Origin: Candidatus Gastranaerophilales bacterium
GTDB lineage: Bacteria > Cyanobacteriota > Vampirovibrionia > Gastranaerophilales > Gastranaerophilaceae
Direction of reading: 5' to 3'
Length of the DNA: 38,305 nt
NCBI GenBank assembly: GCA_944323435.1
Contig: CALUSN010000003.1
Location: forward strand, 1 to 38,305
A program made the translations under genes and the position numbers. Under the pieces are notes generated by a model that did not search any database, had not been told where the DNA came from, and was given only the letters and a program-made list of their open reading frames with translations. Within the stretch, counting starts at the first letter, position 1. Each line of letters starts with the position of its first letter. Of this stretch, positions 1 to 38,305 are shown piece by piece.

Positions 1-902
1 CAGGCATTAAAGAAATCTTTTTGATAAAATTTAATCAAATCATCTCTTAAATTATTTGAATTCAAAATATCAATACTATCATCTTCAAATAAATTGAATT
101 CTCTGCCGGCTGCTGCTTTTGAGCAAATATCTATATGCCCGTTCATAACCTGATTACATTTTGTTCTGTAACAATTCAGAAATTTTTTGTTTGTCACTTC
201 TTCCGGATAAGCATTTTTATTAAGTCCTTTTTCTTCAAGCCAAGCCCAATTTTCCGGTTTTTGAAGCTTTATATTGTTTTCCTTTAATAATTCTCTTATT
301 TGTTCCTGTTTAAGAATAGATTTTAATTCAGGATTCTCCGAATAATTGCTCATATAAAGATAAATTCTGTTGTTATATTGTTTAAGAATTTTCAATAATT
401 TTTCCTGCGGAACCATTGTTCCGTTTGTTATCAACTGTATAAAAAATATTTTCTTCTGCTCTGCTGCATACTCAAGCATTTGCGGCAATTCAGGATTGAT
501 TAGCGGTTCACCGCCTAATATTACCAGATGCCTGATAGAATCTACTGAATCCAGAATTTTATCTAAATAAAGTTTGAAATCTTCAAAAGTCATATCTATG
601 TGTTTTTGGCTGTCAAGCTGCGGAATTAATGCACAGCAATCCTTACATTTCAGAGTGCATTTTGTTGTAATACAGAATTCTAACTGCGGAATATCGAGAA
701 TATTATTTTCAAAAAAAGCTTCTTTTTCTTCATTTATGTATTGTTCAAGAACCGTATTTTTCCTCATTGGGTTAATAAACGAACCTTCTTTGAACCACAT
801 AAATTTTAACATTTCCATAGCCATTCGGTTTAAGGCATTCTGCTCAAAATATCTTTTGTAAAAAACTTCTGAAATATTATATTTTTCTTGTAATTTCTGC
901 AT
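1..902 (-). CDS. radical SAM protein, C-terminally incomplete
   Basis: Reading leftward from the ATG at 902, an open frame of 300 codons runs off the window edge without a stop, so the C terminus is missing. The N-terminal ~75 residues are helical-looking. Then comes CTLKCKDC, the CxxxCxxC cysteine triad (C82, C86, C89) that binds the radical SAM [4Fe-4S] cluster, followed by a GGEP motif at about 130-133 that fits the SAM-binding GGE element. A later C-x4-C pair (NCYRTKC) may help bind an auxiliary cluster, but the region is cut. It is the last gene seen in the leftward glycan cluster and starts 6 nt after the stop of the GT2 gene, so it is probably co-transcribed. Its closest relative in the window is the protein at 6280-7254. 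Substrate unknown; modification of a sugar or peptide in the cluster product is an inference. Confidence 0.85.
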   Translation of the reverse strand, partial: MQKLQEKYNISEVFYKRYFEQNALNRMAMEMLKFMWFKEGSFINPMRKNTVLEQYINEEKEAFFENNILDIPQLEFCITTKCTLKCKDCCALIPQLDSQKHIDMTFEDFKLYLDKILDSVDSIRHLVILGGEPLINPELPQMLEYAAEQKKIFFIQLITNGTMVPQEKLLKILKQYNNRIYLYMSNYSENPELKSILKQEQIRELLKENNIKLQKPENWAWLEEKGLNKNAYPEEVTNKKFLNCYRTKCNQVMNGHIDICSKAAAGREFNLFEDDSIDILNSNNLRDDLIKFYQKDFFNA

Positions 903-908
903 AGTATC

Positions 909-1565
909 CTACTTTCTCACCTTTGCCCGCAGTAAAGCAGCATAATCTTTAAATTCATTTCTTGAATTTATTATACCATAATTTGTATCGTGTATTCTTC
1001 TTTTACTGGAAACCATATCAATTTTTTTAATTTTAATTTTATATTCAGCAAAATTTGAAGTAAGCGCCAGAACTTCTCCTGCTTGAACAGATTCATCAAA
1101 CAGACCGATTTTATCAAAAACTTCTCTTCTTATTAGCATGGCTCCTCCAAGGCAGCCATAGTACGGTTCGGTTTTAATACTTCGGGTCAGATTCCTTGCA
1201 TCAGGAGAAATAAAATCTTTTATTTTCGCAATTACCACCATCAAGCCGGCATCTTGTTCAAATTCTTCTAACATAGTTTTTAAAGCATTTGGCTCTAATA
1301 AATCATCGTGATCGCAAAAGATTATAAAATTACCGCGTGCATTTTTTAAACCGGTATTTTTTGCCGCAACCTGCCCTTTATTAATTTCGTGTTTTATAAC
1401 CTTACACCCGAGTTCTTCTGCAATACTTGCGGTATTATCAGTAGAACCGTCATCAATTACGATAATTTCACTATTGACATTTTGATTTTTAATAGATTCT
1501 ATAGCTTCCCGTATATAATTATTTCCATTTTTTACCGGCATAATTATTGATACTAATTTATTCAT
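909..1565 (-). CDS. GT2-family glycosyltransferase, short
   Basis: 218 residues with a GT-A type glycosyltransferase 2 domain: an SIIMPVKNG start, the nucleotide-binding IDDGSTDNT segment near residues 37-45, an AAKNTGLKNARG stretch, and CDHDD (the DXD-equivalent metal site) near residues 88-92. The family transfers a sugar from an NDP-sugar to a glycan acceptor at the inner membrane or in the cytoplasm. It has no membrane segment and is short for a GT2, ending soon after the catalytic domain. It is very similar to the GT2 at 2885-3661 in both halves, including the C-terminal MVSSKRRIHDTNYG / LVSTNRRLHTSNFG region and the FKDYAxLLR tail, so the two are paralogues. It lies between the aldo/keto reductase and the partial radical SAM gene. 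Donor and acceptor cannot be told. Confidence 0.85.
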   Translation of the reverse strand: MNKLVSIIMPVKNGNNYIREAIESIKNQNVNSEIIVIDDGSTDNTASIAEELGCKVIKHEINKGQVAAKNTGLKNARGNFIIFCDHDDLLEPNALKTMLEEFEQDAGLMVVIAKIKDFISPDARNLTRSIKTEPYYGCLGGAMLIRREVFDKIGLFDESVQAGEVLALTSNFAEYKIKIKKIDMVSSKRRIHDTNYGIINSRNEFKDYAALLRAKVRK

Positions 1566-1581
1566 ATAACAAGCCTTTCAT

Positions 1582-2619
1582 TTATTTTGTATCTATTTTT
1601 AAGATTGGTATTCCGAAAAGATAACATCTTGTTATCCTCTTGCTTTCTTTGACTATTTTCAAAAAAGTAATACACCCGAATAATTTATATTTTTTTGTAC
1701 AAGTTTCATTAGAAGAACTAATTAACGGTAACAAATTTTTAAAATCCCTCACCGGCATTTGCCCTATTGGAGCAATTTCAGCAATATCGTGCCCTGAATA
1801 TTCCCCGCCGTCTAACGAGTCAAGGTAGTCCATATCTTCAGAAGATATGTTAATATCATAAACATTAATGTTGTCCTCTATATGACTAAAATTTGCAGAT
1901 CTCGCAAGCGGAGAAAATCCGTGACGAATATTCCAGGCGATTGCAATTTGGGATACTGATTTATTGTATTTACTTGCTATCTGTTCCAGCTCTTTAATTT
2001 TAAATATTTTGCCTTTGGCTAAAGCACCCCAGGATTGAACAAAAATATCCTTATTTCTACATAACTCAACAAGGGCTTTTTGCTGATGAAGCGGATGAAT
2101 TTCCAACTGGTTTAATGCCGGCCAAACTTTTGCACTTGTAAGCAGGACATCCAGGTCTCTGTATGAAAAGTTGCAAACTCCTATTGTTTTTACTTTCCCT
2201 TGATTATACAGATATTCAAGCGCTCTCCAGGAAGAAACAATATCTTTCTGCCAGCTGAAATATCCGGCAAAAGAGTGATGGAGTGCGTATATGTCAATAT
2301 AGTCTAAATCAAAATTTTCCAAACTCTCACGATAGGATTGTAATACCTCCTCATATCCGGGACCAAACCAGTGCGACTTTGTCTCTATAATAATATCGCT
2401 CCTTTTAATAATGCCGCGTTCTATACATTTTTTTACTGCTATACCGATTTCTTTTTCATTTTTATATACGCTGGCAGTATCTATCAATCTGTATCCGCAT
2501 TCAATTGCATGAATAACAGCATTTATGCATTCCTCTCCCCTTAAATAATCTGTTCCAAAACCTATTAACGGTATCTCAACTCCGTTGTTCAACATATAGC
2601 ATTTTTCTTTTTGCAGCAT
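1582..2619 (-). CDS. aldo/keto reductase with LFG-type C-terminal tail
   Basis: 345 residues. Residues 1-~290 are an AKR-type TIM barrel with the catalytic tetrad in place: D47, Y52 (DTASVYKNE), K81 (ETKSHW) and H114 (YALHH). The family reduces carbonyls with NADPH; in a glycan cluster it could reduce a sugar intermediate, but the substrate cannot be read from the sequence. A strong AGGAGG ribosome site precedes the ATG. The last ~40 residues are not part of the AKR fold. They contain two copies of a short motif, KKYKLFGCITFLKI and RCYLFGIPILKI, resembling the tail of the GT2 at 20438. AKR proteins usually end near 280-320 residues, so this tail is an addition. Confidence 0.85.
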   Translation of the reverse strand: MLQKEKCYMLNNGVEIPLIGFGTDYLRGEECINAVIHAIECGYRLIDTASVYKNEKEIGIAVKKCIERGIIKRSDIIIETKSHWFGPGYEEVLQSYRESLENFDLDYIDIYALHHSFAGYFSWQKDIVSSWRALEYLYNQGKVKTIGVCNFSYRDLDVLLTSAKVWPALNQLEIHPLHQQKALVELCRNKDIFVQSWGALAKGKIFKIKELEQIASKYNKSVSQIAIAWNIRHGFSPLARSANFSHIEDNINVYDINISSEDMDYLDSLDGGEYSGHDIAEIAPIGQMPVRDFKNLLPLISSSNETCTKKYKLFGCITFLKIVKESKRITRCYLFGIPILKIDTK

Positions 2620-2632
2620 TGCCTATTCCTCC

Positions 2633-2851
2633 TTATTTTAAATACAATATTTTTATACAATTCCGGAAAGATAACTCCGATAAATCACATACAGGCACGA
2701 CTCCGATTGACACAGCGAATAGCTGCAGCAAAACCTGTTTTGCTGCTTTTATAAAATCATTATTTTCCGCATAAGAAAGCATCCAATTTATACATCTGAT
2801 AAAATTGGATAATATTATATATATCAGAACAGAAATTTTAGGGAGACACAT
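2633..2851 (-). pseudogene. possible gene remnant between aldo/keto reductase and GT2
   Basis: A 72-codon open frame whose stop lies just before the aldo/keto reductase ribosome site. I do not recognise it. The end (LSELSFRNCIKILYLK) and a helix-like stretch (FIKAAKQVLLQLF) have the flavour of the C terminus of a longer protein such as a glycosyltransferase, and the ATG has no clear ribosome site. It may be the 3' remnant of a decayed gene in the cluster, or a chance frame. The 5' side abuts the microsatellite region, a plausible site of rearrangement. Confidence 0.25.
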
Positions 2852-2884
2852 AATTAAGCAGCCTCCCCGTATGCGACTCTAAGT

Positions 2885-3661
<777 letters not shown>

Positions 3662-3675
3662 TAACTACGCATCCT

Positions 3676-3727
3676 TTCTGCAACTATACGCTTTTAGCCG
3701 GGTTACTCTCAACAGCGGCAAGGGTTT
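3676..3727 (-). repeat. tail repeat, copy A
   Basis: The 46 bp at 3682-3727 are identical to 6278-6323, and the match extends outward to 3676 with one mismatch. On the coding strand the repeat encodes the C-terminal residues TLAAVESNPAKSV and the stop codon of the methyltransferase gene. The second copy does the same for the unrelated radical SAM gene. Confidence 0.9.
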
Positions 3728-4433
3728 CAGCCCGTTTATGTGAAATTGTAAAGAAATAATCTTCGGGTTCTGATGCAATACCTGCAATATCTTTTAATTG
3801 CTCTTCTGTCAGATAATCTTTTGGATTAATTACTTTTATCTCAAACTCTTTTGCGTCAAAGTGTGCGAGAATATCTCTTCCGTACATTCTGACATGATCG
3901 GCCTGACCATAGTATTTTATACGCTCTTCATCCGTGACTTTAGAATCATCACAAAGACCTTCCGGTGAATAAGGAACTGAAACAATCATTTTACCATCAG
4001 GTTTTAGTACTCTAAGACATTCTTTGATAAATTTTATATCATCAGGCACATGCTCCATTATGTGATTATGAATAATGAAATCAAATGTATTATCCGGAAA
4101 TGACAAATTCATACCATCTTCTTTTTGTATATTTTTTACAAAAGGAAAATTCTTTGGTTCCAAATCACAGCAGACATATTCTATATTTTGATTTTTACAA
4201 ATTTTATCATATACAGATTTTTCCGGAGCAAAATGCAATAGTTTAACAGTCTTATCCGTGTTAAAAAATAATTTGTCGTAAACATAGTAAAGAAAACGCT
4301 GGCGCTCAAAGGAAGCACACATTGCACACATAGTTATTCCTTTTTTTATGTTTGCCGGTGATATTGTTTTTCTGTTGCAATACGGGCAAAAGAAAAACTT
4401 TGGTTTAGGTTTGCTTGTTAAATTTTTTGACAT
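3684..4433 (-). CDS. class I SAM methyltransferase with N-terminal zinc-ribbon-like motif
   Basis: 249 residues. Residues ~12-40 carry two CxxC knuckles (FCPYC and CAMCASF), a likely zinc ribbon. Residues ~60-200 are a Methyltransf_11-type Rossmann domain: LLHFAPEKS in place of the usual glycine-rich motif I, VCCDLEP as the acidic loop, DGMNLSFPDNTFDFIIHNH as motifs II-III, and LRVLKPDGKMIVSVPYS as the classic post-motif. It should transfer a methyl group from S-adenosylmethionine. In this setting a sugar or lipid-linked glycan is a fair guess for acceptor. The last residues (AETLAAVESNPAKSV) are the shared tail repeat and are not part of the fold. A GGAGT ribosome site precedes the ATG. DarG lies upstream. 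Confidence 0.85.
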   Translation of the reverse strand: MSKNLTSKPKPKFFFCPYCNRKTISPANIKKGITMCAMCASFERQRFLYYVYDKLFFNTDKTVKLLHFAPEKSVYDKICKNQNIEYVCCDLEPKNFPFVKNIQKEDGMNLSFPDNTFDFIIHNHIMEHVPDDIKFIKECLRVLKPDGKMIVSVPYSPEGLCDDSKVTDEERIKYYGQADHVRMYGRDILAHFDAKEFEIKVINPKDYLTEEQLKDIAGIASEPEDYFFTISHKRAETLAAVESNPAKSV

Positions 4434-4494
4434 TTTATACTCCTTAAAGTACTATCTTCTCAAATTTGCTCTAAGTAAACTTGTACAATCTATT

Positions 4495-5538
4495 TTAAAT
4501 ATTACTTTTTTCTATCCATCCTGTAGAATACAATCTGTTTATTGCGGTCTTTATCTGCTTTTCGGAAAATTGTTTTTTGTGCTTATTCCATGAATAGACG
4601 GCTTTAATTACATTTTCTTCTGTTTTCATATTTTCTTTTTTGATAACCCAGTGAACAGTAGAAAGCAGTTCCAGCCCGAATGAAGATTCAAAACCTGCAA
4701 CTAATTCTGCCACCTTCTCAAATCTGTTTAATACTTCAATATTATTCTTTAGGAAATTTTTTGCATCATCTGCAGCTTTTGGCAGAAGAACGATTTCTTT
4801 ATCAGGATTATCTTCTCCGTCATATCCGTTTATATAAAAACCCTCTATTATATTTAGCACATGTCTTAAATTTTCTGCATAAGGCCCGTATGGTGCTTTA
4901 ACAAATTTTAATTTTAAATGTTCGCCGGCTTCCTGCATAAAATACATTAACTTGTGAATTTCTAACAATGATACAAACGGATCCAATAAGGCTTGAAGAT
5001 AATTGTTAATTAATTCAATTAAAGCAGCTCTGCCCGGAGTCATGCGCGGAGCTTTTTTTAAGTCTGCTTGTACATTATGATCTTCATTATTTGGTTCAAA
5101 TACAATAATCTGAACATCATTGATATCTCCTAAAATATCATCAATCAATGATTTCACATCTGACCAGTTCAAGCCGCCGAGCCCGCAGCCCAGCGGCGGA
5201 ATCGCCATGGATTTTATATTGTAATTTATTATATCTTCTCTTAATGCTATAAGCCCGTCTTTTATATCATTAATTGAGCTTTTTCCCTTCCAGTGGCGTT
5301 TTGTCGGAAAATTTATTATATATTCCGGATTTATAAGCTGGTTAGTCTTATATACGAACATCTTTCCCGGAACAACTTCACCTGCTTTGCATGCTTTCTG
5401 ATATTCTTTAAAATTATCCGGAAATATTTTCTTAAACTGCAAAGCAATACCTCTTCCCATGACTCCTACACAATTCACTGTATTAACAAGGGCTTCTGTT
5501 TGCTCTTCAAATAAATTTCCTTTTTTATAATCTATCAT
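4495..5538 (-). CDS. darG: DarG-type antitoxin: macrodomain DNA ADP-ribosyl glycohydrolase
   Basis: 347 residues. Residues 1-~150 are a macrodomain: ALVNTVNCVGVMGRGIA is the ADP-ribose-binding loop (key N, GVMGRG) and AIPPLGCGLGGLNW is the second ligand loop. Residues ~165-347 are a helical region (RAALIELINNYLQALLDP onward) that matches the extra C-terminal domain of full-length DarG rather than a stand-alone macrodomain. DarG removes ADP-ribose from thymidine in DNA and also neutralises DarT directly. A good AGGAG ribosome site precedes the start, and the gene follows darT by 15 nt in the usual toxin-then-antitoxin order. The pair sits inside a glycan cluster between a radical SAM and a methyltransferase gene. 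Confidence 0.9.
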   Translation of the reverse strand: MIDYKKGNLFEEQTEALVNTVNCVGVMGRGIALQFKKIFPDNFKEYQKACKAGEVVPGKMFVYKTNQLINPEYIINFPTKRHWKGKSSINDIKDGLIALREDIINYNIKSMAIPPLGCGLGGLNWSDVKSLIDDILGDINDVQIIVFEPNNEDHNVQADLKKAPRMTPGRAALIELINNYLQALLDPFVSLLEIHKLMYFMQEAGEHLKLKFVKAPYGPYAENLRHVLNIIEGFYINGYDGEDNPDKEIVLLPKAADDAKNFLKNNIEVLNRFEKVAELVAGFESSFGLELLSTVHWVIKKENMKTEENVIKAVYSWNKHKKQFSEKQIKTAINRLYSTGWIEKSNI

Positions 5539-5553
5539 AAAACAACTCCTAGA

Positions 5554-6207
5554 TTAGTAATACCAGCCCGGCATAACTTTTAATTTCGGTCTGTGCTTAT
5601 CTGCTCTATCCAAAATTGCACTGACTTCTTTATAAGTGATTGTATTTTGAGTACCAATAACATCAACAAGACTCCAATCCAACTTTGATTCAATAAGAAA
5701 TTCAGCCTGCTTTTCTTCTTTCACAGATTGCCAAAGGTCAGCATTTATTGCGTTCCAGTTTATTTCATTATATATCAAATTAAAATCATTAAAATCTTCA
5801 AAATATTCCGAACCGGCATTAGATGTAGTGAATACACACCGTTTGCCATTTTGTTTTGCCCAGTTTAGAACTTTTTCCAAATTTAACTCCAAATGTAATA
5901 TTTTTTGTTGTCCGCCTTTATAATTTAAATCCGGATGGTTTCCTTTATAAATAACGTATAGCATTACAGAGCGCGGACAGAAATAGAACGGAACACACCC
6001 GCCGACTGTCAAATCCGGATAAGACTCTAATTTTTTGTTTAATCTGCGGGCTTTAATTGTAGATATTCCTATAGTAGTGCCCTTTTGAATCTCGCGTTCA
6101 TTCATAATCGCATCAGAAAATAAACAACCATTCGAAATAATTGAAGATAATTTATCTATGTGTACAATATGATAAATCTTAATTTTACTTAAATTATCAG
6201 GTTTCAT
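5554..6207 (-). CDS. darT: DarT-type toxin: DNA thymidine ADP-ribosyltransferase
   Basis: 217 residues, the usual DarT size (DUF4433 family). Visible family features are IYHIVHIDKLSSII at residues 11-24, which includes the NAD-contacting His; ARRL near 53-56, with an Arg matching the known catalytic Arg region; VPFYFCPRSVML at 72-83; and KQAEFLIE at 166-173, with E169 as the catalytic glutamate. DarT transfers ADP-ribose from NAD+ to thymidine in single-stranded DNA in a sequence-dependent way, which blocks replication; in several bacteria DarTG acts against phage. The toxin comes first and is followed by its antitoxin. The ribosome site is weak (AGAAAAG), which may keep toxin synthesis below that of DarG. 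All catalytic residues are present, so it looks active. Confidence 0.9.
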   Translation of the reverse strand: MKPDNLSKIKIYHIVHIDKLSSIISNGCLFSDAIMNEREIQKGTTIGISTIKARRLNKKLESYPDLTVGGCVPFYFCPRSVMLYVIYKGNHPDLNYKGGQQKILHLELNLEKVLNWAKQNGKRCVFTTSNAGSEYFEDFNDFNLIYNEINWNAINADLWQSVKEEKQAEFLIESKLDWSLVDVIGTQNTITYKEVSAILDRADKHRPKLKVMPGWYY

Positions 6208-6271
6208 ACTTTTCTATCTTAACATAAACGCACAACTGATTGAATCTCTGATGCAACTTTCTAAGCAGCCG

Positions 6272-6323
6272 TTCTGTAACTATACGCTTTTAGCCGGGTT
6301 ACTCTCAACAGCGGCAAGGGTTT
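6272..6323 (-). repeat. tail repeat, copy B
   Basis: Identical over 6278-6323 to 3682-3727 and in the same orientation, 2,596 bp apart. It supplies the last residues (TLAAVESNPAKSV) and stop of the radical SAM gene at 6280-7254. Together the two copies bracket the methyltransferase, darG and darT genes as direct repeats. Confidence 0.9.
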
Positions 6324-7254
6324 GGGCCTGTTCCAACTGCACGCCGGGTTGGGAAACATGCTTAACTTTTTCCGTTGCATCACAGCGGCTGCAGAGAGCA
6401 AAATACCTTTTTGACTCAAACTCTTTGATTTGTGCTGTCAAAAGTTTTGTCGGAGTATTCATTACATCAATAACTTCTCCTTCCGGAATTCTGAAATCAG
6501 GATTTATTGATGCAAAATAAACGGCAGAAGCACAAATGTAAAGCTTTCCTTTGAAGAAATTCAAATTTTTCGGAATTCCAAAACAATAACAATTTTTCAA
6601 ATTTTTTATTGCCAAATCTTTATCATTAATATCTTTATTGCTTATTGCATTCCTGCCGACCCAAAAAGCTCCTGGAGCAGTAAGCCAGTGTTTTACATTC
6701 ACATGATTTTCTTTGCATACCTGTATAATTTCTTTGTATTTTAACCTGTCACGTATATCTTCATTTGCGCTATAATCCGACAAACTAAAGAGTACTTTCG
6801 GAGTTTTCATTGCTTCAATCAATTCTTTTGACGGCATTATAGTACCGTTTGATATAATTTGAATATGCTGAATCTGAGGTTTACTGCACGCATACTCTAC
6901 AATTTTCACTAAATCTTTTACTAATAGAGTTTCTCCTCCTTGAAGTCTGAAACTAACAATTAAATCAACACTTTTTAATAATTTATCTATCTCTCTCTTG
7001 AATGTTTCAAAGTCTGTAGAGTAGTGTGTTTCTTTTGTAAAATACGGCATATATGAATGACATTCTTTGCAGCGCAGTGTACATTGAGTATTTGTTTCGT
7101 ATGTAAAATGCAATAATGATCGTTTTCCGGTTATCCGGTCTCTTAACTTTAAATAGTAATAATAAAAATTAAAACCGTGTTTTTCGTACCAGTACAAAGC
7201 TTTTTGCGGGTTATGAATTTCGTTATATATTATTTTTGCATCTCTTTTTTTCAT
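6280..7254 (-). CDS. radical SAM protein
   Basis: 324 residues. CTLRCKEC gives the radical SAM triad C58, C62, C65; LQGGETLL near 105-112 is the GGE SAM-binding motif; IQIISNGTI near 134-142 is a typical central strand. Near the C terminus a cysteine group (NCYCFG, YICAS and LCSRC) may bind an auxiliary cluster as in SPASM/twitch proteins. The reaction is unknown; related proteins modify peptides or sugars by H-atom abstraction. The start is supported by an AAAGGAG ribosome site. The last ~15 residues are the shared tail repeat. It lies directly downstream of the GT2 gene at 7272 (17 nt gap) and upstream of darT. Confidence 0.85.
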   Translation of the reverse strand: MKKRDAKIIYNEIHNPQKALYWYEKHGFNFYYYYLKLRDRITGKRSLLHFTYETNTQCTLRCKECHSYMPYFTKETHYSTDFETFKREIDKLLKSVDLIVSFRLQGGETLLVKDLVKIVEYACSKPQIQHIQIISNGTIMPSKELIEAMKTPKVLFSLSDYSANEDIRDRLKYKEIIQVCKENHVNVKHWLTAPGAFWVGRNAISNKDINDKDLAIKNLKNCYCFGIPKNLNFFKGKLYICASAVYFASINPDFRIPEGEVIDVMNTPTKLLTAQIKEFESKRYFALCSRCDATEKVKHVSQPGVQLEQAQTLAAVESNPAKSV

Positions 7255-7271
7255 ATTATTCTCCTTTGTAA

Positions 7272-8225
7272 TTATACACCGCTTCTTATTTTTTCAATTA
7301 ACAGTTTACTTTTATATAACATCAGATTTTTATGTAAAGATTCCGGAGCACAGTTATACAGTACATCAATATATTGCGGCAATTTTTCCTTATCTGCAAG
7401 TATTAAAATAGTTTTTATTTCCTCATACAATTTTTCTGTAATATCCGGATTTAGTCTCATTTTTTCAATTATATAAATAAAAAATTCATTAAACAAAAGT
7501 CTATAATCATTCTTATCTAAATTGAAATCATTAATTCTTCTTAAAAGTAATGTTAATACCAGTATCATATGCTTACAACTTTCAAACCCGTTATTAGCGC
7601 TGGCAGTTAACGAATTGTTGTGTCTTATATAGTAATAAAAGACATCATCAATAATCTCAATATTCCGGCAATGCAATAAAGCGGTAAGTTGAAACAATCT
7701 GTCCTCGCCGTTATTAATTCCCGGCTCAAAAAGGATATTATGATTTTTTATAAATGATGTCTTATAAATTGCCGAAGAAAAAAGACAGTTAAAATTAAAT
7801 TTATTTTCTCTTATTTTGTCGTTTAAATTTTTAAAATCATTAAGTTCTTTATCGTTTTCAATATATTTCAGATTTCCCTTGATAATATCAGCATTTGTCT
7901 GTTCTGCTTTTTCGTATAATTTAGCAAAAAAATCCAAATCAACATAATCATCGCTGTCAAGAAAACCTGTATACTCTCCCTCTGCAGCTTCAATACCTGC
8001 ATTTCTTGCAGCAGAGACGCCCCCGTTTTCTTTGAAATCAATTATTTTAATTCTACGGTCTTTATCAGCATATCCCTGTAATATTTGAAGCGAATTATCA
8101 ACAGAACAATCATTAACACATATAATTTCAATGTCTTTCAAGGTTTGATTGCTTACACTGTCTAAGCATTGCGGCAGGTAGCTTTCTGTATTATACACAG
8201 GTATGATTACAGAGACTTTTGGCAT
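7272..8225 (-). CDS. GT2-family glycosyltransferase
   Basis: 317 residues. The N-terminal ~110 residues have the full GT2 signature: VSVIIPVYNTESYL start, CVNDCSVDNS near residues 35-44, SAARNAG near 71-77 and LDSDD (metal site) near 90-94. The C-terminal two-thirds is helical, as usual for this subgroup (EpsJ/WcaA-like), and probably shapes acceptor choice. An AAAGGAG ribosome site precedes the ATG, which lies inside the 3' end of the upstream GT8 gene (19 nt overlap), so translation is probably coupled. It is one of four close GT2 paralogues that alternate with GT8 genes; the first 45 residues are nearly the same as in the GT2 at 9057. Confidence 0.9.
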   Translation of the reverse strand: MPKVSVIIPVYNTESYLPQCLDSVSNQTLKDIEIICVNDCSVDNSLQILQGYADKDRRIKIIDFKENGGVSAARNAGIEAAEGEYTGFLDSDDYVDLDFFAKLYEKAEQTNADIIKGNLKYIENDKELNDFKNLNDKIRENKFNFNCLFSSAIYKTSFIKNHNILFEPGINNGEDRLFQLTALLHCRNIEIIDDVFYYYIRHNNSLTASANNGFESCKHMILVLTLLLRRINDFNLDKNDYRLLFNEFFIYIIEKMRLNPDITEKLYEEIKTILILADKEKLPQYIDVLYNCAPESLHKNLMLYKSKLLIEKIRSGV

Positions 8226-9094
8226 TTTTTCTCCTTTAACAAATTATATACTTTATATTTTGTTAAATCCTGCATTGTTTTATAAATACAATTGCTGTTT
8301 AACTCATTATAAAAAGGCGTTATTTCGGCATAGTGCCAGAATAGCCCGGCATCAGGCAATAATAAATCGCTGTTTTTGATATCTTGTTTTATCTCCCACG
8401 GTTTTGGCTTTGAATAATAGTGCCGGATAACAGTTTCACCTGTTGCCGCCAATGCATTGAATTTTTCCGGAAGCATTTTATAGTTGTTTTCAAAAACTTT
8501 GTTTAAAACATCCTGATCATTACATAAAAGTTTGCCGCGATATTTTTTCTCAATATCAAATAATTTTTCTGTAATGTTTTGGCTGCGCCATTTTTCACAA
8601 TCTATTAATAAAACTCCGGCATTAAAATATGGATGAGAAGGATTAATCTCAACATTATTTTTCAATTTTGCTATATAGTAAGAATCTCCTAAATCCTTTA
8701 CTGCTCCTATAACTTTATCCCCTAAATCAATATTGAATAATTCCAGAATATCGTTTTTTGCTATTATATCCACGTCCAGATACAAAATTTTTTCCAAATT
8801 CGGCTTCAAATGAGGTATTATAAATCTGTAATAAGTTGGCAGAGTTATATAAGAATTTGCAATAAAACCTTTAAAATATTTTTCAACATCAATGTTTATG
8901 TACTCTATTGAAAAATTCTTATACCGTTCGGTTAAACTTTGTATTTTGATTTTATTCTCTGCATTAATACCGCCGTCAAGAATATAAAAATCGCAATGTG
9001 CCTCCGTATTATCGCAAACACCGGCAATCGTTGTTGCAATAAATTGCGCATAATTATTATCTGACGATAGAAATATTGGAATTGTCTTGTTCAT
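8207..9094 (-). CDS. GT8-family glycosyltransferase
   Basis: 295 residues, typical for GT8 (lipopolysaccharide galactosyl/glucosyltransferase type). Visible are IPIFLSSDNNYAQFIATT at the start, TYYRFIIPHL near 85-94, ILYLDVDIIAKNDI with the DXD metal site near 100-105, YFNAGVLLIDCEKW near 155-170 and LLCNDQDVLN near 190-200. The family is retaining and uses NDP-sugars. It overlaps the GT2 genes on both sides (38 nt upstream, 19 nt downstream), so translational coupling is likely. Donor and acceptor are not predictable. Confidence 0.9.
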   Translation of the reverse strand: MNKTIPIFLSSDNNYAQFIATTIAGVCDNTEAHCDFYILDGGINAENKIKIQSLTERYKNFSIEYINIDVEKYFKGFIANSYITLPTYYRFIIPHLKPNLEKILYLDVDIIAKNDILELFNIDLGDKVIGAVKDLGDSYYIAKLKNNVEINPSHPYFNAGVLLIDCEKWRSQNITEKLFDIEKKYRGKLLCNDQDVLNKVFENNYKMLPEKFNALAATGETVIRHYYSKPKPWEIKQDIKNSDLLLPDAGLFWHYAEITPFYNELNSNCIYKTMQDLTKYKVYNLLKEKKCQKSL

Positions 9095-10103
9095 TATTCT
9101 GCCTTTTTATTTTTGCCCTTAAATTATTTACTATAAATGTTTTTCTGTTTCTGTTTTGCAGAAGGTAGTTATTTAACCCCTCAAGATTTCTTGTTTTTAT
9201 AAACAGGGCAATTGAAGTATAATCGTTGTCCAGAAAATTTTCAAAAGGAATTTTTCTGCGGCAGCGGAAATATAAATCCAGTATTTTTTGAGTGTAATTC
9301 ATTACAATATGCGAATTTTTACTGCAAAAATTCAACCCCAGCAAAAATTCAAATTGCTTTTTATAAGTCCAGTCATAGCCGTCTGCATTTACTTTGTCTA
9401 TATTATTTTCATGAAGCGCAGTTATAATAATTTCTGCTGTTTGTATCATTGATAAAACCTTCTCATCTGAATATGTTTCAGACGCATTACTGTCTCTGCG
9501 TCCAAAATGGTGATAGTATACTCCCTCTGCTACCGCAACTCCGGCAGCTGCGAGAAGGGCATTAAAAAGAAAAACCAGATCTCCGCCGATAACCAGTTCC
9601 TCAGGCAGAATAATATTATTTCTTTTTATTAATGATGTTTTATATATTGCACACCACCATTCACCGGAAAAATACAATTTATTTATTTTGGTTCGCAAGG
9701 TGCTATTTTTATCTTTGTAACTTTTACCGGAATAATCAATGTAATCTGCTTCTCCGCGCGCAATATCGGCATTTTCTTCTTTTGCTTTTGTATATAACTT
9801 TTCCAAAAAATTCAGATCTATAGTGTCATCATTATCAACAAATGCCAGATATTCTCCGGTAACATTCTCCAGACCTGCATTTCTGGCTCTTGACTCTCCG
9901 CCGTTTTCTGTTCTTTTGATAACCTTTATTCTGGAATCAGCGGATGCATATTTTTCAAGAATTTCTACAGAATTATCTGTCGAACAATCATCAACACAAA
10001 TTATCTCTATATCTTTAAGAGTCTGATTAACTATACTGTCAAGACACCTTTCCAGATAGGCTTGAGCATTATATACAGGTATTATTACTGAAACTTTTGG
10101 CAT
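9057..10103 (-). CDS. GT2-family glycosyltransferase
   Basis: 348 residues. The GT2 catalytic core is in the first ~110 residues: VSVIIPVYNAQAYL, CVDDCSTDNS, ESRARNAG and VDNDD (metal site). VIGGDLVFLFNALLAA near residue 170 matches the ED-type catalytic region of this GT2 subgroup, though the usual acidic pair reads GGD. AAAAGGAA precedes the ATG, and the start lies 35 nt inside the upstream GT8 fusion gene. The C-terminal ~150 residues are helical with no clear domain. Confidence 0.88.
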   Translation of the reverse strand: MPKVSVIIPVYNAQAYLERCLDSIVNQTLKDIEIICVDDCSTDNSVEILEKYASADSRIKVIKRTENGGESRARNAGLENVTGEYLAFVDNDDTIDLNFLEKLYTKAKEENADIARGEADYIDYSGKSYKDKNSTLRTKINKLYFSGEWWCAIYKTSLIKRNNIILPEELVIGGDLVFLFNALLAAAGVAVAEGVYYHHFGRRDSNASETYSDEKVLSMIQTAEIIITALHENNIDKVNADGYDWTYKKQFEFLLGLNFCSKNSHIVMNYTQKILDLYFRCRRKIPFENFLDNDYTSIALFIKTRNLEGLNNYLLQNRNRKTFIVNNLRAKIKRQNNEQDNSNISIVR

Positions 10104-11784
10104 TACTTTTTCCTTTTATATTTTTATGCAGGTTTGCAATCAAGATTTCTTCCCTGCTTGCCTGCGGATAATTTTTTCCGCCGATTGCAGAGCAGGTTCC
10201 TGCAAAAATTTTATCCGGATATTTTTCTTTCATGTATTCAAGCATTTCATAATATGAATCCGGCGGTATCCGGAAGCCGGCGTCGGAATGGTGACAGCAT
10301 TTAATTTTTATAACATTTGTTTCTATATTATATTTCAAATATGAGTTAATACAAAAATCTTCTATGTATAAATCCCATTTTAAATTTTCATCAAAGCGTA
10401 AATTATATTTATTGATTAAACTTGAGTGCACAAGCATAGCCTGACAGTCGAGAGTATCTACCAAAGGATCTTTGAATGAACAAAAAGAAGTTTTTCTTTG
10501 CTGCGAACCGTCACGAGAAATCTCCATACATTCACCCTTGTATATTCTTGAATATTTCCCTTTAACAGTAATATCAAAATCTCCCTGACAACCGATTGGA
10601 CCGTATATTTTGTTTTTATCAAAACCGGAAAGTAAGGATGTTATGTCTGTATTAAGCTCCCAGTCAGAGTGGCAAAATATAAACCACGCTTCTTTACTGT
10701 AGTCATAAGAATTCAAAAATTCATTATATCGTAAAGAAATATACTTGTTTGTTATGGTATTGTCAAAATCAATAAGTTTTACATTTTCTATCATGTTTAC
10801 ATATTTGTTATTTTTGACATATTTGTCATACAAATTGTAATCATTAACAACGGAAATGAAATAAACACTAGCTCTGTCCTGCAAAGAAATTTTCTTGTAT
10901 CTGTTCTTGAGATAAATTTGTGAAAGCCGGTATTGATTGATTGTCAAAGCTGAACCCCGGAAATTTTCAAGAATATCCTTATAAAAAGCAGTCTTTTCTG
11001 CATATTTCCAGAACTCATCTGCTCCGTACATTTGTTTTGTGCTTTTTCCGGGCGGTATTGTCCAAGGTTTAAATTTTGTCGCAAAATGTCTTATTATAAC
11101 TTGTTCCTGCGGATGAGAAATTAAGTCATATTCCAGATAATTATACTTTAAATCCAGTATTTTATATTGACCGTCAAAATATTTATTTAAAAGAGTTTCA
11201 TCCGCATGCAGCACTTTTTCCCCGTATCTGTCTGCTATTTCAAAAAGTTTGTCCGCGATGTTGTCTTTATTCCATTTTTGTATATCTATGAGCAACACTC
11301 CTGCATTGAAATACCTGTAGTCCTCTGACAGCTCCATTAATTCTTTTGTATCAAGATTGTAGTATTTTCTGCTTTTGTCCCACACAGCCCCCAGTGCATA
11401 ACCCTCCAAATCCTGATTATACAACTCTGCTATATCTCCAAAAACCACTATATCAACATCCAGATAAAGAATTTTATTCAACTCCGGTTTCAGTTTAGGA
11501 ATAAGAAAGCGATTATATGTTGAAATTGTAATATAATTTTCTGCATTATAATACCCGAAGCTTCTAAAATATTCGTCAGAATTACTATTCAAGAATTCTA
11601 TAGAAAAGTTTTTGAAATTTTGCTTTAAGCTGCAAATTTTTTCTTTGTTTTCCCCGCTAATACCGCTATCCAGAATATAAAAATCACAGAATGACTCCGT
11701 ATTGTCGCAAATACTTGCAATAGTTGTTGCAACAAAAGGCGCATAGTTGTTATCTGATGATAAAAATATTGGTATATTAGACAT
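10069..11784 (-). CDS. two-domain glycosyltransferase: GT8 plus Glyco_tranf_2_5-like
   Basis: 571 residues from the start chosen here. A longer frame opens at 11823, but the ATG at 11784 is preferred: it gives MSNIPIFLSSD, aligning with the starts of the other GT8 proteins; it has an AAAGGA ribosome site; and it overlaps the upstream GT2 stop as TAATG, a coupled arrangement. Residues 1-~275 are GT8 with ILYLDVDIVVFGDI (DXD) and YFNAGVLLIDIQKW. Residues ~300-560 are a second region with YFISVVNDYNLYDKYV, WFIFCHSDWELNTDI, CQAMLVHSSLI and WDLYIEDFCINSYLK, which fits a GT-A-like family (Glyco_tranf_2_5 type). One polypeptide may therefore add two sugars in turn. The C-terminal match is from memory and less sure than the GT8 part. 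Confidence 0.85.
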   Translation of the reverse strand: MSNIPIFLSSDNNYAPFVATTIASICDNTESFCDFYILDSGISGENKEKICSLKQNFKNFSIEFLNSNSDEYFRSFGYYNAENYITISTYNRFLIPKLKPELNKILYLDVDIVVFGDIAELYNQDLEGYALGAVWDKSRKYYNLDTKELMELSEDYRYFNAGVLLIDIQKWNKDNIADKLFEIADRYGEKVLHADETLLNKYFDGQYKILDLKYNYLEYDLISHPQEQVIIRHFATKFKPWTIPPGKSTKQMYGADEFWKYAEKTAFYKDILENFRGSALTINQYRLSQIYLKNRYKKISLQDRASVYFISVVNDYNLYDKYVKNNKYVNMIENVKLIDFDNTITNKYISLRYNEFLNSYDYSKEAWFIFCHSDWELNTDITSLLSGFDKNKIYGPIGCQGDFDITVKGKYSRIYKGECMEISRDGSQQRKTSFCSFKDPLVDTLDCQAMLVHSSLINKYNLRFDENLKWDLYIEDFCINSYLKYNIETNVIKIKCCHHSDAGFRIPPDSYYEMLEYMKEKYPDKIFAGTCSAIGGKNYPQASREEILIANLHKNIKGKSNAKSFSNNTCI

Positions 11785-12785
11785 TAAGAACTTTCCTTTG
11801 TTTTTTGCAGGTTTTCTCTGCATAATTCTATCATATTAAGTTTTCTGTAATTTATAAATGCTTCCGGTCTGTTATTTATAATGTCATTGTAATATTTTAA
11901 TTCCGAATTTGTATATAAATTTCTATTATTTTTAACCCGAGACTGAATTCTCAAGAAATATTGCCGCAATTCAATTAATTGACCGGCTTGACCGCTTAAA
12001 TCCTGTATTAATTCCGGAGCAATGAGACGAATTTTGCAATCTTCTTTTATATTATTATTTTCGTAATAGTCTATAACTTTATTCATCACTTTGATAAAAT
12101 GGTGAATAGCACTTACTCGCAATATAGATGATATATTAAAATTCCTCTTTCTGTAATTATAGCAGCTTTCTCTGATAACATATATATTATTAACATGTAC
12201 ATAAGTTATAGCCTGAAAATAAACATCTTCAACAATATAACCCTCCGGAAATCCGGCATTAATTCTATCCAAAAAATCTTTTTTCCATAAATGCGCCCAG
12301 GTATTCCATAAGATATTTAAAATACCCTCTTCTGCATTAATGAATACATTTGATACATCATCATAAGTTCTTTCTGAAAAATGGGATTCATTTATCGGGG
12401 TCATTGTTGAATTGTCATAAACTTTAACACTTGTATTTAAAACTATTTCAACATTGCTTTGAATAGCTGCTTCAACCATTTTTTCAATATAATCTAAATC
12501 TATCCAGTCATCAGAATCAATAAAATAGATATATTCACCGGTTGCGGCATCGAGCCCTGTGTTTCTGGCTGCAGATAAGCCGCCGTTTTGTTCTCTATTG
12601 ATTACTTTTATTCTTGAATCATTTCTGGCATATTCTTTCAATATCTCACCGCACCTGTCCGGCGAACAGTCGTTTACACATATTATTTCCAAATCTTTAT
12701 ATGTCTGGTTAATGACACTATTCAGACATTTCGGCAGCAATTCTTCTACATTATAAATCGGTATAATTACTGAGACTTTATGCAT
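11784..12785 (-). CDS. GT2-family glycosyltransferase
   Basis: 333 residues. GT2 core: VSVIIPIYNVEELL, CVNDCSPDRCGE near residues 35-46, SAARNTG near 71-77, IDSDDWIDLDYIE near 88-100. FPEGYIVEDVYFQAI near 190-204 is the expected acidic ED motif of the catalytic site. The ATG overlaps the end of the upstream GT8 gene by 8 nt (ATGCATAA), and its own stop overlaps the next start as TAATG, so it is coupled on both sides. Helical C-terminal region without recognised domain. Sugar specificity unknown. Confidence 0.9.
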   Translation of the reverse strand: MHKVSVIIPIYNVEELLPKCLNSVINQTYKDLEIICVNDCSPDRCGEILKEYARNDSRIKVINREQNGGLSAARNTGLDAATGEYIYFIDSDDWIDLDYIEKMVEAAIQSNVEIVLNTSVKVYDNSTMTPINESHFSERTYDDVSNVFINAEEGILNILWNTWAHLWKKDFLDRINAGFPEGYIVEDVYFQAITYVHVNNIYVIRESCYNYRKRNFNISSILRVSAIHHFIKVMNKVIDYYENNNIKEDCKIRLIAPELIQDLSGQAGQLIELRQYFLRIQSRVKNNRNLYTNSELKYYNDIINNRPEAFINYRKLNMIELCRENLQKTKESS

Positions 12786-13644
12786 TATTTCTCTTTCCCA
12801 TAATAATTAACAGTCGTTTTTTATTAAAATCTGCCATTGTTTTATATTTAACCAGTTTTTTTATCTCATTATAAAAAGCGGTCTTTTTCGCATAATGCCA
12901 GAAACATTGCAGGTTTGAAACATACGAAGTATTAAGACATTCGTCAAAATGCCACGGCTTTACATCTGTATTAAAATGTCTGATTATTATATCTTCACAT
13001 TCTTTTTCATCAGTCATAAAATTGAACTTTTTATCAAGGATTTTATAGTTATTTTCATAAGCAATATTGAGTACATCCTGATCCGCCCATTTTAACTTAT
13101 CCCTATATTTCTTTTCCGTCTCAAATAAAGTGCTGCTTTCAAATTTTTTATTATTAATTAAAAGTACGCCCGCATTAAAATATTGATGCTCTGAGTTCAA
13201 ATCCAGTGTTATCTTATATTTTTGATTGTATTCATTTTCAGGAACAGCACCAAGCGTGTACTTTTCAAGATTACATTCATACAAAGTTTTAATATCGCCT
13301 GAGACAATTATATCAACATCAAGATAAATTATTTTTTCAAGAGCCGGTTTGAGTATCGGTATTAAAAACCTGTTATAAGTTGATATACTGACATGACTGC
13401 AGGCATTTTTGTAATCAATTTGTTTCAAATCCCTGTCAGTATCTATATTTATAAATTCAATTGAAAAATTTTTATACTGATTATTTAAACTGCAAATTTT
13501 TTCTTTGTTTTCTTCGCTGATTCCGCTATCCAGAACATAAAAATCACAAAAAGATTTTGTATTGTCGCAAATACTTGCAACAGTTGTTGCAACAAAAGGC
13601 GCATAGTTATCGTCTGAAGATAAAAATATCGGAATTCCTGACAC
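12778..13644 (-). CDS. GT8-family glycosyltransferase
   Basis: 288 residues, GTG start placed directly after the TAA of the upstream gene. GT8 features: GIPIFLSSDDNYAPFVATTV, STYNRFLIPIL, IIYLDVDIIVSGDI (DXD), YFNAGVLLINNKKF and WADQDVLNIAY. The first ~50 residues and the DNA are very close to the GT8 part of the gene at 10069 (compare 13491-13635 with 11631-11775), so the two come from a duplication. It probably adds a hexose from a nucleotide sugar to a growing surface glycan. Confidence 0.9.
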   Translation of the reverse strand: MSGIPIFLSSDDNYAPFVATTVASICDNTKSFCDFYVLDSGISEENKEKICSLNNQYKNFSIEFINIDTDRDLKQIDYKNACSHVSISTYNRFLIPILKPALEKIIYLDVDIIVSGDIKTLYECNLEKYTLGAVPENEYNQKYKITLDLNSEHQYFNAGVLLINNKKFESSTLFETEKKYRDKLKWADQDVLNIAYENNYKILDKKFNFMTDEKECEDIIIRHFNTDVKPWHFDECLNTSYVSNLQCFWHYAKKTAFYNEIKKLVKYKTMADFNKKRLLIIMGKRNNA

Positions 13645-15468
13645 TTAAACAGCCTCCTGGCTTGTTTTAGTTTGAGGAAATATCCGGCAATTTGTATGTA
13701 AAAATTGGTATTTTTTCTCAGCTTTGCTGAAAAAATATCCGGTTATACGTTCAAACATAAAGCCTAAAACCCTTTTCTGATAACTTTCAAAATTTTTATA
13801 ATTGCAAATACTCTCACCGTCCGGCTCGTAAAAATAATCTATAATTGTTTGTTTTTCTTCCGGAGATATTTCAAATTCTTTTTCATCAACCCTGAGCGCT
13901 TCAAAAAGCAAAGGAAAAATCCAGCCGCAAAATGAGAAAAACAAATCTTTTTTCAGAATATAGTTTTCGTACAAACAACACTCATTCCCTTGCAGAAATC
14001 TGTCAAAGTCCTCAAATTCTTCCGGATATAATTTCTTAATAAGCTGCTTCATTATATCAAGTGCCGCTTTACCGTGGGAAATTGCAAACTGTTCTCCAAC
14101 TGACTCTTTGAGAAAAACTTTATGCGGCAAAATGCCATCCAGATTACTTATTACAGCAAGCGACTGCGGGTCTAAAAGTTTTCTGTACCCGAATGAACCG
14201 AAATATTCCGGATTACCCAGCCTGTCATAATTTTTCCACGCCTTATAAGTTCCGGTCAAAAATCCGACCCGGCGGTTTACAGCAGAGATACTGCCTTCAA
14301 AATCATCATCTCCGATACAATTTTCGTGCAGCCATTCTATATCTTCATCAGTAATATTTCCGTCTTTTGATAAAGTCTTTTCCACAGACCGTCCAAGATG
14401 TATCGGAGTCAAAATCTCCGACTTAAAGAGGAAATCCGGTTTTATATAACTTACCAGAATTTTGACTAAATTCTTATCTTTGTTCAAATAATCAAACTTT
14501 TTATACTCTTTAAGAAGCAGCTGTTTTGAATTATTCCTTATTGTTATAAATCGTTCCTGCTTCGCATGTGCCAGATAAAGTTGTCTTTTAATGCTGTAAT
14601 ACACCGGAAGAAGTTCTTCTTTATAATTACTGCCTTCAAAAATTTCATACATACCGGATAATAGTTCGTTATACGAACTGTCAGGAAGTGTATAGTTGTT
14701 AATCCTGTCCGTAATCTGGCTTAGCAAAAAAGAGGTAATAACCAGATAGTGCTCCTTTGATACATCGCCGCTGTTAATCAAATCCAAAATTTTAAGTATT
14801 CCTTCTTTTATCGAGGTTATTATAGCGCCTTCCTCCGGCTTCTTTTCTCTGGTTGGCGTTGTTACAACATAGTAATATTTAGCACCGTCACAAATTTCAA
14901 GTTTGTTATAATACAAACCCGCTTTTATTGTAAAATACGGATCTTCAAGGTGGCACAAGCCCTCCGGGAATCTGATATTATGCTTGTCCAGAAAATCTTT
15001 TTTAAATATTGCGGAAGTAAAAGTATAATAAAAATACGCTTTATTTTTTCTGATAAAGTTATTCAAATCATAAACCGCCGGAAGCTGCAGGGATGTGTCA
15101 TTAATCTCCCACAGTTCGCCTTTTACGGCATCAGCCTGTGTCTCCTCTGCTTTTTTATACAATTTTTCGTAGAAATCCAAATCTACATAATCATCAGAGT
15201 CAACAAAACCGATGTATTCACCCTGCGCAAGATCAAGTCCGATATTTCTGGCTTTCGCGGCACCGCCGTTTTCAAAAAGTTCAATAACTTTAACCCGCTT
15301 ATCATTTCCGGCAAACTCCTTTAATATTTCCGCAGAACCGTCTGTAGAGCCGTCATTAATACAAAGTATCTCAATTTCCTTTAGTGTCTGATTGCATACA
15401 CTCAATAGACATTGTTTTAAAAATTTCTCCGTATTATATACAGGTACTATTACTGATACTTTTGCCAC
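13645..15468 (-). CDS. two-domain glycosyltransferase: GT2 plus DUF4422-like
   Basis: 607 residues, GTG start with an AGGAG site 6 nt upstream. Residues 1-~240 are GT2 (VSVIVPVYNTEKFL, CINDGSTDGS, AKARNIG, VDSDDYVDLDFYE, HLEDPYF). Residues ~345-590 look like DUF4422, a putative glycosyltransferase family: TPIHLGRSVEKT, IGDDDFEGSIS, a LTGTYKAWKNYDRLGNPEY segment, FGSFGYRKLL, and a late FFSFCGWIFPLLFEAL helix followed by YQKRVLGFMFERI. It heads the overlapping GT2/GT8 array. No membrane segments are seen. The fusion suggests two consecutive transfer steps; specificity is unknown. Confidence 0.85.
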   Translation of the reverse strand: MAKVSVIVPVYNTEKFLKQCLLSVCNQTLKEIEILCINDGSTDGSAEILKEFAGNDKRVKVIELFENGGAAKARNIGLDLAQGEYIGFVDSDDYVDLDFYEKLYKKAEETQADAVKGELWEINDTSLQLPAVYDLNNFIRKNKAYFYYTFTSAIFKKDFLDKHNIRFPEGLCHLEDPYFTIKAGLYYNKLEICDGAKYYYVVTTPTREKKPEEGAIITSIKEGILKILDLINSGDVSKEHYLVITSFLLSQITDRINNYTLPDSSYNELLSGMYEIFEGSNYKEELLPVYYSIKRQLYLAHAKQERFITIRNNSKQLLLKEYKKFDYLNKDKNLVKILVSYIKPDFLFKSEILTPIHLGRSVEKTLSKDGNITDEDIEWLHENCIGDDDFEGSISAVNRRVGFLTGTYKAWKNYDRLGNPEYFGSFGYRKLLDPQSLAVISNLDGILPHKVFLKESVGEQFAISHGKAALDIMKQLIKKLYPEEFEDFDRFLQGNECCLYENYILKKDLFFSFCGWIFPLLFEALRVDEKEFEISPEEKQTIIDYFYEPDGESICNYKNFESYQKRVLGFMFERITGYFFSKAEKKYQFLHTNCRIFPQTKTSQEAV

Positions 15469-15811
15469 TTTGTTCTCCTGTTATTGTTTTCCTCTCACCG
15501 CATACCGGTATCCGGTTTTGCGCCTTCCTTCCCTTTTGAGGGAAGGTTAGGATGGGTGATTGTTTTACCCCTCCCCCTGCCCCCTCCCACAAGGGGCGGG
15601 GGGAATGTTAAATATATTCTTTAGCGTTTGTCACTGCGAGGAGCGTTAACGACGCGGCAGTCTATATATTTTGTTTCCTCGCCCTTTTGGGGAGAGGGAA
15701 GAATTTCTTAGTGAGCTCTTAGCGAACTTAGAAATTCGGGTGAGGGGCTGTCCCTCATTTAAGATTGCTTCGGGCTGTACTGTGCATTCCCTGGCAACGA
15801 ACAGTATGGCA
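15469..15811. repeat. intergenic region with GC-rich dispersed repeats
   Basis: No gene seen. The stretch is clearly more GC-rich than the genes and holds several inverted repeats: CCTTCCCTTTTGAGGGAAGG near 15525; a CCCCTCCC/GGGGCGGGGGG pair near 15570-15601; and a CACTGCGAGGAGCGTTAACG-type segment near 15632, which resembles a widespread genomic repeat. An 18-bp segment, GCCCTTTTGGGGAGAGGG at 15681-15698, is repeated exactly at 16957-16974. These look like REP-type intergenic repeats that fold into hairpins and could act as transcription pause or termination sites between the FkbM gene and the GT array. Confidence 0.7.
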
Positions 15812-16909
15812 TTAATAAATTTCTCCTATTAATAGTGTTTCACCACATGGGTGATTGTCTATTCCTTTAAAGAAATTAAATTTATAGCCAAGATTTAAAC
15901 TTTCAAGCCAAGGCTTAATTTTGTAAAAATCATGGTAATTATGATAAATGCTTATCATTAATATAGGTTTTTGTTCTTTTATCGTCTCAATCGCTCCTTC
16001 CAGTAATTGTTGTTCAAAACCTTCTACATCTGTTTTGATTAGTCCGACTTTTAAGTTATGTTCTTTTACATAATCATCAAGTCTTATACTTTTACCTTGT
16101 ATAGCATTATTATCATTCGAGTTAGTGATAGAATTTGCACCTATATTATCATTACCATACATATTAATTCTTATATCTTCATTTTTGTCTCCTAACGCTA
16201 AATTTTCATACTTAACATTTTGCAGATTGTTTAATTCAATTGTTTTAAGTCCAAGTTCATAGATTGGTTTTGCCGGTTCAAAAGAAATTATCTTATGATT
16301 AGGGCAGAATTCCCTAAAGACAAGAGCTGAATCTTCTATACACCCACCTCCATCAATAATAACGTGGGTTTCAGACATTTTATTCAATGTTTTTAAGGTA
16401 TGCATACCATTTTTGTATAAAAATACATTTGGATAAAAGAAGTTTACAGGAAGCTTGTAGTTTTTGTACTGAAAATAATCCTCTTTTTTTTCAATTTCGT
16501 ATTTCATATCCACATAAGCTTTATATTCCTCATACTCTTCCGGAGTATAAAACAGTTTAGGCTCCAATATTCTTAAATATTTAACTTTGTCTGCCCAACC
16601 CAGAATCCTGTTCAAATTATTCAAACTTTCTTCTTCCAGATTCGCTTTAAGATTTTTAACATTTTGTTCATGCTCAGCCTTTGTAAAAACGTGACCGCAC
16701 TTCAAGCCTGTATAATAATCCGCAGTATTATTATCTGCACATAAGCCATTAAAATATCCAATACGGGAACTTAAATTGGATATTCTTACTCTTTCGTTCA
16801 TTATTTTTTGTCTGAGCCGCTCAATTGCGTCATATTTAACTCTGAATGCCTGTTTCTTTTCTTTATCGGCAATAAATAATGATAAAAATTTTACTAAACC
16901 TCTGTTCAT
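15812..16909 (-). CDS. FkbM-family methyltransferase
   Basis: 365 residues. Residues 1-~110 are a helical extension unlike the domain. Residues ~165-355 are a Methyltransf_21 (FkbM) domain: VIIDGGGCIEDSALVFREF as the SAM-binding motif I, IISFEPAKPIYELG with the acidic residue for ribose hydroxyls, YENLALGDKNEDI, SIRLDDYV and LIKTDVEGFEQQLLEGA, the family's signature near the C terminus. FkbM enzymes are O-methyltransferases, commonly acting on sugar hydroxyls in surface glycans. An AGGAAA ribosome site precedes the ATG. Both flanks are GC-rich repeat regions, so the gene may be a separately acquired unit. Confidence 0.88.
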   Translation of the reverse strand: MNRGLVKFLSLFIADKEKKQAFRVKYDAIERLRQKIMNERVRISNLSSRIGYFNGLCADNNTADYYTGLKCGHVFTKAEHEQNVKNLKANLEEESLNNLNRILGWADKVKYLRILEPKLFYTPEEYEEYKAYVDMKYEIEKKEDYFQYKNYKLPVNFFYPNVFLYKNGMHTLKTLNKMSETHVIIDGGGCIEDSALVFREFCPNHKIISFEPAKPIYELGLKTIELNNLQNVKYENLALGDKNEDIRINMYGNDNIGANSITNSNDNNAIQGKSIRLDDYVKEHNLKVGLIKTDVEGFEQQLLEGAIETIKEQKPILMISIYHNYHDFYKIKPWLESLNLGYKFNFFKGIDNHPCGETLLIGEIY

Positions 16910-17256
16910 AATAATTTCCTTTATATATTTTATTCAATTATCAATAGCTTTCCACTGCCCTTTTGGGGAGAGGGTATAATTTCACCCACCCAGCCCTCCC
17001 TCATCAGGGAAGGTTGCGCCAAGCCGGAAGTCTGCTTTCTAAGGTATTAATATTAAGCCGGCAGGATTTCTTTCTCGCAAAATGCATTTACGCCAAACTG
17101 GTAGAGGGACTTACCTGTCTAATACATTTACCCCCCTTTGGTGCTCCGCACCATTTCCCCCGCAAGGGGGGCAAAGGCTGACTTGGTTTAGGGAATTATT
17201 CTTTGTAATGATATCAAGCTTGTAGTATTACTATCAAACCTGATATATTTACCCCC
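16910..17256. repeat. intergenic region with GC-rich dispersed repeats
   Basis: No convincing gene. It contains the second exact copy of GCCCTTTTGGGGAGAGGG (16957-16974), a CCCTCCCTCATCAGGGAAGG hairpin near 16990, and a large inverted segment near 17130-17176 (ACCCCCCTTTGGTGC ... GGGGGGCAAAGG). An open frame on the + strand here arises from the repeats and has no coding character. The region lies between the PqqD-like gene and the FkbM gene, and may break the operon. Confidence 0.65.
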
Positions 17257-17727
17257 CTATGCTTCGACTTTTTGTTCTCTTTCACGGGTTTCTTCTTTTG
17301 TGTAGCCGATTGAATCCTTTTCAGGTGTCCAGCCGGTTTCTTCCTTAACTTCGTGGATCGGGTCGGCTAATAATAGTTCCTGAGCATCGTCATAAGCTTT
17401 AGATTCCATTTCAAAGTTATCTTCTGAAGCAATTGAAGAATCAATGCTTGCCGCTGAATCAGAAGCAGAACCTTCGATAATCAATTCAGAATCAACCATA
17501 TCTTTAATGAATTTGTTTAATCTTGCTTCAATGTCAGCAGGAGCGCCTGATAAGCCTTTGAGTGCAGAAAGAATGCTCTCAACGCTTGCGCCGTTCATAA
17601 GATTTTCGTAAACCGCTGTTCCAAGTCCGTTTAAGCCGTAGTATATCCCTGTTTCAGAGTTAATAATAATTGCAATGCCGTCAGTTACATCAGCAAACAT
17701 TTTTTCTTCATTTAACACATAATTCAT
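17257..17727 (-). CDS. PqqD-like protein (RiPP recognition element type)
   Basis: 156 residues. Residues 1-~88 form a PqqD-like winged-helix domain: VTDGIAIIINSETGIYYGLN, then GTAVYENLMNGASVESIL and a helical end. Such domains bind leader peptides of ribosomally made, modified peptides, or sit in kinase/transferase systems of unknown substrate. Residues ~92-108 are Ser/Ala/Asp-rich (SASDSAASIDSSIASED) and residues ~110-156 are an acidic helical tail. The same domain-plus-tail order occurs at the end of the upstream HprK-like protein (shared NSETGI and EDN motifs). The ATG has an AAGGAG site and overlaps the upstream gene by 20 nt. No precursor peptide gene was found nearby. Confidence 0.8.
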   Translation of the reverse strand: MNYVLNEEKMFADVTDGIAIIINSETGIYYGLNGLGTAVYENLMNGASVESILSALKGLSGAPADIEARLNKFIKDMVDSELIIEGSASDSAASIDSSIASEDNFEMESKAYDDAQELLLADPIHEVKEETGWTPEKDSIGYTKEETREREQKVEA

Positions 17728-19234
17728 TTTTATTCTCCTTATTTATTTCTTTTACTTTAACTAATTCTCTGTATTCTTCTTCTGCGTGTTCCACAAAAGA
17801 CAGCCTGTAATTATCTTCTTTTGCAAATTCTGCATTGATTTCCGCCTGCGCTCCGTTAACAGGAGCCGGAAGTGTAATTCCTTTAGCATCAAGAGCTTCT
17901 GTAAATAAATCAAAATCTCTTATTATATTTTCGTTTTTGCTTTCAAATTGTTTTAAAGCTTCCTTAACTGCTTCATAAGAAACGCAGCATTTCAAATTCT
18001 CAAACACATTTGTCGCAAATTTGTTCATAGAATAGATTATTCCGGTTTCGCTGTTCAGAATATTTGCAAAATCAAACGTTATATCCAGATAAATTTTGTC
18101 CTCCGTGATAGTTTTTCTCTCACGTTTTTCAAGATTGTTCATAAAATCACGCAGGAATTCTGTATTCTTTTCAATATCAGAGCAGAGATTGAATTTATAG
18201 AACTCAAACTCTTTAACCATATCCATCATCTTTTTGACTGTCTTATTGTCGTTTAAGTCTTGAGTCTGCATCAATGTTGAATGAATCAACTGACAGATTG
18301 CTCGTCCTTTTTCGCAAGGATGGATTGAAGGCTCTTTGTCCGATACAATTTCAGGGAAAAGACAAATTTTAATCGGGTAATTCATTCTGAATCTGTCGTG
18401 GAAATTTGCTATATTAAACACGTATTTGTCTTTTCTGGCATTATTTGAAACGAATCTTGAACCGCCCAGATAATCATACAATTCGTTGTACATCTTAGGT
18501 GAAAGTGTGATTATAGAATAGATAGGGCTTGATAATAGTTCGTTACCTTTTTTATGAAGGATTAAATAATCGTCAGAAACGTATTCAAAACCTTTAATCA
18601 TTGAAAGTACAGATAAAGTAGATTTACCTCTCTGACCTCTTGCGCACATCAAAATGCCGTTTCCGTTAAGTCCGATTACTGCTCCGTGGGCAAGATTTGA
18701 GGTCGGAGTTTTTAAAATATTGTTGAAGAACTGCACAAATAAATGCCCTTCTTTAATAAATTCTTCCGGCTCCAGATTTCTTACGCCGTAATAGTATGTA
18801 TTCTTTTCAAAATCGTTTCCGATAAAAAATCCTCTTTCTGTTTGAATGTCAATTACAGGTTTTGTTTTCGAAAAGTCTGAATCTATAACATTCAAATAAT
18901 CTACGGTTTTCTTTTTTGAATATAACATATCTATTCTTAAGCGCATATTAGTCTTAGGGCTGAATTTAGGTGAAATCTGCGGAAGCAGGTTTTCAAAATC
19001 AGTTTCTTTCCACAAAATAAGTGTTGCGTCATACATTGGCGCATTATCGCGCAAAACAAAAGTCAATTGTTTTTCTATATGCGGCAAAAACTCTTCGTTG
19101 TAACCGATTAATCTGACAACAGTACAGCCTAAGTCTGCATACTTAACAAACACCTTCTCCAGCTTTGCTAAATATTTATCAGTATTCTCAAAACACGCTT
19201 TTATTTCTTCTTTTGTTAAATCTTTAAATTGCAT
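17708..19234 (-). CDS. HPr-kinase-like P-loop protein fused to PqqD-like domain
   Basis: 508 residues. The middle has a Walker A motif ARGQRGKST (K204) after GAVIGLNGNGILMC, and SDDYLILHKKG soon after. This is the HprK/PEPCK-like P-loop arrangement seen in small-molecule and peptide serine kinases. Residues ~1-185 have no recognised fold. Residues ~385-460 are a PqqD-like domain (DITFDFANILNSETGIIYSMN ... ATNVFENL), and the last ~45 residues are an acidic tail. Known relatives in lasso-peptide clusters phosphorylate a serine side chain. The substrate here is unknown, and no lasso cyclase is in view. It lies between a nucleotidyltransferase (9 nt gap) and the free PqqD protein (20 nt overlap). 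Confidence 0.8.
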   Translation of the reverse strand: MQFKDLTKEEIKACFENTDKYLAKLEKVFVKYADLGCTVVRLIGYNEEFLPHIEKQLTFVLRDNAPMYDATLILWKETDFENLLPQISPKFSPKTNMRLRIDMLYSKKKTVDYLNVIDSDFSKTKPVIDIQTERGFFIGNDFEKNTYYYGVRNLEPEEFIKEGHLFVQFFNNILKTPTSNLAHGAVIGLNGNGILMCARGQRGKSTLSVLSMIKGFEYVSDDYLILHKKGNELLSSPIYSIITLSPKMYNELYDYLGGSRFVSNNARKDKYVFNIANFHDRFRMNYPIKICLFPEIVSDKEPSIHPCEKGRAICQLIHSTLMQTQDLNDNKTVKKMMDMVKEFEFYKFNLCSDIEKNTEFLRDFMNNLEKRERKTITEDKIYLDITFDFANILNSETGIIYSMNKFATNVFENLKCCVSYEAVKEALKQFESKNENIIRDFDLFTEALDAKGITLPAPVNGAQAEINAEFAKEDNYRLSFVEHAEEEYRELVKVKEINKENKNELCVK

Positions 19235-19243
19235 CGTATTTCC

Positions 19244-20437
19244 TTATTTTGTGAAGTCGTATTTTCTTGTCTTTAAATCTCTAATAAATAATTCAATGAG
19301 TTTCGGATGTTTTCTTATAGATTTTAGGAGAAAATATTTAGGTTTCAGCATTATGTATTCAGGAATTTCTTCCGGTTTTTTAAGAAGCTCTCCGACTTTT
19401 ATTGCTCTGCATTTTGTCCTCAAATCCTCAAGATAGAATCTGTTGTACATTACCATATTTGAATATTCATTTGTTTCTTTTTCAAAAAGCTTGTCGTGCT
19501 TAATTTCCTCCGGCAAAACATCCGGAGAAATTTTTTCAATAAATTTCATTGCAAAATTCATCTGAATTTCCGTATGAGTTTTTCTTGCATTTTCTCTTAC
19601 AATGTCCCAGTCAAAGTCAGGTTTGCTCTCCATCAGATATTTGCAGTCAAACAAAGTATACAAAAGCCCTGCCTGACTGGTTTTGTTTCTGAGGTTTCTT
19701 GCAAGGTTGACAAGAGCGATAAACATTAAATCTTCATTTGAAGGCAAAAGCACTTTTACTCCAAAGGCAGTAACTTCAACAGCCCTTTTATAAAGCCCTT
19801 TGAGTAAAGATTTCTCATGCCCGGATTCCATATAAATATATTTATGAACATCTATAGCTCCTTCATCGCTGCCCTTAGGATGAAGGTCAATTGCATGAAT
19901 ATCAACTTTTTCCCACCAATAGCCTAGCGGCTCTGCTATTTCAGCGCACTTCATCAAATACTTTTCCGGCACAAGAATATCAATGTCGCTCATTACTCTG
20001 GGTAAATCCGGTCTTAAAAACTTCATCGCTCCGCCTTTGATAAGCATTGGAGTAATGCCGTGTTTATTCAATTCTCTTCCGATTTTCGAAAAATGTGAAA
20101 TTGTTTTAAGATTCCTGAACCTGTGAAAGTTTAATAAACCTTTTAATCTGGGGCCTTCATAGGCAGTGAAATTCAATTCCGGATGGCGTTTCATAAAATA
20201 AGAAAGCATCAGGGATTTTGCCCCGCCTTTGACTTCTATATCAAAATCTTTCAATAGGTTGTCCAGATCCTGCTGGGCCGGAGTTTTGCTGAATGCAAGC
20301 TGCAGCAGCCCTTTGTCTGTCGGATACAAAATTTCATTAAAGAAATTTTCAATCAAAGCGTCAGTAATTGAGATATCGTTATTAAGATATCCGCTGTCTT
20401 TAATTTCTTCAATTTCTTTTTTCCAGAGAACCTGCAC
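19244..20437 (-). CDS. nucleotidyltransferase-fold protein (NTP_transf_5 type)
   Basis: 397 residues, GTG start right after the TAG of the GT2 gene, with an AGGAG site. Residues ~125-200 hold the minimal nucleotidyltransferase motif: LIKGGAMKFL, then MSDIDILVP with the metal-binding D151 and D153, and a third acidic site around AIDVHKYIY. The rest is helical. This family often sits beside HprK-like kinases and PqqD-like proteins. In one lasso-peptide system a homologue acts on a phosphorylated peptide. Function here is inferred only from that context; it could modify a phosphorylated group made by the downstream kinase. Confidence 0.8.
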   Translation of the reverse strand: MQVLWKKEIEEIKDSGYLNNDISITDALIENFFNEILYPTDKGLLQLAFSKTPAQQDLDNLLKDFDIEVKGGAKSLMLSYFMKRHPELNFTAYEGPRLKGLLNFHRFRNLKTISHFSKIGRELNKHGITPMLIKGGAMKFLRPDLPRVMSDIDILVPEKYLMKCAEIAEPLGYWWEKVDIHAIDLHPKGSDEGAIDVHKYIYMESGHEKSLLKGLYKRAVEVTAFGVKVLLPSNEDLMFIALVNLARNLRNKTSQAGLLYTLFDCKYLMESKPDFDWDIVRENARKTHTEIQMNFAMKFIEKISPDVLPEEIKHDKLFEKETNEYSNMVMYNRFYLEDLRTKCRAIKVGELLKKPEEIPEYIMLKPKYFLLKSIRKHPKLIELFIRDLKTRKYDFTK

Positions 20438-21298
20438 CTATACTCCTGTTTCCATTACCGGTATTATACCAAAAACATAATATTTTTTCGTTCTTAAACT
20501 TTCTTTAATTCTCATAACCGGAATACTTAAAAACCTCTTTTCTTCTGTCATTACCCAGAATTCTTTGTCTCTTATTTGAGCATTATTACATCTTAAAAAT
20601 TCAAGAACTGCTTTTTTTGCATTAATTTTATCAATTGAATGCTTTTTTGATTTTGTATGAACCGTAGAGTTTGGATTTCTAAAATAGTAATAATTTACGT
20701 CAGGTACAGCCGCTATTTTGTTTGCATAATAAACTGATTTTATTGTAAACAGTTTATCTTCGCAAAAAACTCCTTCCGGCCAAATTATATTATTATCTTT
20801 CAATAATGATTGTCTATAGATTTTATTTGTAGGACACGGATTTTTCAAATGGTTTCCGATATCAAACTTTTCCTGCATTGTTCGGGCAATTTTTTCTTCA
20901 GTAATTTCAAGCCTTTTTTTAGTTTTTCCGTTCCCTATTCTTACATTAACTGCCAGAGCTATGTCTGCGTCATATTTTCTAGCGGCATTGTACAACTTTT
21001 CATAATAATCATTATCCACCCAGTCATCAGAATCAACAAAGCCGACATATTCGCCTTGTGCAATTCTCAGCCCTGCATTTCTTGCCGCTCCCTGCATCTT
21101 ATTTTCCTGATTTATTATTTTGACTCTTGAATCACTTTTTGCAAATTTTTCAAGAATTTGAAGAGATTTATCGACAGAACCGTCATTCACACAAATAATT
21201 TCAATATCTCTAAGCGTTTGATTAACAAGCGACGTCAGACATTTATCAATGAATTTTTCCGTATTGAAAACAGGCACAATTATAGAAACATTAACCAT
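20438..21298 (-). CDS. GT2-family glycosyltransferase with LFG-type tail
   Basis: 286 residues. GT2 core: VSIIVPVFNTEKFI, CVNDGSVDKS, GAARNAG, VDSDDWVDNDYYEKLY and VFCEDKLFTI (acidic ED motif near 180). The last ~30 residues, EKRFLSIPVMRIKES and KKYYVFGIIPVM, resemble the tail of the aldo/keto reductase at 1582 and are not part of the GT fold. AAAGGAG precedes the ATG. It is the first gene of the leftward cluster, so its upstream region (21299-21692) with two palindromes is the likely promoter region. Confidence 0.88.
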   Translation of the reverse strand: MVNVSIIVPVFNTEKFIDKCLTSLVNQTLRDIEIICVNDGSVDKSLQILEKFAKSDSRVKIINQENKMQGAARNAGLRIAQGEYVGFVDSDDWVDNDYYEKLYNAARKYDADIALAVNVRIGNGKTKKRLEITEEKIARTMQEKFDIGNHLKNPCPTNKIYRQSLLKDNNIIWPEGVFCEDKLFTIKSVYYANKIAAVPDVNYYYFRNPNSTVHTKSKKHSIDKINAKKAVLEFLRCNNAQIRDKEFWVMTEEKRFLSIPVMRIKESLRTKKYYVFGIIPVMETGV

Positions 21299-21395
21299 AA
21301 ACCGCTCCTTTTTCTTCTGGCCTTAAATCCTTCATTTGATTTCCTCAGTACTACTTCTTACTATTTTACATCAAAAATTAATTTTAAAAAGTCCG

Positions 21396-21437
21396 TTATA
21401 TAACATAACATTTTATACAAAATGTTATGTTATATAA
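21396..21437. promoter_or_regulatory. 42-bp palindrome, copy 1
   Basis: Arms pair outward from the centre over 21 positions with a single mismatch; the core is CATAACATTTT-ATAC-AAAATGTTATG with TTATATAA-type ends. It lies about 100 bp upstream of the leftward glycan cluster. A second copy in opposite orientation lies at 21567. Likely roles are operator sites or a hairpin; no known regulator box matches it. Confidence 0.75.
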
Positions 21438-21566
21438 AAATAGTTTTTTGAAAATGCTATAAATCAATAATAACAAGAATAATTAATTTGTCAAATGTAG
21501 AACTTTTTAACCGCCCAGGTATTTTTTTTACAAAAAAATATGACTAAAACCCTGTAATAACGCTGT

Positions 21567-21594
21567 ACATAACATTTTGTATAAAATGTTATGT
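21567..21594. promoter_or_regulatory. 28-bp palindrome, copy 2
   Basis: Core CATAACATTTT-GTAT-AAAATGTTATG, one central mismatch. The segment 21567-21599 (33 bp) is the exact reverse complement of 21398-21430. It lies ~100 bp upstream of the rightward radical SAM gene, so one copy sits near each divergent gene. The rest of the 394-bp intergenic region is AT-rich, with no gene seen. Confidence 0.75.
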
Positions 21595-21692
21595 TATATT
21601 TGATTTACCCTTATAGCTAAAATACAGAATATTAAACGCTTTAGACTGCAAAACATAATCAATAGCAATATTTTTTTTTACAGGTTTTCTTA

Positions 21693-23135
21693 ATGGATAT
21701 GAAAATAAATTCTATATCCAATATACAATATACAAGACTTCCCTCAAAAACTTATGCGACAAAACCTTCTGCCCGTGCGGACAATTTAACTCACATAACA
21801 TTTACTTCTACAGCATTATTTAAGAGACAGTCTGCACGTTATATAAATGCCAGAGAATATCTTAATTTTGAAAAAAAATTAAAAAACGGATTTGATAATG
21901 TTGAAATATATGATTTAAACTTAAATCTGCTGGATGGAATTCAGGAAGGAATAAAAGTTTTTAAAGGTCTGAATATGAAAGAAATTGCGTTTATTGGTCA
22001 GACAATTACTGAAGTTGCCGTAAAACGAGGGTGTTATAACAATTGTTCTCACTGCTATGCCGGCGGAATGCCGCCAATCCGAGAGGACAGCGAGCATATT
22101 AACAAAATGAGCTGGAATGACTTTACTGCCCTAACAGATGGTTTTAAAGAATTAAACAAACGTTTGGGATTCTCAATTACAAAAAGTCATAAAAAAAATT
22201 ATATACCTTACATAACTTCCTTTCATGATGCTGACAGTATTGATATTGTTTTGAAAGATAATAAAGGTCTTTCTCATGATTTCACGGATATTTCCGAAAA
22301 ACTAAGCGAAGCTTTTGATATAAAAAGCATTTTTGATACAGCCGGATGGAACCCTAAAAATACCGCAACGCAGATGAGAGCAGAAAAATATGCAAAATAT
22401 TACGAAAATCCTAAAAATGCTTCAAAACTCCATCAATTCAATTTGTCAGTAAATCCCTATCACTCTATTCACACCAGAGAAGTATTATTTGAAAGAATGG
22501 GAGAAACAGAAAAAGCAGAAAAATTCCGGAAATTATATATAGACAGAATGGCCAATGTGCTTTACACCTTCACCCCTCTCATAGAAAGCGGGAAACTCAC
22601 ATTTCTGGCACGCTCAGCCGCAAATTACAGTAAAGTTGACAGAGGTTTTCAGGAACGCGGACTAAGATTTCTTTATGACGAAATATTTGAAGCTCTTTCT
22701 GAAAAATATAAAGAAGATTTCCTGGGACAGCAACATTTTATTAAAGATTTATCAAAAATAAAAAAAATAATAAACTCCTGCAGAATGAAAATGGAACACA
22801 TAAACACATCTATGTGTATAACTGACCGGCTCACAAAATTATACGCATCCGGCGATACAGAAGTTTCTAACTGCAATAGAATCCGTAAAAGCGATATAAA
22901 AAGAATAAATAACGCGAAAACTATAAACGATATTTTAATAAACAACCGCGGTTATCTTAAATACGCCGGACTATTAGACTCAAACGGTCATTATTATTTA
23001 ACAGATTTTTGCTTAACTTTCCCTACAGAGCTGCAACTAAATTTTGAAAACAAAAACAAAAAAACAGCCCCGATTGAGCCTTATTTGCAAACGGATACAA
23101 TCATTACACGACGGCTTATAAATTCCTGCAAATAA
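21693..23135 (+). CDS. radical SAM protein of unknown function
   Basis: 480 residues. Residues 1-~50 are a basic, flexible leader ending THITFTSTALFKRQ, a style I associate with Gastranaerophilales proteins. CYNNCSHC near residues 114-121 is the CxxxCxxC radical SAM triad (preceded by VKRG). A GGMPP segment follows, but the usual GGE motif is not obvious. Later cysteines are scattered (SCRMKM, MCITD, SNCNR, DFCLTF) and could bind an auxiliary cluster. No known subfamily is recognised. It faces away from the glycan cluster and stands alone, with ~200 bp to the next gene. The ATG at 21693 has only a weak ribosome site (ACAGG); the ATG two codons later is possible. Confidence 0.8.
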   Translation: MDMKINSISNIQYTRLPSKTYATKPSARADNLTHITFTSTALFKRQSARYINAREYLNFEKKLKNGFDNVEIYDLNLNLLDGIQEGIKVFKGLNMKEIAFIGQTITEVAVKRGCYNNCSHCYAGGMPPIREDSEHINKMSWNDFTALTDGFKELNKRLGFSITKSHKKNYIPYITSFHDADSIDIVLKDNKGLSHDFTDISEKLSEAFDIKSIFDTAGWNPKNTATQMRAEKYAKYYENPKNASKLHQFNLSVNPYHSIHTREVLFERMGETEKAEKFRKLYIDRMANVLYTFTPLIESGKLTFLARSAANYSKVDRGFQERGLRFLYDEIFEALSEKYKEDFLGQQHFIKDLSKIKKIINSCRMKMEHINTSMCITDRLTKLYASGDTEVSNCNRIRKSDIKRINNAKTINDILINNRGYLKYAGLLDSNGHYYLTDFCLTFPTELQLNFENKNKKTAPIEPYLQTDTIITRRLINSCK

Positions 23136-23339
23136 TATTCCCGCTCCGAATATTTATTTAGGCAAATTATTACCACCCCACCCTGTTTCATCCTGTTACA
23201 ATTTATTAAGAATTGTAAAGCCATTTTAGCCCGTTATTCTTGAATTTGCATAATATGTCACCAATTTTTATTCTAAAAAGGCAATTATTTTAAAAAAGTA
23301 AACTTTATATATATAACAAGGATATATAAAGGAGAACTT

Positions 23340-23894
23340 ATGCCAAACCAATACTCATTAGACTATTTTAGAAACAATTCTACACTCTATTCTGTTGCCG
23401 TTAAATATGATTCTGCAACAGGTACAGGAAACAATGACAGAATATTAAACGGTAAAGAAATACAGCTATTTACCAATGATTTAAAACAAAAAGGCATTGA
23501 TTTTAACTTTGATAAAATCAAAGATGCTGATTATTTAGAAAATATTGATAAAACGTATAAAAAAGAAGCTGCAATGGCTAAGGAACGTGAAGCACTTATT
23601 GAAGAAATGAAAGATGACTATACAATTACAAAAACCAAGGATGAAAACGGCAATGTCTTTTACCAGATAACCGCTAAAAAAGACGTCAATCTTTCAAAAC
23701 TGAAAAGCGACTTAAAACTTCCTTCCGGCGTTGTTTCTGAAAATAATGCAGGCTACGGACAATATGATTATAACGGACACTATATTGATAACAAACCGAT
23801 GAAAGACGTAACAATAAAAGTTCCTGAACGTGCTCTCGGAGCGTCAAAAGGAGTTCTGGAAAGTATTTGGGACTGGATAACCGGCAACGATTAG
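23340..23894 (+). CDS. uncharacterised protein with EF-hand-like N terminus
   Basis: 184 residues, strong AAAGGAG site. I do not recognise the family. Residues ~23-43 (KYDSATGTGNNDRILNGKEI) look like a calcium-loop: Asp, Asn/Asp spacing, Gly and a closing Glu, as in EF-hand or dockerin-like loops. A charged helix follows (residues ~65-95) and then a beta-rich domain (YTITKTKDENGNVFYQITA, LSKLKSDLKLPSG). No signal peptide or membrane segment is seen. Its stop overlaps the stop of the convergent map gene by 4 bp. The 204 bp upstream hold no other gene; a weak ACAATT/AATTGT hairpin lies near 23197. Confidence 0.7.
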   Translation: MPNQYSLDYFRNNSTLYSVAVKYDSATGTGNNDRILNGKEIQLFTNDLKQKGIDFNFDKIKDADYLENIDKTYKKEAAMAKEREALIEEMKDDYTITKTKDENGNVFYQITAKKDVNLSKLKSDLKLPSGVVSENNAGYGQYDYNGHYIDNKPMKDVTIKVPERALGASKGVLESIWDWITGND

Positions 23895-24643
23895 TCCATT
23901 AATGTCGTCATAAGTACCGGCTCGTCATCAGTAGCGAGAACAGTATGTTCAAAATGCGCTGATGGCTGCCCGTCTTTTGTGACAACGCCCCACTTATCAT
24001 CTTCTACAAACACTTCATCCCCGCCAAGGTTAAGCATCGGCTCTATTGCAATAACCATACCAGATTTAATAAGGGTATTATCACCAACCCTGTAGTTAAA
24101 AAGGAACGGATCTTCATGCATAGAATGTCCGACCCCGTGTCCGCCGTATTGCCTTACAATACCGAGTGAATAATCTTTAGCCACATCCTCAACAGCACCA
24201 GAAATATCATCAAGTATATTTCCAGCTCTCATTTTTGATATTCCGGCAAAAAGAGCTTCTTCTGTTGCTTTCATAAGCATTTGTTTTTCTTCGGAAATCT
24301 TACCAACAGCATAAGACCAGGCACTATCACCAACCATACCGCCATAAGTTGCCCCGACATCAATTGCAATAATATCGCCTTCCTTTAAGATTTCTTTATC
24401 AGAAGGAATCCCGTGAACAACTTTTTCATTTATAGATGTACATATACTTGCAGGGAAGCCGTTATACCCCAAAAATGTCGGAATAGCCTTATTCTCTTTT
24501 ATAACTTTCATTGCAATATTATCAAGTTCTTTTGTGGATATCCCCGGCTCTACGACTTGTTTCATCTTTTGATGAACCAGAGCAACAATATGTCCGGCAT
24601 GTCTCATTCTTTTAATCTCGTCGCGTGACTTTCTGTTTATCAT
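23891..24643 (-). CDS. map: methionine aminopeptidase, type I
   Basis: 250 residues, the normal size of bacterial MetAP Ia. It removes the initiator methionine from new proteins in the cytosol, using two metal ions. The five ligands are in place: D95 and D106 (IDVGATYGGMVGD), H169 (GGHGVGH), E201 (IAIEPML) and E232 (HFEHT); H77 (VVHGIP) and H176 (MHEDP) are the conserved substrate histidines. The start is set by the RDEIKRMRHAGHIVA N terminus and a GGTGAGG site. It faces the 184-residue protein with overlapping stops, and lies just left of the tRNA-Glu gene. A housekeeping chromosomal gene, so the element boundary must lie to its right. Confidence 0.95.
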   Translation of the reverse strand: MINRKSRDEIKRMRHAGHIVALVHQKMKQVVEPGISTKELDNIAMKVIKENKAIPTFLGYNGFPASICTSINEKVVHGIPSDKEILKEGDIIAIDVGATYGGMVGDSAWSYAVGKISEEKQMLMKATEEALFAGISKMRAGNILDDISGAVEDVAKDYSLGIVRQYGGHGVGHSMHEDPFLFNYRVGDNTLIKSGMVIAIEPMLNLGGDEVFVEDDKWGVVTKDGQPSAHFEHTVLATDDEPVLMTTLMD

Positions 24644-24827
24644 AATAACCTCACCTAAAAATCTTTCCTTGCCCCTATTGTAGTCTTAATAAGCAGTGAT
24701 TTCAAGTCGGCAGGAAAAGGGTAAAATAATGCATTATTTATTGTAGTATTATTGCTATGTTTCCGCCCTTCTACATTTCAAATTCCCATTCTCCCAGTCG
24801 CTGTTTTAAGACATTTACCTTCCCCCC

Positions 24828-24856
24828 CTTGACTTTAAAATTTGATTTGGTACTAT
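24828..24856 (+). promoter_or_regulatory. sigma-70-type promoter of tRNA-Glu
   Basis: TTGACT (24828-24833), 17-bp spacer, TACTAT (24851-24856), about 16 bp before the tRNA 5' end. Nothing else is seen in 24644-24872. Confidence 0.7.
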
Positions 24857-24872
24857 AGAAATTGTCAAACGA

Positions 24873-24948
24873 GCCCCCATCGTCTAGAGGCCTAGGACAA
24901 CACCCTTTCACGGTGTAGACAGCGATTCGAATTCGCTTGGGGGTACCA
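24873..24948 (+). tRNA. tRNA-Glu(UUC), CCA encoded
   Basis: A full cloverleaf. The acceptor 5' GCCCCCA pairs with TGGGGGT (G1-U72 wobble), with A73 and an encoded CCA. The D arm is CGTCTAGAGGCCTAGGACA. The anticodon stem CACC/GGTG holds the loop CTTTCAC with anticodon TTC. The T arm is AGCGA-TTCGAAT-TCGCT. G1-U72 with A73 resembles cyanobacterial and plastid tRNA-Glu. The 3' part from the anticodon loop onward (24905-24948) is the integration site of the element on its right and is duplicated at 35905. Confidence 0.97.
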
Positions 24949-24949
24949 T
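24905..24949 (+). other. attL core of element 1 (45 bp, 3' half of tRNA-Glu)
   Basis: From CTTTCACGG in the anticodon loop to ACCAT just past CCA, identical to 35905-35949. Integration rebuilds the intact tRNA here. Confidence 0.93.
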
Positions 24950-24957
24950 ATAATAAT

Positions 24958-24982
24958 AGAGGGCATTTGAGCCCTCTTTTTT
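24958..24982 (+). terminator. Rho-independent terminator after tRNA-Glu, carried by element 1
   Basis: AGAGGGC-ATTTGA-GCCCTCT followed by a T run, 9 bp past the attL core. It lies inside the element, so it replaces the terminator displaced by integration. Confidence 0.88.
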
Positions 24983-25011
24983 AGTGCTTATAATGTTGAA
25001 AATATCTCATT

Positions 25012-25031
25012 TTGTCACAGAAATTGTCACA
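25012..25031 (+). other. candidate integrase arm-type sites, left end
   Basis: Two direct copies of TTGTCACA with starts 12 bp apart (25012, 25024), 63 bp inside the attL core. The same pair with the same spacing and orientation occurs at the right end (35748, 35760). Confidence 0.6.
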
Positions 25032-25063
25032 ATGTATAAGAAATTATTGGGTGAACTGTAACT

Positions 25064-25492
25064 TTATTTTCCTTGTTTCTTGAACTCTAGGAACTTCGCA
25101 TAAGAAACAATGTCTGCAACTTCTTCTTTTGTATAGTCTTGACTTGCAAGAAATGAACTTAAATCGTCATATTTGCTTACAGTATCATCTATAATAACTT
25201 TAGAATTATTATTTAGTTTCTCAGCACCCTTTTTCATCTCATCAAACATCTCTGATGTAGGTACTTCTAGAACTTCGCATAAACGGATTAAAGTTTCTAA
25301 TCTTGGCATTGATTTCTTATTCTCTAAATCTGATATAACAGCCGTGCCAATTCCAGTCATGATATTGAGGTCTTTGATGATTATTCCTCTTGCTTTTCTT
25401 TTATTAAAGAAGAATACACCCATCTTCTTTAATATTTCTTTTTCATATCGCTCTGCCTGTGCTTTGACCTCTTTAGAATTCTTCATTTTCAT
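25064..25492 (-). CDS. XRE-family repressor-like regulator
   Basis: 142 residues. A helix-turn-helix domain lies at about residues 35-85 (IKDLNIMTGIGTAVISDLENKKSMPRLETL), with a helical C-terminal part that could dimerise. A start 6 nt later (25486) fits the AAGGAG site slightly better. It is transcribed divergently from the excisionase-integrase pair, with two promoters and palindromic sites between, as in temperate-phage and island control switches. Likely role: repress xis-int and tune its own level. It resembles the regulator at 37719 in position and in the ISDLEN recognition-helix region. Confidence 0.85.
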   Translation of the reverse strand: MKMKNSKEVKAQAERYEKEILKKMGVFFFNKRKARGIIIKDLNIMTGIGTAVISDLENKKSMPRLETLIRLCEVLEVPTSEMFDEMKKGAEKLNNNSKVIIDDTVSKYDDLSSFLASQDYTKEEVADIVSYAKFLEFKKQGK

Positions 25493-25509
25493 ATCTCCTT
25501 ATAATGCAT

Positions 25510-25538
25510 ATATTACAATAATATCTTTGTCTTGTCAA
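25510..25538 (-). promoter_or_regulatory. promoter of the element 1 repressor gene
   Basis: On the minus strand: TTGACA (25538-25533), 17-bp spacer, TAATAT (25515-25510), ~18 bp before the start codon. Near-consensus sigma-70 type. Confidence 0.75.
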
Positions 25539-25540
25539 TT

Positions 25541-25561
25541 ACCGATGTGCATCACATCGGT
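25541..25561. promoter_or_regulatory. 21-bp palindromic operator candidate
   Basis: ACCGATGTG-CAT-CACATCGGT, perfect 9-bp arms, placed next to the -35 box of the repressor promoter. A shorter relative, CCATG-TGT-CATGG, lies at 25610-25622 inside the divergent promoter. Confidence 0.65.
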
Positions 25562-25598
25562 ATAATATTACCATTATTTGAACCGCATCAAAAAAAGC

Positions 25599-25628
25599 TT
25601 GACAAGAGTCCATGTGTCATGGTAGTAT
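25599..25628 (+). promoter_or_regulatory. promoter of the excisionase-integrase operon
   Basis: TTGACA (25599-25604), 18-bp spacer, TAGTAT (25623-25628). The spacer contains CCATGTGTCATGG, so a repressor bound there would block it. Confidence 0.6.
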
Positions 25629-25685
25629 TGAATTATGAAAATCAGAAACACGTCATATAATGATAATATATAAAGGAGAAAATTT

Positions 25686-25907
25686 ATGAAATCAGCACAA
25701 AGTACAGAAATAAGGCAGTATATGACAATCTCAGAAGTAGCAGCGTATCTTGGTATAGACTATTTCCACGCTTACAAGCTACTTAATGAAGATAATACAA
25801 TGTCATATCTTAAATACGGAAGAAAGAAAGTCTGGTTATTTACAGATATAGAGAACTTCCGTTTAAAACATTTAATTACCCCAGATAATAAATCAAAAGG
25901 AGAATGA
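25686..25907 (+). CDS. excisionase-like small DNA-binding protein
   Basis: 73 residues with an AAAGGAG site. MTISEVAAYLGIDYFHAYKLL near residues 14-34 and YGRKKVWLFTDIENFRLKH near 48-66 form a MerR-like winged HTH of the HTH_17/Xis type (helix-turn-helix, then a basic wing). Such proteins bend DNA at att sites and steer the integrase toward excision. Its stop is 1 nt before the integrase start and the integrase ribosome site lies inside it, so the two are co-translated. It is homologous to the protein at 37316-37531. Confidence 0.8.
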   Translation: MKSAQSTEIRQYMTISEVAAYLGIDYFHAYKLLNEDNTMSYLKYGRKKVWLFTDIENFRLKHLITPDNKSKGE

Positions 25908-25908
25908 T

Positions 25909-27039
25909 ATGAAGGGAAACGTATATTCTTACAAGACCAAGACTAAAGGTCAATTGTGGGGGTACGTGCATGATGCACCAACTCCGACAAAGAAACGTAA
26001 TCAAATCAGAAAAACTGGTTTCGCTACTGAAAAAGAGGCAAGTGCAGCTATGAGAAAATCAATGATTGATTATGATGCAGGTAAACTTGAACTTAGTGAT
26101 ATGAAAGTTGCTGATGTAATTCAAGTATACCTTGATTATGCAAAGAATGAAGGTAAGCGTGCAAAAGGCACGATTGCAAACTATGAAGGTGTATATAAAA
26201 ATCATTTACATGTTCTTAAGGACAAGTCTGTAAAAAATATAAAGCAGGTCGAGATACAAGATTGGAAAAGGGAACTATACAATCAAGGTGTTAGTGATAA
26301 TGTATTTAACTGTTGTGTAAAGTTGCTAAAAGTATCATTTAACTATGCAATTGAACTAGAATTGTTGCAAATTAATCCATTTAGAAGATTAAAAGCTGAA
26401 AAAATCCCAAAGAAGCACCGTAACAGATTTAGCATTGAGGAATTGCAAGAATTATTTAATATATGTTTTTCTGAATTCAAAGAATATTATTGCCTATTTG
26501 CTTTATCAGTGATGACTGGCATGAGAGTTGGAGAGTACATTGCTCTACAAACTTCTGATATTAATTTTTCAACTAATGTTATATCCGTTAGTAAACAATT
26601 AACTAGGGGCGACAGGCATAAACCTAAAACTCTTTCTTCTGTCAGAGATGTTGATATTTCTGATGAACTTGTTAACATTCTAAAATGGCATATTGATACA
26701 TTTAATATTAAAGACGGTGACTTCTTATTCCGTGCTGATGAGGGTGGATTGTTGTATCAGAAATGGGTTGAAAGAAAGTTCAAACGCTTACTTATCCTTG
26801 CAGGTTTTGATGAAAACTATTGCAGAGTACACGACCTAAGAGGTCAATATGTAGATTTAATGCACTACCTTGATGTAGGCATTGAATACATATCAAAGCA
26901 AGTCGGTCATAGTGACTCGAAAATCACTTCTAATTCATATTCTGAAATACTTAAGTGTATGCCAGTCAAAGTAAATAAAGCACTAGATAGATTGTTATTC
27001 AACAAATTTAGTTTTGATACTCTTTCAAGCTATGGTTAG
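25909..27039 (+). CDS. int: tyrosine site-specific integrase of element 1
   Basis: 376 residues. Residues 1-~55 are an arm-binding-like N terminus, ~60-165 the SAM-like core-binding domain (VADVIQVYLDYAKNEG ... INPFRRL), and ~170-360 the catalytic domain. Active residues visible are R206 (TGMRVGEY), H308 and R311 (VHDLRG), H334 (VGHSD) and the nucleophile Y344 (SNSYSEI). The family of Tn916/phage-type integrases cuts and rejoins DNA at att sites, commonly in tRNA genes, which fits the 45-bp repeats in tRNA-Glu. It is directly downstream of the excisionase-like gene. The integrase at 36166 is related (same TGMRVGEY and RVHDLRG motifs). Confidence 0.95.
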   Translation: MKGNVYSYKTKTKGQLWGYVHDAPTPTKKRNQIRKTGFATEKEASAAMRKSMIDYDAGKLELSDMKVADVIQVYLDYAKNEGKRAKGTIANYEGVYKNHLHVLKDKSVKNIKQVEIQDWKRELYNQGVSDNVFNCCVKLLKVSFNYAIELELLQINPFRRLKAEKIPKKHRNRFSIEELQELFNICFSEFKEYYCLFALSVMTGMRVGEYIALQTSDINFSTNVISVSKQLTRGDRHKPKTLSSVRDVDISDELVNILKWHIDTFNIKDGDFLFRADEGGLLYQKWVERKFKRLLILAGFDENYCRVHDLRGQYVDLMHYLDVGIEYISKQVGHSDSKITSNSYSEILKCMPVKVNKALDRLLFNKFSFDTLSSYG

Positions 27040-27081
27040 CGTTTAGGCACATTACTTTTACTTTATGTAATAAGGTAATGA

Positions 27082-27178
27082 ATTAACTAATTAGTATTAT
27101 GTAGTGTTATGTAACTAAATTAAAGAAAGTAATGAAAATAATAATACTAATTAGTTAATGAGATTTTGCAAAATCTCA
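27082..27178. other. inverted repeats downstream of the integrase
   Basis: ATTAACTAATTAGTATTAT (27082-27100) and its exact reverse complement (27141-27159) are separated by 40 nt. They are followed directly by a perfect 20-bp palindrome, TGAGATTTTGCAAAATCTCA (27159-27178). The first could end int transcription or form part of an origin. No gene is seen in 27040-27390. Confidence 0.7.
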
Positions 27179-27180
27179 CA

Positions 27181-27308
27181 ACATGAAAGAAAAGATAGTA
27201 GAGCTTTATGACTTTGCGAAGTTATTAAGTTTTAGTATATAGGTTCGTAAAGGACTGACTCTACTATTTAATGGTTTTATTTCATGTGCAAGTTTAGTTC
27301 TTGCACAT
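27181..27308 (+). ncRNA. candidate structured RNA or origin: nested stem-loops
   Basis: Three nested helices: ACATGAAA (27181-27188) with TTTCATGT (27280-27287); ATAGTAGAG (27195-27203) with CTCTACTAT (27259-27267); CTTTATGA (27204-27211) with TCGTAAAG (27245-27252, one G-U). They share one long hairpin. An overlapping alternative, ATGTGCAAG/CTTGCACAT (27284-27308), would compete with the outer helix. It lies upstream of the possible replication gene, so a cis-acting leader RNA or a replication origin are both possible. Not a known family to me. Confidence 0.4.
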
Positions 27309-27390
27309 TTCATTCACAGAAATATTACCTTTTAAAGTAGAAATAATAGAAATTGAACCATTAATTAAAACTTTGAGTAGAGGAATAGAG

Positions 27391-28650
27391 ATGTACGTAA
27401 GAACAGCAGAAGAACAGAAGAAACAATCAGAGCAGCTTGAAAAGCTGACAATGAAATTTCAACTCCTAATAAATGTAGGTGGAGAATTCTTTGACAAGAA
27501 TGATAATTTACTGGAAAACGCACACCAAATTGCACAAGCGGTGCTAAAAGGTGCACAAGTACAACTAAGTATCAATCAACCCGCAATGGTATTAAAAGCG
27601 ATACCGACACGCATTCTGAAACCTTGTATAAAAAATCTAATACAGATAACACTCCTGGCAACAAAAGAAACTGTTATTGTATTTAAGTGCAACGATGATG
27701 TAGAACATCAACTTGCACAGCTTGGTACAGAAGATGAAGAAGAAATCATGCCATTCTTAAATGGAATTTCATTAACAATTAGTAGGTACAATATTCCTAG
27801 TTTCAATAAGGCAACTACACTACATACATTTTACACTCCACCAACATTAACCAAGAAGCAAGTTAATGTAATTCTTGATGTAGCTGAACGGCTTAAAAAT
27901 GATAAGGACTACTATATACTTCTAAGCGATGATATAAACCTAGCTTACAATATGCCGATGAATATATTAAATGTACTGGGTGAAAATGTCCTATCTTTAA
28001 GTGCTTTGTCATTATTAGAGGTAATAATGGTGTATGCCACTAACAGCTCTGCTGTATACAGACAAAAGAATGATTGCGTTAAATCGTTTAAGATACCTTT
28101 AGAATTCTTTAGCAATTCGGATTTTCATTTCAACCAATCTAAAGAGGATATTATTAAGAACTTAGAGGCATTACTCGAAATCGGGTTGATAGATGACTAT
28201 ATTTGCGAAGATGATAATTTCATTATCGACTCACACCTAATAGTCAAGCAAATAAAGCAATATTCGTACAAGCAGCATATAGGCTTTTATCGTGGACTTG
28301 AACTAAAACAGCAAGAATATGTATATACCTTTATAAATTACGTTAACTGGATTAAGAACCTTAACTACTTCAAGAAAGACAATGAAACAGGCAAATATAC
28401 AACGTACAGAGCCGAAGTGTTAACAATACCGTTATCATCGCTATTATACAACCTTGATTTAGTTAAGTATAAAAGTGACCATATTGCCCTTGCGAAAATG
28501 CTCACTAATTGCCTACGTGCAGGCATAAAATGTGACTTGCTTCAATATCAAGGTTTAGATGAAATTGCCCCTAGTGTTGTCAATAATCTTTTACATCATA
28601 GGGATAATTTCAGAGAAGTGTTTGTACTAAAAGCATATAAGAAGAAATAG
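27391..28650 (+). CDS. uncharacterised protein, possibly replication-associated
   Basis: 419 residues from the ATG at 27391, chosen because AGAGG lies 7 nt upstream; the frame is open back to a TTG at 27301. I do not recognise the family. Residues ~1-30 are a charged helix (EEQKKQSEQLEKLTMKFQ). Around residues 220-300, SALSLLEVIMVYATNSSAVY, then FKIPLEFFSNSDFHFNQ and DIIKNLEALLEIGLIDDY look like winged-helix elements, as in some plasmid/island replication initiators. No Walker motif or nuclease motif is evident. Position right after integrase and a structured intergenic region is where small islands often keep their rep gene. Function uncertain. Confidence 0.6.
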   Translation: MYVRTAEEQKKQSEQLEKLTMKFQLLINVGGEFFDKNDNLLENAHQIAQAVLKGAQVQLSINQPAMVLKAIPTRILKPCIKNLIQITLLATKETVIVFKCNDDVEHQLAQLGTEDEEEIMPFLNGISLTISRYNIPSFNKATTLHTFYTPPTLTKKQVNVILDVAERLKNDKDYYILLSDDINLAYNMPMNILNVLGENVLSLSALSLLEVIMVYATNSSAVYRQKNDCVKSFKIPLEFFSNSDFHFNQSKEDIIKNLEALLEIGLIDDYICEDDNFIIDSHLIVKQIKQYSYKQHIGFYRGLELKQQEYVYTFINYVNWIKNLNYFKKDNETGKYTTYRAEVLTIPLSSLLYNLDLVKYKSDHIALAKMLTNCLRAGIKCDLLQYQGLDEIAPSVVNNLLHHRDNFREVFVLKAYKKK

Positions 28651-28653
28651 AAT

Positions 28654-28974
28654 ATGTTACGAATTAACTTATTTAATAGGTTTCCTGTATCAGCCTTAAC
28701 AGATACAGAATTAGCAGTAAGAAATATTGATATGCTTAACATCAATAATATTGAAAAGGCATTACCTAATTTCTATACCGACCAACTTTCTGCTGATATG
28801 AGAATGTTAAATCATGCAGCAGAAAAACTTTCAAATGCACTTGAAGATGAAGAATTTTCAAGTGAAGAAAGTGAAATTATCAATAACCGCTTACACATAG
28901 CGTATAAATTGATTGACCTTTATAATCAGGCATGGCAACAACTTCGCTATGGTTATGTGCCTTACGAGGATTAA
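28654..28974 (+). CDS. hypothetical protein
   Basis: 106 residues starting 3 nt after the stop of the previous gene, so probably in one operon with it. Mostly acidic and helical (SADMRMLNHAAEKLSNALEDEEFSSEESEI), without signal peptide, membrane segment or known motif. It ends with a short aromatic tail (WQQLRYGYVPYED). The ribosome site is weak, which fits coupling to the upstream gene. No function can be given. Confidence 0.6.
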   Translation: MLRINLFNRFPVSALTDTELAVRNIDMLNINNIEKALPNFYTDQLSADMRMLNHAAEKLSNALEDEEFSSEESEIINNRLHIAYKLIDLYNQAWQQLRYGYVPYED

Positions 28975-29082
28975 AATGCTTGTTTCGGGGGTACGTTTAT
29001 ACCTAGCAAGTATTAAACGTGCCTCTACGGTCATTCTGACACGTCTGATTTTAGATTTTAAGTAACTAATGGAGAAATTGAA

Positions 29083-29292
29083 ATGGAAAATAACAAAGAC
29101 ATTAACCAAGACCTTGTAAAGAAAATAGCACTTCAAGTGTTAAAAGATTATGAACAACGGCACAAAGACGGTGTGGTAAAGGTTACAAAAGTTGCTACAC
29201 CTCCCACCCCAACTGAAAGAGCGGAAAAATTGCATGCAAAAGTTCGTACAGCGTATATGAAGAAATTACTGCCCGGACTCGAAAAGAAATAG
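29083..29292 (+). CDS. small hypothetical protein
   Basis: 69 residues with a GGAGA site 7 nt before the ATG. Lysine-rich and helical (DLVKKIALQVLKDYEQRH), a proline break (TPPTPTERA) and another basic helix (AKVRTAYMKKLLPGLEKK). Could bind nucleic acid, but no domain is recognised. Probably the last gene of the rightward operon that starts at 27391. Confidence 0.6.
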   Translation: MENNKDINQDLVKKIALQVLKDYEQRHKDGVVKVTKVATPPTPTERAEKLHAKVRTAYMKKLLPGLEKK

Positions 29293-29346
29293 CCGTCAAT
29301 CGCAGTATAGGAGAATGTTTGATTCCCCTCTTTTCATATCCCAAAC

Positions 29347-29383
29347 TTACCCACCGTGTCTGTCCTACGGACATTGTGGGTAA
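29347..29383. other. stem-loop with 8-bp outer arms
   Basis: TTACCCAC (29347-29354) pairs with GTGGGTAA (29376-29383), and TGTCC/GGACA pairs inside. No T run follows, so it is not a simple terminator. It lies in the 270-bp gap between convergent gene groups, a fitting place for an origin, resolution or transfer site, but no motif decides. The rest of 29293-29562 shows nothing else. Confidence 0.5.
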
Positions 29384-29562
29384 TGCAGGTATGGTAATTC
29401 ACACTATAACAAGTATTCGCATATACATTGACCGCTAAAAGCCTTATAAATAAAGGCATTTGCACCGATAGAGATATTTTGCTTTAAAGTGATTTTTTCA
29501 TGGTTAGTTGCCTGCCCACTTTTCACGAGTGCCATGGAGTTTACGGACTGCGGCACACGAGC

Positions 29563-29799
29563 CTATTCAAAAATTGCCAAAATCAAACCGCCAAGACATA
29601 ACAAAAGAGTTCCACCAAGTATAATTACCCAAAACAAAAAGACTGCACCACCTATGATGTCGAATATCAACGGTGTTTTGACTGAATGTCCTTGAATCCT
29701 GCTTGCTTTCGCATTATCCATGATTCTGAAAATCATGTTTGCCCTGAAGTATTTATTAGCAAGACTTTGAGATAGATAGTCTATTTCATTCTTATTCAT
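29563..29799 (-). CDS. small membrane protein
   Basis: 78 residues. Residues 1-~38 are polar and basic (DYLSQSLANKYFRANMIFRI). Residues ~43-77 are strongly hydrophobic (PLIFDIIGGAVFLFWVIILG, then GTLLLCLGGLILAIFE), enough for one long or two short membrane spans with a Gly-rich middle. Its start overlaps the stop of the upstream serine recombinase gene by 8 nt, so they are co-transcribed. Family not recognised. Confidence 0.6.
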   Translation of the reverse strand: MNKNEIDYLSQSLANKYFRANMIFRIMDNAKASRIQGHSVKTPLIFDIIGGAVFLFWVIILGGTLLLCLGGLILAIFE

Positions 29800-30439
29800 G
29801 ACTACTGCCTTTTAGACCTTTAGCCAATTTATAATAAGATGTTTTTTTTAAGCCGAGTTCATTCATGGCTTGTACATGGGTAATATCGCCCCGGCATGCA
29901 CTTTCGTACAATTCTTTAAAATTAGACGGTAGCTTAACCGTCGGACGTCCTAACTTCATTCCACGAGCCTTACGCTCTGCAAGACTGTTTTTAGTCCTTA
30001 TAGATACGTTTCTTTTTTCCATAGCACCCAGTACGCTCATAACGGCTAATATGATTTGTTTAAGACCCTGTTGTACTATATCCTCATTCCCATTTCTGAA
30101 CGTGCATAGGATTTGTTCCATTGGGTTAAGGCTTACAAATTCAGCTTTCTTATCCTCTATAATTTCTCTATATAGTGCCTGTAAGCCACTTGTAGAACGG
30201 TGCAACCTAAAGCATTCAAAGACGACAACTGTGTCGCCCTCTCGTAGATTTTCCAGTAAAACAGGTAGCTGTTGCCTCTTATTTACTGGGGTATCACCTT
30301 GACACTTGTCTTTATATATCGTTGATATGGTTACATTGTTCTGTTCTGCCCATTTATTTATTGCATACTCTTGATTTTCAATGGTCATGCCGTCTTTCTT
30401 ACTTACACGTGCGTAACCGTATATTCTCGTTTCTGCCAT
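29792..30439 (-). CDS. serine recombinase (resolvase/invertase type)
   Basis: 215 residues from the ATG at 30439, which has an AGAGG site and gives the usual MAETRIYGYARVS start; the frame is open to 30466. The catalytic Ser is in YARVSKKDG (about residue 11), and conserved Arg residues lie in FECFRLHRSTSG (about 68-75) and RTKNSLAERKARG (about 150-162). Residues ~165-215 are a helix-turn-helix DNA-binding end (LGRPTVKLP ... GLKKTSYYKLAKG), so it is the small resolvase/invertase type. It is a second recombinase in an element that already has a tyrosine integrase, and may resolve dimers or invert a segment. Its recombination site is not identified. Confidence 0.88.
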   Translation of the reverse strand: MAETRIYGYARVSKKDGMTIENQEYAINKWAEQNNVTISTIYKDKCQGDTPVNKRQQLPVLLENLREGDTVVVFECFRLHRSTSGLQALYREIIEDKKAEFVSLNPMEQILCTFRNGNEDIVQQGLKQIILAVMSVLGAMEKRNVSIRTKNSLAERKARGMKLGRPTVKLPSNFKELYESACRGDITHVQAMNELGLKKTSYYKLAKGLKGSSHE

Positions 30440-30480
30440 TATTAACCTCTCATTCTGCCCTAGCAATAGGGCATTTAGCC

Positions 30481-30756
30481 CTATGCTATTACAAAACGTC
30501 TGCTTGCAACTTGTTTAATAAACGCATTATACAAATCTGCATGCAATCTCTTGAAGTTGGTAGTATCAAAGCGATTAGAAAGAATTGAAGTAAATCTTAT
30601 AATCACGTTTCCTAAGTCTAATACTTCTAATTCTCTTGACTCCATTTCATCTTTAATCATAGCTTCTCTTGCTGCGATTTCAGCTTTTAAGCTGTCTGCT
30701 TGTGCATAAAGGTCTTGCAATTCTGCAACTGTGTTTCTGATTTCTTGGTTTTTCAT
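30481..30756 (-). CDS. hypothetical coiled-coil protein
   Basis: 91 residues with an AAGGAG site. Residues ~5-45 are a predicted coiled coil (TVAELQDLYAQADSLKAEIA) and the rest is a small mixed region (VIIRFTSILSNRFDTTNFKR). No catalytic motif. Small proteins of this type are common in phage-like islands, with no defined role. It is the first gene of the leftward recombinase operon and has a strong promoter with operator-like repeats upstream. Confidence 0.6.
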   Translation of the reverse strand: MKNQEIRNTVAELQDLYAQADSLKAEIAAREAMIKDEMESRELEVLDLGNVIIRFTSILSNRFDTTNFKRLHADLYNAFIKQVASRRFVIA

Positions 30757-30792
30757 TTTGTTATCTCCTTATGTTTCGTTCCTTACATTATT

Positions 30793-30821
30793 ATTATGGC
30801 AGATAGTTCGTAAAATGTCAA
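30793..30821 (-). promoter_or_regulatory. promoter of the leftward recombinase operon
   Basis: On the minus strand: TTGACA (30821-30816), 17-bp spacer, CATAAT (30798-30793). GTTCGTAAAAT (30806-30816) lies across the spacer and -35 box. Confidence 0.75.
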
Positions 30822-30916
30822 TACATTAACGAACGTTTGTTAAGATACGCTGCGATATTTTACGAACCAATTTGAACACAGTTTTCTAACGTCCGTATAA
30901 CGAACGTTTTACGGAC
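30806..30916. promoter_or_regulatory. cluster of operator-like repeats
   Basis: GTTCGTAAAAT (30806-30816) has an inverted partner ATTTTACGAAC (30857-30867). ACGAACGTTT occurs at 30829-30838 and 30900-30909, the second within GTCCGTA...TACGGAC arms (30891-30916). The cluster lies between the XRE regulator and the promoter of the next genes, so binding by that regulator is the simplest reading. Confidence 0.6.
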
Positions 30917-30931
30917 TATATAAAGGTAAAT

Positions 30932-31261
30932 CTATTTAAGTTCAAGGACACTTGAAACGATATTATAAATAAGTCCGATTTGTACCTTATTAGCGGTTGA
31001 TAACAATTTATTTAACTTCTCGATTGTTTCGACATCTGCTTCTAATGGTGCTGATATAAAGAACTGATACAAGTCCACTCCAAGAACCTCAGCAATGCGA
31101 ATTAATTTTGTCATACTTACAAGGTTCTTACCAGTTTCATAATGTGCAAGCGTTGACGGTTCACATTGTACCTTTTCAGATAACTGTAATTGACTTAGTC
31201 CTGCTAACTCTCTAAAATGTCTAATCCTTGCACCGATTGATATTGAAACATCTGTTTTCAT
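30932..31261 (-). CDS. XRE-family regulator
   Basis: 109 residues. Residues ~8-65 are a canonical XRE helix-turn-helix: IGARIRHFRELAGLSQLQLS, then EPSTLAHYETGKNLVSMTKL and IRIAEVLGVDLYQFF. The C-terminal ~40 residues form helices for dimerisation. It is the second repressor-like gene in the element, separate from the one beside int. It probably controls the leftward operon through the repeats at 30806-30916 and may also act on the divergent cargo promoter at 31300-31340. Confidence 0.85.
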   Translation of the reverse strand: MKTDVSISIGARIRHFRELAGLSQLQLSEKVQCEPSTLAHYETGKNLVSMTKLIRIAEVLGVDLYQFFISAPLEADVETIEKLNKLLSTANKVQIGLIYNIVSSVLELK

Positions 31262-31299
31262 AGCCTTATTATCCTTTCTCTGTTGAAATAAATCACTAG

Positions 31300-31340
31300 T
31301 AAATAGTGCCTGTTGGCTGGCACTATTTATCTGTTATGAT
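31300..31340 (+). promoter_or_regulatory. cargo promoter with overlapping inverted repeat, leaderless start
   Basis: TTGGCT (31313-31318), 16-bp spacer, TATGAT (31335-31340). The -10 ends 6 bp before the ATG of the next gene, so transcription may begin at or next to the start codon; no ribosome site is present. An inverted repeat with 10-bp perfect arms, AAATAGTGCC/GGCACTATTT (31301-31328), covers the -35 box and spacer, as an operator would. Confidence 0.55.
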
Positions 31341-31346
31341 TTACCT

Positions 31347-31820
31347 ATGAAAAAGGTTTTTGTACTTCTAATGCTGTTTATAACAACACTTTCGGCAATA
31401 GCCTATCCTTTTAAGTATGAAACCTGCAATTTAGGATATAAACACGTTCACCACAAGCACAATGAAGCAAGCTATCAGCAGGCATGGTGTAATGCTCATA
31501 ATGGAATAATGGAGTTTGAAAATAGTGATTTTACACGTATTGATTGTCTTACTAAAACTCATGCTGTTGAATTTGACTTTGCAAACAAATGGCACGAAAG
31601 CGTAGGACAGGCTTTACACTACGGAATAATGACAGGTAAAAAGCCTATGGTAGTATTGATATTAGATGAACCAGAGAAACAAATGGTTTATTATAACAGA
31701 GTTAAACGTATTGGAAAGAAATATAAGTTTGATGTTGAATACGTTACTAATGACATCTTACATATTGACGGAAATGACAAATGCTTAAATCCAATGTGTA
31801 AATGTCATAATATTCAATAA
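31347..31820 (+). CDS. secreted protein with PD-(D/E)XK nuclease-like core
   Basis: 157 residues. Residues 1-~19 are a signal peptide (KKVFVLLMLFITTLSAIA). After it, WCNAHNG, FTRIDCLTKTHAVEFDF and NKWHESVGQALHYG match the pattern of a family of small exported proteins with a restriction-endonuclease-like core: D66, E75-x-D77, K81 and Q88 occupy PD-(D/E)XK-like positions, though the usual ExK reads ExD. MVVLILDEPE follows as the next strand. Six cysteines after the signal (27, 48, 67, 146, 150, 152) suggest disulfides or a metal site at the CLNPMCKCH end. Activity is unproven. First gene of the cargo. Confidence 0.65.
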   Translation: MKKVFVLLMLFITTLSAIAYPFKYETCNLGYKHVHHKHNEASYQQAWCNAHNGIMEFENSDFTRIDCLTKTHAVEFDFANKWHESVGQALHYGIMTGKKPMVVLILDEPEKQMVYYNRVKRIGKKYKFDVEYVTNDILHIDGNDKCLNPMCKCHNIQ

Positions 31821-31821
31821 G

Positions 31822-32526
31822 TTACCTATTAGAACCACCAATGACGTTGTAATCAAAAGTGAAATCAATATCAATTGATTGTCCATTGTAGTTGCTAGGT
31901 AAAGGTCTAAACGGTGCAGTTAGTTCTATTGCAGTAAGGGCTGCCCTATCAGTTGAAGGAGAGCCAGACGATTGTTTTATTTTACTTGATATTAACCTTC
32001 CATCTTTGGCTATTTTCATAGATACTACTGTTTTTTGTGTTGAATTGGCTTTTGGAGGATTCCAATTCAACTTAATTCTTCTTTGAAGTTCTTTCATATA
32101 AGGTGCAAAATCAACATTTGATATATTAGTTCTTTCACTTCCAAAGAAGTTACTACTTTTACTTCCAAAGAAGTTACTACTTATGTTATTGTTTTTAGAA
32201 AAATAGTGATACACAAGCTCTGATATTGTATCTGGGATTATTCTTTCTGATACACTTGATTTACTTGATGAAACAAGAGCATCACTTTTATTATATGTAT
32301 ATGATTGTTCAGTTGTTATTTTCTTTTCTGCAAGATTCAAATATATTAGCTCTTTTACAGAACCATTACTAATATTATTTTTGAGCCAGAAGCGAACTCC
32401 ACCGTCAGTATATTCTATAGTGTCTGTATCATAATAAACATTATCTTCAATTTTCTTCCAATTTGTTGCTTGAGCAACGTTTATACTGCCAATAATAAGT
32501 AATATAACTATTAGAATCTTCTTCAT
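31822..32526 (-). CDS. exported protein with TonB-type C-terminal domain
   Basis: 234 residues from the ATG at 32526 (AAGGA site; a TTG 15 nt upstream is unlikely). Residues 1-~21 are a signal peptide (ILIVILLIIGSINVAQA). Residues ~22-105 form a beta-rich domain starting NWKKIEDNVYYDTDTIEY, like adhesin-E-type domains. Residues ~140-230 are a TonB C-terminal domain (YMKELQRRIKLNWNPPK, VVSMKIAKDGRLISSKIKQS, DRAALTAIELTAPFRPLP). A cleaved signal instead of a membrane anchor makes a classical energy transducer unlikely. It is a paralogue of the protein at 34745 in both domains. It faces the nuclease-like gene with a 1-nt gap between stops. Confidence 0.75.
   Translation of the reverse strand: MKKILIVILLIIGSINVAQATNWKKIEDNVYYDTDTIEYTDGGVRFWLKNNISNGSVKELIYLNLAEKKITTEQSYTYNKSDALVSSSKSSVSERIIPDTISELVYHYFSKNNNISSNFFGSKSSNFFGSERTNISNVDFAPYMKELQRRIKLNWNPPKANSTQKTVVSMKIAKDGRLISSKIKQSSGSPSTDRAALTAIELTAPFRPLPSNYNGQSIDIDFTFDYNVIGGSNR
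32137..32182. repeat. 24-bp tandem repeat, two copies
   Basis: A 24-bp unit starting ACTTCCAAAGAAGTTACTAC at 32137, repeated at 32161 (22 of 24 bp before divergence). It duplicates eight residues (SSNFFGSK/SSNFFGSE) in the linker before the TonB-type domain, and is a whole number of codons. Confidence 0.9.
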
Positions 32527-32600
32527 ATCATTCCTTAACAAACTTGTATATTTACCATGTTTACTCTATTATCTTATCATAAACAAGAAGGAGTGTTGAT

Positions 32601-33296
32601 ATGAAAAAAGGGTTTCTAAATAAGATATTGTATGCTAGTTTCAAATTTGGTAAAGTATTTGCGGTACTTGCTTTAATCGTTTTGGTATTAACCATGATTG
32701 GTTCTGGAGTTTATTTGCTAAAAATAGACAATCCAAAGATTGTTACACCACAATTTGAAGTGGTAAAACAAGCTCTTGAGAATGAAAATAGTAGTTCATA
32801 TTCCGATTCTTCATCTGATTATGTATCAACAAATGTTATAAGAAAAGAAAAAGCAGAAAAGAAATATAAACAGATTATCGAAAATATAGTAGAAACTGCA
32901 AAATTAAAACCTTTTGCATATGATATGATTTTAACTAATGTTGCAAAATATGATTCAAAATACCAAAGTCAGTATTTAGAAGGATTAAGTTCCTTTATTC
33001 CTGATGGATTAAAATATATTCACGATAAATACAAAGTGAATACCAATAACGTTTCTGTATCTAAACAGGCATTATCAGGTGTTATAGAGGAATATAATAG
33101 AATGTTTGATGCTGAGATTTCACGTGTTGATAGTGAAAAGATGTCGCAAATACAGGAAAAAATAGTCGCAGGAAGCACGCTTGCTATTAGTATATTGTTG
33201 TTTGTTATTTGTCTATTTTTACCTTTACTAATTAAGATAGAAGAAAACACTCGTCAACAATTAGAATTAACCCTAAAGGGAAATGAAAATGCGTAA
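32601..33296 (+). CDS. two-TM membrane protein
   Basis: 231 residues with an AAGGAGTG site. TM1 is about residues 17-41 (VFAVLALIVLVLTMIGSGVY) and TM2 about 191-211 (STLAISILLFVICLFLPLLI). The ~150 residues between are polar, Ser-rich at first (SSSYSDSSSDYVS) and then helical with many Lys/Glu, and should lie outside the cytoplasmic membrane. A short charged tail follows TM2. Family not recognised. It overlaps the lipoprotein gene by 8 nt, so they are translated together. Could be a scaffold or sensor for the exported partners. Confidence 0.7.
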   Translation: MKKGFLNKILYASFKFGKVFAVLALIVLVLTMIGSGVYLLKIDNPKIVTPQFEVVKQALENENSSSYSDSSSDYVSTNVIRKEKAEKKYKQIIENIVETAKLKPFAYDMILTNVAKYDSKYQSQYLEGLSSFIPDGLKYIHDKYKVNTNNVSVSKQALSGVIEEYNRMFDAEISRVDSEKMSQIQEKIVAGSTLAISILLFVICLFLPLLIKIEENTRQQLELTLKGNENA

Positions 33297-34734
33297 GTTT
33301 AGAATATTACTAGTATTTTGTACTTGTGTATTGCTATTATCTGGATGTGGAAATAAAGCTAATCAAAAATCATCAGAAATAGCTAACAAAAAAGAAATAA
33401 CAACAAACTACATATATAACAATGAACCTAAGTTTACAATAGCTCAAAGAATTGGTAATAAAGTTCTTTATGGCTTTATAGATAAATCTGGTAAAGAGGT
33501 TGTTAAGCCAAAGTATTATGCTGTAGGTTTATATAATGATGGTGTAGCTATGGTAACAGAGTATAAAGATAACCAACTATTTTATGGTTTAATTGATAGT
33601 CTTGGTAATACCATATTACCCTCAGAATATGATGGAATAACTTATTTCTCAGAAGATTTAGCAGTTGTAAAATCTGCGGGGAAATCTGGATATGCAAATA
33701 AAAAAGGGAAGTTTATTATATATCCAAAGTATGATTTTGGTTATGTATTCAAAGAAGGTATAGCAAAAGTTATTGTCGAGGGAAAAGTAGGATTTATAAA
33801 CAAAAAAGGAGAATATATAATTTATCCTAAATATGATAAGACAGACAATATAGCAGATATTACTGGATTTATGGGCGGTTTGACTATTGTTAAGAGTAAT
33901 GGTAAATATAGTGTTATAAATAAGTCGGGTGCAGTTATTAAAACGCTTGACTTTGATTCTGTTGTCGATTTTGCTAATGATAGATATAAAGTATCAAAGA
34001 ACAAAAAATACGGTCTGATTAATGCCTCTGGAAATATAGTTCTGGAAACTAAATATAATTCATTAAAGAGCTTAGATAAGGATGGTAAATTCATTGCTTT
34101 TTCAAATAGTGAAAATAAATATGGTGTAATGGACAAATCTCTTAAGGAAATAATACCTGCAAAATACAGTAATAATGTGTTTTATGGAGATGGTATTATT
34201 ACCACATATGATAATGCTGACAATAAAACGCTTTTGTTTGATTCTAAGGGTAAATTGCTTGCAAAGTCCGATTATAAACTAAAAGGTGGCTTTTCAAATG
34301 AATTGTGTTTGGTAGAAACTCAAGATTCGATTTATCAAGGGTATATTAATAAGAAAGCAGAAATAATAATACCTTTAAAATATTCAAAAGCAACTGATTA
34401 TAAAGATGGATTAGCATTTGTTATGGAAGCAAAAGCGAATGAGGTTATTGTTGGCTATATAGATACTAAAGGTAATTATATTTGGAAAACAAATACCTTA
34501 TTTACTCCAGAAGAATTAATACAGGTAAAAAGTGGACAATCTGCATCAAAGCCCAAAGAAGTTGCAAAGAAAACAACTGTTTCTAACACAAAAAGAAAGT
34601 ATTCTAACAATAATAGTGGTTACTACAATAATTACTATTATTATGATGATTATGATAACTATAGTTATGGTAATTACTCTAAACCAAGCAAATCTCAGGA
34701 TTTTGTAGATGCAGAAAATGATATATTAAACTAG
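33289..34734 (+). CDS. WG-repeat lipoprotein
   Basis: 481 residues from the ATG at 33289, chosen because AAGGG is 8 nt upstream and the ATGCGTAA overlap with the previous gene is a standard coupling; the ATG at 33283 is the alternative. The lipobox LLLSGC places the lipid-bearing cysteine at residue 20. Residues ~55-400 hold about nine WG-type repeats, each near 30-45 residues, with the pattern YGFIDKSGKEVVKPKY: GFID, GLID, GYAN, GFIN, GLIN, GVMD, GYIN and GYID. They are expected to form a propeller or open beta structure that binds partners. The end is Asn/Tyr-rich and low in complexity (NNYYYYDDYDNYSYGNY). Likely anchored in the membrane facing out. Confidence 0.82.
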   Translation: MRKFRILLVFCTCVLLLSGCGNKANQKSSEIANKKEITTNYIYNNEPKFTIAQRIGNKVLYGFIDKSGKEVVKPKYYAVGLYNDGVAMVTEYKDNQLFYGLIDSLGNTILPSEYDGITYFSEDLAVVKSAGKSGYANKKGKFIIYPKYDFGYVFKEGIAKVIVEGKVGFINKKGEYIIYPKYDKTDNIADITGFMGGLTIVKSNGKYSVINKSGAVIKTLDFDSVVDFANDRYKVSKNKKYGLINASGNIVLETKYNSLKSLDKDGKFIAFSNSENKYGVMDKSLKEIIPAKYSNNVFYGDGIITTYDNADNKTLLFDSKGKLLAKSDYKLKGGFSNELCLVETQDSIYQGYINKKAEIIIPLKYSKATDYKDGLAFVMEAKANEVIVGYIDTKGNYIWKTNTLFTPEELIQVKSGQSASKPKEVAKKTTVSNTKRKYSNNNSGYYNNYYYYDDYDNYSYGNYSKPSKSQDFVDAENDILN

Positions 34735-34744
34735 GAGAGTGGTA

Positions 34745-35569
34745 ATGAAAAAGGCACTTATATATTTATTAACGATACTATTTATATCGGCAAATGTAGT
34801 ATATGCTGCTAATTGGGTAACAATAAAGGCTTCTAACGGGAAAACAGCATTATTAGATACTCAGAACATTGACATATCAAATCAATATGTCAAATATTGG
34901 GTGAAAGCAACAAAAAGTGGATATACTTATAGATACTATATGATGTCTGATTGTAGTTCTCAAACAAGTTGTATTATTGAAACCTATAAATACGATAGTA
35001 CGGGAAAAGTTGTTGACAGTAGTGAAAATGGTATTAATTTAGAAAAAATAGTACCAGATACGCTAAACGAAGCATTATATAGAAATGTTTGTGAAATAGT
35101 TAGAAAAAATCCTTTAAGCATTGAACCAGCAGTATGGACTACCTATCTTGAAGATGTTAGTAAGCAAATAAAATCTTCTTGGAAACCAAAATATAGTAAA
35201 ACAAAAGAGAAAAGTCTTATAGCATCTGTATCGTATAAGATTGATAAGAATGGTAATATTCTGTCAAGAGAAATTACACAAAGTTCTGGAAATGAAGATT
35301 ATGACAACTCTGTAAATGAAGCGATAAACACCATAAAATCGTTTGCGGCTTTACCAAGTTCCTTTGAAGGTGATTTGGAGTTTATGATTACTTTTAACTA
35401 TGCAATAAAAGGTGATGCTATAGCTGAGTCAGTAACAATGAATTCAAATGGAATAGGTGAAATTCTAATATCTAAATCTAAATTTCATCCGGGTGAAGCA
35501 GTAGTAAATGGTGTTGTTTGTATTATTGCTTTACCATTTGTAATTTTAGGTGCTTTGGCTACACAATAA
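34745..35569 (+). CDS. exported protein with TonB-type C-terminal domain
   Basis: 274 residues from the ATG at 34745 (GGAG site; a GTG two codons upstream is possible). Signal peptide residues 1-~21 (ALIYLLTILFISANVVYA). Domain 1 (~22-105) begins NWVTIKASNGKTALLDTQNI and matches the first domain of the protein at 31822. The TonB-like part (~130-220) has YLEDVSKQIKSSWKPK, ASVSYKIDKNGNILSREITQ and FAALPSSFEGDLEFMITF. Unlike its paralogue, it has a C-terminal hydrophobic stretch (VVNGVVCIIALPFVILGALA) that may span the membrane. One Cys pair in domain 1 (CSSQTSC). Last gene of the cargo before the right att site. Confidence 0.75.
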   Translation: MKKALIYLLTILFISANVVYAANWVTIKASNGKTALLDTQNIDISNQYVKYWVKATKSGYTYRYYMMSDCSSQTSCIIETYKYDSTGKVVDSSENGINLEKIVPDTLNEALYRNVCEIVRKNPLSIEPAVWTTYLEDVSKQIKSSWKPKYSKTKEKSLIASVSYKIDKNGNILSREITQSSGNEDYDNSVNEAINTIKSFAALPSSFEGDLEFMITFNYAIKGDAIAESVTMNSNGIGEILISKSKFHPGEAVVNGVVCIIALPFVILGALATQ

Positions 35570-35904
35570 AGTACATAAATTTCATGTCCATATTGTGTCC
35601 ATTTGATATGTTAATTCATGGTATCAGTATTTAATTCAATGGGGCTGAAAGTATTGATTTTTCATTCCACGATACCCTCTGAACACGACTCATACCAGTG
35701 AGAACTGAAATAGCATTGCATATAATTATTTCGATAGTATAATAATATTGTCACAGATTTTGTCACATAAATCTATTAAATTAGTTAAATTGACTAAATC
35801 TGACAAAATTCCTCAAGCACATTGAATACTAAAAACTGTTGATATGACTATATTCTATCAAATTGGTTAAAATAGTTAAATCCATTAAAAATAGAGTATA
35901 TTTT
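35570..35904. other. right-end non-coding region of element 1
   Basis: No gene seen. It contains the candidate arm sites (35748-35767) and imprecise repeats of an AAATTAGTTAAATTGACTAAATC type near 35775-35885 (compare AAATTGGTTAAAATAGTTAAATC near 35858), which may be further recombination-protein sites. It ends at the attR core. Confidence 0.55.
35748..35767 (+). other. candidate integrase arm-type sites, right end
   Basis: TTGTCACA at 35748 and 35760, direct, 12 bp between starts: the same octamer, orientation and spacing as at 25012/25024. It lies 138 bp before the attR core. Confidence 0.6.
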
Positions 35905-35949
35905 CTTTCACGGTGTAGACAGCGATTCGAATTCGCTTGGGGGTACCAT
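35905..35949 (+). other. attR core of element 1, likely also attL of element 2
   Basis: 45 bp identical to 24905-24949. Bases before 35905 do not continue the tRNA, so this is only the displaced 3' half and not a gene. It is followed by the same kinds of parts as attL (terminator at 35966, 12-bp-spaced octamers at 36028). Confidence 0.93.
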
Positions 35950-35965
35950 TTAAAAATAAAAATAT

Positions 35966-35991
35966 GACTGGTTTTTAGACCAGTCTTTTTT
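35966..35991 (+). terminator. Rho-independent terminator after the att core
   Basis: GACTGGT-TTTTAG-ACCAGTC followed by a T run, 17 bp past the core. The sequence differs from the attL terminator, but position and role match. Confidence 0.85.
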
Positions 35992-36027
35992 GTTATATAG
36001 AATATTTTATTCGTAAAAAGTCCTAAT

Positions 36028-36047
36028 TGCTAATATATCTGCTAATA
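36028..36047 (+). other. candidate arm-type sites of element 2
   Basis: TGCTAATA at 36028 and 36040, direct, 12 bp between starts, 79 bp past the core. This is the same layout as the TTGTCACA pair in element 1 but a different octamer, as expected for a different integrase. Confidence 0.45.
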
Positions 36048-36112
36048 AAAAATATCTTTGAGATTTTAAGGTTTGTATTTTAAGTATAATTAATCAAATA
36101 TTATATAAAAAA

Positions 36113-36137
36113 AAGAGGAGTCAGCCATCACTCCTCT
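36113..36137 (-). terminator. Rho-independent terminator of the element 2 integrase gene
   Basis: Read on the minus strand: AGAGGAGT-GATGGCTG-ACTCCTCT followed by a run of Ts, 29 bp after the integrase stop. Confidence 0.88.
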
Positions 36138-36165
36138 ATATAGTCTATAATTTGATATTTTTGTT

Positions 36166-37305
36166 CTAATCTACAAACATCGCATTAAATTTTTTCATTG
36201 CTTCTTTTGTGTGTTCATCAAGTAAATTTGTATAAATATCAGATGTTGTAGAGGTCTTGCTGTGTCCGACTTCTCGTGAAGTAATCTCTGTTGGATTACC
36301 AGCCGCATGCATTATATCTATGTATTCGCCACGTAAATCATGTACCCTCATAAAGTTTTCTGGTTTGCCATAGAGTTTAAGTAGCTTTTGAAATTTCCTA
36401 GAAACGTGTTTGCTTGATACAGGTTTTCCTGTACTATCTTTAAATAATAGTCCTGTTCTTATATCAAATTTTTCCATATGCCATAAAATTGCTTTTTCTA
36501 ATTCTTCTACCAAATGGACAAATCTATAAGAAGAACTTGTTTTAAGGATATCTTTATATTCGTTACGTGTATTTTGCTTGTTGACCTTTATAGTTTTATT
36601 GCGAAAATCTATATCTTCTACTTTGAGGGCAGAATATTCCCCTACTCGCATTCCTGTCATTATTGCTATGCAGTATAAACCATAATAACTTGGTAATTCT
36701 TTTTTGCATAATTTAATAGTTTCTTTTACTTCGGTTGTAGATAGTCTATTTCTAGGTAAAGACGAAGGGCAGGTTACTTCAATATCTTTGAAAGGGTTTA
36801 CTTTTATTTTATTTTTTTTAACACCATATCTAAATGCAGCTTTTAGGAACTTTACGCAATCATACTTTGTGTAGTTACTAATTTTGCCTCCTCCTCGTTG
36901 TTTCTTTTTCGTTCTAAGTTCATTTTCCCAATAATCAATATGGTCTTGGTTTATATTACAAACTTTTATGTCAACAAAGAATGAAAGATGATATTTCTTT
37001 AGTGATTTATAATTTTCTATTGTTCCTTTTGCTTTGCCTTCATCTTCTAGGTGTTTAATATAATTGTCCATTACCCAACCACAAGTTATTTCTTTGTTCA
37101 GCTCGATGTTGTTATTATCAATGCTATTCAAAAACTCTCTTTCTGCATCTAGAGCCTCTTTCATTGTTTTAAATCCCGCTTTAGTTTTTAATTTAACTTC
37201 TGGTTTACCAAATCTATCATATTTACCTGTTGGATAGTAAGCTCGAAATTCCCAAGAAGAGAATTTAGTTTTTGTTTTGTCTTTATATCTTTTTCCTACC
37301 GACAT
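36166..37305 (-). CDS. int: tyrosine site-specific integrase of element 2
   Basis: 379 residues. N-terminal arm-binding-like region with KTKAGFKTMKEALDAEREFL, core-binding domain ~75-185 (WVMDNYIKHLEDEGKAKGTI ... KVNPFKDI), catalytic domain ~195-370. Catalytic residues: R220 (TGMRVGEY), H322 and R325 (VHDLRG), the GHS histidine (REVGHSKTS) and Y358 (SDIYTNL). Closely related in plan and motifs to the integrase at 25909, so both may target tRNA-Glu. Unlike that one, it points toward the att core and ends 217 bp from it. An AAGGAG site precedes the ATG; the excisionase-like gene lies 10 nt upstream. Confidence 0.95.
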   Translation of the reverse strand: MSVGKRYKDKTKTKFSSWEFRAYYPTGKYDRFGKPEVKLKTKAGFKTMKEALDAEREFLNSIDNNNIELNKEITCGWVMDNYIKHLEDEGKAKGTIENYKSLKKYHLSFFVDIKVCNINQDHIDYWENELRTKKKQRGGGKISNYTKYDCVKFLKAAFRYGVKKNKIKVNPFKDIEVTCPSSLPRNRLSTTEVKETIKLCKKELPSYYGLYCIAIMTGMRVGEYSALKVEDIDFRNKTIKVNKQNTRNEYKDILKTSSSYRFVHLVEELEKAILWHMEKFDIRTGLLFKDSTGKPVSSKHVSRKFQKLLKLYGKPENFMRVHDLRGEYIDIMHAAGNPTEITSREVGHSKTSTTSDIYTNLLDEHTKEAMKKFNAMFVD

Positions 37306-37315
37306 GATTATCTCC

Positions 37316-37531
37316 TTATATTGTTAATGCTGTAAATGTCATAAGATGTCTGTTTTTGAAATCTAGGATTTCACTTTTTAACCATAATTTTTTTGTTCCA
37401 AACATTACGATTGTTAATGTTTTGTCCTGTAAAATATACTTTCTCGCTGTGTGATACTTTAGTCCCAATATTTTTTTAATTTCATTCATATCGACCAATG
37501 GTTCATTGCTGATATCTTTTTCCATGTCCAT
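37316..37531 (-). CDS. excisionase-like small DNA-binding protein
   Basis: 71 residues. VDMNEIKKILGLKYHTARKY at ~13-32 and MFGTKKLWLKSEILDFKNRH at ~43-62 form a MerR-like/HTH_17 domain, aligning with the protein at 25686 (KYGRKKVWLFTDIENFRLKH). A GGAG site precedes the ATG. It is co-transcribed with int and should act as directionality factor or regulator. Confidence 0.78.
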   Translation of the reverse strand: MDMEKDISNEPLVDMNEIKKILGLKYHTARKYILQDKTLTIVMFGTKKLWLKSEILDFKNRHLMTFTALTI

Positions 37532-37565
37532 CTCCTTTATTTCAAATTTAATATTCGTTATTATG

Positions 37566-37594
37566 AATATAACACATTGTATTTATTTTGTCAA
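37566..37594 (-). promoter_or_regulatory. promoter of the element 2 excisionase-integrase operon
   Basis: On the minus strand: TTGACA (37594-37589), 17-bp spacer, TATATT (37571-37566). Near-consensus. Confidence 0.72.
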
Positions 37595-37599
37595 TGCTA

Positions 37600-37666
37600 T
37601 AACGAATATATTATTCATTATAGATATTATAAAATAGTGCATAGCTTGTTCGAATAACATATTCGA
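37600..37666. promoter_or_regulatory. paired operator candidates
   Basis: TAACGAATA-TAT-TATTCATTA (37600-37620, one mismatch) and TCGAATA-ACA-TATTCGA (37650-37666, perfect) share the half-site CGAATA with a 3-bp centre. Two further half-sites (TATTCG, TGAATA) lie across the -10 box near 37553-37569. Probably bound by the divergent XRE protein. Confidence 0.65.
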
Positions 37667-37718
37667 TATTATTTGCAAAGATTTGGTTAATATGTTATTA
37701 TTAATTTTGGAGGTTGAT

Positions 37719-38192
37719 ATGTTTTTGGAATATAAACAAAATGGAGATGAAACTGATATGTTGGAAATATTAAGAGATAAAGATTTTCAACTAAATCCAT
37801 CATTAAAAATAGATGATATAAAAAAAGATATATGGGAATCTATCACATATTTAAAAAGAGCTAGGAATCAAATCGGTTGGACTATTGCGGAATTATCCAG
37901 AAAATCAGGGGTCAGTGTTGGTGTTATAAGTGATTTGGAAAATGAAAAAGGGAAAGTTCCATCACTTGCTAATTTTATAGCACTAACAAGAGCTTTAGGT
38001 ATGTCAAAGGAATTTGTTTTAGGGCTTGTGTTGGATTATAAAATTTGTAACAAGTCTCAAAAAGTTGATACTAGCAAATCGATAATTAATAATCTACAAG
38101 AATATGGCATTCATGATAAAGAATCTATCGACTTTATAATGAATACTATTAAATTTGTTAAAGATAGAAAAAAGAACAAAACGATAAACTAA
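37719..38192 (+). CDS. XRE-family repressor-like regulator
   Basis: 157 residues from the ATG at 37719, which has a GGAGG site 5 nt upstream; an earlier ATG in frame (37683) lacks one. Residues ~45-105 are the helix-turn-helix: IGWTIAELSRKSGVSVGVIS, DLENEKGKVPSLANFIALTR. The N-terminal ~40 residues and the C-terminal part (IINNLQEYGIHDKESIDFI) are helical. It is divergent from xis-int, like the regulator at 25064 in element 1, and is the likely repressor of element 2. Confidence 0.82.
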   Translation: MFLEYKQNGDETDMLEILRDKDFQLNPSLKIDDIKKDIWESITYLKRARNQIGWTIAELSRKSGVSVGVISDLENEKGKVPSLANFIALTRALGMSKEFVLGLVLDYKICNKSQKVDTSKSIINNLQEYGIHDKESIDFIMNTIKFVKDRKKNKTIN

Positions 38193-38305
38193 TCACTTGA
38201 TTTTTATCGCAGTAATGCCATTGGTATTACCATTTTTGTTTTCTACTGTAAATATTCTGTATGTACCTTCTTCTGTATTAACTGTAGTCGTATATATATA
38301 ATTTT
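38193..38305 (-). CDS. C-terminal end of a leftward gene, incomplete
   Basis: An open frame enters from the right edge on the minus strand and stops with TGA at 38193-38195, directly next to the stop of the XRE gene. It gives 36 residues ending VENKNGNTNGITAIKIK, with alternating Thr/Val/Tyr suggesting beta strands (YIYTTTVNTEEGTYRIFTV). Too little to name. Coding is likely because the frame is fully open and codon use fits, but not certain. Confidence 0.5.
   Translation of the reverse strand, partial: NYIYTTTVNTEEGTYRIFTVENKNGNTNGITAIKIK

Follow-up and report, generated by a model that had tools for sequence, protein, structure and literature searches.

Two related integrative elements of a mosaic family, apparently in tandem at a tRNA-Glu(TTC) gene of a Gastranaerophilales bacterium

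Our analysis of a 38,305-nucleotide stretch of DNA from a Candidatus Gastranaerophilales bacterium (referred to as the window) indicates that two integrative elements, both members of a single mosaic family, very probably lie in tandem at a tRNA-Glu(TTC) gene and arrived there by the mechanism proposed below. An earlier note on this DNA had suggested two related but distinct elements sharing the middle one of three attachment cores. This is still the best reading, and it is supported by arm repeats, by the related genome G039, by further relatives and by single elements. Element 1 (24905-35949) is complete. Since the window is an entire contig of a fragmented assembly (1.86 Mb, 162 contigs, 89% complete), the contig end falls inside element 2, which runs from 35905 to beyond 38305 and is interrupted after 2.36 kb. 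The target gene and the cores are:

24873..24948, + strand: tRNA-Glu(TTC), target gene (ARAGORN; Rfam RF00005)
24905..24949, + strand: core 1, attL of element 1, beginning at the 7-nt anticodon loop CTTTCAC
35905..35949, + strand: core 2, attR of element 1 and attL of element 2

The 45-bp core of the tRNA-Glu 3' half is indeed duplicated at a distance of exactly 11,000 bp. It extends from the anticodon loop through CCA plus one base, the copies share 96% identity over 54 bp, and just these two are found in the assembly. Terminator-like hairpins begin past each core near 24959 and 35965, as had been noted before. The Rfam search of the window matched nothing but the tRNA. The encoded CCA is missing from the tRNA-Glu of several relatives (L005, L013, L018, L021) and present in the window; it may have been brought in by the elements. 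Between its two cores, element 1 contains the following features:

25012..25031, + strand: arm-type pair, TTGTCACA-N4-TTGTCACA
25064..25492, - strand: repressor, HTH_3
25686..25907, + strand: excisionase-like protein (Xis), HTH_17
25909..27039, + strand: tyrosine integrase Int1 (Arm-DNA-bind_4, SAM-like, Phage_integrase; HDLRG and VGHS motifs)
27301..28650, + strand: p449, conserved backbone protein found in 17 of 383 genomes of the order
29792..30466, - strand: small serine recombinase (resolvase/invertase type)
30481..30756, - strand: p91, backbone protein in many elements of the family
30932..31261, - strand: HTH regulator of the backbone
31347..35569, no strand assigned: variable cargo (p157, TonB-like/adhesin-E-like and WG-repeat proteins)
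35580..35697, + strand: probable relic attachment arm of tRNA-Met type (TGTCCAT-N4-TGTCCAT at 35585; heptamer CTCATAC 104 bp on)
35748..35767, + strand: second arm-type pair of element 1

The second arm-type pair, located at the far end of element 1, was absent from the earlier description. Allowing up to 2 mismatches, 0.02 occurrences of the element 1 pair are expected in the window; it was found twice, both times exactly. No relaxase or conjugation domains were recognised in the searched proteins of element 1 with the libraries used, some small and cargo ORFs lying outside this search. None of the ten proteins searched matched a structural PHROG, so that they provided none of the structural or packaging genes by which a prophage or satellite would be recognised. 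A search of viral contigs with p449 gave no relative, and Int2, the integrase of element 2, has two relatives among them at 24% identity. An AlphaFold prediction for p449 from two sequences reached a mean pLDDT of 30, too low to be of use. Downstream of int1 (27082-27159), the two arms of a perfect inverted repeat, each 19 bp long, enclose a 40-bp loop. The visible part of element 2 comprises:

36028..36047, + strand: arm-type pair, TGCTAATA-N4-TGCTAATA (one copy seen)
36166..37305, - strand: tyrosine integrase Int2
37316..37531, - strand: excisionase-like protein
37683..38192, + strand: repressor, HTH_3 (60% identical to the repressor of a tRNA-Met element in G151)

Homologous proteins were confirmed in both integration kits, with 38% identity between Int1 and Int2 over 361 aa, 35% between the Xis proteins and 40% between the repressors over 45 aa. 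The octamer pairs past both cores, 25012-25031 and 36028-36047, also proved real. The claim that the same ordered kit follows each core did not hold, as the gene order is mirrored: counted from the core it is repressor(-), xis(+), int(+) in element 1 and int(-), xis(-), repressor(+) in element 2. Each element has a separate integrase, as tandem tRNA-targeted islands do. At the far end, element 1 has its own tRNA fragment and element 2 runs off the contig. In Pfam searches the catalytic domain scored above the cut-off in Int1 and Int2, and Arm-DNA-bind_4 above it in Int2 and just below it in Int1. Arm-binding, core-binding and catalytic domains, which characterise tyrosine integrases with arm-type sites, are thus represented. 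The Arm-DNA-bind_4 domain is shared with integrases of the Tn916/Tn1549 type, and the solved chains closest by sequence (6en0, 6emy and 6emz) belong to entries named Int protein. In Tn916/Tn1549-type elements paired direct repeats serve as arm sites. These elements insert at AT-rich sites, whereas those described here are tRNA-specific.

Matching arms at two cores were also found in G170, G232, G309 and G369. Across the elements the right arm pair has a 12-bp spacing and lies about +63 to +164 bp from the core. For the left pair the spacing is mostly 11 bp and the position -133 to -136; unlike in most elements, that of element 1 lies at -157 with a 12-bp spacing. The octamers of any one element agree, and those of different elements are usually distinct (TTGTCACA in element 1, TGCTAATA in element 2, TGGTAACG in G369, TTGTTACG in G309). 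In a permutation analysis the right-arm octamer of each of seven elements was sought at every left end; own-end matching was reached by 2 of 5040 permutations including the true one, for a set that is small and contains some related elements. The second equal permutation exchanges the window and G039, which share their octamer. G369 and G170 share one as well; hence, the arms are not private in every pair. Repeats occur on both sides of the crossover in element 1 and its relatives, and are seen on one side in element 2. A shared core combined with private arms may prevent neighbouring elements from excising each other.

The earlier note had proposed a search of related genomes for an empty site or single-element versions, and both were found. 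G039 carries a homolog of element 1 between two cores at the same tRNA (Int 87%, repressor 95% and p449 81% identical). Its right end is 96.7% identical through the core and is followed by different DNA, and its cargo consists of a C5 methylase and a HaeIII-type endonuclease (restriction-modification) replacing the WG-repeat and TonB-like genes. Past the middle core G039 has a TTTGGTAACGA pair and an autotransporter-like gene, and then a third core in decayed form. As G039 has element 1 with other DNA past the middle core, elements 1 and 2 are separable. The usual neighbour, a sugar transferase, lies directly 3' of the tRNA in ten genus members, and no element is found there. Relatives lacking one or both elements at the site, as expected for tandem islands, thus exist. 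Between the window and G039 the terminator segments (24950-25000 and 35950-36004) are swapped: core 1 and its terminator in either genome resemble core 2 and its terminator in the other. Homologous exchange across core and terminator is our guess.

The right end of element 2 was sought in the remaining assembly. No third core was found there, and no second TGCTAATA pair in the organism's own genome. In 20 further contigs there was likewise no TGCTAATA pair, and apart from one weak match to an integrase their only backbone matches were p157-like genes lying among chromosomal genes. The p157-like genes of contigs C58 and C80 were ruled out as parts of element 2 by their chromosomal neighbours. 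Contig C4, which carries the sugar transferase, was considered as right flank; it starts in the end of a uvrC-like gene without a core, and so the gap right of element 2 stays unclosed by it. At this contig end (L155) the uvrC-like gene precedes the usual downstream neighbour of tRNA-Glu, which reflects a rearrangement or a gap. The missing third core is no refutation of a second element, since the contig ends within element 2 and the assembly is fragmented and incomplete. Relatives of Int2 with 40-50% identity are present in G369, G093, G309, G201, G250 and G170 with a tRNA-Glu(TTC) nearby; the closest of them belong to other genera and adjoin this tRNA. G369 and G309 contain complete single elements of 7.7 and 6.8 kb between cores. 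Their layout is that of element 2, int(-), xis(-), repressor(+), followed by p91 and a serine recombinase, comparable to the backbone of element 1. Because of this shared layout element 2 is predicted to be of the same kind, and its unseen part and right end probably resemble these single elements.

Each element carries an excisionase, a repressor and a tyrosine integrase that includes an arm-binding domain, and would bring along a terminator and a tRNA 3' half of its own, CCA included. The crossover of each most likely lies in the anticodon loop CTTTCAC, because the core starts exactly at these 7 nt; anticodon-centred crossover is one standard class among the tRNA/tmRNA islands of Islander (PMC4383910). 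With a 3' half and terminator carried by the element, the tRNA would be rebuilt at every insertion, so that the intact tRNA would be the live target and the newest element would adjoin it. Element 2 would have entered first; element 1 would then have taken the rebuilt tRNA, displacing element 2 outward, and would now supply the 3' half of the gene. The decayed outer core of G039 agrees with this logic. The integrases would use the common core and grip it via private paired octamers on both flanks, and thus each should act on its own ends.

Element 2 could instead be a decayed remnant, reduced to a left end and integration genes, so that one live element would lie beside a fossil. Its right end was not found, and remnants do exist, as shown by the decayed third core of G039 and by integrase-less mini-elements in G175 and G270. 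However, the genes of Int2, Xis2 and repressor 2 all have open reading frames of full length, the arm pair is intact and core 2 perfect, and we regard a remnant as unlikely. It is very unlikely that both integrases belong to a single composite element whose mobile unit would extend from core 1 to a third core. In other systems, tandem islands have been documented to move as composites (PMC5704250), but element 1 has matched arms at both of its own cores and is present without element 2 in G039. A chimeric assembly, in which two strains with one element each were joined via the 45-bp core, is most improbable: although the source assembly is fragmented and contigs of several relatives end at tRNA-Glu, the repeat of 45-54 bp is shorter than the usual read length, and G039 independently has element 1 and, at core 2, another arm pair and a third core. 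Two separate elements in tandem thus remain our preferred reading. Counting against it are the missing right end of element 2, the off-pattern pair at -157, the octamer shared by G369 and G170, and the terminator swap, for which simple integration cannot account.

The block at 35580-35697 inside element 1 is probably the fossil of a target switch, judging by sequence comparison. From 35580 to CTCATAC it is 95% identical (104/109) to the tRNA-Met attachment arm of G112, and its identity to five other such arms is 89-93%. The TGTCCAT pair precedes CTCATAC by exactly 104 bp in 7 of 7 sequences, and in G151 and G211 it occurs at each end of elements that carry p449 and lie at tRNA-Met. Its 17-bp motif has 14 occurrences in 383 genomes, the reversed control none. 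In the window the tRNA half past the heptamer is lost (21/45). Elements near tRNA-Asp in G061 (contig C6) and G080, the latter with a large serine recombinase, retain the first part of the block alone. In G170 and G177 (loci L195 and L198) a TGTCCAT arm pair lies beside a different tRNA-like core, which suggests that one arm type is used with several targets. Either the attP-integrase cassette of the element was replaced, or a tRNA-Met element entered a tRNA-Glu element and then lost its left end; possibly the block was kept for a conserved function other than attachment. We tentatively propose, as somewhat short of an even chance, that the family keeps one tRNA core and diversifies its paired octamers at either end, so that stacked neighbours would excise independently, and that swapping of a contiguous attP-integrase cassette changed the target tRNA and left the fossil arm, element 1 being a former tRNA-Met element.

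Tandem islands at tRNA genes are already well known, and the present locus is one more case; added here are arms that match at the two ends and are mostly private, and a probable fossil of a target switch. The tandem islands of Islander likewise each have their own integrase and tRNA fragment; 125 arrays of two or more and 4 of three or more are given there, and arm repeats and relic sites do not figure in the passages considered here (PMC4383910). At the ssrA gene of Dehalococcoides, too, several non-duplicate islands lie in tandem at a single RNA gene, and some of them lack integration genes, but their integrase is of the large serine type and their repeat is 20 bp of ssrA, in place of tyrosine integrases and a 45-bp tRNA repeat (PMC3146451). 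Compared with ICE/IME/CIME accretion in Streptococcus and others, element 1 is without a recognised relaxase or conjugation gene. Our results describe a family of small integrative elements in the Gastranaerophilales with precise, testable predictions of arm sites. Private arms on a shared core would, if true, explain simply how different elements can share one gene in a stack without mutual excision, and in the tRNA-Met relic the sequence would have recorded a change of target by an island.

Other elements also occupy this tRNA. Mini-elements of 1.4-1.7 kb without integrase lie between two tRNA-Glu cores in G175 (L233) and G270 (L226); that of G175 encodes an apparent toxin-antitoxin pair (RelE/HigB-like by eye), and the octamers differ between its two ends. 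G065 (L089 4131-5624) and G068 (L095) carry an element with a large serine recombinase at the same tRNA-Glu. The C-terminus of this recombinase is encoded by the tRNA 3' end, read on the reverse strand, and is MVPPSEFESLSTP in G065. Hence, two unrelated recombinase classes exploit the tRNA-Glu gene.
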